From positions 6,233,001-6,297,000 of the forward strand of contig NC_020453.1 of the NCBI RefSeq assembly GCF_000344805.1: a stretch of DNA of 64,000 nucleotides, given 5' to 3'. Source of the stretch: Bradyrhizobium oligotrophicum S58 (GTDB taxonomy: Bacteria > Pseudomonadota > Alphaproteobacteria > Rhizobiales > Xanthobacteraceae). This document shows positions 1 through 64,000 of the stretch, one piece after another; position 1 is the stretch's first letter; every line of letters starts with the position of its first letter. The position numbers and the translations under genes are program-made. Under the pieces are notes generated by a model. It was not told where the DNA came from, made no database searches, and worked only from the letters and a program-made list of their open reading frames with translations.

Positions 1-321
1 ATCATCCTTCTTGTCGAGGTTGAAGCACGGTTCGAACGGCATGCCCTTGATGGCGGCGCATACGTTCTGGCCGCGAATCTGCAGCGTGTTGCCGGGCAGA
101 CGGATTTGCCGGACCGGACCGGAGCCCGAGAACTGCACGGCGCCGGCGGCCCCCATGTCGTCGAGAATGCGCCCAGCGCCGCGGGTTCCGTCGACACAGG
201 TGAACGCGAACACCTTTCCGGCGACGAATTTACGCGCCTCGTCGGCCGTCATCGATCCCGCCACGGCAGGAGCGATTACGGCGCCGGCGGTCACGGTCCC
301 CAGCAAAAAACGCGCGAGCAT
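1..321 (-). CDS. Exported hypothetical protein, 3' end outside window
   Basis: Reading from an ATG at 321 the frame stays open to the window edge, giving 107 codons and no stop, so the C-terminus is missing. The first ~22 residues (MLARFLLGTVTAGAVIAPAV and on) form a signal peptide with an Ala-rich cleavage region. The mature part has two visible cysteines (FTCVDGT and NVCAAIKG) with a third in EPCFN, which suggests a small disulphide-containing periplasmic protein. A purine stretch (GGGAG) sits about 10 nt ahead of the start. I recognise no named family, so function is unknown. The plus-strand frames over this stretch are shadows. Confidence 0.6.
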   Translation of the reverse strand, partial: MLARFLLGTVTAGAVIAPAVAGSMTADEARKFVAGKVFAFTCVDGTRGAGRILDDMGAAGAVQFSGSGPVRQIRLPGNTLQIRGQNVCAAIKGMPFEPCFNLDKKDD

Positions 322-434
322 CTTCAAACTCCCACTTAACCCCACGCAGCGGGTAAGGCGGTATCTTTACCCCATGCTTACCATACCAACCATGGCGAGA
401 ATGGAGCAGCATGGTTTGAAAAGTCTGAAGATCC

Positions 435-1421
435 TCAGGATATTCTTACCACCGTGCGGCCGCGGACTTGGCCGGCGAGGATCTGCGGGCCCAGCGAGGC
501 GACTTGGTCCAACTCGATTTCATGAGTGATTTCAGATAGTTTTCCGCGATCCAAATCGGCGGCGAGGCGCTGCCAGGCGGCCTTGCGGGCCGGCAGCGGA
601 CACATCACGGAATCGATGCCCAGAAGGCACACGCCGCGCAGAATGAAGGGCGCGACCGAGGACGGCAGGTCCATGCCGGCGGCAAGACCGCAGGCCGCGA
701 TTGCGCCGCCATATCTGGTCATCGCCAGCAGGTTGGCGAGCGTATGGGAGCCGACGCTGTCGATCCCGCCCGCCCAGCGCTCCTTGCCCAGCGGCTTGGC
801 CGGCGCGGACAGCTCGTTGCGATCGATGATTTCGGCGGCCCCGAGCGACTTGAGATAGTCCCCTTCCGCCAGCCGCCCGGTCGAGGCGATCACGTGATAG
901 CCGAGCCTGGCGAGCACCGCGATCGCGACCGAGCCGACGCCGCCGGCCGCTCCCGTCACCACCACCGGGCCGCTGGCCGGCGTCAGCCCATGCTTCTCCA
1001 GGGCCAGCACCGCGAGCATGGCCGTGAAGCCGGCGGTGCCGATCGCCATGGCGTCGCGCGCCGACAGGCCCTGCGGCAAGCCGACCAGCCAGTCGCCCTT
1101 GACCCGGGCCTTCTCGGCATAGGCGCCGAGATGAGTCTCGCCCATGCCCCAGCCGGTGCAGATCACGGCGTCGCCCGGCTTCCAGGCCGGATGGCTGGAC
1201 TGCTCGACCGTGCCGGCGAAATCGATGCCGGCGATCATCGGAAAGCGGCGGACCACCGGCGCCTTCCCGGTCAGCGCCAGACCGTCCTTGTAGTTCAGCG
1301 CCGACCATTCGACCTTGACCGTGACGTCGCCGTCCATCAGTTCGGCTTCGTCGAACTGCGTCAGTGTGGCGGTCGTCCCCTTGTCGGCCTTGTCGATCCG
1401 GATCGCCTTGAACGTTCCCAC
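435..1421 (-). CDS. acuI: MDR-family NADPH oxidoreductase, AcuI/YhdH type
   Basis: This 328-residue protein is a zinc-independent medium-chain dehydrogenase/reductase. The GroES-like N-terminal half carries the [14 protein letters not shown] signature (residues 40-53) typical of the YhdH/AcuI subfamily, and the nucleotide-binding motif GAAGGVG lies at 157-163. No structural or catalytic zinc cysteine cluster is visible. Family members reduce acryloyl-CoA with NADPH in the cytosol; some homologues are annotated only as quinone oxidoreductases. It lies 64 nt downstream of the MFS gene on the same strand, so they may share a transcript. The subfamily call is firm; the exact substrate is inferred from family knowledge. 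Confidence 0.85.
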
Positions 1422-1485
1422 AGCGGCACTCCCTGCGCTCTCTTCGTCTCAGGCCATGTTTAGCCGATCAGATTGGCGGCGCAAC

Positions 1486-2733
1486 TCAGGTCGCGGGAAC
1501 GGCGCGCGCCACCGGCTTCTCGACGATGGGCAGGTTGATCAGCGCCGAGAGCACGCCGAACAGGATCGAGAGCCACCAGATCGGCGTATACGAGCCGTAG
1601 CGCTCGAACACGATGCCGCCGAGCCAGACGCCGAGGAAGCCGCCGACTTGGTGGCTGACGAAGGCGAAGCCATACAGCGTGGCGAGCCAGCGCGTGCCGA
1701 ACATGATCGCGACCAGCGACGAGGTCGGCGGCACGGTCGAGAGCCAGGCGAGACCGGAGACAGCCCCGAAGGCGATCGCGGTGGCCGGCGTCACCGGGAA
1801 CGAGATGAAGGCGAGCGTCGCCAGCGCGCGGGTGAAATAGATGAAGGACAGGATGTAGCGCTTCGGCAGCCGGCTCTGCAGCCAGCCGACGCTGAGCGAG
1901 CCGATGATGTTGAACAGCCCGATCGCCGCGATCACCCAACCGCCGGTCTGGGCCGACAGGCCGCGGTCGACCAGGAACGCCGGCAGATGCACGGTGATGA
2001 AGGCGAGCTGGAAGCCACAGGTGAAGAAGCCGAGCACCAGCAGCACGTAGGAGCGGTGGCCGAACGCTTCCATCAGCGCCGTCGTGAACGACTGCTGCTC
2101 GGCCTCGGACGGCTTGGCCTCGGCGGCCGGCGGCGTCGCGACCGCTGATGACAACGGCACGATGAACAGCATCAAGGTCGCGAACACCATCAACGCGCTC
2201 TGCCAGCCGAACTGATCGATCAGCGCCACGCCGAAGGGCGCGAACAGGAACTGGCCGAGCGAGCCGGCCGCGGTGCCCGCACCGAGTGCAAGGCCGCGCC
2301 GCTCCGGCGGCAGCAGCTTGCTGAACGCCGACAAAATGAGGTTGAACGAGCAGCCGGAAAGGCCGAAGCCGACCAGCACGCCGGCGCCGACGTTCAGCGA
2401 CAATGGCGTCGTCGAATAGCGCATCATCAGCAGGCCGCCGGCATAGAGCAGCGCGCCGACACAGATCACGCGCATCACGCCGAAACGATCAGCGATCGCA
2501 CCGGCGAGCGGCTGACCGAGCCCCCACAGCAGGTTCTGCACTGCCACTGCGAGCGCGAACACATCGCGTCCCCAGGCGAATTCACGGCTCATCGGCTGCA
2601 CGAAGAAGCCGAGGCTCGAGCGCGGACCGAAGCTCAGCAGCGCAATGGCGCAGCCGCACACGATGATGACCAGCGGCGTGCGCCAGCTCTGGGTCGGAGA
2701 GGCCGTGCCGAGATCGCCGGTCTGTATCGACAT
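1486..2733 (-). CDS. MFS transporter
   Basis: Major facilitator superfamily inner-membrane carrier of 415 residues with about 12 hydrophobic helices and a charged central loop (around AEAKPSEAEQQ). The Arg-rich ends of helices 2-3 (residues GAIADRFG, matching the MFS A-loop motif GxxxDRxG) support the family. The frame can be extended to 2781, but the ATG at 2733 is preferred because GGGGGAGGA precedes it by about 6 nt and the N-terminus then reads MSIQTGDLG before helix 1. Substrate cannot be read from sequence; the closest family resemblance is to oxalate/formate-antiporter-like carriers of organic acids. It is the first gene of a possible two-gene unit with the downstream reductase. Confidence 0.85.
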   Translation of the reverse strand: MSIQTGDLGTASPTQSWRTPLVIIVCGCAIALLSFGPRSSLGFFVQPMSREFAWGRDVFALAVAVQNLLWGLGQPLAGAIADRFGVMRVICVGALLYAGGLLMMRYSTTPLSLNVGAGVLVGFGLSGCSFNLILSAFSKLLPPERRGLALGAGTAAGSLGQFLFAPFGVALIDQFGWQSALMVFATLMLFIVPLSSAVATPPAAEAKPSEAEQQSFTTALMEAFGHRSYVLLVLGFFTCGFQLAFITVHLPAFLVDRGLSAQTGGWVIAAIGLFNIIGSLSVGWLQSRLPKRYILSFIYFTRALATLAFISFPVTPATAIAFGAVSGLAWLSTVPPTSSLVAIMFGTRWLATLYGFAFVSHQVGGFLGVWLGGIVFERYGSYTPIWWLSILFGVLSALINLPIVEKPVARAVPAT

Positions 2734-3068
2734 GAATTGTCCTCCCCCGTGATGCTGCCCGTGTCGCCGGCCGCTCGTCACGAATTAATGCATTTGCATT
2801 GAACTCCCAAGCTCAAAAGCGGGAACTCAGCCATGAAAAAATCGATGCCAAGGTCGAGCCATGAGCGCATGTCATCCATGATGAGTTCCATCGACGGAAC
2901 TCGGGAAGCCATGTTCATCTGTCCTGTCACGCGAGTGATAGACAGCGATTCATCTTCTGCGAGAATGACTTGCAGAACGGCCGCGATTTGTCACCAAACA
3001 CCGATAAACAGCGAGGAATGTCTCTGAAGAAGAACTAACAGGTACCGCGGTACATATGCTGACGGAAT
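2734..3068. other. Divergent intergenic region, MFS gene / nadB
   Basis: This 335-bp stretch separates the MFS gene and nadB, which point away from each other, so it should hold both promoters. It is less GC-rich than its surroundings. It contains the dyad AATGCA-TT-TGCATT (2787-2800) near the MFS side and two dyads near nadB. A 64-codon open frame (2833-3027) has no ribosome-binding site and no recognisable features, so it is not called as a gene. Confidence 0.4.
2787..2800. promoter_or_regulatory. Candidate operator dyad ahead of MFS gene
   Basis: AATGCATTTGCATT is a perfect 6-bp inverted repeat with a 2-bp spacer, about 55 bp upstream of the MFS start codon. The position suits a repressor or activator site. 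No regulator gene is adjacent, and short dyads like this can occur by chance. Confidence 0.25.
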
Positions 3069-3089
3069 GTGGAATTTGGACAGCATATG
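3042..3089. promoter_or_regulatory. Paired dyads at the nadB start
   Basis: Two inverted repeats abut here. GTACCGCGGTAC (3042-3053) is a perfect 12-bp palindrome, and CATATGCTG (3053-3061) is repeated inverted as CAGCATATG (3081-3089) with 19 bp between. The second overlaps the alternative nadB start codons at 3069 and 3087. The layout could form a repressor site or an mRNA hairpin over the ribosome-binding region. NAD synthesis genes in alphaproteobacteria are often repressed by NadQ or NrtR, but I cannot match this sequence to either motif. Confidence 0.35.
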
Positions 3090-4685
3090 GACCACGACCA
3101 GATCGAGACCTCAGGCCATGTCGTGATCGTCGGCGCCGGCATTGCGGGACTGTTCTGCGCACTGAAGCTCGCACCCCAGCCGGTCACCTTGATCTCCGCG
3201 ACACCGCTCGGCGAGGATTGTTTCGGCGCGACGATGCAGGCCGACATCGCGGCAGCGGTCGCGTCCGGTGACAGTCCAGAATCCCATGCCGCCGACATGA
3301 TCGCGGCGGGTGCCGGCCTTGTCGACGAGAGCGCGGCGCTCGGCCTTGCCCGTGATGCGGCGGCGCGGATCGAGGACCTGCTGCGCCTCGGCGTCGCGTT
3401 CGATCGCGATCACGGCGGCGGACTGGCGACCTCCCGCGCCGCTGCGCATTCAGCGCGGCGAATCCTGAGCGTTCGCGGCGATTTCACCGGACAGGCGATC
3501 GTCGCCGCCCTGACCGACGCCGTGCGTGCGACACCCTCGGTCCGCGTCGTCGAGGGCTATGTCGCCGACGCGCTGCTGACCGAGAACGGGGCCGTGCGCG
3601 GCCTGCAGCTGCGCCCGGCCGATGATGATGCGGGCGCGCCGGTGCTGATCGCCGCGCCAGCCGTCGTCCTGGCGACCGGCGGCATCGGGCATTTGTTCGC
3701 TGCGACCACCAACCCCGTTCATGCCAACGGCATCGGCCTTGCGATCGCCGCGCGAGCCGGCGCCGTCATCGCCGACCCCGAATTCGTGCAGTTCCATCCA
3801 ACTGCGATGATGACGGGTCATGATCCGGCGGCCGTGGTCAGCGAGAGCCTGCGCGGCGCTGGCGCCATCCTGATCAACCGGCGCGGCCAGCGCTTCATGC
3901 TGCCGCGGCATCCGCTGGTCGATCTGGCGCCGCGTGATACCGTGGCCCGCGGCGTCATGGCCGAAATCATCGCCGGGCGCGGAGCCTTCGTCGACGCCCG
4001 CGACGTCCTCGACGAAGATGTCGCGGAGCGCTATCCGATGCTGCACCGGGCCTGCGTCGCCGCCGGACTCGATCCGACGCGGCAGCCGATTCCGGTGGCG
4101 CCGGCGGCGCATTTCCACATGGGCGGCATCGCAATCGATGCCTGCGGCCGCACCTCCATCGAGGGACTATGGGCGGCCGGCGAGGTGGCGGCGACCGCAA
4201 CCGATGGCGCCAATCACATCGCGGGCAACGCGCTGCTCGCCGCTTTGGTGTTCGCCGCGCGGATTGCCGAGGACGTGTCGGGCAGGACGTTCGCCGAAGC
4301 CTCCACCCTGCAGCACGTTGCATTCGCCGCTTCGCCCGGCGGCTGCCCGGGCTTCGCGGAGAAGACGCTGCGTGAGATGATGACGGCGCAGCTTGGCGTC
4401 ATCCGCGAGGAGGAGCGCGTGGCCGAAGCGATCGTCGCGATTGCCAGGATGGAGCGCGACGGCGGCAGTCCGAGGCTGCGCAACATGGCGAGTGCAGCGC
4501 TGCTGATCGCGACCGCGGCCTGGAGTCGGCGCGAGAGCCGCGGCGCGCATTGCCGCGCCGACTGCCCGGCGGAGAATCCGAGCTTCGCCCAGAGGACGAT
4601 GACCACATTGGCCGCTGCGCGCGAGATCGCCGACGAGCTCGCGGCGCGGCCGACGGCACGGCAATCGCGGCCGCTGAGCGCGTAG
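3069..4685 (+). CDS. nadB: L-aspartate oxidase
   Basis: FAD-dependent L-aspartate oxidase, the first enzyme of de novo NAD synthesis, converting aspartate to iminoaspartate in the cytoplasm. The 538-residue protein shows the Rossmann motif VIVGAGIAGLFC near the N-terminus, the succinate dehydrogenase/fumarate reductase-family active-site segment HFHMGGIAIDACGRTS, and the FAD-contacting GLWAAGEVA and GANHIAGNALL blocks. Its length matches the family. ATG codons at 3069 and 3087 (MDHDQIETSG) are both plausible; an inverted repeat overlaps them. The nadA and nadC genes that often accompany nadB are not adjacent in this window, which is unusual. Confidence 0.9.
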   Translation: MEFGQHMDHDQIETSGHVVIVGAGIAGLFCALKLAPQPVTLISATPLGEDCFGATMQADIAAAVASGDSPESHAADMIAAGAGLVDESAALGLARDAAARIEDLLRLGVAFDRDHGGGLATSRAAAHSARRILSVRGDFTGQAIVAALTDAVRATPSVRVVEGYVADALLTENGAVRGLQLRPADDDAGAPVLIAAPAVVLATGGIGHLFAATTNPVHANGIGLAIAARAGAVIADPEFVQFHPTAMMTGHDPAAVVSESLRGAGAILINRRGQRFMLPRHPLVDLAPRDTVARGVMAEIIAGRGAFVDARDVLDEDVAERYPMLHRACVAAGLDPTRQPIPVAPAAHFHMGGIAIDACGRTSIEGLWAAGEVAATATDGANHIAGNALLAALVFAARIAEDVSGRTFAEASTLQHVAFAASPGGCPGFAEKTLREMMTAQLGVIREEERVAEAIVAIARMERDGGSPRLRNMASAALLIATAAWSRRESRGAHCRADCPAENPSFAQRTMTTLAAAREIADELAARPTARQSRPLSA

Positions 4686-5422
4686 CAAGATCTGATCCGA
4701 CCGCGTCACGACGGAGTTCGGCAGTCGCGGTTTCACCATCTTTCGAAGCGGCCATCGTCGTCCAAGACAGATATTCCAACTCGTTGTTTTTGCCGCCTCG
4801 CCGGTATTTGGGGACAGGCGCGACCTGATTAGTACGTGCCGTGTCGGTCGTTTAAATCCATTGATCCCGCGGGCGCTCGACGAACAAATTAGCCATGCCG
4901 TTGCGCCGGCACTCGTCGTCATGGCGCGCATGAACTGAGCGGACCTCGCCACTGAGTTGGACGAGGCCTTTCGTCGAATTAGATCGCCGGCAGACGCGAA
5001 CGCGGCGGCTCGCCGCACGGATCGAGCACATCCTTGACGCGCGCGACTAATTCGCATCGACCTGTAGGGATACGCCACGCGCATGCCCAGCGCCGGCGGC
5101 ATTTACCAGCACGAACTAAATGGCTGGACAGGTTCGCCATGATTTCGGCAAAAGAGCCGCAGAACGTTTACAAATAAGAAAAAGAGATGGCTGGAATTTA
5201 GCGGTGCTCAAGTAGTCGCGCGAGTTTCTGTCCGTCCTGATGACGAGGAAATGGAAAGCCACGGCTGCCAGATCACCGATTGACCGCTTGGCATGATCAC
5301 GGATGCGGTCGTCCGTCTCGCGGCCGGTGCGGAAGCCGAATCGCCGAACGGATACGGCGGCAAACGGTCCAGGGAGTGATGCGGAGCGACGCGATGGCGC
5401 GTGTCCGCAGGAGTAGTCGAGG
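4686..5422. other. Gene-poor stretch, 737 bp
   Basis: No convincing gene lies here. The minus frames that span it have poor composition and antisense the flanking genes. Short plus frames are broken by stops (for example a run of about 20 codons ending near 4937). A 31-codon ATG frame at 5120-5215 lacks a ribosome-binding site. Around 5150-5215 the DNA is notably A-rich for this genome. The region could be decayed coding sequence, or leader and promoter DNA for the gene at 5423. Confidence 0.35.
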
Positions 5423-6316
5423 ATGAGTTCCGTAGTGCGGAGTAGCGGATCGCGGATCGCCGTGGGTGATGCGCAGAGCGAACGTTGGCGCCCGGCAAAG
5501 CCTGCCGCTTTGTCCAACAGCGTCGCGCATGCGACGTCCGCGCCTGATGAGGATACGGCCACCGCTCTCCCCCCGCCGTGGTGGCAAACCGCTTCGGCGG
5601 CCGATGATGCGCCGATGCCTTCGGCGCCTGTAGAGGCGGACCGATCCCGGCAGATCCCTTCACTCGATCCAGTCGTGATGCCCCCGCCTCCGCCCCAACC
5701 GCTCGAATTCGATTCCGTTTTCCGATTCAGTGCCGCAGTGACCGTGCTTGCGGGCCTCGCGTTCTTTGCGGTGCGCGTCATGCAGGCTCCGAATATTGAA
5801 ACAGCTGCAAAGTCGGAAACGACCGCTTCATCGTCTCCCCGAAACTTCGGGGCAGCGGGGAAATCGACATTCGAGGACGGCCAAGCATCGGTGGACGCCG
5901 TGGCGCACGCAGTCGGGCGGACCGATTCGATCGCGGCGTCGGTCCCGGCCGTCAAGCCGGCTCCGGACGGAGGCGAGACCCCGCAATTAGTTCTGCCGAA
6001 GGCTTCGCGGGCGATCGCGACCAGGAGCCCTGCACCGGCGGCCGCGTCTGCGCTGACCAGGAACGAGATCAGCGAAATGCTGAAGCGCGGACGCGATCTC
6101 ATCGGCACCGGCGACGTTGCGACGGCCCGTCTGATCCTGGCGCATGTCGCGGAAGGAGACGCCGAAGCATCATTGATGCTGGCCAGTACCTATGACGTCG
6201 CGGTCTTGTCCAAGTTGAAAGCCGTCGGCGTCGCGCCCGATCCGGCCAAGGCCCGCGCCTGGTACGCGAGAGCGGCCGAACTCGGGTCCCTCGAGGCCCG
6301 GCGGCGCCTCGAGTGA
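5423..6316 (+). CDS. Single-pass membrane protein with Sel1-like C-terminus
   Basis: The 297-residue protein has a long Pro/Ala-rich, low-complexity N-terminal region, one predicted membrane helix at about residues 100-119 (FRFSAAVTVLAGLAFFAVRV), a disordered linker and a C-terminal helical domain (about 213-297). The ending DPAKARAWYARAAELGSLEA is a clear Sel1/TPR-like repeat. Topology is probably cytoplasmic N-terminus and periplasmic repeat domain. Sel1 repeats mediate protein contacts; no enzyme activity is evident. GGAG lies about 10 nt before the ATG. It is followed closely by the binding-protein gene, so the two may be co-expressed. Confidence 0.75.
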   Translation: MSSVVRSSGSRIAVGDAQSERWRPAKPAALSNSVAHATSAPDEDTATALPPPWWQTASAADDAPMPSAPVEADRSRQIPSLDPVVMPPPPPQPLEFDSVFRFSAAVTVLAGLAFFAVRVMQAPNIETAAKSETTASSSPRNFGAAGKSTFEDGQASVDAVAHAVGRTDSIAASVPAVKPAPDGGETPQLVLPKASRAIATRSPAPAAASALTRNEISEMLKRGRDLIGTGDVATARLILAHVAEGDAEASLMLASTYDVAVLSKLKAVGVAPDPAKARAWYARAAELGSLEARRRLE

Positions 6317-6463
6317 GCCGAGCTTCGAGACTGGGTGATGAGGCGCGATCTCACGCCGGTCGCTGCGCAGGAATGGCGGCGGGGCGCCGCTGGATCCTGG
6401 TCGATGACGTCGTGCGGGCGACGCGCGTCGCCGCAAAGTGTTGTGTGTTGCGTGATGAGGTCC

Positions 6464-8821
6464 ATGATGGGAATGTTCGAACGTCTGCTGCAGCCGGCCT
6501 GGTCGTCGGCGCCCCGTGGTCCGCGGCTGCTTTGCGCGCCGAGTTCTCCGACCGTGGCGTTGCTGCTCGCGCTTGCCACCGTGCCAGGCTCGGCGCGTGC
6601 TGCCGAGGGCGAGATCCGGATCGGCAATACGACCCCCTACAGCGGGCCGGCGGCCGCCTATGGCAGCGTGGGCAAGGTCATCTCGGCCTATTTCCAGAAG
6701 GTGAATGACGAGGGCGGGATCAGGGGCCGCAAGATCACCTACATCTCCTATGACGACGGCTATAATCCGCAGAAGACGGTGGAACTGACACGACGGCTCG
6801 TGGAGGAAGACAAGGTTGACGTCATCTTTGCGAGCGTTGGAACAGCGACCAGCGCGGCGGTGCGGCCTTATCTCAACGCGAACAAGATACCGCAATTGTT
6901 CGTCGGCTCCGGCGCCTCGATCTGGGATCAGCCTCGCGACTATCCCTGGACCATGGGAGCGCAACCCAGCTACCAGATCGAAGCTCATATCCACGCGCAA
7001 TATCTGCTCGAACAACATGCCGGTGGCACGCGCATCGGTGTGCTGTATCAGGACGACGAGTTCGGCAAGGACTATCTGAAGGGCTTGAAGGACGGGCTCG
7101 GCGGCAAGCTGCCGATCGTCGGAGAAGCGGCCTACGCGGTCACCGATACCGACATCAATCAGCAGATCACGAAGCTGAAGGCCGCCGGTGCCAACGTCCT
7201 GGTCGACGTCAGCACTCCGAAATTCACCGTGCTCGCGATCCGCCGCCTCGCCGAGCTCGGCTGGAAACCCGAGCACATCATCCCCACGGTTTCGGATTCG
7301 GTCGCCACCGTGCTGCAGCCTGCAGGCCTGCAGAACGCGGAAGGACTGCTGTCCGCCACCATCCTGTACGAGGGCGGTGCACAGGGCGGCGATCCCGGCT
7401 TCGCCGAGTGGTCCGCGTTCATGGATCGTTACGCGCCTGCCATCAGCAAGAACAACAGCTTGGGAATCGTGGGCTACGCGCTCGCCAACCTGATGGTTGC
7501 GGTCCTGCGCAATTGCGGCGACGACTTCTCCCGCGACAACATCATGAGGCAGGCTCGTTCCTTGAAGGGGACGCCGATTCCCATGCTGATTCCCGGGATC
7601 GTCGCCAATACCAGCGCCAGCGACCACGCGCCGATCGAGCAGATGCAGATGAAGCGCTTCGTCGACGGCCATTGGGAGCGGTTCGGACCGGTACGCAGTG
7701 GAATCGACCCGGGTGCCGTCAGCGATTCCTTCAAGGCGATCTTCCGCTATGCGTCGTCCAAGCGGGACCTCGCAGGTCAGCTCAATGCCAATACGGTGAG
7801 CCTGATGACCGGCTCTTATGGCAGCACCTATTCCCAGATGGGCGCCGATGCCGCCTCGGTGCTCAATGACGGCATCAACCTGCGGATCATGCCGATCCTC
7901 GGCAGCGGTTCGGTTCAGGCGGTGGCCGACATCCTGATGCTCAAGGGCGTCGACGTGGGAATCGTGCGCAAGGACACGCTGTCCTATCTCGAACGCAAGG
8001 ACTTCGCGAGCAACATCCGCAATCAGCTCGTCTACGTCACCAAGATGTTCAACGAGGAAATGCATGTCCTGGCGCCGCGATCGATCCGCACCATGCGGGA
8101 GCTCGACGGCAAGACCGTCGCGGTCGACCTGCCGGATGGCAGCACCTTCGTGACCGCGATCAACGTGTTCGAGCGGCTCGAGATCAAGCCGCACCTGCTC
8201 TATATCGAGCCGCGCATCGCGCTCGAAATGTTGCGCAAGGGGGAGATCGACGCGATCATTGCGGTCGAGGGCAAGCCGGTGCCCTGGCTCAGCCAGATCA
8301 CGGATCCCAACCTCCATTTCGTTCCGGTCGGCTACGACAAGACCTTGCGCGAGGACTACCTTCCATCCAAGCTCACCGCGGACGACTACCCCAACCTGAT
8401 CTCAAAATCCGAGCCGGTTGACACGATTGCGGCTGAGGCGATCCTGGCGTCGTATAATTGGCAGCCGGGGAATGAGCGTTACCGCCGGCTGTCGCTGCTT
8501 GTCGAATCGCTGTTCTCACGGGTGTCGGAGCTGCAGCGGCCTCCCTTCCATCCGAAATGGCAGGAGATGGCGCCGCGTGCGCCGGTTGCCGGATGGACCA
8601 GGTTGCGGGTCGCGCAGGAATGGCTCGATGGGACTATAAAGATTCCAGCGCCCGCGGCGGTCAGTCCGGTCACCGGTAGCCGGCCGAAGCCGGTCACGGC
8701 TGCCGTACCGTCCCCGCGCGTTCCTGCCACCGCGAAGCCGCAGGCCGCAACGTCGCCTGAGCAGGCGCGCCAGACGGAGTTGTACCGCCGCTTTCTCGAG
8801 TGGAATGCGGCGCGTCACTAA
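6464..8821 (+). CDS. Fused solute-binding protein: LivK-like domain plus TAXI-like domain
   Basis: About 785 residues. A signal peptide ends near PGSARA. Residues ~47-410 match the branched-chain amino acid type periplasmic binding fold (Peripla_BP_6): IRIGNTTPYSG, DDGYNPQKTVELTRRL, VGVLYQDDEFGKDYLKG-like segments. From ~436 to 680 a second binding domain resembles TAXI-type TRAP receptors (SLMTGSYGSTYSQMGAD, DVGIVRKDTLSYLE, LDGKTVAVDLPDGSTF). A Pro/Ala-rich tail follows. The two domains normally serve different transporter classes (ABC and TRAP). No permease, ATPase or TRAP membrane gene is next to it. The frame opens at 6335, but starts at 6464-6473 place the signal peptide correctly and follow GAGG. 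Confidence 0.8.
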   Translation: MMGMFERLLQPAWSSAPRGPRLLCAPSSPTVALLLALATVPGSARAAEGEIRIGNTTPYSGPAAAYGSVGKVISAYFQKVNDEGGIRGRKITYISYDDGYNPQKTVELTRRLVEEDKVDVIFASVGTATSAAVRPYLNANKIPQLFVGSGASIWDQPRDYPWTMGAQPSYQIEAHIHAQYLLEQHAGGTRIGVLYQDDEFGKDYLKGLKDGLGGKLPIVGEAAYAVTDTDINQQITKLKAAGANVLVDVSTPKFTVLAIRRLAELGWKPEHIIPTVSDSVATVLQPAGLQNAEGLLSATILYEGGAQGGDPGFAEWSAFMDRYAPAISKNNSLGIVGYALANLMVAVLRNCGDDFSRDNIMRQARSLKGTPIPMLIPGIVANTSASDHAPIEQMQMKRFVDGHWERFGPVRSGIDPGAVSDSFKAIFRYASSKRDLAGQLNANTVSLMTGSYGSTYSQMGADAASVLNDGINLRIMPILGSGSVQAVADILMLKGVDVGIVRKDTLSYLERKDFASNIRNQLVYVTKMFNEEMHVLAPRSIRTMRELDGKTVAVDLPDGSTFVTAINVFERLEIKPHLLYIEPRIALEMLRKGEIDAIIAVEGKPVPWLSQITDPNLHFVPVGYDKTLREDYLPSKLTADDYPNLISKSEPVDTIAAEAILASYNWQPGNERYRRLSLLVESLFSRVSELQRPPFHPKWQEMAPRAPVAGWTRLRVAQEWLDGTIKIPAPAAVSPVTGSRPKPVTAAVPSPRVPATAKPQAATSPEQARQTELYRRFLEWNAARH

Positions 8822-8860
8822 TTCGGCTCCGCCCGGCATCGACGTCCTCATCGCACCGAA

Positions 8861-8907
8861 GGCCCGGGACGCTGCAGGACTTCGATCGACCGGTCAAATC
8901 CCGGGCC
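8861..8907. terminator. Inverted repeat between convergent genes
   Basis: GGCCCGGGA (8861-8869) pairs perfectly with TCCCGGGCC (8899-8907), with about 29 bp between. It lies between the stop codons of two convergent genes, so it may act as a bidirectional terminator, although no T-run follows either arm. Confidence 0.35.
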
Positions 8908-8913
8908 GAGATA

Positions 8914-10389
8914 TTAGCGCCGCGTCCAGTTCGGATTGATCTCGGCTTCGCTCTTGGCCGCCTCGGTGAGCTCGGCCGAAATGGCCGCCGTCTGCTGCGG
9001 CGTGCCCCAGCTCGGCGCATCGCTGCCGTCGCCCCACCGCTTCGGGCGATAGAAGGTGTGGACGCCGAACTTGTACATCCGTTTCATTTCGGCGACCCAG
9101 GACGGCCGCACCCAATAGGCGTGATAGTGGGTCGACTTGCCCACCTCGGGCAGCCAGATCAGGCCGTCCAGCATGGCCTTCGCGATCTTCCTGGCGCGGT
9201 CCCACATCTCCGGCTCGCGAACCACGTCCGCAGTGTTGTCGCAGGCGAAGGTGAACTGGCAGGCGAAGTGGCGGTATTTGTTCTGATAGACGACGCCGCA
9301 CACCGTGGTCGGATAATAGCCGGAGAATGCGCGGTTCAGCACGACCTGCGCCACCGCCATCTGGCCGCGTACGGCCTCGCCGCGCGATTCGAAGTAGATC
9401 GCTTCCGCAAGGCACTTCTCCGACTTGAAGCGCGCCTTCTCGTCCGCGAGGCCCAGCCGTTCGGCCGGCGTCCTGTCACGCTGATTGTCGGTGTTGACCT
9501 CGCCCTTGGGGGCGATGCTCTCGCCGCCGTCACCGGACTTCGCCACATCGTCCGCCGGCTGCGGCAACGCCGCCATCGGCTTGAGATCCGGATCAGGCAT
9601 GACGATCAGCGGCGCTTCGCCCGGCTGCCAGGTTTCCATCGTGCCGGTGACGCCACCCAGCGACGCTGCGCCGAAATACAGATTCGACGTCTTGATGTTG
9701 AGGCCGTCATAGCTGACCGGGACGTCCGCGGCCGCCAAATCGGGCGCGGGCTTGAGCTCGCCTGACGGCTGGACCTCCGGCTTCGACGCCCCATACTGGA
9801 CGAGCGGCGGCGCACTCAACGCTTCCTGCAATTCGGGATCGAGTGCAGCGCGCTGCGCCGGCGTCTGCACTTCCGAGCTCTTGGCGCCGAACACGGACGA
9901 ATTCGAATCAGGCTGAGTCGGCGTTGCCGGGGCGGACTCCGTCGGCGCAGGCTCGACGGGCGCGGCCGACTCGGTCGGCTGTGCCGGCGCCGTGGCCGGA
10001 CGCACGACGAGGCGATCGCCTTTCAGGGTGCGATCCACCTTGGGAAAATCGGAGGCCTGGTAGCGCGGCGGAACCTGCAGCGCCGGATTGCGCGGCGTCG
10101 TGCTGCCGGTGACGTCGATGTCGCGCGCGTCGAGACTGGCGAGACGGACGTTCACCCCTTGCGGCGCAGAGGTTCCGATCGGACGGCCGAAGCTGTAGGT
10201 GGCGAGCTGAACGGTCGCAGCGGCCGCGGACACACGCTTCTGCCAGCGCTCGGCGACGCCCGGCTGGCGGGCGAGCAGTGAAGCGATGTCTTGATACCCG
10301 GTCTCTGTCGGCATCAGGGCGAAGACGCAGAGACCGAGTCCGAAGGACGCAAATCGCGCGCCCTTCGGACCGGGACGCAGAACTAACAT
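8914..10389 (-). CDS. Cell wall hydrolase, SleB (Hydrolase_2) family
   Basis: The C-terminal part, from about residue 320 onward, holds a SleB-type lytic domain: LAEAIYFESRGEAVRGQ, AVAQVVLNRAFSGYYP, VCGVVYQN and ACQFTFACD, then GKSTHYHAYW and FYRPKRW. SleB enzymes are peptidoglycan lytic transglycosylases, first known from spore cortex lysis but widespread in rhizobia, where they act in the periplasm. A hydrophobic N-terminal segment (FASFGLGLCVFALMP) is an anchor or signal. The middle ~250 residues are Pro/Ala/Glu-rich and probably disordered. The frame opens at 10446; the ATG at 10389 (MLVLRPGPKG) puts the hydrophobic segment closer to the N-terminus, but neither start has a strong ribosome-binding site. 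Confidence 0.8.
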   Translation of the reverse strand: MLVLRPGPKGARFASFGLGLCVFALMPTETGYQDIASLLARQPGVAERWQKRVSAAAATVQLATYSFGRPIGTSAPQGVNVRLASLDARDIDVTGSTTPRNPALQVPPRYQASDFPKVDRTLKGDRLVVRPATAPAQPTESAAPVEPAPTESAPATPTQPDSNSSVFGAKSSEVQTPAQRAALDPELQEALSAPPLVQYGASKPEVQPSGELKPAPDLAAADVPVSYDGLNIKTSNLYFGAASLGGVTGTMETWQPGEAPLIVMPDPDLKPMAALPQPADDVAKSGDGGESIAPKGEVNTDNQRDRTPAERLGLADEKARFKSEKCLAEAIYFESRGEAVRGQMAVAQVVLNRAFSGYYPTTVCGVVYQNKYRHFACQFTFACDNTADVVREPEMWDRARKIAKAMLDGLIWLPEVGKSTHYHAYWVRPSWVAEMKRMYKFGVHTFYRPKRWGDGSDAPSWGTPQQTAAISAELTEAAKSEAEINPNWTRR

Positions 10390-10768
10390 CGATACGCTCA
10401 ACGCAACGCTTACTGAGGAAGACCGAACGACAGTGCATCCGTGCAATTCGATCGTTACTCTTCGTATCGGGTTTAGGTTGCTGAGGAGTTAATCCGCGTT
10501 GCAAGATCGAAACATGCAAGCGGAGAAGTTGCAGAGCGCCGTGCGATCGAGATGCTTGGTAAACAGCGGCGTGACGAGAACGGTGAAGATTCGGTCAACG
10601 AAGACCGTGAATGAATGTTTGAAGCGCGGATCGATTCGAAGCGTCGATGCGAGATGTTCGTAGGTGGAACATCGCTGGTGGGAACAGCGGGCGGCGGCAT
10701 CGGGCCGTGGTGCGATGACGCGAATACCTAAATGCTTGTGTCACAGGTCGTGCGGCGTGCGCGGTGTA

Positions 10769-10906
10769 CCTCGCCCCGCTTGCGGGGAGAGGTCGGATTG
10801 CATCGTCAGATGCAATCCGGGTGAAGGGATACAGGTCTCTCCACGAACACTTCCCGCGCGTCGGCCCCTCACCCCAACCCTCTCCCCGTGAAGAACGGGG
10901 AGAGGG
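10769..10906. repeat. Palindromic intergenic element (REP-like), copy A
   Basis: The element begins with CCTCGCCCCGCTTGCGGGGAG and ends with a perfect 12-bp hairpin, CCCTCTCCCCGT (10878-10889) / ACGGGGAGAGGG (10895-10906). It shares the CCTCGCCCC...GGGAGAGG plus CCCTCACCC lexicon with the elements near 15.1 and 22.5 kb. Such elements are mobile-looking but encode nothing. Confidence 0.7.
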
Positions 10907-10982
10907 AGCGCACTGTTCGTACGGCACGCGCTCGTCTCACAAGCTCACACACTCGCATCACGAACGCTCATCACCAACGAAA

Positions 10983-11012
10983 AAGGCCGGCAACATCTGC
11001 CGGCCTTCATCA
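10983..11012 (-). terminator. Rho-independent terminator of ppdK
   Basis: AAGGCCGGCA (10983-10992) and TGCCGGCCTT (10998-11007) form a perfect 10-bp stem with a 5-nt loop. On the minus strand the stem is followed by TTTTTCG. It starts about 28 nt beyond the ppdK stop codon. Confidence 0.85.
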
Positions 11013-11034
11013 GTTCAAATCATTCGCAGCAGCA

Positions 11035-14013
<2,979 letters not shown>

Positions 14014-14097
14014 GAGGTGCTTCGATCCGCAAATAGGGAGGAGAAATCGCGCGCCTTACACCACTTTGGGCGCTGCGGCGCAAGCTCGGGGGTTCCC

Positions 14098-14133
14098 GAC
14101 CTTGGGATTAGACTTGGGATTTAGACTTGGGAT
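14098..14133. repeat. Triple short tandem repeat GACTTGGGAT
   Basis: GACTTGGGAT occurs three times in a row, separated by TA and TTA, just downstream of the DUF3096 stop codon and upstream of ppdK. It is probably replication slippage. Confidence 0.6.
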
Positions 14134-14288
14134 CAGAAATGGAGCCACTTCAGCAGGCCCATGCCGATCAGGCCGTTCAGGATGAGGAAAATCGCGACGA
14201 TCAGGTTCAGCAGGCGCGGCATGATCAGAATGAGGACTCCAGCGATCACGGACATGATCGGCGAGATATGGGCAACGGTCAGGGTCAT
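14133..14288 (-). CDS. Small membrane protein, DUF3096 family
   Basis: A 51-residue protein beginning MTLTVAHISPIMSVIAGVLI and ending KWLHF. It consists of two hydrophobic helices separated by a short MPRLLN turn, matching the DUF3096 family found in many proteobacteria. Function is unknown; the protein should be an inner-membrane hairpin. The plus-strand 60-codon frame here is its shadow. It sits between ppdK and the divergent DUF1236 gene. Confidence 0.8.
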   Translation of the reverse strand: MTLTVAHISPIMSVIAGVLILIMPRLLNLIVAIFLILNGLIGMGLLKWLHF

Positions 14289-14536
14289 CGGCGAACTCTG
14301 AATGATTGAAGGACCGGGACTGGGCGATTCGATTGGACCGGACCTTATCCCGGCTCATCGTGGCGGAATAGGAGACGCGCGGCACGGGTTCCGGTTCCGC
14401 ACCGGCCTCTCGCCACGGAAATGACGCCAATTCGCCTCGGGGATTCGCGGAACGATGCGCAGCCGCTGGCATTGGGAGGCAGGTGCCGGCGCGCGCCGGT
14501 TTCTGTCAGCGCATCAACAGCTCAGGAGTCCTGTCC

Positions 14537-14890
14537 ATGCGAACCCATCTCACCCTTGCAGCCCTTGCGGCCGCACTCGTGATCCCCGTGGCGGCGCAGG
14601 CGCAGTCCTACACGACCGGCGTCGGCCGCAGCGTCGTGGTCGAGGAGGATGCTCCGGCGATCACCGTCGAGCGGCGCCCCGAGTTTCGCGAATACGTCGT
14701 GCGCGAGCGTGTTCCCAACTATGTGATCCCCGATCGCGTGGTTGTTGGGACCGTGCTCCCGGAATCGGGTGTTACATACTACGACGTTCCGGAGCGCTTC
14801 GGTGCGACGCCCTATCGCTACACCGTCGTGAACGGCGAAACAGTTCTCGTCGAGCCGCGATCGCGACGGATCATTCAGGTCGTTGAGTAG
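14537..14890 (+). CDS. Exported DUF1236 domain protein
   Basis: 117 residues with a cleavable signal peptide (MRTHLTLAALAAALVIP, ending AQAQ) and a DUF1236 domain at the C-terminus: PEFREYVVRER, VVVGTVLPESGVTYYDVPE, YRYTVVNGETVLVEP. The family is common in Rhizobiales periplasm and has no known activity. The ATG at 14537 is preferred over upstream starts because AGGAG lies 8 nt before it and the signal peptide begins there. Confidence 0.85.
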   Translation: MRTHLTLAALAAALVIPVAAQAQSYTTGVGRSVVVEEDAPAITVERRPEFREYVVRERVPNYVIPDRVVVGTVLPESGVTYYDVPERFGATPYRYTVVNGETVLVEPRSRRIIQVVE

Positions 14891-14954
14891 TTATCGAGCT
14901 GCATTTGGTCGCCAACGCCCCCGCAAGCGGCCAGATGTAAAGGCCCTGCCCGGT

Positions 14955-14983
14955 CCCCCCCGCCGGGCGGGGCTTACTTTTTT
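14955..14983 (+). terminator. Terminator of the DUF1236 gene
   Basis: CCCCGCC directly followed by GGGCGGGG forms a GC stem, then CTTAC and a run of six T. It lies about 65 nt after the stop codon. Confidence 0.6.
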
Positions 14984-15073
14984 GGAGTGGCTGGAGCTGG
15001 TTTCTTCAGACTGTTCCGCCAACCAAAGCATCGCGATTCTTTTAGTGTTAAAGCGAGCGCGGTGCCCGTGAAT

Positions 15074-15234
15074 GCGCCCTCGCCCCTTGTGGGAGAGGGC
15101 ATGTAGGAATGTACCGCGAGTTCGGTTGGGTGAGGGTTATCTCTCCACAAGGGTCGCTCGCGGAGAGAAACCCCTCACCCAACCGCGCTCGTGGATAGGC
15201 CGTACATGCCCTCTCCCACAAGGGGCGAGGGCGC
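15074..15234. repeat. Palindromic intergenic element (REP-like), copy B, with 32-bp perfect arms
   Basis: Positions 15074-15105 are the exact reverse complement of 15203-15234, 32 bp without mismatch. Inside are further nested arms: GGTTGGGTGAGGG against CCCTCACCCAACC, and CTCTCC against GGAGAG. The whole 161 bp can fold as one long imperfect hairpin. It sits between convergent genes, near no transposase. Related copies lie at 10.8 and 22.5 kb. Confidence 0.85.
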
Positions 15235-15259
15235 TGCATCTGACAGCGGCGCGGCTGCC

Positions 15260-17500
15260 TCAGCCCTCGATCTTGGAGAAGTCGGCCACGGCGCGCGTGG
15301 CGCTGCGGATCTCGTTCAGCAGCTTCAGCCTGTTCTCGCGGATCTTTGCATCGTCGTCATTGACCTTCACCTTGTCGAAGAAGGCATCGACCGCCGGACG
15401 CAGCTTCGCCATCGCGCGCATCGCGGCGGCAAAGTCCTCCTTGGCGACGGCTGCACCCGCCTCCGCAGCGACCTCGCCGATCGCTTTCGCCAGCGCCTTC
15501 TCCTCGTCGAGCTTGTAGAGCGCGGCATCCGGCGCGCCCTCGAACTTGCGCTTGTCCTTCTTCTCCTCGATCGAAAGGATGTTGGACGCGCGCTTGGTGC
15601 CGGCGAGCAGGTTCTTGCCGTCGTCGGTTTCGAGGAATTTGCCGAGCGCCTCCACGCGGCGGACGACCATCAGGAGATCGTCCTGGCCGCCGAGCGCGAA
15701 CACGGCATCGACGAGATCGTGCCGCGCGCCCTGCTCGCGCAATTGAACCTTGAGGCGGTCGGCGAAGAAGGAGAGGAGATCCTTTAGCGCAACATTCACA
15801 CCTTCTACTACCCGAGAGACTTCAGATGGAGCAGTCCTTTCTTTTCCGATCACATCGATGATTTCTCGTAGGAGATTCGGACTTTGAGAGATTTCCGCTA
15901 TCTCCGATACCGGAGCAGCGAACGCCGCGACTTCCTTAGTCGCTAGAGCTTGCAACACACCAAGTGAGGCTTGCCGAAGGATCGGCGAAAGCCGAAGCTG
16001 CAAATGGTTCTCCAAGATCAACCTGATCACACCCAGCGCCGCGCGGCGCAGCGCGTACGGGTCCTTCGAGCCCGTCGGCTTCTCGTCGATCGCCCAGAAG
16101 CCAACCAGGGTATCGAGCTTGTCGGCCAGCGCCACCGCGACGGCGACCTTATCCGTCGGCACGCGATCACCCGGCCCCTGCGGCTTGTAGTGCTCCTCGC
16201 AAGCGGCGGCGACGGAGGCGTCCTCACCCTGGGCCAACGCGTAGTACTTGCCCATCAGACCCTGCACTTCCGGAAACTCGCCGACCACTTCCGTCAGGAG
16301 GTCGGCCTTGGCGAGCTTGGCCGCGCGCCCGGTTTTCGTCGCATCGGCGCCGACCAGCGGCGCGATCTCAGCGGCGAGCTTCTCGATCCGAGCGATGCGT
16401 GCGGCCTGCGTCCCCAGCTTCTCGTGGAACACGATCTGCTCGAACTTCGGTAGCCGGTCTTCCAGCCTCGTCTTCAGATCGGTCTCGTAGAAGAACTTCG
16501 CGTCCGACAGGCGGGCGCGGATGACGCGCTCGTTGCCGGCGATGATGGTCTTGCCGCCGTCGGTGGCCTCGATGTTGGCGGTCAGGATGAATTTTGGCGC
16601 GAGACCTCCCGTCTTGGGATCGCGGACCACGAAGCATTTCTGGTTGTTGCGGATGGTGGCGCGGATCACCTCGCCGGGCACCTTCAGGTACTCCGGATCG
16701 AACGAGCCCATCAGCACCACCGGCCATTCGACCAGCCCCGAGACCTCGTCGAGCAGCACCTGGTCCTCGACCAGCTCGAACCCTTGCGCGAAGGCGAGCT
16801 GCTTGGCATCGGTGACGATGGTGTCTTTCCGTCTGTCAGGATCGAGCACGACCTTGGCGTCGAGCAGCTTCGCCTCATAGTCCTCGAAGCGGCGCACCGA
16901 AATCGCAGCCGGTGCCATGAAGCGATGGCCATACGTCGTCTGGCCGGCCTCGATGCCCTCGACGGCGAAGCTGACCACATCCGGCTCCTCGGTCTCCAGG
17001 CCGAAGGTCGCGATGATCGTATGCAGCGGCCGCACCCAGTTCAGCGCGCCGGGCTTCTCCGAGCGCTTGCCCCAGCGCATCGATTTCGGCCACGGGAAGG
17101 TTCGGACGACGACCGGCAGCATCTCGGCGAGCACGTCGAGCGTGGCGCGGCCGGGCTTCTCGATCAGCGCGACGTAGAAATCGCCCTTCTTCGGGTCGCG
17201 CTGGATCGTCGCCTCCTCGATCGAGGACAGGCCGGTGGCTTTCAGGAAGCCCTGGATCGCGGCATCGGCGCCGCCGACGCGCGGACCCTTGCGCTCCTCC
17301 TTCAAGTCGGCCTGGCGCGCCGGGATGCCGTGCACGGTGAGCGCCAGCCGCCGCGGCGTCGCGAACGCCTTGGCGCCTTCATAGACCAAGCCCTCGGCGA
17401 CCAGCTTGTCGGTGACCATGCGGCGCAGATCGTCGGCCGCCTTGGCCTGCATGCGCGCGGGGATTTCTTCGGAGAACAGTTCGAGGAGAAGGTCGGGCAT
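15260..17500 (-). CDS. glyS: Glycyl-tRNA synthetase beta subunit
   Basis: 746-residue beta chain of the alpha2beta2 glycyl-tRNA synthetase, which charges tRNA-Gly. It begins [21 protein letters not shown], the standard GlyS start, and contains the conserved [12 protein letters not shown] segment, [12 protein letters not shown], and an anticodon-binding helical C-terminus ending VADFSKIEG. Length is slightly above the usual ~690-700. It follows glyQ on the same strand after a 233-bp gap that holds a repeat element, which is wider than usual for this operon. Confidence 0.95.
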
Positions 17501-17591
17501 GTCTCAAGTCTCTCTGCACGAAAAACCACCCTCCCCTGGAGGGACAGGCCATCGCAAATTGCTAAACTCGTGGAAGGCAGCGCGCCTTCCA

Positions 17592-17703
17592 CCGTCCTTC
17601 GAGACGCCCGCCTTCGGCGGGCTCCTCAGGACGAGGTCTGATTTTTGCGGCGAGATTCGAAAGACCCTCGTGGTGAGGAGCGCCGCACGCGGCGCGTCTC
17701 AAA
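17592..17703. repeat. Palindromic intergenic element of a second type, between glyQ and glyS
   Basis: Contains GTCCTTCGAGACGCCCGCC, hairpin GCCCGCC-TTC-GGCGGGC (17606-17622), CTCCTCAGGACGAGG, then a second half with CTCGTGGTGAGGAG and hairpin GCGCCGC-AC-GCGGCGC. This CCTCATCCTGAGGAG / CGTCTCGAAGGA style of element is widespread in Bradyrhizobium. It splits the glyQS operon, so the transcript must read through it. Confidence 0.65.
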
Positions 17704-17733
17704 CCATAAGGCCCGGAAGCAGCCGCGTTCGTT

Positions 17734-18684
17734 CTAACCAGCCCCCGCCCCGCCCGCTTCCGTATGCAGCCAGGCCTCGCCGCAGGCCTTGGCGAGCTCG
17801 CGGACGCGCAGGATGTAGCTTTGGCGCTCGGTGACGGAGATGACGCCGCGGGCGTCGAGCAGGTTGAAGACGTGGCTGGCCTTGATGCACTGGTCATAGG
17901 CCGGCAGCGCCATCAGATGTTCCTTGCGATCGCCCAGCTTTGAATTTTCTTGCCAGCCGGCGGCGAGATATTTGCGGCAGGCGCCCTCGGCCATCTTGAA
18001 CTGCTCGAACAGCATGTCGGTGTCGGCATGCTCGAAATTGTGCCGGGAATATTCCTGCTCGGCCTGCAGGAAGACGTCGCCATAGGTGACCTTGGCATCG
18101 CCGTCGCGACCGTTGAAGTTGAGGTCGTAGACGCGGTCGACGCCCTGGACATACATCGCCAGGCGCTCGAGGCCGTAGGTGAGTTCGCCCGCGACCGGCG
18201 CGCATTCGAAGCCCGCGACCTGCTGGAAGTAGGTGAACTGCGACACCTCCATGCCGTCGCACCAGCACTCCCAGCCGAGGCCCCAGGCGCCGAGCGTCGG
18301 GCTCTCCCAATCGTCCTCGACAAAGCGGATGTCGTGCACGGCGGCGTCGATGCCGATCGCGGCCAGCGACTTCAGGTACAGCTCCTGAAGGTTCGGCGGC
18401 GACGGCTTCATGATCACCTGGAACTGGTAGTAGTGCTGCATCCGGTTCGGGTTCTCGCCGTAGCGGCCGTCCTTCGGGCGGCGCGACGGCTGCACATAGG
18501 CGGCATTCCAGGGCTTCGGCCCGAGCGCGCGCAAGGTCGTCGCCGGATGGAAGGTGCCGGCGCCCATCTCCATGTCGTAAGGTTGCAGGATCACGCAGCC
18601 CTGCTCGGCCCAGAACCGTTGCAGGGCCAGGATGAAGCCCTGGAACGAACGTTCGGGGCGCATGTGCTGAGGCAGCGAGTCCAT
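17734..18684 (-). CDS. glyQ: Glycyl-tRNA synthetase alpha subunit
   Basis: 316-residue catalytic alpha chain partner of GlyS. Signatures include [60 protein letters not shown] and [16 protein letters not shown]. The ATG at 18684 ([12 protein letters not shown]) gives the normal length; the open frame continues to 18807, but the added residues are Arg-rich and atypical. Upstream, 18820-19029 encodes a small membrane protein on the same strand. Confidence 0.95.
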
Positions 18685-18819
18685 CGTCGATATCGGTCTT
18701 TCGCGCGAGCGTCTGAAAAGCGCGCGGACCGTATCGGCGGGACCACCAGGAATCAAGGCAATAGGGACCTCGCGGAAACGGCGGCGAAGGCCGCCGTTTC
18801 GCGACAACGAGCGACGACG

Positions 18820-19029
18820 TCAGCCCGGCCGGTAAGCGCCCGTGACTGGATCGCGACGCAAGGTCTTGATCTCCGCGGTCTGCGCGACCTCGGCAGCGCG
18901 CGACAACCGCGCTTCTTCAAGCTCGCGGTTGATCTTCTGCGCGGTCTTGTAGACCCAGCGAACCGCAGCAAGCCCGCCCAGCATACCCGCAAAAGCAACG
19001 AACGGCGGCATTGGTCGATCCTTGTTCAT
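18820..19029 (-). CDS. Small conserved membrane-associated protein
   Basis: 69 residues from MNKDRPMPPFVAFAGMLG. One hydrophobic helix (residues ~8-27) is followed by a charged helix (KTAQKINRELEEARLSRAAEV) and the ending LRRDPVTGAYRPG, a tail I associate with small alphaproteobacterial proteins of unknown function. The start at 19029 is preferred over 19098 because GGGGGTGG lies just ahead. It lies between the S49 peptidase gene and glyQ on the same strand. Confidence 0.65.
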   Translation of the reverse strand: MNKDRPMPPFVAFAGMLGGLAAVRWVYKTAQKINRELEEARLSRAAEVAQTAEIKTLRRDPVTGAYRPG

Positions 19030-19117
19030 GAGGTGCCACCCCCGATTCGCATTGTCGCCGATCCCGGTTCCCCCTGCAATCCAGATTGCAGCGGGCAAAT
19101 TGGCGCGGATCGGCGCG

Positions 19118-20029
19118 TCAGAACCCGAATCGGGCCCAGATCGACCGGGTTTCGACCGCGGAGATCAGCTCCTCGGCCATTCCCGCCCAGCCCAGGCCAG
19201 TGGCCCCCAGACTGCCCGCCCCGGCGGCGCGACGCCCAAGCAGGCCGGACAGCAGGCCGGCGGCCGGCGCCACCACGGGCGTCGCGACCTTGTCGCCGAA
19301 CCGGGCGCGCAGCACGCCGCGGAGGTCGCCGATGGCGTCCGCCAGCCCCAGCGTGACGGCGCTGTCGCCGGCCCAATACTCACCGGTGAACAGCAGATCG
19401 TCGGCGCCCTTCAGCCGGGTGGTGCGGCTCTCCTTGACCAGCGAGATGAACAGCGCGTGGATCTCGCGCTGGATCTTCTTCAGCCGCGCCACGTCGTCGG
19501 GATTCTCCGGCAGGAACGGATCGAGCATCGCCTTGTGCTCGCCGGCCGTATAGAGCCGGCGCTCGATGCCGATCTTCTTGATCAGCTCCTGCAACCCGAA
19601 CGAGCCGCCGACGACGCCGATCGAGCCGATGATCGAGGACGGATCGCAGAAGATCTCGTCGCCGGCGCAGGCGATCATGTAGCCGCCGGATGCGGCGACA
19701 TCCTCGACGAACACCAGCACCGGCAGCTTCTTCTCGGCCGCGAGCTGGCGGATGCGCAGATAGATCTGGCGCGACTGCACCGGCGAGCCGCCCGGCGAAT
19801 TGATCACCAGCGCCACCGCCTTGGCGTTGCGCATCGAAAACGCCCGCTCCAGCATCTTGGCGACGCCGGCCAGCGTCAGCCCCGGCCGCAGCGGCGTCAC
19901 CGCGCCGATCACGCCGGACAGGCGGACGACGGGCACCACCGGTGCGCCACGGAGCCGCGCCGGAAGCAGCGCCTTCAACCGATCGAAAGGCCCTGCTGCA
20001 TCGCTGGGTTGTGTCAAATTGTCCACCAT
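19118..20029 (-). CDS. S49-family (SppA/SohB-like) serine protease
   Basis: 303 residues with the ClpP-like fold of signal-peptide peptidase A: VVRLSGVIG, ALVINSPGGSPVQS, FVEDVAASGGYMIACAGDEI (nucleophile Ser in ASGGY) and SSIIGSIGVVGGSFG. The likely general-base Lys is in GEHKAMLDPF. It resembles the short, single-domain SppA form. The N-terminus (MVDNLTQPSDAAGPFDRLKA) lacks an obvious membrane helix, so it may be cytoplasmic or peripheral. The ATG at 20029 starts the conserved part. A divergent 32-codon gene starts 123 bp away. Confidence 0.88.
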   Translation of the reverse strand: MVDNLTQPSDAAGPFDRLKALLPARLRGAPVVPVVRLSGVIGAVTPLRPGLTLAGVAKMLERAFSMRNAKAVALVINSPGGSPVQSRQIYLRIRQLAAEKKLPVLVFVEDVAASGGYMIACAGDEIFCDPSSIIGSIGVVGGSFGLQELIKKIGIERRLYTAGEHKAMLDPFLPENPDDVARLKKIQREIHALFISLVKESRTTRLKGADDLLFTGEYWAGDSAVTLGLADAIGDLRGVLRARFGDKVATPVVAPAAGLLSGLLGRRAAGAGSLGATGLGWAGMAEELISAVETRSIWARFGF

Positions 20030-20151
20030 CCTGTTACCTCGGATTAACCACTTTTTATCGCGCCGCTGCCATTCAAAGGGCTGGAACGAGCCTTGCAATC
20101 GCCTGGGCAAGTGCACGGCGAGTCAAGTTGCAGAGAGCGGCGGAGGAATGC

Positions 20152-20250
20152 ATGAAGGTCTACCTGTTGATGCTGCTGATCGGTACTCTACTGACTGCGA
20201 TCCGTTTCACGACGGTAACTGAACGCCAATCGGAAGCGCAGACGCAATAA
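20152..20250 (+). CDS. 32-residue hydrophobic small protein
   Basis: MKVYLLMLLIGTLLTAIRFT followed by a short polar tail (TVTERQSEAQTQ) and TAA. It has an ideal ribosome-binding site, GGAGGA, 5 nt before the ATG, and a single hydrophobic segment suited to a membrane micro-protein. It lies alone in the gap between the S49 peptidase gene and the methyltransferase gene. Function unknown. The strong translation signal is the main support. Confidence 0.6.
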   Translation: MKVYLLMLLIGTLLTAIRFTTVTERQSEAQTQ

Positions 20251-20253
20251 CGT

Positions 20254-21036
20254 TCAAACCCGATCACCGTTCAGGGGGCCGGCCAAGGCCAGCGCCCCCT
20301 GCCCTTCCAGCACGCGCCGAATATCTTCGCTGGGCGCACCTGCCGCCTCGTTGAGCATCACGCCCGGCCAGATCTGCGTCGGTGCCCGGCCGCCCTTGAC
20401 GGCCCTGACCAGGATACGGATCGCCGGCTTCCCGGCCTGTCCGTGAACCGGTTGAATGGCAACGCTGCCGAACCCCCGCGCCAGCGCCGCCAGCACCTCT
20501 CCCACAGCATCGGCCCGCCAGATCAGCGTCAGCACGCCAGCCGATTTCAGCATCCGGCGCGCAGCGTGGGTCCAGATCTCCAACGTCGTCGCGGTCGCCA
20601 TATGCGCGGTCGCGCGCGCGGCGTCCGGAGAGGCGCGGTGACGGGCGTCATCGTGGAACGGTGGATTCATCAAGACGACGTCAACGCTGTCGGGCCCGAG
20701 CCCCGCCGCGGCAAAGGCGGCCGCTTCCGCGGCGACGTCGAGAACGGCGACCGCAGCCGGCAATTCATTGGCGTCTGCATTGTCGCGCGCGAGGCTCGCC
20801 AGATACGGCTCGCGTTCGACCAGCGTCAGCGCGAGGCCACCGACGCGTCTCGCCAAGGCCAGCCCGGCCGTCCCCACCCCGGCACCGAGATCGACGACGC
20901 GATCACCCGGGCGCGCAGCCGTCGCTGCCGCCAGCAGGATCGCATCGTGGCCGGCGCGATGGCCTGAGGTCGGTTGTCGCAGCCGCAGGCGCCCACCTAG
21001 AACGGCATCTTCGGAGATCGCGATCGCGTCACTCAT
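20254..21036 (-). CDS. tRNA1(Val) (adenine-N6) methyltransferase-like protein
   Basis: 260-residue class I SAM methyltransferase. It shows RVVDLGAGVGTAGLALARRVG (SAM-binding motif I) and VLMNPPFHD, the (N/D)PP(Y/F) motif of adenine-N6 or related amino-methyltransferases, in the arrangement of TrmN6/YfiC that methylates A37 of tRNA-Val. The ATG at 21036 overlaps the end of the DUF2007 gene by 8 nt (ATGAGTGA), so translation is probably coupled. An upstream ATG at 21051 is possible. The exact RNA target is inferred from the family. Confidence 0.8.
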   Translation of the reverse strand: MSDAIAISEDAVLGGRLRLRQPTSGHRAGHDAILLAAATAARPGDRVVDLGAGVGTAGLALARRVGGLALTLVEREPYLASLARDNADANELPAAVAVLDVAAEAAAFAAAGLGPDSVDVVLMNPPFHDDARHRASPDAARATAHMATATTLEIWTHAARRMLKSAGVLTLIWRADAVGEVLAALARGFGSVAIQPVHGQAGKPAIRILVRAVKGGRAPTQIWPGVMLNEAAGAPSEDIRRVLEGQGALALAGPLNGDRV

Positions 21037-21256
21037 CGGCGCGCAATTCATGCGCCAGTCCAGCCTCGGTCAGCAGCCGGCGCGCCTGCAGATTGTCGTC
21101 CTCATGCACGAGGATCCGTCGCGGCAGGATGCCGAGCGAGCCCTCGATGATGCTCATGTTCTGGTCGAGCACGAGGTGATGGATATCGGCGCCGTCGAGC
21201 AGCGCTCCAATTGCCGAAACCAGCACGATGTCGTTGGTCCGAACCAATTCCTTCAA
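21029..21256 (-). CDS. DUF2007 (putative signal-transducing) protein
   Basis: 75 residues: MKELVRTNDIVLVSAIGALL, DGADIHHLVLDQNMSIIEGS, LGILPRRILVHEDDNLQARR. This is the compact DUF2007 fold, related to ACT/GlnB-like modules, of unknown role. It overlaps the methyltransferase gene, and the pairing is common in Rhizobiales, so a link to tRNA modification is possible but unproven. Confidence 0.85.
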   Translation of the reverse strand: MKELVRTNDIVLVSAIGALLDGADIHHLVLDQNMSIIEGSLGILPRRILVHEDDNLQARRLLTEAGLAHELRADE

Positions 21257-21275
21257 GCGTTATGTCTCCGTGCAG

Positions 21276-21350
21276 GCTTTGGTCGAGAAAGGTCCGGGTC
21301 AAGCAAGTTTGGTCAAGAGAGGCTTGGGTCAAGAGAAGCCCGGGTCAAGG
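21276..21350. repeat. Degenerate ~16-bp tandem repeat in divergent promoter region
   Basis: About five imperfect copies of a unit like GGGTCAAGAGAGGCTT run from 21276 to 21350, with the core GGTCAAG (or GGTCGAG) repeated each time. The block lies between the divergent starts of the DUF2007 gene (21256) and the polyprenyl synthase gene (21425). Confidence 0.65.
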
Positions 21351-21424
21351 TTCCGTGTCCGCCCTTGCCGCCCGCGGCCGCAGTTTCTATTGTCGAACCC
21401 AGGATAGCAAAATTGGAGACCAGC

Positions 21425-22435
21425 GTGGCGGTTATCGTACCTTTCGAAAGCCCATCGGGTGCGTCGATCGACGGGCTTGTCGGGCTGGTCGCAGCCGACA
21501 TGGAACGGGTCAACACCACGATTCTGTCGCGGACCGGTTCGGACGTGACGATGATCCCGGAGGTCGCCAATCACCTGATTTCCTCGGGCGGCAAGCGGCT
21601 GCGGCCGATGCTGACGCTGGCGATGGCCCATCTCACCGGCTACACCGGCGATGGTCACGTCAAGCTCGCGGCTGCCGTCGAGTTCATGCACACCGCGACG
21701 CTGCTCCATGACGACGTCGTCGACGAAAGCGAAATGCGCCGCGGCAAATTGTCCGCGCGCATGCTGTGGGGCAACGAGGCCAGCGTGCTGGTCGGCGACT
21801 TCCTGCTCGGCCAGGCCTTCCGCATGATGGTCGAGGTCGGCTCGCTGCGCGCGCTCGACATTCTCTCCGCTGCCGCGGCCACGATCGCCGAAGGCGAGGT
21901 GATGCAGCTTGCGGCTGCCAAGAACACGGCAACCACCGAGGACGAATACCTCGCCGTGATCCGCGGCAAGACGGCCGAGCTGTTCGCTGCCGCCTGCGAG
22001 GTCGGCCCGGTGCTCGCCGACCGCCCCAAGGCCGAGCAGGCCGCATCGCGCTCCTTCGGCATGAATCTCGGCATCGCCTTCCAGCTCGTCGACGACGTGC
22101 TCGACTATGGCGGCAAGGCTGCCAAGCTCGGCAAGAACATCGGAGACGATTTCCGCGAGGGCAAGATCACGCTTCCGGTGGTGCTCGCCTTCCGCCGCGG
22201 CAGCGACAGCGAGCGCGCGTTCTGGATCAAGGCGCTGGAGCGCGGCGAGATCAGCGATTCAGATCTCGACCATGCGATCGGACTGATGAACAAGCACCGC
22301 GCGCTGGAGGACACGATCAGCCGCGCGCATCATTACGGCGCCATGGCCGTCGACGCGCTGGCGCTGTTCCCGGCCTCGCCGATGAAGACCGCGCTGGAGC
22401 AGGTCGTCGCGTTCTGTCTGGCGCGATCGCATTAG
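21425..22435 (+). CDS. ispB: Polyprenyl (octaprenyl-type) diphosphate synthase
   Basis: 336-residue trans-prenyltransferase that extends FPP with IPP to make the ubiquinone side chain precursor. Both aspartate-rich motifs are present: LLHDDVVDESEMRRG (first DDxxD) and FQLVDDVLDYGG (second), plus SGGKRLRPML near the start. The GTG at 21425 is preferred: GGAG lies about 7 nt ahead, and the protein then begins MAVIVPFESPSG. The open frame runs back to 20768, but that part antisenses the methyltransferase gene. Chain length (C40 or C50) cannot be read by eye; Bradyrhizobium generally makes Q10. Confidence 0.9.
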   Translation: MAVIVPFESPSGASIDGLVGLVAADMERVNTTILSRTGSDVTMIPEVANHLISSGGKRLRPMLTLAMAHLTGYTGDGHVKLAAAVEFMHTATLLHDDVVDESEMRRGKLSARMLWGNEASVLVGDFLLGQAFRMMVEVGSLRALDILSAAAATIAEGEVMQLAAAKNTATTEDEYLAVIRGKTAELFAAACEVGPVLADRPKAEQAASRSFGMNLGIAFQLVDDVLDYGGKAAKLGKNIGDDFREGKITLPVVLAFRRGSDSERAFWIKALERGEISDSDLDHAIGLMNKHRALEDTISRAHHYGAMAVDALALFPASPMKTALEQVVAFCLARSH

Positions 22436-22478
22436 TTCGTTGGCGCCCGCGCCTCAGCTGCAGCGGGGGCCCTGCTCA

Positions 22479-22648
22479 ATACAGCGCCCTCGCCCCTTGT
22501 GGGAGAGGGCATCTCCGGCCCCTCCACGTACTCACTCGGGTGAGGGTATCTCTCCGCAGACTACGCTCGCGGAGGCATACCCCTCACCCGACCGCGTTCG
22601 CGGCGCTGTTGAACATGCCCTCTCCCGCAAGGGACGAGGGCACTGTAT
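22479..22648. repeat. Palindromic intergenic element (REP-like), copy C
   Basis: Starts ATACAGCGCCCTCGCCCCTT and ends with the inverted partner (CAAGGGACGAGGGCACTGTA). Internal arms GGTGAGGGTAT and ATACCCCTCACC are nested, as in copy B. Arms match copy B closely but have drifted (for example CTGTAT versus ATACAG outer arms, single mismatches inside). It lies between the convergent ispB-type gene and ispE. Confidence 0.8.
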
Positions 22649-22677
22649 TGCGCGGTCGTTTCGCGGATAGCGATTAG

Positions 22678-23580
22678 TTAGCTCAGCGTCCCCGCATGCA
22701 CCCACCATTCGGGATGCGCAGCGGCGATCGCGGCGCCGGCGGCTTTCGCATCCGCGTCGCTGCCGCAGATCGCGAAACATGTCGCGCCGGAGCCGGACAT
22801 GCGCGCCAGCAGCACGCCGGCGCTCGCACGGAGGGCCTCGAGCACGGTGCCGATGATCGGCTGGACCTTCAGCGCGGGCGGCTCGAGATCGTTCTTCACC
22901 CGGTTGAGCGTCGCGACCCAGTCGCCGATAGAGGCGCCGGCCTTGGGCCAGGACGGCGCCGTCAGCACGTCGGTCACGCCGACCAGCAGATCGCCCGGCT
23001 TTAGACCAAGCGCCTGGAACACATCCTTGGTCGCGACCGGCACCCGCGGATTGATCATCACGCAAGGCAGGACGGGCAGTGCGAGCGGCTGCAGATTCTC
23101 GCCGACGCCGGTCATGGTGCAGGCGCGCGAGGGCACGCAGACCGGGACGTCGGCGCCCGTCTTCAGGGCCACGGCAGCGAGGCGCGGGTCGTCCAACGAC
23201 AGCGCGTTCAGCTTCGCCAGCAGCCGCAGCGCCGCTGCGGCATCGGCCGAGCCGCCACCGATACCGGCGGCGACCGGCAGCAGCTTCTCCAGCGTGAAGG
23301 CGCCGAGCTTCAGGCCAGGGACGGCCTCCGCCAACAGCCGGGCGGCCTTCAGGACCAGATTGTCCGTGGTCTCGCCGCACGCCTCCGCCAAAGGTCCGGT
23401 CGTGGTCAGCGTCAGCTCCGGGCCCGGCACAAGCGTGAGCTGGTCCGCGCAGTCGGCAAACGCGACCACGCTTTCGAGATCATGATAGCCGTCGGCCCTG
23501 CGGCCGACGACGCGCAGGGTCAGATTGACCTTGGCGCGCCCCTGCTCCTGCAGCGCGCCGGTGACCGTGGACGCCAACAT
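22678..23580 (-). CDS. ispE: 4-diphosphocytidyl-2-C-methyl-D-erythritol kinase
   Basis: 300-residue GHMP kinase of the MEP isoprenoid pathway. Conserved blocks are GRAKVNLTLRVVGRRADGYH at the N-terminus, the phosphate loop LPVAAGIGGGSADAAAALRL, and LARMSGSGATCFAI near the C-terminus. Its product leads to IPP and DMAPP, the substrates of the prenyl synthase encoded convergently next door. No strong ribosome-binding site is visible before the ATG at 23580. Confidence 0.93.
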   Translation of the reverse strand: MLASTVTGALQEQGRAKVNLTLRVVGRRADGYHDLESVVAFADCADQLTLVPGPELTLTTTGPLAEACGETTDNLVLKAARLLAEAVPGLKLGAFTLEKLLPVAAGIGGGSADAAAALRLLAKLNALSLDDPRLAAVALKTGADVPVCVPSRACTMTGVGENLQPLALPVLPCVMINPRVPVATKDVFQALGLKPGDLLVGVTDVLTAPSWPKAGASIGDWVATLNRVKNDLEPPALKVQPIIGTVLEALRASAGVLLARMSGSGATCFAICGSDADAKAAGAAIAAAHPEWWVHAGTLS

Positions 23581-23694
23581 CGGCGCAATGCCCCCAAGCT
23601 CTTCGGCCGTAGCGGTTCAGCGCCACTCTCGCTGTCAGCCAGAGGCCAAAAACGAACGTGGCCGGCACCCGCCACAGCCTTCATCAAAATCATC

Positions 23695-23722
23695 CGGGCT
23701 CCCCGGCAAACCGAGGAGCCCG
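23695..23722 (-). terminator. Terminator of the TPR-protein gene
   Basis: CGGGCTCC (23695-23702) pairs with GGAGCCCG (23715-23722), extended inward by CGG/CCG across one mismatch, with a CAAA loop. On the minus strand a TGATTTTGATG segment follows. It lies 30 nt past the TPR gene stop. Confidence 0.65.
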
Positions 23723-23752
23723 CATCAGCTCTCACATCGTGATCAGGACGAA

Positions 23753-25552
23753 CTAGCCGCCCTTGCCGTCGTCCTTCTTGGCGTCAGACGGCGTGTCCTT
23801 GGTGTCGGCGCTGGCCGCCGCCGGCGCGGGCTCGTCGGTCAGGCCGTTCTGGATCTTGGCCTCGATCTTCGGCAGCTCTTCGGCCTCCGGCTTCAGGTCA
23901 CGCGCATGGGCCCACTGGAACTTGGCCTCCAGCTTGCGGCCGATGCGCCAATAGGCGTCGCCGAGATGGTCGTTGATGGTCGGATCCTCGGGCTTGAGGT
24001 CGATCGCGCGCTCGAGGTTCTTCACCGCCTCCTCGTAATTGCCGATGCGGTAATAGGCCCAACCGAGCGAGTCGACGATGTAGCCATCGTCCGGCCGCTG
24101 CTCGACGGCGCGCTTGATCATCTTCATGCCTTCGTCGAGATTGACGCCCTGGTCGATCCAGGAATAGCCGAGATAGTTCAGCACATGCGGCTGGTCGGCC
24201 TGCAGCTCGAGCGCCTTGCGCATGTCGGCCTCGGCCTTCGGCCACTGCTTGGAGCGTTCCAGGCAGATGCCGCGATAGTAATAATAGACGCTGTTGGCCT
24301 TGTCGTTGTTCGCCGGCAGCGCGTCGATGCCGAGCGAATAGGTCTTGCCGCAATCGGCGAACTTCTTGCGGCCGCGCTCGATGTTGCCGAGCGCCATGAT
24401 CGCCTCGAGATCCTTCGGATCCTGGCTGATCACGTCCTTCAGGATCTTGATCGCCTCGTCGCTGCGATCGGCGCTGTCGAGATCGGTCGCGAGCTGGATC
24501 TGCGCGTTGCGCTTCAGCGGCGAGCTCGCCGGCACCCGCTCATAGACCTTGATCGCCATCTGCGGCTTCTTCACGGTCTCGTAGAGATCGGCGAGCGACA
24601 GCAGCGCCAGCGGATGATTCGGCTGCAGGTGCAGCGCGAGCTGCAGATAGACCAGGGCGAGATCCTCGCCGCCGCGGCGGCTCAAGGTGGCGCCGATGCC
24701 GTACAGCGCCTCGGCGGCGCCGGCCTGGGCCGAGTCGACCAGCGACGGCAGCTTCTTGCCGGCCTTGGTCTCGCGCAGCCCCTCCTGCACCAGCGGATGG
24801 CGCGCGAGCTTCTTGTCGAACGCTTCATAGATCGCGGTCGCCGCCGCCGCATCCTTGTTCCGCGACAGCCAATGCGCATAGGCCTCGGTGATGCGCAGCA
24901 TCGAATCGTCGAGCTTGTAGGCGCGCTCGAAGCGCGTGCCGGCGTCCTTCTCCTTGCCGGCCAGCTCCAGGATCATGCCGGCGTGGAGATCCTTGAACAG
25001 CGGATACCATTCGGGACCGGTCAGCTTGTCGATGTTGGCCACCGCCGTCTTGGCATCGCCCGCGCCGGCCGCGGCCCAGGCCGAAAGCAGCGTCGCGACG
25101 AGATCGGTGATCGGGCCGCGCACCGACTGATTGATGTTGGTCTGAGCGGCCGCGTATTTCTTCTGCTTGATGTCCTGCACGCCGACCACGAGCCGCGCGA
25201 TGCGGTTCGCCTTGTCGACCGCGAGCACGCGCTCGGCGAGCTTCACCGCCTCGTCGATGTCGCCATCGGCGACCGACGAGATGAAGGCGCGATCGAGCAG
25301 CTCGTTGTTCTTCGGGTCGCTGCGCAGTGCGGAGCGATAGAACGCCGCCGCCGAGGCCGCGTCGCGCTCGACGCTGGCGTGGCGGGCCGCGAGATAGCTG
25401 CCCGAGGTGGTGAGCGACTTCAGATCGACGCTGCTCGGAAACTTCGCGCTGTTATCCGCCGGGTGGTCCGGCGTCTGGGCCAGGACGGTACCGGGGAGCA
25501 GCAAGGCAGCAACGGCAACAGCGGTCCAGCGATTGCAGCGAATTGATAACAT
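23753..25552 (-). CDS. Exported tetratricopeptide-repeat protein
   Basis: 599 residues. The ATG at 25552 opens a signal peptide (MLSIRCNRWTAVAVAALLLP, ending VLAQ); an upstream GTG at 25597 would add 15 residues. The mature protein is almost all TPR helices. Clear repeats near the C-terminus include IVDSLGWAYYRIGNYEEAVK, NLERAIDLKPEDPTINDHLG and DAYWRIGRKLEAKFQW. The tail is Lys/Asp/Ala-rich. Such periplasmic TPR proteins usually scaffold envelope assembly; the partner is not evident. It lies upstream of ispE on the same strand but ends with its own hairpin. Confidence 0.85.
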   Translation of the reverse strand: MLSIRCNRWTAVAVAALLLPGTVLAQTPDHPADNSAKFPSSVDLKSLTTSGSYLAARHASVERDAASAAAFYRSALRSDPKNNELLDRAFISSVADGDIDEAVKLAERVLAVDKANRIARLVVGVQDIKQKKYAAAQTNINQSVRGPITDLVATLLSAWAAAGAGDAKTAVANIDKLTGPEWYPLFKDLHAGMILELAGKEKDAGTRFERAYKLDDSMLRITEAYAHWLSRNKDAAAATAIYEAFDKKLARHPLVQEGLRETKAGKKLPSLVDSAQAGAAEALYGIGATLSRRGGEDLALVYLQLALHLQPNHPLALLSLADLYETVKKPQMAIKVYERVPASSPLKRNAQIQLATDLDSADRSDEAIKILKDVISQDPKDLEAIMALGNIERGRKKFADCGKTYSLGIDALPANNDKANSVYYYYRGICLERSKQWPKAEADMRKALELQADQPHVLNYLGYSWIDQGVNLDEGMKMIKRAVEQRPDDGYIVDSLGWAYYRIGNYEEAVKNLERAIDLKPEDPTINDHLGDAYWRIGRKLEAKFQWAHARDLKPEAEELPKIEAKIQNGLTDEPAPAAASADTKDTPSDAKKDDGKGG

Positions 25553-25794
25553 CACGGTGCGCTCTGGTTGTTTGAAAGGATTGGTCGTATCGGACACGAA
25601 CCCGGTCGGCCGCTCGTCAAGGCGCCGACAATGCCGCGTTTGGCGGCCAACCGCAAGGATTTGCAGGATATTCGGGTCAGCCGGGAGCCCCTTTGGCCAA
25701 GGTCACCTGCGACAAACCGCGCCAAGATGGCCGTATCGTGGCCGGCTGCCCCTGGCGGGACAGCCGCCTCACGCAAACGTGCATTAACCTTGCG

Positions 25795-27453
25795 CTACAT
25801 CGCTTCGTAGTTCGGCCCGCCGCCGCCCTCCGGAGGAACCCAGGTGATGTTGCCGTTGGGATCCTTGACGTCGCAGGTCTTGCAGTGGACGCAGTTCTGC
25901 GCGTTGATCACGAAGCGCGGGCTCGAGCCGTCCTCGACCCACTCATAGACGCCGGCCGGGCAGTAGCGGTTGGATGGACCGGCATAGACGTCGTGCTCGG
26001 AGCTCTTCTGCAGCGCCATGTCGGCGACCTTCAGATGCACCGGCTGATCTTCCTCGTGATTGGTGTTCGACAGAAACACCGACGACAGCCGGTCGAAGGT
26101 CAATTTACCGTCCGGCTTCATCGCGGGCTTCGGCTGGTGCGCCTTGGCCGGATCGAGCGTGGCACGATCGGGCTTGGCGTGCGACTGGGTGCCGAACAGC
26201 GAGAAGCCGAGCGTGTTGCACCACATGTCGAAGCCGCCGAGCATGACGCCGAGCACGGTGCCGAACTTCGACCACAGCGGCTTGACGTTGCGGACCTTGA
26301 ACAGGTCCTCACCCACCGGCGAGCCGCGCCAGGCGTTCTCGTAACTGACCAGTTCGTCATTGGCGCGACCGGCCGCGAGCGCGGCATTGACGTGCTCGGC
26401 CGCGAGCATCGCGCTGCCCATCGCATTGTGCACGCCCTTGATGCGGGGCACGTTGACGAAGCCGGCCGCGCAGCCGAGCAGCGCGCCGCCGGCGAAGGAC
26501 AGCCGCGGCACCGATTGATAGCCGCCTTCGGTGATGGCGCGCGCGCCATAGGCGAGGCGCTTGCCGCCTTCGAATACGCCGCGGATCGACGGATGCGTCT
26601 TGAAGCGCTGGAATTCATCGAACGGCGACAGATAAGGATCGTCGTAGTTCAAATGCACGACGAAGCCGACCGCGACGAGGTTGTCGTCGTAGTGATAGAG
26701 GAACGAGCCGCCGCCGGTCTTCATGTCGAGCGGCCAGCCGAACGAGTGCTGGATGAGGCCCTTCTGGTGCTTGGCGGGATCGATCTGCCAGACTTCCTTG
26801 AGTCCGATGCCGAATTTCGCCGGCTCGCTGTTGGCGTCCAGTGCAAATTTCGCGATCAGCTGCTTGGACAGGCTGCCGCGCGCGCCCTCGGCGAACAGCG
26901 TGTACTTCCCGACCAGCTCCATGCCGCGCGTGAACGACGATTTCGGCTTGCCGTCCTTGCCGATGCCCATGTCGCCGGTGGCGATGCCGCGCACCGCGCC
27001 CTGTTCGTCATAGAGCACCTCGGTCGCCGCGAAGCCCGGATAGATCTCGACGCCGAGCGCCTCGGCCTTGCGCGACAGCCAGCGACAGACATTGCCGAGC
27101 GAGCCGATGTAGCAATGATGGTTGTCCATCAGCGGCGGCATCGCGAAGCCCGGCAGCGCGATCGCGCTGCTCTCGGTCATCCAGAAGAACTTGTCGACCT
27201 GGACCTGGGTCTTGAGCGGGCAATCCTCATCCGAGCGCCAGTCCGGGATCAGCTTGTCGAGCGCGGCCGGATCGATCACCGCGCCGGACAGAATGTGCGC
27301 GCCGACCTCGGAGCCCTTCTCGACCACGACGATGTTGAGGTCGGCATTGAGCTGCTTCAGCCGGATCGCGGCGGTCAGGCCCGACGGGCCGGCGCCAACG
27401 ATGACGACGTCGAACTCCATGGATTCGCGCGGAGGTAGCTCTTCGGTGCTCAT
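25795..27453 (-). CDS. Electron transfer flavoprotein-ubiquinone oxidoreductase
   Basis: 552-residue membrane-associated ETF-QO, which passes electrons from acyl-CoA and amine dehydrogenases via ETF to ubiquinone. It has an N-terminal FAD motif (VVIVGAGPSGLTAAIRL), and a C-terminal 4Fe-4S domain with CPAGVYEW and NCVHCKTCDVKDP, ending TWVPPEGGGGPNYEAM as in typical members. The ATG at 27453 (MSTEELPPRESMEFD) gives the family length; the longer frame to 27525 adds Arg-rich residues. No etfAB genes are adjacent. Confidence 0.95.
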   Translation of the reverse strand: MSTEELPPRESMEFDVVIVGAGPSGLTAAIRLKQLNADLNIVVVEKGSEVGAHILSGAVIDPAALDKLIPDWRSDEDCPLKTQVQVDKFFWMTESSAIALPGFAMPPLMDNHHCYIGSLGNVCRWLSRKAEALGVEIYPGFAATEVLYDEQGAVRGIATGDMGIGKDGKPKSSFTRGMELVGKYTLFAEGARGSLSKQLIAKFALDANSEPAKFGIGLKEVWQIDPAKHQKGLIQHSFGWPLDMKTGGGSFLYHYDDNLVAVGFVVHLNYDDPYLSPFDEFQRFKTHPSIRGVFEGGKRLAYGARAITEGGYQSVPRLSFAGGALLGCAAGFVNVPRIKGVHNAMGSAMLAAEHVNAALAAGRANDELVSYENAWRGSPVGEDLFKVRNVKPLWSKFGTVLGVMLGGFDMWCNTLGFSLFGTQSHAKPDRATLDPAKAHQPKPAMKPDGKLTFDRLSSVFLSNTNHEEDQPVHLKVADMALQKSSEHDVYAGPSNRYCPAGVYEWVEDGSSPRFVINAQNCVHCKTCDVKDPNGNITWVPPEGGGGPNYEAM

Positions 27454-27754
27454 GTCTCTCAATCTCAGGCCCGGCCGGTGCAGTGGATTTGACCTTTGCA
27501 TCCCCCTGGCGCGTGCAAGGGTCAAACCCGGAGCTGCAACAGCAACAATGACTTAACTAGGGTTCCTGAAGGCGTCGGCGTTTCGCTGAAGGGGCTGGTC
27601 CGGAGGGAGCGAAGGCTGGCGCCGGAACACTAGGGCGTTCCGTCCCTTTTTTGGGTTATTCCAAGCTCTTGTTTCCGATTTTTTGGGGCAGGACAACCAT
27701 GGAAATGCATTCCGCCATGCGCCAAGGCGGCTTAGACTGCCACATCGATCGATC

Positions 27755-28579
27755 ATGATGACCCCAGAGCCCCTCCCCGACATCCGCCAGCTGCTCGCCT
27801 TCTACCTGGAGGCCGGGGTCGATTGCGCGCTTGCCGACGAGCCGATCAACCGGCTGGTCGAGCCTGAGGCGGTGCCTGCGGCCGCGGCTCCCGTTGCCCG
27901 CGCTGCGATGGCGCCGCAACTCGGCAAGCCCGCGGCGCCGGCGATCGTTCCGCCGCGCGGCGAACCGCCGCCACCGCCGGATGCCGCGATCGCCTCGGCG
28001 CGCGAGGCGGCACGCACCGCGCCGACATTGGACGCCTTGCGCGCCCTGCTGGAAGAGTTCGACGGCTGCTCGCTGAAGCAGACGGCGACGCGGTTGGTGT
28101 TTGCCGACGGCAATCCGCAGGCGCGGATCATGCTGGTGGGCGAGGCGCCCGGCCGCGACGAGGACATCGAGGGGCTGCCGTTCGTCGGCCGCTCCGGCAA
28201 GCTGCTCGACCGCATGATCGCCGCCATCGGGCTCGACCGCACCAACGTCTACATCGCCAACGTCATCCCGTGGCGGCCGCCCGGCAACCGCACGCCCACG
28301 CCGCAGGAGACCCAGATCTGCCTGCCATTCATCCGCCGCCAGATCGAGCTGGTCGATCCCGACGTGCTGGTGACGCTCGGCAACCCGTCGACCCAGGCGA
28401 TCCTCGGGACGACCGAAGGCATCATGCGCACGCGCGGCAAATGGCGCGACTACGACACCGGCAAACGCACGATCCGCGCGATCGCGACCTTCCACCCGGC
28501 CTATCTGCTGCGCTCGCCATCCTACAAGCGGCTGTCGTGGCAGGATCTGCGCGCGATCGCCAAGGTGATGGCGGTTTAA
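27755..28579 (+). CDS. Uracil-DNA glycosylase, family 4-like
   Basis: 274 residues. The catalytic core (from about residue 85) has the family-4 motif [47 protein letters not shown] and the HPAYLLRSP block near the end. Cysteines (DGCSLKQ, QICLPF and others) could support the 4Fe-4S cluster usual in this family. An ~80-residue Pro/Ala-rich N-terminal extension precedes the core. It excises uracil from DNA. The ATG pair at 27755/27758 is used because upstream codons encode an unlikely basic stretch. It is divergent from ETF-QO. Confidence 0.88.
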
Positions 28580-28594
28580 GCACCGGCCTCTCCT

Positions 28595-28676
28595 CGTCAT
28601 TTCGAGCGAAGCGAAGCAATCCAGAGTCGTGGGCGGGACTCTGGATTGCTTCGTCGCTTCGCTCCTCGCAATGACG
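28595..28676. repeat. Palindromic intergenic element, CGTCATT...AATGACG type
   Basis: Left half CGTCATTTCGAGCGAAGCG, then AAGCAATCCAGAGTC; right half GACTCTGGATTGCTT, then CGCTTCGCTCCTCGCAATGACG. The halves are imperfect inverted copies around GTGGGCG. This is a recurrent Bradyrhizobium-type element. It lies just after the glycosylase stop codon, between convergent genes, and may also terminate transcription. Confidence 0.8.
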
Positions 28677-28726
28677 GAGAACCTGGTGAGCGCAACGGCT
28701 CTCTTCACAGGCGCCTGTGGAGAGGC

Positions 28727-30235
28727 CTACGGCCCCTTCGGCCGGACGATGGCCCAGCCGATGCGCAGCACCGGCTGGCGGCCGTTGACCAGCCAGTCGA
28801 AGCTGCGCGGCACTTCCGGCACGAGGCCCGGAAAGCGCTGCGCGATGTCGGGCGGCGGGGTGCCGACCGTGTCGGCGGCGCGCCACACCACGACGCCGCC
28901 GCCCTCGGCGAACTTCGCCGCCGTGAGCCATGGCGTCCGCTGCGGCGTGGCATCGAGGAACAGATGGGCACGGCGGCGACCGAGCGAGATCAGGCTGGCA
29001 AGCTGCGGATCGCCCGCGACCGCCTGCAGCCGCTGATTGGTCCGGCGCTCGAAGCTCTCGACGAAGAACCGGGAGATGTCGCGCGCAGGCATGGCGGTCG
29101 CGACCTCGCGATCACCCATCAAGGGCAGCACCACTGCGCTGCCGGCAACGAGAACGGCCGGTGCTGCCACCGCAACGGCCCAGACCATGCGCAACAGCCG
29201 CTGGCGTCGCAGATAGATCAGGTCGCCCGACGCGACCACCAGGGCCAGTCCAACCATGGTCAAGGCCACGGCGGAGCCGCCGAACACGGTGGGAAGCCCG
29301 AACAGGCCGGAGATCAGGCTGCCGGCCAAGCTCGGCGCGATCGCGAAGCAATAGACGAAGTCGCGGGCGAGCGGCGGAACGCTCCGGCGATAGATGATCG
29401 GGGCGTCGGTCTCGCTGCCGCCGATCCAGCCGGCGTCGAGCACCACGAGCACCAGCACGGCGGAGATCGCCAGCAGCAGCCCTCCCGCCAGCGCAAGCCA
29501 TTGCCAGGCCCGCGCCGAAAGCTCCGCAAGGACGGGCAGAGCCGGCAGCCCGACACTGTCCGAGCGCAGCACGAAGATCACGTAGGGCAGCGCCAGCACC
29601 AGCACCACGAGCAGCGCAAACAGCGGATCGAACGACCGCAGCACGCGGCGGCCCTGCGCCGTCGTGACCACGAAGCCGGCGATCAAGAGCAGCAGGCCGG
29701 CCGCGGCCGGCGTGGTGAGCAGCAGCAGGCCGGCCTCGATCGACCAGGCGAACCAGGCATTGCGCCTGCCGCGGCCGAGGATCTGCCAGCTGTGCAGCAG
29801 CAGCAGCGCCCAGAGCGGCCTGGCGAGAACGTCAGGGCCAAATTCGAGCGTCGAGGCGCCGAACGCCGAAACGGCCATGGTCAGCAGCACCGCCAGCACC
29901 GCCTGCTGGCCACCCACGATCGCGCGCGACAGCAGATAGATGACCCAGAACGTCAGCGCCGAGCACAGCACGGCAAGCACATACACGCCGAACAGATGAT
30001 TGCCGGCGAGGCGATAGGCGATGTCCGCCAGCCAGAACGACAATGGCGGACCGAGGTCGGTGCCGACCTGATACTCCCGGCCGAAGGCGATCGCAGTGGC
30101 GAGCTGGCCGGGCGGGCTGCGGTAGAACAGCACGGCGACACCGAGCCACATCAGGGCCTGGCAGAGCACCACGATGACGACGACCAGCCGCGGCCTTGCG
30201 CGGATCAGTTCGACAACCAGGGACGTGAAACGCAT
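28727..30235 (-). CDS. GT39-like polytopic membrane glycosyltransferase
   Basis: 502 residues with roughly 10-12 hydrophobic helices. The first periplasmic loop has GREYQVGTDLGPPLSFWLAD, matching the acidic loop of the PMT/ArnT-type GT-C fold (lipid-linked sugar donors), followed by HLFGVYVLAVLCSALTFW and FGASTLEFGPDVLARPLWAL, both typical of this fold. The ~130-residue soluble C-terminus should be periplasmic. Substrate is unknown; related enzymes move sugars from undecaprenyl or dolichyl phosphate to lipids or proteins. The ATG at 30235 begins MRFTSLVVELIRARP. Confidence 0.8.
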   Translation of the reverse strand: MRFTSLVVELIRARPRLVVVIVVLCQALMWLGVAVLFYRSPPGQLATAIAFGREYQVGTDLGPPLSFWLADIAYRLAGNHLFGVYVLAVLCSALTFWVIYLLSRAIVGGQQAVLAVLLTMAVSAFGASTLEFGPDVLARPLWALLLLHSWQILGRGRRNAWFAWSIEAGLLLLTTPAAAGLLLLIAGFVVTTAQGRRVLRSFDPLFALLVVLVLALPYVIFVLRSDSVGLPALPVLAELSARAWQWLALAGGLLLAISAVLVLVVLDAGWIGGSETDAPIIYRRSVPPLARDFVYCFAIAPSLAGSLISGLFGLPTVFGGSAVALTMVGLALVVASGDLIYLRRQRLLRMVWAVAVAAPAVLVAGSAVVLPLMGDREVATAMPARDISRFFVESFERRTNQRLQAVAGDPQLASLISLGRRRAHLFLDATPQRTPWLTAAKFAEGGGVVVWRAADTVGTPPPDIAQRFPGLVPEVPRSFDWLVNGRQPVLRIGWAIVRPKGP

Positions 30236-30431
30236 GGACGGCTGGATCGCTCGGGACGTCGAGGGGGCCGGCAGGACCGTCGCTCATCCGCAGCAGTCTC
30301 GCTGTCCGCCGCCTGCAATCGATACCGCACGATCGAGGCGCACAGGACCGCCCCTGCTGCGAGGAGTGACACTTCGTGCTGGTTGGCTGACTAAAGCTAT
30401 TAAGACCGCGGCGCCGTCGAGGCAACCGGCA

Positions 30432-31235
30432 TCACAGGCCGAGCGAAATTTCGGCTGAGGTGACAACGGTGACCTCGGCGAAGATATCGGGCGCGGGTAT
30501 CGCGATCTCGGGCTGGTGCTTTCGCCGCGCGGCCACGACCGGCGCAAACAGGCTGCGATGATGCACCGAGGGGCCGAGCCGGTCGAGCGCCGCCAGATGC
30601 TCCGGCACGCCATAGCCCTTATGCTGCTCGAAGCCGTAGCCGGGACAATCCTGCGCCAGCGCGCACATCAGCCGATCGCGCGTCACCTTGGCGACGATCG
30701 AGGCGGCCGCGATCGACATCACCAGACCGTCGCCGCCGATCACCGCATCGCAGGCGCAATCGACATCGATGCGGTCGCGGCCGTCGACGAAGACGTGCTT
30801 AGGTGCCTCGGGCAACGCCCTCACGGCGCGCGACAGCGCCCACAGCGACGCCCGCAGGATGTTGTCGCGATCGATTCGCGCCGGCGAGGCGACGGCGACC
30901 GCAAACGCCGACGTCTTGCAGATCTTGTCGAACAGTGCTTCGCGCTGCTCCGCGCTCAGCCGCTTGGAATCGTCGAGGCCCTTGGGAATCCGCGCAGGAT
31001 CGAGAATCACGGCGGCGGCGACAACGGGACCGGCCAGCGGCCCCCGTCCCGCCTCGTCGCAGCCGGCGACCGGCCAGATGCCCTGCTTCAACAGCGCACG
31101 CTCCCGGCGAAAGCTCGGCGGCGCCACCGCGATGACGCCCTTGCCGGGCTTGGCGGCGGCGGCCTTGGCCCCCTTGGCGGCGGCCTTCCCGGAGTTCAAA
31201 GTCTTCGCTGGTTTCTTGGCTTCATCCCGAATCAT
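30432..31235 (-). CDS. rnhB: Ribonuclease HII
   Basis: 267-residue endonuclease that cuts the RNA of RNA-DNA hybrids and single ribonucleotides in DNA. All four acidic residues are identifiable: Asp and Glu in [14 protein letters not shown], Asp in [10 protein letters not shown] and Asp in [11 protein letters not shown] ~40-residue Lys/Ala-rich N-terminal extension ([20 protein letters not shown]) precedes the catalytic core. A degraded copy of the first third of this gene lies at 40.13-40.45 kb on the same strand, beyond a seven-gene block. Confidence 0.93.
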
Positions 31236-31328
31236 GCTCGCATGCTGCTGAAGCCGATGCCTGAGCGCAACCGGGAACCAGTGCCGTCCCCGTCATTCTG
31301 CCCGTCAGGGCTGCGATTGTGTTCGCGA

Positions 31329-32357
31329 CTATTTGGCGGCAGGCTCTACCGTCTGGATCGCCGCATGCCATCCCGACACGAAGGCCTTCATACCCGCCTC
31401 CGACAGGTGACACGTAGCGGTACGCTGCTCGGGCAGGTCAATTGCGTCGAGATCTGGTCCGCTGAACACGACTCCGGAATTCTCCCTGACGATCTCGGTC
31501 TGTGCCCAGCGAATCTCCGGCGCAGGCCCCCGCTCCTCACCCCGGCATGACGAGGTCGGAGATACGAAGACCTTGGCCTGCGAATAGCGCCGCACCAGGT
31601 TGACGATGGCCTGGAGGCCATCGAAATAGTCCGCGCCCCCGTTGCGACGGTAACGGCTGCCGTCGAAACGTTCTGCCTCGCCCTGGACCCAGAACACATG
31701 GGTTGGCGGGATCCCGGACCGGGCAAGGCGCCGCAGCGTGCTCTCGGCCAGCATGTAGAGATCACCGCCAGCGTTCCATCGGGTCATGCCGGTGCCACCG
31801 AGGGTGAGCGGCACCAGCAGCACCCGATCGAAAACCTTGGCTTCGAGGGTTGTATTGGCGAGCGCCATCCAGGGACTGCCGCCGTTGCCGTCGGATCCCA
31901 TCAGCGGCTCGGCGGCAACTGCACATTGCTGGCCGAAATAGTTGGCGACATCCGCACCATGATTGTTGGGCGAGCGCCCTTCGCCGTAGTTGCCGGCATT
32001 GCTCTGGCCAAGGATGAGAATGACCGCGGAGCGCGGCTGGGCAAAGGTCCGACAATCGACCTTCATCGCCTTGGCGAACAGTGCAGCCCCTTCGGCGCTG
32101 TAGGCGGGCGTCCGCATGTCGGACAGCAATCGGTCGCTCTGCAGAGCCTCGAGCTTCAGCAGCAGCGCCTGCTGCTGATCCGACGCCTGCGCCAAGCGCG
32201 CCTGCTGAGCCCGGACGTCGGCCAGAGCAGCGGAAATGTCGCGGAGATCGCGCAGAGTGGTTTCACTCGTCACCGCGCGCGCACCGATCCACACGACCAG
32301 CAAACCAACGAGCACGATCGACGACCTGACGACATCATATCGGTCGAACGGCGCCAT
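31329..32357 (-). CDS. SASA/DUF303-type carbohydrate esterase, membrane-anchored
   Basis: 342 residues. An N-terminal helix (SSIVLVGLLVVWIGARAV) anchors it, then a coiled coil (LRDISAALADVRAQQARL and on) precedes an SGNH-fold esterase: VILILGQSNAGNYGEG with the nucleophile Ser, FWVQGEAERFDGSRY, and a C-terminal HLSEAGM with the catalytic His. Members of the sialate O-acetylesterase group remove acyl esters from sugars. Here it is the last gene of the minus-strand block, 4 nt after the FkbH-like gene, and would act outside the membrane. It may remove or transfer the acyl group the cluster installs; this is inference. Confidence 0.78.
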   Translation of the reverse strand: MAPFDRYDVVRSSIVLVGLLVVWIGARAVTSETTLRDLRDISAALADVRAQQARLAQASDQQQALLLKLEALQSDRLLSDMRTPAYSAEGAALFAKAMKVDCRTFAQPRSAVILILGQSNAGNYGEGRSPNNHGADVANYFGQQCAVAAEPLMGSDGNGGSPWMALANTTLEAKVFDRVLLVPLTLGGTGMTRWNAGGDLYMLAESTLRRLARSGIPPTHVFWVQGEAERFDGSRYRRNGGADYFDGLQAIVNLVRRYSQAKVFVSPTSSCRGEERGPAPEIRWAQTEIVRENSGVVFSGPDLDAIDLPEQRTATCHLSEAGMKAFVSGWHAAIQTVEPAAK

Positions 32358-32361
32358 TTTC

Positions 32362-34272
32362 TCAGGCCGCGTCGACCGTCTCGTCGCGAGGGGCCGGCTC
32401 GCTCCCGACCAGCTTGATCTTGGTGTCCAGAAACACCGGCGGATTCACTGGGCGGATCCAATCGGTGACGCCGTCGACCTCGCCGACCTTCTCGAAACGG
32501 AGACGCTGGTAGAGCTGAGCCACCAGCTTGTTCTTCTTGCTCGGCACGTAGCGGCCCCGGATGACCTCGCAACCGCGATCGAGCGCGACGCGCGCGATCT
32601 CGTTGGCGATGAACTCCTCCATCGCCCTGCCAAGCACGCGACAGCTCATCACCCATGTATCGACGACGAGTGCCGGCCCATCCTGCCGCATCAGGACCAC
32701 CGAGATCAGGCCGTTGTCGCCAAAGCGGTCACGCAGAATGAAATGGCGGCAGATCCAGTTCTCATCGCGCTGAAACGCACTTACCTCGGCTTCGCTGTAG
32801 CGCGTGCCAGTCAGATGAAACTGGTTGCTCTTGTTGATCAATTGTGCCGAGCGGGCGAGATACATCCCGTCGGCGCAGCCGATTTCGGCCTCCATCAACA
32901 GGCTTTCCTGGAACTGAGCCTGGTCGGCGAAAGACCCCTGCAGCTCGCGGCGCTGCGCATTGGCGCGGTAGTACTCCGTACGAACGGCGTCTTCCTGCGA
33001 ATAGGCGGCCGTCTCGAAATAGCGCAGGCGATGCACGAGCCCGACATATTCCGCGGGATCGTCGGACAGCTCGGGAACGGCGACCATCGGCAAGTACTGG
33101 CGCACCACGTCGCGTTCGACGGGATTGTCGTCGATGAACACCATCGAATCGAGCCCGATGTTCAGGTTCTCGGCGATCGTGCGTATGTTGTCGGCCTTGT
33201 TGTTCCAATTGGCCACGAACTCGGCGATGTCATCGAGCTTCAGGCGCATATCCGGATGTTGCTCGAACGGCTCCCTGGCATTGGCCGCCTCGTTCTTGCT
33301 GCAGACGGCGAGGATGACACCGCGCTGCTTCAGGCTTTTGAAGTAGTCCTGGATCTGGCTGAATGCCTCGCCGGTGGCGCCGTTGCCGAGCTTGATCCCC
33401 GCCAGCCCATCATCGCCGATGACCCCGCCCCACAGCGTGTTGTCGAGGTCGAGCACGACGCATTTCTTGGCCTGGCCCTTGATCGCCGCGACCAGCCGCG
33501 CGAACGTAAAGCCGACCAGCCCCATGGCATCGAACGTCATCGGCTGCTTGGAATGATGCCAGTGGCGATATTCGAACCAGCGTGACTGTCCATAGAGCGC
33601 CGACAGGTGATCATAGTCGAAAATCACCACGCCGCCTGAGGCTCGGTCGGCGAGCCGGCTGTTGAATTTGCGGATGACCGAGCGCCGGCTCCAGCCGACA
33701 GAGCCCTCGAAATTGCCGAGGACGTCGATGGAGGGCGTATCAGCATTGTTCTGGATGACGAGGGCTGGGCAGTTCTTGCGCAGCTCCGCCCACAAGCCTT
33801 CCGCCATGTCGACCTCGGCGGCCACGGCTTCATCGACGACGTCGACCGCGCTGCCGGGCGGCATGTCGATCCGCAGGTCTCGTCCGGTCGTGAAGATCCA
33901 CACGATCTCAGGCTGAAACGCGTACAGGTCCCCATCCTTGTCGAGGATGGTCGGAACGACGGTGTCGAAGGGCGCGATGTAGAACTGCGCGGCAAAGCCT
34001 TCGCAGGCCAACCACAAGCGAACCATTTCGGAGACGTGATCGACCGTGGCACTCGACAGGATCGCGATCCGGATCGGCTTCAGGCCGAGCGCGTTCCGAT
34101 CCATCGTATCGAACACCTTGAGGTATTTGCGCAAGGTGACGAAGCTGTCATTCGGGTCGATCGCGCTTCGCAGCGTCGCGAAGGCATCCTGGATCTCTCC
34201 CCGCCGTGCCTGCGCAGCGAAGCTGGCAAATCGGTCGTTCGAACGCGTGCTGTTCATGTCGGATCGGCTCAT
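32362..34272 (-). CDS. FkbH-like HAD-IIIC protein with C-terminal GNAT-like domain
   Basis: 636 residues. Residues ~65-230 form an SGNH-like N-terminal domain (IRIAILSSATVDHVSEMVRL). The HAD core starts near 268 with KKCVVLDLDNTLWGGVIGDDG (motif I), with CSKNEAANAREPF and MVFIDDNPVERDVVRQ. The last ~180 residues look GNAT-like (LARSAQLINKSNQFHLTGTR, DRFGDNGLISVVLM). FkbH enzymes load and dephosphorylate 1,3-bisphosphoglycerate onto an acyl carrier protein to give glyceryl-ACP, used in polyketides and some glycan decorations. An ACP gene lies in the same block, which supports that role. Start could be 34272 or 34257. Confidence 0.82.
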   Translation of the reverse strand: MSRSDMNSTRSNDRFASFAAQARRGEIQDAFATLRSAIDPNDSFVTLRKYLKVFDTMDRNALGLKPIRIAILSSATVDHVSEMVRLWLACEGFAAQFYIAPFDTVVPTILDKDGDLYAFQPEIVWIFTTGRDLRIDMPPGSAVDVVDEAVAAEVDMAEGLWAELRKNCPALVIQNNADTPSIDVLGNFEGSVGWSRRSVIRKFNSRLADRASGGVVIFDYDHLSALYGQSRWFEYRHWHHSKQPMTFDAMGLVGFTFARLVAAIKGQAKKCVVLDLDNTLWGGVIGDDGLAGIKLGNGATGEAFSQIQDYFKSLKQRGVILAVCSKNEAANAREPFEQHPDMRLKLDDIAEFVANWNNKADNIRTIAENLNIGLDSMVFIDDNPVERDVVRQYLPMVAVPELSDDPAEYVGLVHRLRYFETAAYSQEDAVRTEYYRANAQRRELQGSFADQAQFQESLLMEAEIGCADGMYLARSAQLINKSNQFHLTGTRYSEAEVSAFQRDENWICRHFILRDRFGDNGLISVVLMRQDGPALVVDTWVMSCRVLGRAMEEFIANEIARVALDRGCEVIRGRYVPSKKNKLVAQLYQRLRFEKVGEVDGVTDWIRPVNPPVFLDTKIKLVGSEPAPRDETVDAA

Positions 34273-34477
34273 CGCAAATGGTCAGTACAAGTCCCCACGT
34301 CCCGAAGCCGGCAAGCTCCAGCCATACCGCTCATGTGCGAACCTCGGAAATCGCGAAAGTCCGAAAAACCATGAGCCCGTAAACTCGTTGCTTCGGCGCC
34401 GAATTGGGCCACCGCTCTCGATCCGACGTCCCCGTGTCGGGGGCCGTCGAAAAGTCGCGGCGGCCGCCGCTGTCGAT

Positions 34478-36148
34478 CTAAGCCCCGAAGGCGCTCGTGA
34501 CGAGCTCCGGACGGCTTGCCTGCAGCACCGATCCCGGCAACCGGTTTGCGTGAAGCGCCTTCAGCGAGGCAACGACGTCGTCATTGTCACCGAAGTCCCC
34601 CGCAAGCTGCCTCTTCATGATGGTGTTGATGCCTTCCTGCAATTGCCTGATCTCGCGGAAGTCGTAACCCTGGTCGTAGAGATAGGCCATGTACCAAAGG
34701 CTGGTGTCCGGATCGACGAAGCAGGCGTTCTTGATGGACTGGAACATCTCGAGCTTGATGCGGCCGGCGTCCTCATGGGACATCGTGTTGTGCTTCCAAT
34801 TCGCGCCCATCCCCGTCAAACCGAACTCTTCGCGCCGGTTGTGGATGTCGGTGTGCTCCATATAATAGAATTCCTTCAGCGAATAGAACTGGACGCCGCA
34901 GTTCTCGATGAAGTCCATGTTGTCCTGGATGGTCTTGTCCGTCTCGCCGGGGAAGCCGAGCACGAAGGCCGCCAGCGAGTTGATGTCGTATTTGTTCAAC
35001 AACTCGATGCCGCGCTGGAAATCGGCGCGCCGCGCCTTCTTGTTCATATTTTCGAGCACGGTGTCGTTGGCGGATTCGACGCCGAGATAGACCCCCTTGC
35101 ACCCGGAATCCTTCATCGCCCGCACGATGTCCTCGTCGACATATTGCACGCGGAGGAACGAGAACCATTCGAAGTCATATTCCTGGAAGATCTTGAGCAG
35201 AGCCTTGTAGCGGTGCGGGGGCACGTTGAAGGTGTCGTCGATGAAGATGATGCGATCGATGCCGCCGATGCGCTTCACCGCGTCGAGATGCATCCTGACC
35301 TTGTCGCCTCCCAACGTCTTCCAGCCGCCGGCCGTCGTCGGATAGGAACAGAAGGCGCAGGAGAACGGGCACCCCGACGCAGTCCTGATCTGGACGGTGC
35401 GATTGAGGAACGGCGCGTCCAGTTGATCCCACAAGGCCGGGCAGTCGTCGAGCAGCGGCGTATTCCATTGCACCGGACCGGCCGTGAAGCTGCCTCCTTG
35501 GTAGCTGCAGAGGTTCTTGACCTGGTCGAAGCCCTCACCCTTGCGCCGGGCCACGAGCAGATCCCGGAGATCGAATTCCGAGTTGAAGGCATGCAGCATG
35601 TGCTTGATGCCGTATTTCCGCATCGGCTCCGCCAGATCGGCCGGCGACCCGTTGATGATGTAGGAATTCGCGAACGCGCCGCCGACGATGATCTCCATGT
35701 CGGGATCGAGTTTCTTGAGGCGCTTGCAGATGCGCCCGATCTCCTTGAAGCTCAGGAAGAACGTGGAGGAAATGCCGACCGGGATGTCACCGCCACAACT
35801 GCGGTAGGCCTCCTCGAACAGATCCCAGTCGCTGTCGATGTTGTTGATGATCTTGGTGCGGATACCGAACGAGAGCAGGTAGTTGGCCACGTGCAGACCG
35901 CTGGCCGACGGCAGGTTCCATATGTTCAGCGACTGCCGGCGCCCGGGATAATCGGCCTCGAAATAGTTGGGCCGGCCCGAGATCGAATTGATGAAATCGA
36001 GATGGCCGACGAACTTCCCCTCGTGCCGAACCATCCGCGGGTAGACCAGCGACCGGAACAGATCCAGCCGATCGATGGGAAGCGCCGAAAACGCGTCGTA
36101 CTCGACGACGTTAGATTGGCAGATCAGTATAAAATCCCAATCTTTCAT
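34478..36148 (-). CDS. Radical SAM protein with B12-binding-like N-terminal region
   Basis: 556 residues from MKDWDFILICQSNVVEYDAF. The N-terminal ~230 residues resemble a cobalamin-binding fold (PVGISSTFFLSFKEIGRIC, DMEIIVGGAFANSY) but no DxHxxG cobalamin-ligand motif is visible. The radical SAM cluster motif CPFSCAFC is at about residue 260, followed by IIFIDDTFNVPPHRYKALL and GVYLGVESANDTVLENM. The reaction cannot be predicted; such enzymes methylate or rearrange carbon centres. Its start overlaps the MaoC stop by 4 nt (ATGA), and AGGAG lies 6 nt upstream, so the two are translationally coupled. Confidence 0.85.
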   Translation of the reverse strand: MKDWDFILICQSNVVEYDAFSALPIDRLDLFRSLVYPRMVRHEGKFVGHLDFINSISGRPNYFEADYPGRRQSLNIWNLPSASGLHVANYLLSFGIRTKIINNIDSDWDLFEEAYRSCGGDIPVGISSTFFLSFKEIGRICKRLKKLDPDMEIIVGGAFANSYIINGSPADLAEPMRKYGIKHMLHAFNSEFDLRDLLVARRKGEGFDQVKNLCSYQGGSFTAGPVQWNTPLLDDCPALWDQLDAPFLNRTVQIRTASGCPFSCAFCSYPTTAGGWKTLGGDKVRMHLDAVKRIGGIDRIIFIDDTFNVPPHRYKALLKIFQEYDFEWFSFLRVQYVDEDIVRAMKDSGCKGVYLGVESANDTVLENMNKKARRADFQRGIELLNKYDINSLAAFVLGFPGETDKTIQDNMDFIENCGVQFYSLKEFYYMEHTDIHNRREEFGLTGMGANWKHNTMSHEDAGRIKLEMFQSIKNACFVDPDTSLWYMAYLYDQGYDFREIRQLQEGINTIMKRQLAGDFGDNDDVVASLKALHANRLPGSVLQASRPELVTSAFGA

Positions 36149-36642
36149 GTTCGGCTCCTGGTAAACCCTGCTTGGACCTTGCCCTTGGCGACGATCGTCT
36201 GAGTGCGCGGGCGGATGACTTCGACGTTGGCGACGAAGACCTCGGCTGCGCTCGACCATTGCGCCACCGTTGCCTGGATGCGGATCGTATCGCCGATGTA
36301 CAACGGCTCGATCCACCGAAGATTGATCGATTGCAGGATGCAGTCGAGGCCCGGCAGGCGGAGCCCGAACAGCCGTGAGATGAATCCCCCGATCAGCATG
36401 CCGTGGACGACGCGCCCTTCGAAACCGCGTTCCCTGGCCGCGCCGTCGTCCATGTGGATCGGGGACACGTCACCGGTGAGCGCTGCAAACTGATCGACAT
36501 GCTGACGCTCGACGCATTGTTCGATCTCCGCCGTCAAGCCGACGAAAATATCGTCAGGCTTCAGGCAGAGAACCGCGCTCGCGCCGCCGGCCAATTGAAC
36601 CATTCCCCCGTCCTGCCCGTCATCAGCGTCGAAGCTCGGCAT
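36145..36642 (-). CDS. MaoC-family hydratase/dehydratase
   Basis: 165 residues of hot-dog fold. The catalytic signature FAALTGDVSPIHMDDGAARE, then FEGRVVHGMLIGGFISRLFG, carries the Asp and His of (R)-specific enoyl hydratases. They hydrate or dehydrate acyl-CoA or acyl-ACP thioesters. Coupled to the radical SAM gene by an ATGA overlap, and 264 bp downstream of the ACP gene. In this setting it likely acts on the ACP-bound acyl intermediate, although this is inferred. Confidence 0.85.
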   Translation of the reverse strand: MPSFDADDGQDGGMVQLAGGASAVLCLKPDDIFVGLTAEIEQCVERQHVDQFAALTGDVSPIHMDDGAARERGFEGRVVHGMLIGGFISRLFGLRLPGLDCILQSINLRWIEPLYIGDTIRIQATVAQWSSAAEVFVANVEVIRPRTQTIVAKGKVQAGFTRSRT

Positions 36643-36906
36643 GGTTTAGAATAAGGCCGAGCACACCCCTAAGGCTCACAAACTAGCTTTTTCAAGTCAG
36701 CCGGTCGAGAAAAAATAAACAGTTTCCTGCTCAGACCACTCGGGATTGCAGGTCTATCGGCACCCGGACGGCCCAATCAGAGCTGGCCGGGTCCTATTCA
36801 ATCACCTGGACCAAGTCACACAGGGAACACAGGCTGGAACCCGAATCGAACGATGGACCGACCAATTCCGGCTTCTTGGGCCAATGACCCAGCCGATCAC
36901 CGGCAA

Positions 36907-37149
36907 CTAACGCGCCATCTTCTTCTGGAGCAAAGCGACCATCGCCGCGACATTCTCGAGATTGCCGATTTCCGCGGCATTGAGGCGTTGCCCGAACTCC
37001 TCCTCGACCGCCAGCACCAACGAGATGTGCGTGACGGAATCCCATTCATCGAGGTCGTCGGCCGTCATCTCGGGGGTTATCTTGATGGTCTCGTCACCGA
37101 ACGTCTCGATGAAGACCTTGTTCAAACGCTCGTAGATCTCAGCCGTCAT
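36907..37149 (-). CDS. Acyl carrier protein
   Basis: 80 residues, MTAEIYERLNKVFIETFGDE, then EMTADDLDEWDSVTHISLVL and EEFGQRLNAAEIGNLENVA. The Ser in WDSVTH (residue 38) is the phosphopantetheine site; the usual DSL is DSV, as in many specialised (non-fatty-acid) ACPs. The ATG at 37149 follows GGCGGAG by about 6 nt; an upstream ATG at 37173 overlaps the preceding stop codon. It is distinct from the housekeeping fatty-acid ACP in sequence and location, so it probably carries the block's own acyl unit. Confidence 0.88.
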   Translation of the reverse strand: MTAEIYERLNKVFIETFGDETIKITPEMTADDLDEWDSVTHISLVLAVEEEFGQRLNAAEIGNLENVAAMVALLQKKMAR

Positions 37150-37172
37150 TTTGCACTCCGCCCCAAAGGCCA

Positions 37173-38375
37173 TTACTTCACGAAAGTCGATCTGTAGAGA
37201 TGGTAGTGGTTGACATAGTCATTGGCGCGACCGAGGTCTTCTCGCAAACCGGGAATATCCAGCCGCGGCAGCGCCGCTGCGAACCCGGCAGTATCGCTCG
37301 CCTCAATCAAGGCGGCAACCATGCCGGCCTCGGATGGATGGGAGGTGTCGACGAAATTCTCGGGATCCTTCGACATGACGGCGCGGCTCAAATCGATGTG
37401 GACGATTCCCATTTCGGCGAACCTCTTTTTCATCGCCTCGCTCTCGAAATCGCGCCACGTTCCTGCGTAAGGTCTGTATCCCTCGTCGTGGTCGAGAAAA
37501 TCGACGGTCGGCGCATAGATCGGAAACTGGATTCCAACCAGCAGAACGCCCTTGGCCTTGGCATCGGCCGCCATTCCCGCCAGCTCGGCGAGTTGCTCCT
37601 CATCAGCACGGGGCGCTCCGGGAATGGCATTGACCAAGCCGTTCTTCAAATCGAGCATCACCCGCTTGGCGTCGTCATATTGCGCCACCTGGTAGATCAG
37701 CGATCCATCCCAACGAAAGCCGGCTCCGTTTCGCACCGCGGTGACTCCGACCATGGTCAGATCCTCTCGCGGATGCTGCGGATAACGGCCGGCGAGGCAC
37801 TCCCACAGAGCTTCGAGGCCATGACCGCTGGTATCCATGGCCTGACCGATCAAGGAGCCGATCCCTCCGATGTGCCCCCCGATATTGTAGCGGAACGCCC
37901 CTGCCCGCTTGCCTTCGATCCTCTGATAGGAATTCGAGAGCTGGAAATAATCCATTGAGAAAATGACGACGCGGGGACGCGAGACCTCGGTAATCCTGTT
38001 GAGGAAGTCACGCAGCTGAGAAACCGTCCAGGCAGTCAGACAGGCGTTGTAGAACTTATAGGGGGTGAACATCGCCGAGCGCAGCTGGCTGCAGCGCGAA
38101 TTTCCGATGGCGATGATCTCCGGCTGTTCGTCGGCAATCCGCTGCAGTTTGAAGGCAGCCCAGTTGCGTGCATCAGTGGGAAAGAAGACGACGGGCATGT
38201 TGCCCTGCTGCAGGCGGGCTGCAGCGGAGGGGGGGCGTCCCTCCAGCGTGGTCCAGCCGAGATATTCCATCAGCGCGATTTGGACGAGCGCAAACCCCAC
38301 CACCCATGCCAGGAAGCGACGACCTCGGCGCGCTCCTGTTTGCTGCTGCGTGGTGGACGTGACGGACAACTGCAT
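37173..38375 (-). CDS. Membrane-anchored SGNH-like protein
   Basis: 400 residues with one N-terminal membrane helix (about 21-38, FLAWVVGFALVQIALMEY) and a large periplasmic part. IIAIGNSRCSQLRS (GNSR at 91-94) looks like the SGNH block I nucleophile region, and DTSHPSEAGM near residue 341 gives the Asp-x-x-His pair. This matches acyl-transfer partners that work with MBOAT proteins, such as AlgJ/AlgX or DltD, though identity is not asserted. It is encoded 53 nt after the MBOAT gene and touches the ACP gene, consistent with one pathway. Confidence 0.7.
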   Translation of the reverse strand: MQLSVTSTTQQQTGARRGRRFLAWVVGFALVQIALMEYLGWTTLEGRPPSAAARLQQGNMPVVFFPTDARNWAAFKLQRIADEQPEIIAIGNSRCSQLRSAMFTPYKFYNACLTAWTVSQLRDFLNRITEVSRPRVVIFSMDYFQLSNSYQRIEGKRAGAFRYNIGGHIGGIGSLIGQAMDTSGHGLEALWECLAGRYPQHPREDLTMVGVTAVRNGAGFRWDGSLIYQVAQYDDAKRVMLDLKNGLVNAIPGAPRADEEQLAELAGMAADAKAKGVLLVGIQFPIYAPTVDFLDHDEGYRPYAGTWRDFESEAMKKRFAEMGIVHIDLSRAVMSKDPENFVDTSHPSEAGMVAALIEASDTAGFAAALPRLDIPGLREDLGRANDYVNHYHLYRSTFVK

Positions 38376-38428
38376 GGCTTATCCTGCGGAGCTCATCGGT
38401 CGGACGGGCATGGCCAATGTGCACTCGG

Positions 38429-39997
38429 TCAGAAGTGGAAATAGAGCAGCGCGGCGCGATCGTTGCTCAGGAAGGCGACGACCGACCAGACGAGCAGACA
38501 TGACACCGAGAGCGCCCAGGCCGGGGATAAGGACAGCTTGAGCGCCTCGGTCGAAGGCGCGATCTTGGGGTAGCCGCCGCCTTCGAACACCGGATTGAAC
38601 CGCGACAGGATTTGATTGCTGTTCGGCAACACCCAGACGATCAGGAAGAGCGCGAGCAGCAAGGCAATATCGGCAACCGTGATCGGCATCGCCCCGCCGG
38701 TGGTGAGAAGCGGGTCCGCCGGATGGCTTGGCCAGGCGCTGCTCGCCAGCGTGGCCCCGGTCCACTCTGAGCGTCCGAGCAATGTCCCGAGCATCGCGAA
38801 CGCGCGCCCGGGATTGCTGGCACGGAAGATGGCCCACCCGGCCGCGACCGCGAGGAACGTCAGTCCGAGCGCGACCGTAGGCCACCAGTCGGAGGCGAGC
38901 GCAGCCTTGCGATAACGTCCGCCGAAGCTTCGCCAAGCGTGATTCACGACCAGCAGAGCACCGTGATACAGGCCGAACATAGCAAATGTCAGGTGATCGC
39001 CGTGCCAGATGCCCATCAGGAACATCACGAGCGTGGTCGGATAGGCGATGCGCCAGACGAATTGCTTGACCGCGCTGGCCTTGGCTCCGATCTTGCGCGC
39101 CATGGTCAGAGTGACCGTATTGTAGACGTAGATCGTCAGAAAGCGTGTCAATGAGACGTGCCAGCGCTGCCAGAAATCGACCATGCTGCGCGCCTTGAAG
39201 GGCGAGTGGAAATTGGCCGGCAACTCCACACCAAGCAGACGCGCGACGCCGATAGCCGCGTCGCTGTAGCCCGAGAAGTCGAAATACACCTGGAATCCGT
39301 AGGCGATCATGCCGATCCAGGCGCCGGTCATGGGAATCGGTTGCTTGGCAAGCCAAGGCACGAACACCTTGTCGGCCACCGCTGCGATCGCGGGCGAGAT
39401 CATCAGGTTCTTGAACATCCCGATGCCGATCAGTGCCAGTCCGACGGACCAGTCGACGCTGGTCGTACGACCGAGCCGGTCCTGGCTCATCATCGCCTCG
39501 TAGCGAATCAGCGGGCCGCACAAGATCGCCGGGAAAAACAGGGCATAGCACAACAGGTCCAGCGGAGAGCGCGCGACCTCGCCGCCGGCATGTGCGTCCA
39601 CGAGATACGACACCAGGCGGAAGATGATGAAGGAGAGCCCAATCGGAAAGCCAAGTCCGAGTTCAACGGAATAGGTCGGGCCCAGTCCGGCGATTATGGC
39701 ACCAAGATACTTGTAGGCAGCAAGCAGTCCGAGATCGAGCGTCAAGCCACAGACCAGAAGCGTGGATTTTCTGTGGTCCGGCGACAGCACGATTGCTCGC
39801 CCCAGCACCCAGTTGATTGCGACCAAACCGAGACAAATCGGCAACCCGTGCGGATCAAATCCATAGTAGACGATCGTCGATCCGATCGCCACGATTCCAC
39901 GACGGACCTCGACGCTGGCCTGGCTGGTCAGCCTGAGGGCAAGCGCGACTGCCGACAACACCACGATAAATAGGGTGAAGTAGTCAGAATTGTGCAT
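38429..39997 (-). CDS. MBOAT-family O-acyltransferase
   Basis: 522-residue polytopic inner-membrane protein. The start ATG at 39997 gives MHNSDYFTLFIVVLSAVALA. AAYKYLG, GLSFIIFRLVSYLVDAH, FFPAILCGPLIRYEAM and GFQVYFDFSGYSDAAIGVAR are classical MBOAT/AlgI segments, and the two active-site histidines are in GIWHGDHLTFAMFGLYHG. Such enzymes move acyl groups across the membrane to extracellular polymers. It is first in transcription order in the block, followed by the SGNH protein and ACP. Its acyl donor is presumably the ACP-bound group made by the other genes; the acceptor is unknown. Confidence 0.9.
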   Translation of the reverse strand: MHNSDYFTLFIVVLSAVALALRLTSQASVEVRRGIVAIGSTIVYYGFDPHGLPICLGLVAINWVLGRAIVLSPDHRKSTLLVCGLTLDLGLLAAYKYLGAIIAGLGPTYSVELGLGFPIGLSFIIFRLVSYLVDAHAGGEVARSPLDLLCYALFFPAILCGPLIRYEAMMSQDRLGRTTSVDWSVGLALIGIGMFKNLMISPAIAAVADKVFVPWLAKQPIPMTGAWIGMIAYGFQVYFDFSGYSDAAIGVARLLGVELPANFHSPFKARSMVDFWQRWHVSLTRFLTIYVYNTVTLTMARKIGAKASAVKQFVWRIAYPTTLVMFLMGIWHGDHLTFAMFGLYHGALLVVNHAWRSFGGRYRKAALASDWWPTVALGLTFLAVAAGWAIFRASNPGRAFAMLGTLLGRSEWTGATLASSAWPSHPADPLLTTGGAMPITVADIALLLALFLIVWVLPNSNQILSRFNPVFEGGGYPKIAPSTEALKLSLSPAWALSVSCLLVWSVVAFLSNDRAALLYFHF

Positions 39998-40129
39998 CGC
40001 GCGTCCATGTCCCCCGGGGCACACTCGTCAGGTGGCAGGCACCTCCCTAGCGTCCCAGCCCGCTCGACACAACTTTGTTTCGGGCTTCTGGGAACAATTC
40101 ACTTGGAAGCGGACTTCCGCACCTCGCGC

Positions 40130-40454
40130 CCTGCAACTCGAACGGCGCCTTTCGCCGCTCCGTGCTCAGCCGTTTGGAATCGTCGAGGCCCCTCGGGATA
40201 CGCGCGCGGTAGAGAATGACGGCGGCGGCAACCACCGGACCGGCAAACGGACCCCGCCTCGCCTCGTCGCCCCCCCCCTCACGACCAGCCAGATGCCCTG
40301 CTTCAGCAGCGCCCGCTCGCGCCGGAAGCTCGGCAGGGCCACGGCAATGCCGCCCTTTCCGGGGCTTGACGGCGGCCTTGGCCGTGGCGCCCTTGGTCGC
40401 AAGAACACCCGCAGTTTTCGCCCAGCCCGACGTTTTCGCTTGGTCCCGAATCAT
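40130..40454 (-). pseudogene. rnhB: Decayed copy of the rnhB 5' third
   Basis: From an ATG at 40454 the reading starts MIRDQAK, like MIRDEAK of intact RNase HII, and later has [14 protein letters not shown] and GLDDSKRLS, matching [14 protein letters not shown] and GLDDSKRLS. Between these the frame shifts at least twice; the stretch resembling [13 protein letters not shown] is in another frame. The catalytic DEAGRG is changed to DEARRG. Homology to 30930-31235 ends near codon 100, so only the first third is present. Similarity is partial at DNA level, so the copy is old or came from a different strain. Confidence 0.85.
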
Positions 40455-40532
40455 AAGCTGAATGGTGCGGAACGCACCGCGAGCGCGAACCAGACCCCAG
40501 TCAATTCCCGCTCCAGTGGTGCATCGGCAATG

Positions 40533-40982
40533 CTACTCGGGCAACCGCACCCGTCCATCGTCGCCGACTTCGATCCCGGGCGCCACCACCGCCTCCCAGA
40601 CATGGCCATCGGGATCGGCGAAATAACCGCAATATCCGCCATAATCGGTCGGCTGGGCAGCTTTCAGCAGCGTCGCCCCCTTCTCCACCGCCGCTGCGAG
40701 CGCGGCATCGACCTCGGCTTCAGAGCGGCAGTTCCAGGCCAAGGTCACGCCGCGAAACGCCTGCGGGCGCGGCGCGTCCGGCAAACCGGCGTCCTGCGCA
40801 AGGGCATCCCACGGGTACAGCGCCAACACCGTCCCGCCGGTGTCGAAAAACGCCACGGCCTCGCCGGTCGCTCGGAATTTCCGGGCGAAGCCGAGCGATG
40901 CATAGAAGGCGATGCTTCGCCGCATCTCGGACACCCCGAGCGTAACGACGGTGAACCGCGGAACGACGATCTCTGGACTCAT
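40533..40982 (-). CDS. VOC (glyoxalase/bleomycin-resistance fold) protein
   Basis: 149 residues: VPRFTVVTLGVSEMRRSIAF, then YASLGFARKF and VAFFDTGGTVLALYP in the first module, and KAAQPTDYGGYCGYFADPDG, HVWEAVVAPG in the second, as in the vicinal oxygen chelate superfamily. Candidate metal ligands include the Glu in HVWEA. Substrate unknown. It lies 18 nt downstream of the radical SAM gene on the same strand, so the two are probably an operon. Confidence 0.82.
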   Translation of the reverse strand: MSPEIVVPRFTVVTLGVSEMRRSIAFYASLGFARKFRATGEAVAFFDTGGTVLALYPWDALAQDAGLPDAPRPQAFRGVTLAWNCRSEAEVDAALAAAVEKGATLLKAAQPTDYGGYCGYFADPDGHVWEAVVAPGIEVGDDGRVRLPE

Positions 40983-41000
40983 CGCGCCTCTCCACTCGCC

Positions 41001-42194
41001 TCAGAACAGGCTGAGCTGCTGGCCGCCACCCTTCGGCCTGACGAAATGATCGGTCGTCAGCTTGGTCCGGCGCTTGTTCAGGCCGAGCTTTTCGCAGGCG
41101 ATCTCGAAGCGGCGGCCGATCATCCAGGCCATCGGGCCCGTCCCCTTCATCCGCGTGCCCCACTGCGAGTCGTAGTCGCGACCGCCGCGCATGTCGCGGA
41201 TCAGGGTGAAGACGTGGCGGTAGCGATCCGGATAGTGCTCCAGCAGCCATTCGCGGAACAGGTCGCGCACCTCCAGCGGCAGCCGCAGCAGCACATAGGC
41301 GGCCTCCTTGACGCCGGCATGGGCGGCGGCATCGAGGATACGCTCGATTTCGCTGTCGTTCAGCGCCGGGATCACCGGCGCCACCATGACCGTGGTCGGG
41401 ATGCCGGCCTTGGACAGCGCCTGCAGCGCCTCCAACCGCTTCGATGGCGTCGAGGCCCGCGGCTCCATGGTGCGGGCCAGCTTCGGATCCAGCGTGGTCA
41501 CCGAGATCGCGACCTTCGCCAGGTTCTTCTTGGCCATCCGCGCCAGAATGTCGGCATCACGCATCACCAGCGCCGACTTCGTGACAATCCCGACGGGATG
41601 GCCAACCTTTTCCAGCACCTCGAGGATGCCGCGCATGATCTTCCGCTCGCGCTCGATCGGCTGATAGGGATCGGTGTTGGTGCCGATCGCGATCATCCGC
41701 GGCTCGTAGCCGCTCGCCGCGAGCTCCTTCTCCAGGAGCGCGGGCGCATCCGGCTTCACGAACAGCTTGGATTCGAAGTCGAGGCCGGGCGACAGGCCGA
41801 GGAAGGCGTGGGTCGGCCGCGCAAAACAATAGACACAGCCATGCTCGCAGCCGCGATACGGATTGATCGAGCGGTCGAACCCGATATCCGGCGATTCGTT
41901 GCGGGTGATGACCTTGCGCGAGGTATCGGTCGCGACCGTCGTCTTGAACGGCGGCAAGTCCTCGAGGCTCTGCCAGCCATCGTCGAAGACAACGCGGGCC
42001 TCGGCCTCGTAGCGGCCGCTCGCATTGGATTGGGCACCCCGACCGCGGCGCCGGCCCCGTTCGATGGCGACCGCGAGTTCGGGAAAGTCCGCCTCAGGAC
42101 GGTTCTGCTCAGAACCCGTGGAAGGCGCGCCCGCCGGCTCGGAGGGCACCTGGACCGGCGGGCGCTTGAGGGCATGTGAAGATGCTCGGCTCAT
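41001..42194 (-). CDS. PA0069-family radical SAM protein
   Basis: 397 residues. [20 protein letters not shown] contains the CxxxCxxC iron-sulfur site, and [20 protein letters not shown] plus [19 protein letters not shown] follow, as in the SplB-related PA0069 family. The reaction is unknown; distant relatives repair spore photoproduct. The ATG at 42194 ([13 protein letters not shown]) is used; the frame extends to 42212. It is divergent from phosphoketolase with 191 bp between. Confidence 0.88.
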
Positions 42195-42385
42195 GGCCAA
42201 GACATAGCACACAAAGTGAACATTACAAGAACAAATTAGAACGAGCTCTCATAAATGGTTCTGAGCCGGCGCAAGGCCAACCATCACATTCCCGTACTAT
42301 CCTCGCGTCGCGCTGGAACGGGACGGTGCGGCGTTACTCTAATGCATTCTCCCGCAAGCGCGAAGCGGACGGCAAGCGAGGTCCT

Positions 42386-44803
42386 ATGCAGATCACTTCT
42401 CCCCACCCGACAAATCCGACCGACGATCTCGACTTGCTCGACCGTTACTGGCGCGCGGCGAACTTCCTCTCGGTCGGACAGATCTATCTGCTCGACAACC
42501 CGCTACTGCGTGAACCGCTCGAGCCGGAGCATATCAAGCCTCGCCTGCTCGGCCACTGGGGCACGACGCCCGGGCTGAACTTCATCTATGCCCACCTCAA
42601 CCGCGCCATCCAGGCGCAGGATCTCGACGTCATCTATGTCTGCGGCCCTGGCCATGGCGGCCCGGGCATGGTCGCCAATACCTATCTCGAAGGCAGCTAC
42701 AGCGAGATCTACCCCGACATCACGCGCGACGCCGACGGCCTGCGCAAGCTGTTCCGGCAGTTCTCCTTCCCCGGCGGCATCCCGAGCCATGCGGCCCCGG
42801 AGACGCCCGGCTCGATCCACGAAGGCGGCGAGCTCGGCTACGCGCTGGTGCACGCCTATGGCGCGGCGTTCGACAATCCCGGGCTGATCGTGGCCTGCGT
42901 GGTCGGCGACGGCGAGGCCGAGACCGGTCCGCTCGCCGCGTCCTGGCACTCGAACAAGTTCCTGAACCCGGCCCATGACGGCGCGGTGCTGCCGATCCTG
43001 CATCTCAACGGCTACAAGATCGCCAATCCCACCCTGCTCGGCCGCATGAGCGATGCGGAGCTGAAATGCCTGTTCGAGGGCTATGGCTATGAGCCGCTGT
43101 TCGTCGAAGGCTCGGAGCCTGCGGCGATGCACCGGCAGATGGCCGACGCGCTCGACGTCGCGCTCGCCAGCATCCGCTCGATCCAGCAGAATGCGCGCCA
43201 GCCGGATGCAACGGTCGAGCGGCCGCGTTGGCCGATGATCGTGCTGCGCAGCCCGAAAGGCTGGACCGGGCCGAAGGAGGTCGACGGCCTCAAGGTCGAA
43301 GGCTTCTGGCGCGCCCATCAGGTGCCGATCGCAAATCCGCGCGGCAAGCCGGAGCATCTCGCTTTGCTCGAAGCGTGGATGAAGAGCTATCAGCCGGAGA
43401 CGCTGTTCGATGCGCAGGGCCGGCTGGTGCCGGAGCTGCAGGCCCTGGCGCCGAAGGGGGCGCGGCGCATGGGTGCCAACCCGCATGCCAATGGCGGCCT
43501 GCTCAAGCGCGAGCTCAAGCTGCCGGACTATCGGGGCTTTGCCGTCGAGGTCACGTCACCCGGCAAGACCATCGCCGAGGCGACGCGCGAGCTCGGCAAG
43601 TTTCTGCGCGAGGTCATCACCCTGAATGCGGATAACAGAAACTTTCGCATCATGGGCCCGGACGAGACCGCCTCGAACCGGCTCGACGCCGTGTTCGACG
43701 TTACAGAACGCGTGTGGATGGAGGGCATCGAGCCCTATGACGTCCATCTCGCGCATGACGGCCGCGTCATGGAGGTGCTGAGCGAGCATCTCTGCCAGGG
43801 CTGGCTGGAAGGCTATCTGCTCACCGGCCGGCACGGGCTGTTCTCCTGCTACGAGGCGTTCATTCACATCGTCGATTCGATGTTCAACCAGCACGCCAAA
43901 TGGCTGAAAGTATCGCGCGAGCTGCCGTGGCGACGCCCCATCGCATCGCTCAACTATCTCCTGACCTCACATGTCTGGCGGCAAGACCATAACGGCTTCA
44001 GCCATCAGGATCCCGGCTTCGTCGATCTCGTCGCCAACAAGAAAGCCGACATCGTCCGCATCTACTTCCCGCCGGATGCGAACACGCTGCTGTGGATCGC
44101 CGACCACTGCCTGCGCACCTACAACCGGATCAACGTCATCGTTGCCGGCAAGCAGCCGGCGCCGCAATGGTTGTCGATGAAGGATGCGGCCACGCATTGC
44201 GACGCCGGCATCGGCATCTGGTCGTGGGCCGGGACCGAGCCGGCCGATGAGGAGCCCGACGTGGTGATGGCCTGCGCCGGCGATGTCCCAACCCTGGAGA
44301 CGCTGGCGGCCGTCGACCTGCTGCGCAAGGACTTGCCCGATCTCAAGATCCGCGTCGTCAACGTCGTCGACCTCATGACCCTGCAGCCTCGGTCCGAGCA
44401 TCCGCACGGCCTCAGCGACCGCGATTTCGACAGCCTGTTCACGGCCGACAAACCGGTGATCTTCGCCTATCACGGCTATCCCTATCTGATCCATCGCCTC
44501 ACCTACAGCCGCACCAACCATGCCGGCATGCATGTCCGCGGCTTCATCGAGGAAGGCACCACGACGACGCCGTTCGACATGGTGGTGCTCAACGAGCTCG
44601 ATCGTTTCCATCTCGCGATCGAGGCGATCGAGCGCGTGCCCGGCCTCAGCGTGTCGGCGGCCCACGTGAAGCAGAAATTCCGCGACGCGCTGATCGAACA
44701 TGCCCGCTACATCCGCGCGCATGGCGAGGACATGCCGGAGATCCGCGACTGGGTCTGGCCGAACAGCTCAGGCGGGACGACGCCGGCGCAGGCGGGCGAC
44801 TGA
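42386..44803 (+). CDS. xfp: Phosphoketolase (xylulose-5-P/fructose-6-P)
   Basis: 805-residue thiamine-diphosphate enzyme cleaving xylulose 5-phosphate or fructose 6-phosphate with phosphate to acetyl phosphate and an aldose phosphate. Signatures are [39 protein letters not shown] and the cofactor motif [18 protein letters not shown]. The ATG at 42386 follows GAGG by 5 nt and gives [14 protein letters not shown]; the longer frame back to 42176 antisenses the radical SAM gene. Acetate kinase or phosphotransacetylase genes that often accompany xfp are not next to it; instead two less familiar genes follow, 33 nt and 9 nt apart. Confidence 0.95.
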
Positions 44804-44836
44804 CGTCGCCGCGCACCTTGTGTGACGGTTCGATGA

Positions 44837-46831
44837 ATGATCCAACGCAAGGACTTGCGCGCGGCGCCGAGGCACGGTGACGGCATCGGAAACCTGATCG
44901 ATGCCGTCATGAAATCTCAGATCATCAAGGAGCTCGGCGAAGCCGATATCCTGCTGCCGTCGCTGATTGCCGACGGTCTCGCTGCCAACGACCGCGTCAA
45001 GGTGCGCATGAGCGCGCTGCAGGCTGCCGCCCAGCACGCTCAAGCGCCGGAGCAGCGGCCGACCGATCTCTCGACCGAGTGCCGCGCCGCGCGCATCGCG
45101 CCTGCTGATCTCGCGAGCCTGATCGGAGGCGCGCATCGCACGGCGACCGGACGCCTTGCCGCTCCCGGTCTCGCCACGCTGATCGGTGATATCGAAAACG
45201 ATACACGCGCGATGATCCGCGCGGTCAACGCAGGACGAAGCTCCGAGGGCCTGTCTGCCGAACGGCGGCTCGGCACGATGCAACGCGCGGGCCTGCTGAC
45301 GGCAGGCGACGACGTCGATTTCATGCGCGTCGCGCGCCTGACCGGCGCCCAGGAAGAGTCGGACAGCCTGCACCGGCTAGTGATGGATCTGCACAAGGCC
45401 CTCAACCGCATCGCCGCCGACTGCGCCGAGGAAACGCTCGACGGAGCCCATGTATATGGCCTCACCGCCGACGACAGGCCCGCGGTTGTCGCCTTCATGC
45501 GCGGGCTCAACGCGACGCGCGCACTCAAGTTCGACCATCCCGGCCTGGACACGATGGCGACCCGCGCCGGCGAACGCCTCCTGATCCAGAACGACATCGG
45601 CACCACCGATGCGCATGTCATGGTGATCGCGGTCCAGGGGCTCACGGTCACGCTCACCTACACTGACGTTCACCTGGCGCGCGCGAAGTTCTTCGTTCAC
45701 CTGTTCGATGCTTTCGCGGCGACCTGGAGCGGGCTCGACCGTCACACCGGGACGAAGCTGGAAGAGAATGCGTTCTTCCTGGTGACCGGCCAATTCCACG
45801 GCGACACGGCGCAGGCGCGCGATGATTTCCTCACGGCACTCGGCGCCGCGCTGGTGTTCCTGATCGACTGGAACAAGGCCCGGAAGCTGCTGCGGACATG
45901 GTTGTCCAAGGATGATGCGATCAGGATTCTCGACTGGGCGGCGCGCAACCGGATCGGCCACCGCGCCTTCCTCGAGCTCGGCGGCAACGAGCTGCTGGGC
46001 GCCGCCGTCCGCAACGCGGCGCCCCATCGCATCGGCTTCGGCGAACGTCTGGATCGCGCCCTGGGCCGCACCGCCGCAGTCGAATTTCTCAAAGCCGCGC
46101 TGCGTGCGGCGACGGAGGGCCTGCAGGCCGGCCGCTCGGTGCGGCTGGTCCGCGATCAGATCGAAGCCGATCTGGTGCGGCATCTCGACCGTGCCGACGG
46201 TGCGCTGCTCGCGATCGTGATGCGCCAGCTCGGCCTGGCACACGACCTTGCCGCCGCGCTGAGCCGCGATCTCAGCGCGCTGCAGTCCGGTGTTTCCGGC
46301 GACCGCAAGCTGCTGGCCGCACGCGCCAGCAGGATCGAACAGAAGGCAGACCGGATCGCGATCGAAGCCCGCCAGGAGATCAACAGGCTCAAGGCCGAGC
46401 CGCTGATCGCGCAGCTGGTCGACCGGGTCGAAGAGACGGTCGACGAACTCGAACAGGCGGCGTTCATCGCCTCGCTCGCGCCGGCTGCGATGCCGCCGAC
46501 GCTGTCGGCCGCCTTGGCCGAACTCTGCAAGGTCGCCATTGGCGCGATCGAGGCAGCCGCGAGCGGCCTCGCCGCGGCGGCCGAAGTGCCCGAAGGACGG
46601 CGGGCGGACTCCGATGATGCGCTCGCCGCCGTGCTGCGCCTCATGGATAGCGAACATGCGGCCGACGCGCAGGAGCGCGCGATCACCGCCCTCGTGTTCA
46701 CAGCGGGCTTCGACGTCGCAACGTCGCTGTCCGGGCTGGAGCTGGCGCGCGCCATCGAGCGTGCGACCGACCGCCTGGCGAGCTTCGGACATCTGCTGCG
46801 CCAGTACGTCATGATCGATCTCGCCGGTTAG
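44837..46831 (+). CDS. Unknown protein with PhoU/DUF47-like C-terminal region
   Basis: 664 residues, Ala/Leu/Arg-rich, with no signal peptide or membrane helix. I do not recognise the N-terminal ~430 residues (segments such as ERLLIQNDIGTTDAHVMVIA and KLEENAFFLVTGQFHGDT look like a folded domain). The last ~220 residues are long helices; EQKADRIAIEARQEINRLKA then VDRVEETVDELEQAAF resembles the metal-binding helices of PhoU/DUF47 proteins. It lies 33 nt after phosphoketolase and 8 nt before a PPDK-like gene, so the three are probably co-transcribed. A phosphate-related role is possible. The initiation region has no clear ribosome-binding site. Confidence 0.72.
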   Translation: MIQRKDLRAAPRHGDGIGNLIDAVMKSQIIKELGEADILLPSLIADGLAANDRVKVRMSALQAAAQHAQAPEQRPTDLSTECRAARIAPADLASLIGGAHRTATGRLAAPGLATLIGDIENDTRAMIRAVNAGRSSEGLSAERRLGTMQRAGLLTAGDDVDFMRVARLTGAQEESDSLHRLVMDLHKALNRIAADCAEETLDGAHVYGLTADDRPAVVAFMRGLNATRALKFDHPGLDTMATRAGERLLIQNDIGTTDAHVMVIAVQGLTVTLTYTDVHLARAKFFVHLFDAFAATWSGLDRHTGTKLEENAFFLVTGQFHGDTAQARDDFLTALGAALVFLIDWNKARKLLRTWLSKDDAIRILDWAARNRIGHRAFLELGGNELLGAAVRNAAPHRIGFGERLDRALGRTAAVEFLKAALRAATEGLQAGRSVRLVRDQIEADLVRHLDRADGALLAIVMRQLGLAHDLAAALSRDLSALQSGVSGDRKLLAARASRIEQKADRIAIEARQEINRLKAEPLIAQLVDRVEETVDELEQAAFIASLAPAAMPPTLSAALAELCKVAIGAIEAAASGLAAAAEVPEGRRADSDDALAAVLRLMDSEHAADAQERAITALVFTAGFDVATSLSGLELARAIERATDRLASFGHLLRQYVMIDLAG

Positions 46832-46839
46832 GAACTGCC

Positions 46840-48444
46840 ATGTCCATCGTTTGCATTTTCGGCAAGAACACCGAGCCATGCTCGGCCGAGACCGTCGGCG
46901 CCAAGGCCGCCAATCTGGCGCGCATGGCCACGCTCGGACTGCCCGTGCCGCCGGCCTTCGTGCTTCCGGTCGAGCTCTGCACCGACATCATCGCGAACCG
47001 GGCCGATGCCGAACAGCGCCTGCGCGACGGCCTGCGGGCGGGTATCCGGTTTCTCGAACAGACGACCGGCAGGATCTTCGGCGATCATCGCCGGCCCCTG
47101 CTCGTGTCCGTCCGCTCCGGCGCTGCGCGATCCATGCCGGGCATGCTCGACACCGTGCTCAATGTCGGCTGCACCTCGGCTGCCGTGCGCGGCCTGATCC
47201 GCAGCACCGGACGGCCGCGCCTCGCCTTCGACTGCCGCCGGCGCTTCATCGAGAGCTTCTCCGAGACCGTGCTCGGTTTCGATGCCGGAACGCTCGCGGC
47301 GCGGCGCGACGAGCTGGTCGCGCATGAAGGTGTTGCCAATGATCGAGATCTGGATAGCGAAGCCATTGCGCGGCTCGCGACCGACGAACAGGCGCTGGTC
47401 GAGTCCGGCAGCGATGGCTGGCTGGAGGATGCCGAGGCGCAGCTCATGGCCGCGGCGCGTGCCGTCTATCGTTCGTGGAGCAGCGAGCGTGCGCAGACCT
47501 ATCGCAAGCTGCAGAACCTGGAACACCTGCGCGGCACGGCCGTCACCGTGCAGACGATGGTGTTCGGCAATGGCGGTCTGAGCTCGGGCGCGGGTGTCGC
47601 GTTCTCGCGCGATCCCTCCACCGGGGCGCGGCAGCCGATGATCGACCTCGTGCTCGATGCCCAGGGCGAGGACGTCGTCTCCGGCCGTCGCATGCCGGAC
47701 AGCGAGGATGCGATCGCGCGCGCGCTTCCCACTCTGAAGGAGGAGCTCGGCGCGGTGCTGCGGCAGCTCGAACAAACCTTCGGCGACGTGCAGGACGTCG
47801 AGTTCACCGTTGAAGACGGCCATTTGTGGATTCTCCAGACCCGCGCCGCCAAGCGCACGCCGCGCGCCGCGTTGAGATTTGCGGTGGATTTCGTTCGCGA
47901 GCGGGTCATTACGCCTGATGAGGCCCTGGAGCGCCTGGCCGACATCGATCTGGAGCAGCTGGTCGAGACGTCGCTCGTCGCTGCCGGCGCCCCCGTCGCG
48001 ACAGGCATCGGCGCCTCCAGCGGCATCGCCACGGGGCGCGCAGCGTTCGACGCCGACAGCGCCAAGCGGCTGGCCGCCAGCGGCGAACCCGTCATCCTGA
48101 TGCGCCCGGACACCTCGACCGCTGATGTCGCGGGCTTCGCTGTCGCAGCCGGCATCGTGACGTCGGTCGGCGCGCGCACCGCGCACGCTGCTCTGGTCGC
48201 GCGCCAACTGGGGAGACCCTGCATCGTCGGCTGTCGCGCGCTCGAGGTGAGCGTCGAAGCCGGCTGCGCGACACTCGCCGGAACGCCGCTCGGAAGCGGC
48301 GACTGGGTGACCATCGACGGAGATCGAGGCCACCTCTATCTCGGACGGCTGGAGATCGTGACAACCCGACCCGACGCCGAGCTGGCCGAGGTCACGGCCT
48401 GGCGCAAAGGCGCGACGCAGCCGGGCAAGCGGCTGTCCGCCTGA
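46840..48444 (+). CDS. PPDK-like protein lacking the pyruvate domain
   Basis: 534 residues that align with the first two PPDK domains. The start AKAANLARMATLGLPVPPAF, RSGAARSMPGMLDTVLNVG (about 88-106) and VTVQTMVFGNGGLSSGAGVA belong to the ATP-grasp part. GARTAHAALVARQLGRPCIV (about 440-460) keeps the phosphorylatable His. The protein ends soon after the swivelling domain, so the C-terminal PEP/pyruvate barrel is missing, although the full-length ppdK at 11-14 kb has it. Overlap of the upstream stop TAGGAACTG with the ribosome-binding site shows coupling. It could transfer phosphate from ATP to a partner, with the upstream 664-residue protein the obvious candidate. Confidence 0.88.
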   Translation: MSIVCIFGKNTEPCSAETVGAKAANLARMATLGLPVPPAFVLPVELCTDIIANRADAEQRLRDGLRAGIRFLEQTTGRIFGDHRRPLLVSVRSGAARSMPGMLDTVLNVGCTSAAVRGLIRSTGRPRLAFDCRRRFIESFSETVLGFDAGTLAARRDELVAHEGVANDRDLDSEAIARLATDEQALVESGSDGWLEDAEAQLMAAARAVYRSWSSERAQTYRKLQNLEHLRGTAVTVQTMVFGNGGLSSGAGVAFSRDPSTGARQPMIDLVLDAQGEDVVSGRRMPDSEDAIARALPTLKEELGAVLRQLEQTFGDVQDVEFTVEDGHLWILQTRAAKRTPRAALRFAVDFVRERVITPDEALERLADIDLEQLVETSLVAAGAPVATGIGASSGIATGRAAFDADSAKRLAASGEPVILMRPDTSTADVAGFAVAAGIVTSVGARTAHAALVARQLGRPCIVGCRALEVSVEAGCATLAGTPLGSGDWVTIDGDRGHLYLGRLEIVTTRPDAELAEVTAWRKGATQPGKRLSA

Positions 48445-48585
48445 CCCTCGCCTTCCCCCTTGCCCCTTTGCTTCCTTGCCGCCAAACCGGCCTGCCGCAA
48501 AATTCCGCAATGCAGCAGGCTGATTTGGCCATGACAAGATGATAACAAGCAGGCCGGAGGCACTACCAATAACGATGTCCGGTTC

Positions 48586-49155
48586 ATGCTGAGCGTGATC
48601 ATCCCGACCGCAGGGGTCGAGCAGACCGCCGTTGCCACCCTGTCCGCACTCGTGCCAGGCGCTGCGGCCGGTGTCGTCACCGAAGTGCTGCTGGTCGACC
48701 GCTCCCCCGATTCCAGCGTGATCGAGCGCGTCGCCGACGTCGCTGGCTGCCACTTCATGAAGTTCGAAGGCAGCCATGCCGCGGCGCTGGCGGCCGGCGC
48801 CGCGACGGCGCGTGCGCCGTGGCTGATGTTTCTGCCCGCCGGCGCGATGCTCGATCCCGGCTGGATCGACGAGACCATGCAGTTCGTCCAAAGCGTCGCC
48901 GCCGCCGGCCGGCCCCGCGCCGGGGTATTCCGTTACGCCCGATCTCCTTACGCCGATGTCAGACTGCGCGACCGGCTGCGAGCGGTCGCTCGGGTCCTGG
49001 TCGGGCCACTGGGCGACCAGGGCCTGTTGATTGCCAGGGATCATTACCGGCAGGTCGGCGGCTACAAGCCGGAGCAAAAGCGCGCCGAGGCGCGGCTGCT
49101 GCGCCAGCTCGGCCGCTCCCGCACCATGTTGCGCAGCCGGATCGTGATGGTGTAA
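48586..49155 (+). CDS. Short GT-A-like glycosyltransferase family 2 protein
   Basis: 189 residues. MLSVIIPTAGVEQTAVATLS and TEVLLVDRSPDSSVIERVAD, then ALAAGAATARAPWLMFLPAG, follow the GT2 N-terminal half. The position of the usual DxD metal motif reads PAGA, so catalysis by the standard route is doubtful. The C-terminal part is short and ends LGRSRTMLRSRIVMV. Function is uncertain; it could be an inactive or divergent transferase. It lies 141 nt after the PPDK-like gene on the same strand, and just upstream of a MarR-GNAT gene. Confidence 0.75.
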   Translation: MLSVIIPTAGVEQTAVATLSALVPGAAAGVVTEVLLVDRSPDSSVIERVADVAGCHFMKFEGSHAAALAAGAATARAPWLMFLPAGAMLDPGWIDETMQFVQSVAAAGRPRAGVFRYARSPYADVRLRDRLRAVARVLVGPLGDQGLLIARDHYRQVGGYKPEQKRAEARLLRQLGRSRTMLRSRIVMV

Positions 49156-49162
49156 CCCCGAT

Positions 49163-49204
49163 ATGCTTGCCAAAGTCAATCAATTGATTGATAACGGCAA
49201 GCAT
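49163..49204. promoter_or_regulatory. 42-bp nested dyad, probable operator of the MarR-GNAT gene
   Basis: The core TCAATCAATTGATTGA (49176-49191) is a perfect 16-bp palindrome. Outside it, ATGCTTGCC (49163-49171) and GGCAAGCAT (49196-49204) form a second perfect 9-bp pair with the same centre. Only the 4-bp spacers on either side break symmetry. It lies 12 nt before the ATG of a MarR-type regulator, so binding by that protein to block its own expression is likely. Confidence 0.7.
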
Positions 49205-49215
49205 TGAGGTGAACC

Positions 49216-50145
49216 ATGATTCCTGCTCCGTCCGACAGCCAGGTCGCCGCCGTTCGTGCCTTCAACCGCTTCTACACGAGGAAGCTCGGCGCGCTGGACC
49301 AGCATTTGCTCGACAGCCCCTTCTCGCTCGCAGAAGCGCGCGTGCTTTACGAGCTGGCGCAGTCCGACGCCATCTCGGCCAAGGAGATCGGTCTCTCGCT
49401 CGGGCTCGATGCCGGCTATCTCAGCCGCATCGTCCAGAGCTTCGACGAGAAGGGCCTGATCAGCCGCACGCCCTTGCCGTCGGATCGCAGGCAACAGCAG
49501 CTCAGCCTCACCGCAAAGGGGCGGCAGGCCTATGCCAGGCTCGACCGCAGCTCGCAGAAGGAGATCGCGGCCATGCTGGCGCCGCTCGCTTCGTCGGTCC
49601 GCGACCGGCTGGTCGGCGCCATGACGACCATCGAGACCACGCTGGAGCCGCAGCAGCCGCTGCGCTCTCCCGTGCTGCTGCGCAGCCATCGTCCCGGCGA
49701 CATCGGCTGGGTCGTCTCGCGGCACGGCGCCGTCTATGCCGAGGAATATGGCTGGGACATCTCGTTCGAGGCGCTGGTCGCCGAGATCGGCGCACAGTTC
49801 ATCAAGAGCTACGACCCTGCACGCGAGCATTGCTGGATCGCCGAGCTTACCGGCGAGCCGGTGGGCTCGATCTTCCTGGTGAAAGGCAGCGACGATGTCG
49901 CCAAGCTGCGGCTGCTGCTGGTCGAGAAGAAGGCGCGCGGGCTCGGCGTCGGCCGCGCACTGACCGAACAATGCATCCGCTTCGCCCGCGAGAAGAACTA
50001 CAACAAGCTCGTGCTGTGGACGCAGAGCATTCTCACCGCGGCGCGCGACATCTATGCCCGCGCCGGCTTTCGCAAGGTCGCGGAGGAGCCGCATGCGTCG
50101 TTCGGCGTCGAGCTGATGGGCGAGACCTGGGAGCTCGAGCTGTAG
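49216..50145 (+). CDS. MarR-type regulator fused to a GNAT acetyltransferase
   Basis: 309 residues. The N-terminal ~140 residues form a winged helix of the MarR family (LAEARVLYELAQSDAISAKE, LDAGYLSRIVQSFDEKGLIS, TPLPSDRRQQQLSLTAKGRQ). The C-terminal ~155 residues are a GNAT domain (LVEKKARGLGVGRALTEQCI, the acetyl-CoA pyrophosphate loop, then ILTAARDIYARAGFRKVAEE). The fusion occurs in many proteobacteria; the acetylated substrate is unknown. GAGGTG lies about 6 nt before the ATG at 49216, directly after the large dyad, which suggests autoregulation. Confidence 0.9.
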   Translation: MIPAPSDSQVAAVRAFNRFYTRKLGALDQHLLDSPFSLAEARVLYELAQSDAISAKEIGLSLGLDAGYLSRIVQSFDEKGLISRTPLPSDRRQQQLSLTAKGRQAYARLDRSSQKEIAAMLAPLASSVRDRLVGAMTTIETTLEPQQPLRSPVLLRSHRPGDIGWVVSRHGAVYAEEYGWDISFEALVAEIGAQFIKSYDPAREHCWIAELTGEPVGSIFLVKGSDDVAKLRLLLVEKKARGLGVGRALTEQCIRFAREKNYNKLVLWTQSILTAARDIYARAGFRKVAEEPHASFGVELMGETWELEL

Positions 50146-50274
50146 CGCGCGCAGGCCGGCGACATGGTCTCAACCGGCAGTAGGCAGAGCTCGACTGTGC
50201 AACACGCTCACCGCCTCGATTGCGGAGTTCCCGCGCTTCGGTAGGATCCCGCGGAAACAGAGCGGAGGTCGCCA

Positions 50275-50697
50275 GTGATCAGTTTGACGTGTCGATCGAA
50301 GCTAGCCGTGTGTCTTGCGCTTGCGGGCGCCGTGGGGATGGACGGCATGGCGGCGCACGCTGCGCCCAAGGGGCGCGCGACGGTCGCGATCACGCGCACG
50401 AACGACTTCCTCTATCTGGCGGCGCCTGCGGCGATCGAGATCAACGGCGCCAAGGTGGCGAGCCTCGGACGCGGCGAGAGCTACAGCGGTCCGATCACGC
50501 CCGGCGCCACGACGATCACCGTTTCGACACGGTCGTCGCCGGGTTCGTCGAACATTCGTTTCACCGCGCTGCCCGGCAAGACCTATCGGATGGTCGTGGG
50601 TCCGCGTGGCAAGAATTTCGCGGCCAGCATGGTCGGCGGCCTCATCGGCGCAGCCATTGAAGGCGGCGGCGCCTTCGAGATCGTTCCGACGAAATGA
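50275..50697 (+). CDS. Exported DUF2846-like protein
   Basis: 140 residues starting with GTG at 50275; GGAGG lies 6 nt ahead. A signal peptide ends near MAAHAAPKG. The mature part is beta-rich, with AAPAAIEINGAKVASLGRGE and YSGPITPGATTITVSTRS, a DUF2846-like immunoglobulin fold. A hydrophobic glycine-rich segment (VGGLIGAAIEGGGAF) lies near the C-terminus. Function unknown. It is monocistronic and convergent with moaB. Confidence 0.75.
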   Translation: MISLTCRSKLAVCLALAGAVGMDGMAAHAAPKGRATVAITRTNDFLYLAAPAAIEINGAKVASLGRGESYSGPITPGATTITVSTRSSPGSSNIRFTALPGKTYRMVVGPRGKNFAASMVGGLIGAAIEGGGAFEIVPTK

Positions 50698-50713
50698 GGC
50701 GTGCAAAGCCGTG

Positions 50714-51274
50714 CTACGCCGTCGCGCCCTGGGCCTTGGGCCGGCGCAGATGCTCGTCCAGCCGCGGCATGATCTCGACGAAGTTACACGGCCGCGTGCG
50801 GTAGTCGAGCTGGGCGGCGAGGATGCCGTCCCAGCCGTCGCGGCAGGCGCCGGGCGAGCCCGGCAGGCAGAAGATGTAGGTCGCGCCGGCGACGCCGGCG
50901 GTCGCCCGGCTCTGGATCGTCGACGTGCCGATCTTGGCATGGCTCAGCATATGGAAGGCGATCGAGAAGCCGTCCATGCGCTTTTCGAACAGCGGCTCGA
51001 TCGCTTCCGGCGTGACGTCGCGGCCGGTGAAGCCAGTGCCGCCGGTGGTGATCACGACGTCCACGCCGGGATCGGCGATCCATGACCGCACCACCGCGCG
51101 GATCTTGTCGACGTCGTCGGTGACGATCTCGCGCTTGGCGAGCTTGTGGCCGGCAGCTGTCAGGCGGTCGCTCAGCGTCGTCCCCGACTTGTCGTCGGCG
51201 AGCGCGCGCGTGTCGGACACCGTCAGCACGGCAATGTTGAGGGGAATGAAGCTCTTGCTCTCGTCGATCGCCAT
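50714..51274 (-). CDS. moaB: Molybdenum cofactor biosynthesis protein B
   Basis: 186-residue MoaB/Mog-type adenylyltransferase fold acting on molybdopterin. Signatures are VLTVSDTRALADDKSGTTLS, DVVITTGGTGFTGRDVTPEA and IFCLPGSPGACRDGWDGIL. ATG at 51274 is 8 nt after GGAG. It starts 11 nt after the metallopeptidase gene stop on the same strand, so they are probably one operon although the functions look unrelated. Confidence 0.9.
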   Translation of the reverse strand: MAIDESKSFIPLNIAVLTVSDTRALADDKSGTTLSDRLTAAGHKLAKREIVTDDVDKIRAVVRSWIADPGVDVVITTGGTGFTGRDVTPEAIEPLFEKRMDGFSIAFHMLSHAKIGTSTIQSRATAGVAGATYIFCLPGSPGACRDGWDGILAAQLDYRTRPCNFVEIMPRLDEHLRRPKAQGATA

Positions 51275-51285
51275 CACGCGTCTCC

Positions 51286-52206
51286 TTACAGCGAATTGGC
51301 GCCGAACGTATTGCAGGCCTGCACCGTGCCCTGCTGATAGCCGACCATGAACCAGCGCTTGCGCTGCGCGGCCGAGCCATGCGTGAACGAATCCGGCACC
51401 ACGCGTCCCGTGGCCTGGCGCTGCAGGGTGTCGTCGCCGATCGCGGAAGCGGTCGTCAGCGCGGAGTCGATGTCGCCCTCCTCCAGGAAGCCCGGACGCT
51501 TCTTGGCCTCGCGATTGACCCAGACGCCGGACAGGCAGTCGGCCTGCAGCTCGACCTTCACCTGCAGCGCATTGGCCTCGGCCTTGCTGCCCGACTGCTG
51601 CTGCAGCCGCGTCACGCGCGGCAGGATGCCGAGCAGGTTCTGGATGTGGTGTCCGGCCTCATGCGCGATGATGTAGGCCGCCGTGAACTTGCAGGCGCTG
51701 CCCGAGCAGCCGCGGAAGCGCGTCTCGACCTCGCGGAAGAAGCTGGTGTCGAGGAAGATCTGCCGGTCCGGCGGACAATAGAACGGCCCCATCGCCGACT
51801 GCGCCATGCCGCAGCGGCCGCCATTGGTGCTGTTGCGGAACAACACGATCTTCGGTCCCGTATAGCTCTGGCCGCTGGCCTGGAAGATCTCGCTCCAGCG
51901 ATCGTCGATCTCGCCGAGCACGCCTGAGATCATGTCGCCCATTTCGTCCTTGGGCGCGCCGGACTTACCGGGCGAGCGCCGGTCGGCCTGCTGGGTCGGA
52001 GCACCGCCATGGTTGAGCATCTCGGCGCCGCCGATCAGGATGCGCGGATCGATGCCGAAGGCGTAGCCGATCAGGCCGAGCACGATGATGGTGCCGATGC
52101 CGAGCCCGCCGCCGCCGATCGGCAGACCCATACCGCCCCCCATCCCGCCGCCATCGTCGCGACGGTCGTCGATGTCGTCGCTGCGACGGAAATCATCGTA
52201 ACGCAT
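51286..52206 (-). CDS. YpfJ-type neutral zinc metallopeptidase
   Basis: 306 residues. A charged, Gly-rich N-terminus (DDRRDDGGGMGGGMGLPIGG) precedes a membrane helix (GTIIVLGLIGYAFG). The protease part has FTAAYIIAHEAGHHIQNLLG, the HExxH zinc motif, plus ELQADCLSGVWVNREAKKR with the third ligand Glu. It ends VQACNTFGANSL, as in the family. Substrate unknown. It is upstream of moaB on the same strand and divergent from ccrM. Confidence 0.9.
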   Translation of the reverse strand: MRYDDFRRSDDIDDRRDDGGGMGGGMGLPIGGGGLGIGTIIVLGLIGYAFGIDPRILIGGAEMLNHGGAPTQQADRRSPGKSGAPKDEMGDMISGVLGEIDDRWSEIFQASGQSYTGPKIVLFRNSTNGGRCGMAQSAMGPFYCPPDRQIFLDTSFFREVETRFRGCSGSACKFTAAYIIAHEAGHHIQNLLGILPRVTRLQQQSGSKAEANALQVKVELQADCLSGVWVNREAKKRPGFLEEGDIDSALTTASAIGDDTLQRQATGRVVPDSFTHGSAAQRKRWFMVGYQQGTVQACNTFGANSL

Positions 52207-53725
<1,519 letters not shown>

Positions 53726-53728
53726 CGC

Positions 53729-54778
53729 TTACGACCTCTGGCGTCCCTGTCCCGAATAGCGGGCCAGCAGGTTCTCGACTTCATACTCCTCGTCATAGCG
53801 CGCGTCGTCGCGCGGCACGACCGAGACCTGCGACACACGCTGAGCCGGCTGCTCCCTGCGCCCGGCTGGTGCCGGGTAGAAGCTGTCCACGGCCGGCAGG
53901 TGCATGCGATCGAGCTCCGGTTCGGCGGGCCAGCGGGTCACGCGGCGCGCCGCGGCCGGCTCGATGCGAAGCTGCCGCTTGGCGCGGGCCCGCGCGAGCA
54001 GCACGCTGGTCGAGAAGCCCGCGATGGCGACAGCGCCCAGGAAGGCAAACAGCCGCGTCCGCGCCGGGTCATCAGCCGCCCCTGCGACCGACATCGTCGG
54101 CGCAGCGTCAGCCGGGGTCGGCGACGTCGCAACGGGCGCGGTGGTCTCGGTCGATGCAGCATCGCTCGACGCCGCAGCGAGCGTGTAGGACGAGGACCGC
54201 GGCGCCGGCGCGGGCTGCGCCTGAAGCGTGCCGGATGAATCCGGCCAACGCGTCGCAACAGCAGAATCACTTGCGGTCGCCTCGACTGCTTCGGCCGCCG
54301 GTGCGGCCGGCGCGGCGCTCATGGGCGCAAGCGATGCGGGAGCAGCCGGGACCGACGGCGCAGCGGCTGTCGGAAATGCGGCAACAGGCGGGAAGACGGC
54401 CGACGGTCGAACGGCCGCGGTCGGCGTCGACGACGCCACCTTCATCTCATCGCCGACCTGGTTTGGTGACGATTGAATTTCCGCACGCGCATCGGCCGCG
54501 TTCGACGACAGCGTCGTGCGATCCCGATGCGATGCCAATTTTCGCGTAACGAGAGACGCGCCCTGAGCGGCGCGGTCGTCGTCGCGAAGATACCAGCACT
54601 GCTTCTTGGTCGCGCGATCGACGCGATAGAACCAATGCTTCCCCGCCGGCGTCCCCGCAGGCTTTGCCAGGCATTCGTCAGCAGCCGATGCCGGTTCAGA
54701 TTCGATTGTCACCGCAGCCGCTCCCGCCAGCATGGCGACAGCCACATACGGCAACAAACTCACCGTTCGATTCGTCAT
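53729..54778 (-). CDS. Exported/membrane Pro-Ala-rich hypothetical protein
   Basis: 349 residues. A signal peptide (SLLPYVAVAMLAGAAAVTIE) is followed by CLAKPAGTPAGKHWFYRVDR, ATKKQCWYLRD, a short Cys-containing module seen in many Bradyrhizobium surface proteins. Then comes a ~170-residue Ala/Pro/Ser-rich linker, one membrane helix (~243-263, LFAFLGAVAIAGFSTSVLLA) and a cytoplasmic tail ending NLLARYSGQGRQRS. Function unknown. The module may bind a ligand in the periplasm. Convergent with ccrM. Confidence 0.75.
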   Translation of the reverse strand: MTNRTVSLLPYVAVAMLAGAAAVTIESEPASAADECLAKPAGTPAGKHWFYRVDRATKKQCWYLRDDDRAAQGASLVTRKLASHRDRTTLSSNAADARAEIQSSPNQVGDEMKVASSTPTAAVRPSAVFPPVAAFPTAAAPSVPAAPASLAPMSAAPAAPAAEAVEATASDSAVATRWPDSSGTLQAQPAPAPRSSSYTLAAASSDAASTETTAPVATSPTPADAAPTMSVAGAADDPARTRLFAFLGAVAIAGFSTSVLLARARAKRQLRIEPAAARRVTRWPAEPELDRMHLPAVDSFYPAPAGRREQPAQRVSQVSVVPRDDARYDEEYEVENLLARYSGQGRQRS

Positions 54779-55071
54779 CAGACCTCCGACGATTCAACGC
54801 GCCCCCGATGCGCCGTTTCGACGATCACTTCGTTCGGAATAAGGCTGCCGAGGTTCCATTTGTCGAAACAATGTTAGAACAGCGGTGTCCTTTGGATGGC
54901 TTCTAATTTTTTCGGGCTGTTTTGTCGCAGCAACAGCTGGAATACGCGCTGATGTGGCCACTCATGCGCCTCGTCTCTGACGCGACAACACGCGGATGTG
55001 AGCAAGCAGACGGTGGAAAATTATGCATGCCAATCACCGCAATGAGCGCAGTGATGCTCTTGCATATCGAA

Positions 55072-57615
55072 TCACTTCATCTTCGACAGCGCCTTCTCGA
55101 CCAGCTCGCGCGTGTACGGCTTCTGAATCACGGGCGCAGCGGATAACTCGGTGGGAATCGGCGCGCGCTCGCCGTAGCCGGTGGCGAACATGAAGGGCAC
55201 GCCGAGCTCCTTCAACCTGTGTCCTACAGGAAGGCTGCTCTCCGCGCCGAGGTTGATATCGAGCAATGCGAAGCTGGGAATCGCGCGCTCGATCGACTTC
55301 AGCGCCTGATTGACTGACGCTGCCGTGTCGATGTGCCGCGCGCCGAGCTCGAGCAGGATCACTTCGGCGCCCATCGCGATGATCAGATTGTCCTCGACGA
55401 TCAGCACCGTGCCGGAGAGACGCGGAGCCTGCTCCTCCTTGGACGAAAGGCGCGACGGCGCCCCCGCCATCGCCGGCACCACCTGCACGAAATTGGCGGG
55501 AATCGTGAAACGCGCCTGAACGCCGAGCAGGTCGAAGCGGATTTCGGCGTCGCCCTTAAGATCGAACGGCACCGAGCGCTCGATGATCGTGGTGCCGAAG
55601 CCGCGGCGCGACGGCGGCTGCACCGGCGGGCCGCCGCTCTCCTTCCAGTCGATGACGAGGCTTGCGCCGGGATCGAGCCGCCACATTACCTGGACCTGCC
55701 CGGTGGAGTCGGCGAGCGCGCCGTATTTCGCTGAGTTGGTCATCATCTCGTGCACGACGAGCGCGAGCGTCGCAAACGCCTTGGGGTCGAGCGCGACGTC
55801 GGGACCTTCCATGCGCACCCGCGCGGCCCGCGAGCCGAGATAGGCGCCCGCCTCCGACTCCAGCAGATGGCGCAACGCGACAGGTGCCCAATTCAAATTG
55901 GTGATCTGGTCGTGCGCGCGCGCCAGCGCCTGGATGCGACCACCAAGCACGGTTGCGAACTCCTCGATCGAGGTCGCCGTGTCCTTGCTCTGCGTGACCA
56001 GGCCGCGCACGAGGCTGAGGATGTTGCGGACGCGATGATTGAGCTCGGCGATCATGAGCTCCTGCCGCTCCTGCGCGCCGCGGCGCTCGCGCGCGGCGAG
56101 CTCCGCCAGTTGCAGGATCACTTCGAGCAGCGTCACACGCAGGCTCTCCGCGATGCGCAGATCCGCCGTCGTCCACGGTTTCGATTGGCCGGCGACCGTC
56201 TGCTGCCACAGCTCGAAGCTCTTGCGCGGCGTCAGCCGTGAGCCGAGCGGGCCCTCGGAATAGGTCTTGTTGGGATCACCGGCCCAATTGACCGAGCGCA
56301 GCACCTCGCGACGGAAGAAGATCAGGCAGTCGCGCGGCGTGCGCGAGATCGGAATGGCGAGAAAGCCTGCGGCGCGATCGCGGAACGATTCACCGGCAGC
56401 ATAGACCTTGGCAATCTCGGCGCTGGCGCAGATGCGCCCCGGCGAGGTCCGGTTGATGAAGCTGATCAGGTCCTGGACTTCCTCCTCGGTCGGCGTCTCC
56501 CCGTCGAGCGTGATCTCCTCGTCCGACCACACGGCGATGCCGTCGCACGCAATCATCTGCCGATAATCGGCGACGAAGCCGAGGATCGCGCGCTTGCTGT
56601 GCGCCTGCAACGCCGCGCGCTCGATCAGACGCTCCTGGATCTGATGCGCACGCGTCTCATAGGCGACATCGGTCTCGCGCTCGCGCGCCTCGAGCAGCCA
56701 GGAGTACATCTGGCCGAACAGCTCGGCGGCCGTGCGCTTCTCGAACGAGAGATGATGAGGCGCATAATGGTGGCAGGCGAACAGGCCCCACAGTTTGCCG
56801 TCGCGCAGGATCGAGACCGACATCGACGCGGCCACGCCCATGTTGCGGAGATATTCGATGTGAATGGGCGAGACCGCGCGCAGTACGCTCATCGACAGGT
56901 CCAGCAGCCCGGCATTGTGCGCAGGCGTCGACATCAGCTCGGCCGGCGCGGCGTTGATATCGGCGATGATGCGCAGCCAGTTACGCTGGTAGAGCTGGCG
57001 CGCCTGCCTGGGGATATCGGACGCCGGGTAGTGCAGCCCGAGGAACGGCTCCAGGCCTGAGCCCGCGACCTCCGCAATCACCTCGCCAGACCCATCGGGA
57101 TGGAAGCGATAGACCATCACACGATCGAAGCCGGTCAGCAGCTTGAGCTGGCGCGCCCCTTCCTGTGCGAGGTCGATCATGCCCGCCGTCTTGCGGATGC
57201 GGCCGAGCATCAGGCGAACCAGTTCGCCGGAATTGACGCCGGGCTCGATCAGGCTCGGCTCCGCCTCGACGATCAGATACGCGCCTGAAAAATGTATCGC
57301 CAGATCGAACAGCTGGCCACGGCCCTGAAGGTCGACGCCGAACACGCGCTCGACCGCATCCGGGCCGCTCAGATAATCGACCCGGGAGCGGATCGCCGTC
57401 GCCGCGGCCTCGGAGAGCACCGCTGTGATCGGCTGTTGCAGCAGCCAGCCGACGTCGCCGCCGAGATAGTCCGGCGCGTTCTCCGACGCCATGCAGATGG
57501 TGAAATCCGAGACCAGCGCAAGCAGAAATCCGAACGGCTGAACGCTGCCGGGAACATGAATCGGCTCGCGATCGCAATTGGTGAGATTGACGGGCTCGTT
57601 CATGGTCATGCGCAT
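55072..57615 (-). CDS. Bacteriophytochrome-HWE histidine kinase-response regulator
   Basis: 847 residues. Cys in NLTNCDREPIHVPGSVQPFG (about residue 14) is the biliverdin attachment site. A PAS-GAF-PHY sensory core follows, with the chromophore motif GLHYPASDIPRQARQLY and LWGLFACHHYAPHHLSFEKR. The kinase H-box is LMIAELNHRVRNILSLVRGL (about 525) in HWE style, then ATP-binding segments, and a C-terminal receiver (about 735 on) with LIVEDN, phospho-acceptor FALLDINLG and VIQKPYT. It senses red/far-red light. It overlaps the heme oxygenase stop codon and lies downstream on the same strand. Starts at 57615 and 57603 are both possible; neither has a clear ribosome-binding site. Confidence 0.93.
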   Translation of the reverse strand: MRMTMNEPVNLTNCDREPIHVPGSVQPFGFLLALVSDFTICMASENAPDYLGGDVGWLLQQPITAVLSEAAATAIRSRVDYLSGPDAVERVFGVDLQGRGQLFDLAIHFSGAYLIVEAEPSLIEPGVNSGELVRLMLGRIRKTAGMIDLAQEGARQLKLLTGFDRVMVYRFHPDGSGEVIAEVAGSGLEPFLGLHYPASDIPRQARQLYQRNWLRIIADINAAPAELMSTPAHNAGLLDLSMSVLRAVSPIHIEYLRNMGVAASMSVSILRDGKLWGLFACHHYAPHHLSFEKRTAAELFGQMYSWLLEARERETDVAYETRAHQIQERLIERAALQAHSKRAILGFVADYRQMIACDGIAVWSDEEITLDGETPTEEEVQDLISFINRTSPGRICASAEIAKVYAAGESFRDRAAGFLAIPISRTPRDCLIFFRREVLRSVNWAGDPNKTYSEGPLGSRLTPRKSFELWQQTVAGQSKPWTTADLRIAESLRVTLLEVILQLAELAARERRGAQERQELMIAELNHRVRNILSLVRGLVTQSKDTATSIEEFATVLGGRIQALARAHDQITNLNWAPVALRHLLESEAGAYLGSRAARVRMEGPDVALDPKAFATLALVVHEMMTNSAKYGALADSTGQVQVMWRLDPGASLVIDWKESGGPPVQPPSRRGFGTTIIERSVPFDLKGDAEIRFDLLGVQARFTIPANFVQVVPAMAGAPSRLSSKEEQAPRLSGTVLIVEDNLIIAMGAEVILLELGARHIDTAASVNQALKSIERAIPSFALLDINLGAESSLPVGHRLKELGVPFMFATGYGERAPIPTELSAAPVIQKPYTRELVEKALSKMK

Positions 57616-58199
57616 GCCACCGCTTGAGCAAACACCGCGAACGCCTCACGCGCACTCTCGATCATCCGGACTTCATCGTCCGGCGTCGCCGGCTCACGTG
57701 AGAGCTGCGACAAGAAGCTGTGCCAGAGCCCGACGCCCGCGCCGTGACCAAGGTAGCGGATGGCTCGCCGCACTTTCGGATCGGCCGAGGCAGCGACGAC
57801 GCGCAACAGATAGGCCGCTCCCAGCCGCGAGCCTTCGAGGACATAGAGCGTGCCGAACACGAAGGCGCGGTCGGGACGCTGGACCGGCAGGCTCATCGGG
57901 ATTGCCACGCCGCCGAGATCTGCGAGGTCGGCCATGATCGCGGGGGAGCGCCGCCGCCGAGCCCAGTCGTCGAAACATGCGGCGACGCCGGCGTGCTCCA
58001 GCGCGGCCTCCAGCGGCAACAGCGCGGCGGCGCTGGCTTGAAGAAAGCGGCGGTAGTGCGCCGTCGTGGTGAGATCGAACTGACCGAGGCGCTCATCCAG
58101 CGCATGATGCGCGGCGGCGGTAGCCGCCTTCAATCGATGGCGAAGACCCTGAGTGCTGGGCGCGCGAGACGGATCATCGGAAACGGCAGCCAGCTGCAT
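57606..58199 (-). CDS. Biliverdin-producing heme oxygenase
   Basis: 197-residue helical heme oxygenase, which opens heme to biliverdin, iron and CO. The proximal His lies in TAAAHHALDERLGQFDLTT, and FVFGTLYVLEGSRLGAAYLL matches the distal-helix region of bacterial BphO-type enzymes. It supplies the chromophore of the phytochrome encoded immediately downstream; the two genes overlap by 10 nt, so translation is coupled. The ATG at 58199 is used; a TTG codon precedes it. Confidence 0.88.
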   Translation of the reverse strand: MQLAAVSDDPSRAPSTQGLRHRLKAATAAAHHALDERLGQFDLTTTAHYRRFLQASAAALLPLEAALEHAGVAACFDDWARRRRSPAIMADLADLGGVAIPMSLPVQRPDRAFVFGTLYVLEGSRLGAAYLLRVVAASADPKVRRAIRYLGHGAGVGLWHSFLSQLSREPATPDDEVRMIESAREAFAVFAQAVACA

Positions 58200-58389
58200 C
58201 AAAAGGGGCCTAGCAAAAGGAGAGCGGCCGCAGACGCGCGACGGCTGCAGTAAACGCCAATCGGCGTCCGTAGTTCCCTCCTCTCTGGCGCTATTTCTCT
58301 CAGGGATTATTCAAGGTCGGAATCACCTGCACCACCTCCAATCGCTTCGACCTGCCGCCGCCCTTGCTTTTGCACCCGTTCGCCCTTCG

Positions 58390-58812
58390 TCAAGTGGCAG
58401 CCGAGGGCGGACCGAGCGTAGATTCGATGAGGAGCGTGTCGCAGTACTCGACCCATTCCGCGATGCGTCCGTCGTCGAGCCGCAGCACGTTGCAGTAGTC
58501 GTTGTGATAGGCTTTGCCGTCATTCGTCGTGTTGCGGCCGTACGCCTGGACCACGACGTAGTCGCCCTCCGCGATCAGCCGGACAGGGATGGTCGTGATG
58601 CGGCCAAGCCGCGCCCGCAGCGGCGCAAACAGCTCCGCGAGGACGGCCTCCTTGCCGTCATAGCTGCGCGACCACGATCCGCTGCCCATGATGACGAAGC
58701 GAAAGTCGTCCGCGAGATGCGCCAGCAGCGGCTGCGCGTTGCTCTTGGCCAACTCGTCGAACACGTGCTGGACGATCTGCTTGTTGTGATGTCTCTTTGC
58801 GTCGGTCGTCAT
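58390..58812 (-). CDS. NTF2-like (SnoaL-type) protein 1
   Basis: 140 residues. HHNKQIVQHVFDELAKSNAQ, LLAHLADDFRFVIMGSGSWS and RLDDGRIAEWVEYCDTLLIE form the nuclear transport factor 2-like cone fold. It is a paralogue of the next gene; both have YNDYC / NDYCNV-type and EYCD segments. Function unknown; members bind small hydrophobic ligands or act as isomerases. AAAGGAG precedes the ATG at 58812, and it follows the paralogue by 32 nt, so they form an operon. Confidence 0.8.
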   Translation of the reverse strand: MTTDAKRHHNKQIVQHVFDELAKSNAQPLLAHLADDFRFVIMGSGSWSRSYDGKEAVLAELFAPLRARLGRITTIPVRLIAEGDYVVVQAYGRNTTNDGKAYHNDYCNVLRLDDGRIAEWVEYCDTLLIESTLGPPSAAT

Positions 58813-58844
58813 GGCACGCTCTCCTTTGCGCGACGATGGTCGCA

Positions 58845-59270
58845 TCAGCCGGCCTGCTTCAGCGCGGCTGGAAACGGCCCGAGCACCGCCTCCGTCAGCG
58901 CCGAATCGCAATATTCCCGGATCTCGACGATGCGCCCGTCGCGCAGCCGGTAGATCAGGCAGTAGTCGTTGTTGTAGGGCTGGCCCGCTTTCGTGCGCAT
59001 CTCGCCCTTGCCTTCGACCACGACATGGTCGTCATCGGCGATGAAGCGCAGCGGAATGGTGCGGCGTCCGTCCGCCAGAAGGCTGGCGAGATGACCGTAG
59101 AGATCGCGCAGCAGCGCCTCCTTGCCCCTGAACGTCTGCGACCATGAATATTGTCCGGTGACGACCATCCTGACGTCGTCGGCGATGGCCTCGACATAGG
59201 GTGTGCGGTCGCCGGCGGCGGCCTTGGCGAGCAGGTGCTGCATCAATTGCTTGTTGGCGGCGGCGGTCAT
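58845..59270 (-). CDS. NTF2-like (SnoaL-type) protein 2
   Basis: 141 residues, paralogous to the downstream NTF2-like gene (shared pattern YNNDYCLIYRLRDGRIVEI, EYCDSALTEAVLGP). The fold is the same; no catalytic residues can be named with confidence. The ATG at 59270 is used because AAGGAGACGCC precedes it and the longer open frame to 59411 enters the divergent LysR gene. Probably controlled by that LysR protein through the 92-bp intergenic region. Confidence 0.8.
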   Translation of the reverse strand: MTAAANKQLMQHLLAKAAAGDRTPYVEAIADDVRMVVTGQYSWSQTFRGKEALLRDLYGHLASLLADGRRTIPLRFIADDDHVVVEGKGEMRTKAGQPYNNDYCLIYRLRDGRIVEIREYCDSALTEAVLGPFPAALKQAG

Positions 59271-59326
59271 GGCGTCTCCTTGCGTGTGTGGGCGATGGCA
59301 CGACCATGCGGGATCCAGCCTCATTC

Positions 59327-59343
59327 TTCCAATCGATATGGAA
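59327..59343. promoter_or_regulatory. LysR-type operator candidate
   Basis: TTCCA-N7-TGGAA (59327-59343) is a 5-bp inverted repeat with an ATCGATA spacer, centred in the gap between divergent NTF2-like and LysR genes. This is the usual site for a LysR-family regulator controlling a neighbour and itself. Confidence 0.55.
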
Positions 59344-59362
59344 TATGGTATAAATTCACCCG

Positions 59363-60295
59363 ATGAATTTGACCGCGCTCGATCTGAATCTGCTGGTGGC
59401 CCTCGACGCATTGCTGCGCGAAAGCAGCGTCAGCCGGGCGGCCCTGCGGATCGGCCTGTCGCAACCCGCCACCAGCCACGCGCTGCAGCGGCTGCGCGAT
59501 CTGATCGGCGATCCGTTGTTGGTGCGCACCGGCGCGCGGATGGAATTGACGCCGCGCGCGCTCGCCTTGCGCGCCCCGCTCGCGCTGGCGCTGGATCAGG
59601 TGCGCGGCCTGTTCACGCCGGACGTGTTCGACGCCGCCAGCAGCGAGCGCCAGTTTCGCCTGATGATGCCCGATCTCGCGGTCGAACTGCTGATGCCGCC
59701 CTTGATGGCGAAGGTGACGCGGGCTGCGCCCAACATCCGCATCGACGTCGTGCCGTGGCGGGGACCCGCGATCTTCCACGCCGAGTTCGGCCGCACCATC
59801 GACATGGTGATCTCGATCGGCGACGCCTTCAAAGGCTTTCACCGCCAGTTGCTCTACACCGACAGCGATGCGCTCGCGGTGCGGCGCGGTCACCCGATCG
59901 GCAGGCGGCTGAGCAAGCGAGACGCCTTTCTGGCGGCCCGGCACGTCGCCGTCGTGCTGCGCGGCCAGAGCGAGGACCTGATCGACATGTGGTTACGAAG
60001 CAAGGGCTGGGAGCGGCGGATCGCGCTGGTGGTGCCGAGCTACATCGAGGCGCTGCATGTCGCCGCGCGCACCGATCTCGTGGCCTTCGTGCCGCGGCGG
60101 CTGATCGCGGCGCTGGCGCGGCAATTGTCGCTTGCGACCGTTGCGCCGCCGCTCGATCCCGGCCTCGACGAGCAATACATGTTCTATCCGACCAGGGCGC
60201 AGATCGAGCCGGGCTCGATCTGGCTGCGCACGCTGATGCTGGAGACGGGCCGTGAACTCGGCAGCCTGCCCGCGCGCATGACGAAGGGCGGATGA
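59363..60295 (+). CDS. LysR-family transcriptional regulator
   Basis: 310 residues. The N-terminal winged helix MNLTALDLNLLVALDALLRE, SSVSRAALRIGLSQPATSHA and LQRLRDLIGDPLLVRTGARM is canonical, followed by a substrate-binding domain. It is divergent from the NTF2-like pair, so it probably regulates them; the inducer is unknown. NodD-like spacing of the N-terminus (MNLTALDLNLLVALD) is also seen in other LysR groups, so no nodulation role is claimed. Confidence 0.92.
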   Translation: MNLTALDLNLLVALDALLRESSVSRAALRIGLSQPATSHALQRLRDLIGDPLLVRTGARMELTPRALALRAPLALALDQVRGLFTPDVFDAASSERQFRLMMPDLAVELLMPPLMAKVTRAAPNIRIDVVPWRGPAIFHAEFGRTIDMVISIGDAFKGFHRQLLYTDSDALAVRRGHPIGRRLSKRDAFLAARHVAVVLRGQSEDLIDMWLRSKGWERRIALVVPSYIEALHVAARTDLVAFVPRRLIAALARQLSLATVAPPLDPGLDEQYMFYPTRAQIEPGSIWLRTLMLETGRELGSLPARMTKGG

Positions 60296-60330
60296 GCCGG
60301 CGCCCGCGACCGGTTGCCGTCAAACCACCG

Positions 60331-60951
60331 TCAGGCCGCCAGTTCCGCGAACGCCTTCTGCACGGCCGGCCGCTCGGACATCCGCTTGAAATGATCGGCC
60401 ACCTTGGGAAAGGCGTTGATGTCGACGCTGTCGCCCTCGAGCCATTGCGCGATCGTGAACAGATAGGGATCGCAGATCGTGTACTGCTCCCCCATCACCC
60501 AGGGACCGCGCAGCATCTTCTGCTCGATCAGGGCGAAGCACGCCGCCATCGTCTCGGGGATCTTGCGCTTCATGTCCGCGAAGGAGGACTCCTCGCTGGC
60601 CCAGCGAGCGCCGCGCAGCTTGTGCGCGTGGGCGATGTGCACCGTCGAGCAGAGATAGCTGTTGAAGGACTGCACCTCGGCGAACGCGAAGACGTCGTCG
60701 AGCGGGGCCAATCGGGCTTGCGGAAAGCGCTGCGCGAGATAGGCCAGCATCGCCGGCGTCTCGGTCAGAACGCCGCGCTCGGTCACCAGCGCGGGCACCC
60801 GGCCCTTGGGGTTGATCGCGAGATAATCGGGACTGTTCTGCTGGTTGATCTTGAAGCTGATCTTCTCGGCGACGTAGTCGGCGCCGGCTTCGGCGAGCGT
60901 GATGTGCGTGGCGAGCGCGCAGGTGCCTGGCGCGACATAGAGCTTCAACAT
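60331..60951 (-). CDS. Glutathione S-transferase
   Basis: 206 residues. The thioredoxin-like N-terminal domain has MLKLYVAPGTCALATHITLA with a CxLA-type beta-class Cys (GTCAL), and NPKGRVPALV (cis-Pro). The helical C-terminal domain ends SERPAVQKAFAELAA. Beta-class GSTs conjugate or reduce with glutathione. The ATG at 60951 gives the standard start. Convergent with LysR. Confidence 0.9.
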   Translation of the reverse strand: MLKLYVAPGTCALATHITLAEAGADYVAEKISFKINQQNSPDYLAINPKGRVPALVTERGVLTETPAMLAYLAQRFPQARLAPLDDVFAFAEVQSFNSYLCSTVHIAHAHKLRGARWASEESSFADMKRKIPETMAACFALIEQKMLRGPWVMGEQYTICDPYLFTIAQWLEGDSVDINAFPKVADHFKRMSERPAVQKAFAELAA

Positions 60952-61032
60952 GGTGATCCCTGACAGACGATGCCTGAACCTAGCCGCGGCGCCATCGGCC
61001 GTCCACCCCGCACTTCGACCACTCGACACACG

Positions 61033-62031
61033 CTAGATCGGCGCCACGTCCATCGTGTGCACGGCGGTCGGATAATAGCGGAAGCCGTCGCCGAGCTTGC
61101 CGATATGGCCGATGCCCGGCCACGGGAAATGATAGCCGAGGATGCGCGTCCGGTTGGCCGCGAGCATGTCGAGCACGCGGACGCGGGTCTTGGCGGCCTG
61201 CTTCGGATCGGTGTCATAGGCGAACTCGATCAGCGGCTTCTCGATCAGCAGCACCGGATGGTGCGAGATATCGCCGATATAGGCGAGCTGATCCTGGCCC
61301 GACTGGATCAGGAAGATCGTATGCCCGACCGTATGGCCCGGCGTGAACATCGCCTGCACGCCCGGCAGGAACTCCTGGCCATCCTTGAAGAAGGTGATGC
61401 GGTCCCTGACCGGCAGCAGATTGCGCACCGCCTGCTCGTAGAACGCCTTGTAGGTGGGCCCGACCTTCGCCTCATCGGTCCAGAAGGTGAAGTCGGCCTC
61501 GGAGATGAACAGCTCGGCATTGGGGAAGCTCGGCTTGCCATCAGCGCCGATCACGCCGCCGCAATGATCGATATGCGCATGCGTCATGACCAGCGCGTCG
61601 ACGTCCTTGGCATCGATGCCGGCCTGCTTCAACGTCAGCAGCATCTTGCCGGTGGTGTCGCCGAACAGCTTCGAGACGCCCATGCCGTTGTCGAAGATGA
61701 TGATCTTGTCGCCAGTGTTGAGCACGAGAATGTTCTGCTCCAGCGTCGCAGCCCCGACCGGCAGGAAGTTGTTCGTCAGCATCGAGTCCAGATCGCCAGC
61801 GGATATGCCGAGGAACGCCGCATGAGGATCGCCGAGCGGCAGCACGCCATCCGAGATGATGGTGGCCTCCGCAGAACCGAGCTTGAAGCGAAAGAACGTC
61901 GGCGCCTGGGTGTTGAGGAACGGGCCCTTGGCCAGCGCGCCGGGGCTCATGATCCCGGACAATCCACAGAGCCCGGCCGTGGCGCCAAAGCCCAGCATCG
62001 AACGACGTGAGAATCCTGCAGCCTTGGCCAT
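61033..62031 (-). CDS. Tat-exported MBL-fold metallo-hydrolase
   Basis: 332 residues. A twin-arginine signal (FSRRSMLGFGATAGLCGLSG) starts the protein; the ATG at 62031 follows AGGAGGA. The metallo-beta-lactamase fold shows MTHAHIDHCGG (HxHxDH zinc site), TPGHTVGHTIFLI and LAYIGDISHHPV. Related exported enzymes hydrolyse lactones or other esters; substrate not predictable. It is upstream of the GST gene on the same strand with an ~80-nt gap. Confidence 0.9.
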   Translation of the reverse strand: MAKAAGFSRRSMLGFGATAGLCGLSGIMSPGALAKGPFLNTQAPTFFRFKLGSAEATIISDGVLPLGDPHAAFLGISAGDLDSMLTNNFLPVGAATLEQNILVLNTGDKIIIFDNGMGVSKLFGDTTGKMLLTLKQAGIDAKDVDALVMTHAHIDHCGGVIGADGKPSFPNAELFISEADFTFWTDEAKVGPTYKAFYEQAVRNLLPVRDRITFFKDGQEFLPGVQAMFTPGHTVGHTIFLIQSGQDQLAYIGDISHHPVLLIEKPLIEFAYDTDPKQAAKTRVRVLDMLAANRTRILGYHFPWPGIGHIGKLGDGFRYYPTAVHTMDVAPI

Positions 62032-62483
62032 CCGTTCCTCCTCTGATCCGAGCCTTATGTTGGCCCGGGAGTCACCCGGCCTCATCAGGCGTTTGATTTG
62101 CCAATGTGTCGGCAGCAGCTGCGGGCTTCGCACACCCAAGGATGCAAGATAGATCAGCGCAATCTCAGATTACCGTCGTCCTCGCTTTGGCGGCAATGAA
62201 AAAGACGCCAAGGACGGAATGTTTCAGCGCTGCAGTCGCGAAGCTTCAGCTTCGCGCCCACGCGCTTTCGACAGGCCGTCCATTCGCCGTTGCGGTCGCC
62301 AGCCAGGGTCCCATTGTCGGCGAACAGAAGCGCGGGCAACCGCGCCGGTTCCCGCTGCAGGACCCCTTTACGACTTCCGTTCATTGCCGATTCAACATGC
62401 GGGCAAAGTGCAGTTGCGCGGTAACAGATTGAGAATCGTTTGCGCAAACAGTTGGCACAACGAGAACAACCGATGATGCCATC
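62032..62483. other. Divergent intergenic region, MBL gene / GGDEF gene
   Basis: The 452 bp hold a perfect hairpin GCGAAGC-TTCA-GCTTCGC (62238-62255) and otherwise only broken short frames. The last ~80 bp are A-rich with TTGAGAATCG. It must contain the promoters of both divergent genes. No small gene is supported. Confidence 0.4.
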
Positions 62484-64000
62484 ATGTTCCAGACCCTCAA
62501 GGACCGGATACGCGCGGTCGAAAACCGCCTCAGCGTACGCATGCAGATCGCAGCAGCGACGGCCGCCATCTCGCTCATGCTCATCGGAGCCTTGGCCGCG
62601 AGCGCGGCCTTCGTCAGTTACCACAATACCGCAGCGTTGTTGAACGGCAATCTCACGAACCTCGCGACCAACGCAGCCGGCCGGCTGGACCGCTTCATGG
62701 CGGTGCGCCAGCAGGAAATGAGCCTGCTGTCGCAATTGCGGCCTCTGCAGAAAGTCTGGCACGGCGAGCCGGGCGAGGTCCGGAATGTGCTCGAGCAATT
62801 GCAGCGCACCTTTTCGGAATTTGCCTGGATCGGCTTTGCCGATGTCGACGGCAAGGTGATCGCGTCGACCGGCGGATTGCTGCAGGGCCAGTCGGTCGCG
62901 GCGCGGCCATGGTTCAAGAATGGCCTGCAGCGCATGGCGGTCGGCGACGTCCACGAGGCCATCCTGCTCGCCTCGCTCCTGACCCAGCGTGCCACGGACG
63001 AGCCCTATCGCTTCGTCGACCTGTCGATGCCGGTGTTCGACGCCGACGGCAAGCTGCTGGGCGTGCTCGGCGGCCATCTGAACTGGGACTGGGCCAGCGC
63101 GCTCATCAAGGACATCGAAGACAATGACGGCGGGGCCGACACCCGCCTTGCGATCATCGGCAAGGACGGCACGGTCCTCGTCGGCGCCCAACGCGACACG
63201 GTCAAGTACAGCGGTGAACAGCTCGCCGGCATTCTCAAGAACCGAGACGGCACCTTCATCGAGACGGCCGGCGACGAGAAGATGCTGACCGCCTTCCATG
63301 TCGGAACCGGACATCGTGAATATCAGGGCCTGAACTGGATCGTGACCGCCAGCCAGCCCGCAAGCGTGGCGCTGGCGGCCGCGATGCGATCGGCAGAGAT
63401 CATTCTCGGCATCGGCGCTGCGGTCGCGCTGATCGGTGTCTCGCTTGCGCTGCTGATGGCGCGGCGAATTGCGGCCCCGATCCGGGCCGTGACCCAAGAG
63501 GCTGACCGGATCGGGCGCCTCTCCGGCCCCTCCATGCTCGCCCGGCAGGGCGGATCGGCCGAAGTGGTGCAGCTCACGCGCGCGCTGCGGTCGCTGCTGC
63601 GCCGGATCGGCCTTGCCGAGGAGCGCACCAAGGAGGCCGAGCTGCGTGCGACCGAGAACGCGCTGCAATTCCAGGACGATCTGACCAGGCTGCAGCGACT
63701 GGCCGACCAGGACTTCCTGACCGGCCTGATGAACCGGCGCGCTTTCGTTGCCGCGGCCGACGACGCGATGCAGTATTGCCGGCGATACCAGCGCGGTCTG
63801 GGAACACTGATGATCGACATCGATCATTTCAAGAAGATCAACGATACGCACGGCCATGCGGTCGGCGACCAGGCGATCAAGGCGGTTGCCGACATCATCA
63901 ATGGCTCGATCCGGACCACCGACAAGGCGGCACGCTTCGGCGGCGAGGAATTCGTGGTTCTGTTGCGCGAAATCGACGAGCCCACCGCCATGCTGCTCGC
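62484..64000 (+). CDS. Membrane diguanylate cyclase (Cache-HAMP-GGDEF), 3' end outside window
   Basis: The frame is open from ATG 62484 to the window edge (505 codons), with no stop. A first membrane helix (~residues 28-50, AAISLMLIGALAASAAFVSY) leads to a periplasmic dCache sensor, a second helix (~305-328, ILGIGAAVALIGVSLALLMA), a HAMP-like linker with coiled coil (ERTKEAELRATENALQ) and the start of a GGDEF domain: DFLTGLMNRRAFVAAADDAM, LMIDIDHFKKINDTHGHAVG and RFGGEEFVVLLRE. GGEEF is the active-site form, so it probably makes c-di-GMP. Whether an EAL domain follows is outside the window. Confidence 0.92.
   Translation, partial: MFQTLKDRIRAVENRLSVRMQIAAATAAISLMLIGALAASAAFVSYHNTAALLNGNLTNLATNAAGRLDRFMAVRQQEMSLLSQLRPLQKVWHGEPGEVRNVLEQLQRTFSEFAWIGFADVDGKVIASTGGLLQGQSVAARPWFKNGLQRMAVGDVHEAILLASLLTQRATDEPYRFVDLSMPVFDADGKLLGVLGGHLNWDWASALIKDIEDNDGGADTRLAIIGKDGTVLVGAQRDTVKYSGEQLAGILKNRDGTFIETAGDEKMLTAFHVGTGHREYQGLNWIVTASQPASVALAAAMRSAEIILGIGAAVALIGVSLALLMARRIAAPIRAVTQEADRIGRLSGPSMLARQGGSAEVVQLTRALRSLLRRIGLAEERTKEAELRATENALQFQDDLTRLQRLADQDFLTGLMNRRAFVAAADDAMQYCRRYQRGLGTLMIDIDHFKKINDTHGHAVGDQAIKAVADIINGSIRTTDKAARFGGEEFVVLLREIDEPTAMLL

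What the first reader, a model, noticed from the sequence alone, without database searches (positions are those of the whole stretch)
31329..40024. Seven-gene ACP/FkbH/MaoC/radical SAM/MBOAT locus: a possible new surface-acylation pathway
The block on the minus strand combines an ACP, an FkbH-like HAD protein (family knowledge: forms glyceryl-ACP from 1,3-bisphosphoglycerate), a MaoC hydratase, a B12-like radical SAM protein, an MBOAT acyltransferase, an SGNH-like MBOAT partner and a SASA esterase. No polyketide synthase, adenylation domain or fatty-acid synthase accompanies them. The set would let the cell build a small, modified C3 or longer acyl group on its own ACP and export it to an envelope or capsule sugar. 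I know of no named pathway with exactly these seven parts.
Basis: partly seen in the sequence, partly recalled or inferred. Interest (0 to 1): 0.88.

Follow-up and report, generated by a model that had tools for sequence, protein, structure and literature searches.

The report
Glycolysis-charged acyl-decorating gene island
A Bradyrhizobium-type genome carries an acquired seven-gene set that probably takes a small three-carbon unit from sugar metabolism, modifies it on its own carrier protein and attaches it to a sugar polymer outside the cell; most of the set recurs in unrelated bacteria, and I found no named pathway for it.

Summary
The seven genes are real and in one minus-strand run. Five recur together: of 31 loci with the close radical SAM relative, MaoC is near it in 30, FkbH in 27, ACP in 27, MBOAT in 23, against 0 of 28 loci with distant relatives. 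The MBOAT resembles DltB and ends in LLYFHF, the Tyr 'acyl-shuttle' hexapeptide of MBOAT–SGNH systems; Tyr is at -4 in 22 of 24 module MBOATs, and the other two loci carry the only two DltX-like microproteins among 4994 small ORFs. The orphan protein has an SGNH fold, DltD-like by its top hits. Best reading: FkbH loads glyceryl onto the ACP, MaoC and the radical SAM enzyme alter it, MBOAT and SGNH carry it across the membrane: a carrier-fed MBOAT–SGNH system, between the Dlt and PatAB types. FkbH–ACP–MBOAT also occurs without this radical SAM gene. Acyl structure and acceptor are not shown; SASA is not conserved. The island is an insertion beside RNase HII, absent from that site in 29 of 29 same-genus loci examined. 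New variant of a known kind.

The parts
38429..40024 (-). MBOAT acyltransferase, DltB-like, 531 aa; WHG histidine (His341) and C-terminal acyl-shuttle hexapeptide LLYFHF (Tyr528)
37173..38375 (-). SGNH-fold protein with one membrane-anchor-like segment, 400 aa, DltD-like by top hits; Ser93, Asp343, His346 invariant in 13 aligned sequences, its own included
36907..37173 (-). acyl carrier protein, 88 aa as listed (likely true start at 37149); WDSV serine motif
36145..36642 (-). MaoC-like hot-dog hydratase/dehydratase, 165 aa, with GDVSPIH motif
34478..36148 (-). radical SAM enzyme with a B12-binding-like N-terminal domain (below Pfam cut-off), 556 aa; nearest named family PhpK, below its cut-off; CxxxCxxC present
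32362..34272 (-). FkbH protein (HAD-IIIC), 636 aa; DLDNTLW and CSKN motifs present
31329..32357 (-). SASA-type esterase with an N-terminal membrane-anchor-like segment, 342 aa; no tblastn match in the 31 related loci
30432..31235 (-). intact RNase HII gene at the downstream edge of the island
40138..40396 (-). degenerate second copy of part of the RNase HII 5' region (79.5% over 259 bases) at the upstream edge; trace of insertion or recombination

Best explanation
A horizontally acquired acylation system. (1) FkbH takes 1,3-bisphosphoglycerate and loads a D-glyceryl group onto the dedicated ACP (family knowledge). (2) MaoC acts on the C3 unit while it is on the ACP, most likely removing the 3-hydroxyl to give an enol-pyruvyl/pyruvyl-ACP (inferred). 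(3) The B12-type radical SAM enzyme modifies the same carrier-bound unit, most likely by C-methylation (inferred from its nearest family and fold; position unknown). (4) The MBOAT takes the acyl group from the ACP and moves it through the membrane onto its own C-terminal Tyr528. (5) The SGNH protein accepts it on Ser93 and transfers it to a hydroxyl of an extracytoplasmic glycan. (6) The SASA esterase trims or edits the acylation (guess). Steps 4-5 rest on motif, fold and neighbourhood; steps 2, 3 and 6 are inference; no step is shown by experiment. My rough odds: carrier-fed MBOAT-SGNH export 0.75; radical SAM as a C-methylase of the ACP-bound unit 0.55; glycan acceptor 0.7; exact acyl group unknown.
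Confidence: 0.6

Rival explanations
1. The radical SAM enzyme is not a methylase but a diol dehydratase or similar acting on the glyceryl 2,3-diol, giving an oxo- or deoxy-C3 unit; the rest of the system is as above.
Against: NCBIfam score 380.5 bits for PhpK against 62.8 for AprD4; MaoC would then be redundant as a dehydratase; no partner reductase is in the set.
Confidence: 0.25
2. The set makes a building block for a secondary metabolite (for instance a PKS starter) rather than a surface decoration.
For: In 8 of 31 loci the module lies near large genes of one family whose L008 member is a KS-DH-MT-KR-ACP synthase; FkbH products feed PKS/NRPS lines in known pathways.
Against: No PKS or NRPS is next to the island here; several relatives lie with NeuB, UDP-GlcNAc 2-epimerase, CMP-transferase, glycosyltransferase or sulfotransferase genes; the MBOAT Tyr motif and the SGNH partner point outwards.
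Confidence: 0.2
3. Two unrelated jobs share the operon: MBOAT and SGNH O-acetylate a polymer from acetyl-CoA (PatAB/AlgIJ type) while FkbH, ACP, MaoC and radical SAM make something else.
For: The fused C-terminal Tyr motif belongs to acyl-CoA-fed systems in PMC12148441 (passages); the own genome has a second MBOAT locus with two SGNH-like genes and no FkbH or ACP found in 19.9 kb (L090).
Against: MBOAT lies in the fetched regions of 9 of 40 sampled FkbH loci without this radical SAM clade and of 23 of 31 module loci; the L026 and L027 loci have the separate microprotein, as in carrier-fed Dlt.
Confidence: 0.15

Closest known systems
Dlt D-alanylation system (DltA, DltB, DltC, DltD, DltX)
   Same: Carrier protein, DltB-like MBOAT, SGNH protein with DltD among its top fold hits; gene order here MBOAT-SGNH-ACP
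   Different: No DltA-type enzyme among the genes scanned; FkbH, MaoC and radical SAM instead; shuttle Tyr fused to the MBOAT here
PatAB / AlgI-AlgJ type MBOAT-SGNH O-acetylation
   Same: MBOAT with C-terminal Tyr hexapeptide plus SGNH partner (PMC12148441 passages)
   Different: According to that paper these lack a carrier protein and evidently use acyl-CoA; here an ACP and its likely charging enzyme are in the operon
FkbH glyceryl-ACP pathways (tetronates, methoxymalonyl-ACP)
   Same: FkbH plus stand-alone ACP (PMC7489565 passages)
   Different: No PKS or dehydrogenases here; MaoC, radical SAM and MBOAT instead
PhpK/BcpD radical SAM P-methyltransferases (TIGR04479)
   Same: Best-matching NCBIfam family (380.5 bits)
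   Different: Below the 600-bit cut-off; of 8 distant relatives scanned as match fragments 4 reach it (602-616 bits), while two further members of this clade score 352 and 363
GmACP3 of Geobacter metallireducens (PDB 2LML)
   Same: Closest ACP of solved structure (E 1e-11; that this entry is GmACP3 is recalled); the GmACP3 paper's title, seen only as a reference entry, suggests an LPS role
   Different: Its gene neighbours were not examined

Membership tests
Dlt system | DltB equivalog (TIGR04091, cut-off 375 bits) | tested here: not met
   184.9 bits
Dlt system | DltD-like SGNH protein | tested here: inconclusive
Dlt system | carrier protein in the operon | tested here: met
   ACP 36907-37173
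Dlt system | DltA-type adenylation enzyme in the cluster | tested here: not met
   None among the seven genes or the four flanking genes scanned; the rest of the genome was not searched for one
Dlt system | separate DltX microprotein | not tested
   The window was not scanned for small ORFs; its MBOAT carries the motif itself. Among the 59 loci scanned only L026 and L027 have one
MBOAT-SGNH acylation pair | MBOAT with C-terminal FXYXXF-type hexapeptide | tested here: met
   LLYFHF, Leu in place of the first Phe
MBOAT-SGNH acylation pair | SGNH partner with Ser and Asp-x-x-His | tested here: met
   Ser93, Asp343, His346 invariant in 13 sequences; SGNH fold
PatAB-type, acyl-CoA-fed | no carrier protein | tested here: not met
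   ACP gene between SGNH and MaoC genes
FkbH (TIGR01686) | score above 146.65 bits | tested here: met
   278.9 bits
FkbH (TIGR01686) | loads glyceryl from 1,3-bisphosphoglycerate on ACP | not testable with these tools
   needs protein and mass spectrometry
PhpK P-methyltransferase (TIGR04479) | score above 600 bits | tested here: not met
   380.5 bits
B12-dependent radical SAM methylase | CxxxCxxC cluster motif | tested here: met
   invariant in 19 aligned homologues; present in 32 of 32 ORFs, 31 loci and the window
B12-dependent radical SAM methylase | cobalamin-binding domain | tested here: inconclusive
   PF02310 23 bits, under cut-off 32.1; structural alignment to MgmA spans residues 5-517 and to TsrM 3-535
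SASA carbohydrate esterase | PF03629 above cut-off | tested here: met
   38.8 against 24.8

The most novel reading that the evidence does not exclude
There is a widespread, unnamed third class of MBOAT-SGNH envelope acylation, fed by a carrier protein that FkbH charges directly from glycolysis; it comes in a plain glyceryl form, a MaoC(-reductase) form and, as here, a form in which a B12 radical SAM enzyme of a clade next to PhpK C-methylates the C3 unit on the carrier before export.
Probability: 0.45. Interest if true: 0.8.

Novelty: new variant of a known kind. Interest (0 to 1): 0.66.

Why it matters
If right, it links a glycolytic intermediate directly to decoration of the cell surface, shows that MBOAT-SGNH machines can be fed by carrier proteins charged without an adenylating enzyme, and gives a substrate hypothesis to a clade of radical SAM enzymes for which I found none. 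It also predicts acyl groups on glycans of Magnetospirillum-, Rhodospirillales- and Bradyrhizobium-type bacteria that analysts can look for by mass.

Tried and rejected
Considered and set aside: (a) P-methylation as in PhpK: score below that family's cut-off. PF13714 matches in the own genome are not at the island, but that family also rings in 11 of 14 control genomes, so this decides nothing. (b) A plasmid-borne system: in 72,556 plasmid records 56 match the radical SAM protein, all below 60% identity; the 15 listed are 23.5-28.0%. (c) A conserved family trait: at the thresholds used the radical SAM protein was found in 1 of 149 genomes of the family, 1 of 385 of the class and 3 of 398 of the phylum, own genome included each time (the samples overlap; the third phylum hit, G612 at 288 bits, was not followed). 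In 265 same-genus genomes the window's SGNH protein had matches in 10, own included; the full-length matches outside the own genome are 30-36% identical, short fragments up to 45%. (d) Literature: FkbH with MBOAT and ACP gave one aeruginosin review (passages read); FkbH with radical SAM and polysaccharide 0, FkbH with O-antigen 0, glyceryl-ACP with O-antigen 0; FkbH with lipopolysaccharide one lipopeptide review, listing only. Searches (7 of 7 listed; 15 of 106 listed; 15 of 916 listed) showed no such pathway in what was listed. Only CC-licensed papers are held, so absence from print is not shown. (e) My first gene calling was spoiled by antisense frames in GC-rich DNA and was replaced; both are simple callers of my own. 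(f) tblastn with the window's SGNH and SASA proteins finds nothing in the 31 loci. A motif script passes 14 of 332 non-core ORFs and finds an SGNH-like gene in 9 of 23 MBOAT loci; L005 is in family f7 with six others, and L007, L014 and L029 I judged by eye (L014 and L029 lack the D-x-x-H spacing); the script misses the window's own protein, so it is not sensitive. (g) A first microprotein control with first residue [FLV] found only the L026 copy; the widened pattern found both and no others. (h) My two-sequence SDR model missed an SDR-like gene in L093 that I judged by eye, so SDR counts are minima. (i) In the FkbH tree I labelled the two L024 copies and the second L006 copy as not radical SAM-linked by hand; L024 does have a radical SAM gene, so another labelling would add changes. 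(j) Absence of a family from the VIA lists was not used.

Full report

An acquired island. G+C is 0.57-0.64 for the seven genes against 0.65 for the window. In same-genus genomes, 40 of 40 have RNase HII; loci were given for 29 of the 39 others, and in 29 of 29 a PA0069-type radical SAM gene lies within 1.5 kb of RNase HII, with the glyoxalase gene between or near in most, and no match to the island. Here the island sits between them, with a decayed piece of a second RNase HII (79.5% over 259 bases) at the far edge. RNase HII differs by about as much between species of the genus (78.5-83.2%), which suggests recombination with DNA of a relative; that is inference. The genus name Bradyrhizobium rests on the source name of an 85% identical SGNH relative (P0122).

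A conserved core. A scan of the species-genome collection with the radical SAM alignment gave 59 loci: 31 at 46-69% identity and 28 at 23-36%. In the first group MaoC is found in 30, FkbH in 27, ACP in 27 and MBOAT in 23 of 31 loci; in the second group each is found in 0 of 28 (same data). The flank is up to 10 kb; several first-group contigs are short (L010, L021, L032, L033), so these counts are minima. In L006 the ACP and MaoC lie about 6 kb away with a second FkbH. L021, L022 and L023, without MBOAT, have a protein weakly like GNAT (below Pfam cut-offs) near the ACP, and a shared family with a polysaccharide-deacetylase match. Genes of nonulosonic-acid type (NeuB, UDP-GlcNAc 2-epimerase, CMP-transferase), asparagine synthase, glycosyltransferase, heparinase-like and sulfotransferase genes occur in some loci. 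In 8 loci (L008, L009, L011, L013, L015, L016, L030, L034) there are large genes of one family; its L008 member is a KS-DH-MT-KR-ACP synthase.

Is the pairing functional? In a tree of 73 FkbH sequences, 22 of 27 labelled radical SAM(+) form one clade (100/100) that holds the window's; five others (L023, L026, L029, L031, L033) lie elsewhere. The label needs 4 changes (starred branches force 3) against a shuffled mean of 22.2. That is either repeated pairing or several losses, and L023 and some other rows are long branches whose places are unsure. Distance matrices correlate, which shared descent alone could also give. Clustering across several phyla is the stronger point.

The export half. [quoted passage not shown] The window MBOAT ends LLYFHF. 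Of 24 module MBOATs (window and 23 loci), 22 have Tyr at -4 (21 fit the pattern; L019 ends SVYKGY) and 24 keep WHG. The two without it, L026 and L027, each have a 51- or 44-aa one-pass protein ending VAYQRF or IAYQQF at the MBOAT/SGNH genes; these are the only 2 hits among 4994 small ORFs tested in 59 loci. An FkbH locus without this radical SAM clade, L145, has an MBOAT without the terminal motif, and I found no such microprotein there. This is the best evidence that the machine works like Dlt/PatAB, here with a carrier protein to feed it.

The charging half is modular. Among 40 FkbH regions picked from the hits (55 of 299 Pseudomonadota genomes have one), ACP is found in 26, MaoC in 16, the SDR model in 7, MBOAT in 9, and the close radical SAM clade in 0 (two weak radical SAM hits, L137 and L140) (my counts from the table; many regions end at contig ends; some of the MaoC hits, such as L129, L130, L150 and L157, are weak). 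A same-genus genome (G1074, L093) has MaoC-FkbH-ACP-MBOAT and an SGNH-like gene without radical SAM, with a methyltransferase gene and an SDR-like gene nearby. L006 has a second set ACP-MaoC-SDR-FkbH; L024 (Prochlorococcus) has beside an FkbH gene a protein with an SDR domain flanked by sub-threshold MaoC and carrier-protein matches. MaoC plus a reductase beside FkbH suggests glyceryl to enol-pyruvyl to lactyl, as I recall being proposed for bryostatin loading (recalled, not looked up). By that logic the radical SAM enzyme takes the reductase's place. Its fold neighbours include TokK and CysS, whose entry titles name pantetheine-bound substrates, so a carrier-bound substrate is plausible.

What is not shown. 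Acyl structure, methylation itself, cobalamin binding, the acceptor and the role of SASA. AprD4, a diol dehydratase, cannot be excluded as the functional model.

Noticed in passing
window 40138-40396 and 30432-31235: A decayed second copy of part of the RNase HII 5' region flanks the island; the 29 same-genus loci examined lack the island at this site.
   Followed up: yes
L090 (own genome 2840001-2859900): A second MBOAT locus with FLYFQF C-terminus and two SGNH-like genes 32-33% identical to the window's, no FkbH or ACP hit in 19.9 kb; loci with the same MBOAT C-terminus in same-genus genomes L091, L092, L095.
   Followed up: partly
own genome C1:1084994-1118467: An open frame of 12,395 aa with 11 PP-binding matches, besides several further multi-site frames; presumably large NRPS genes (adenylation domains not searched).
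   Followed up: no
L008, L009, L011, L013, L015, L016, L030, L034: The module's relatives lie near large synthase genes of one family (L008 member: KS, DH, MT, KR, PP-binding, weak condensation match). Their MBOATs keep the Tyr motif but no SGNH partner was recognised.
   Followed up: partly
L026:6627-6779 (-) and L027:14969-15100 (+): DltX-like microproteins in Polyangiaceae and Omnitrophica bins beside MBOAT and SGNH-like genes.
   Followed up: yes
L035-L062: PhpK-like radical SAM proteins at 23-36% identity in Acidobacteriota, Actinomycetota and others, with none of the module's genes found nearby.
   Followed up: no
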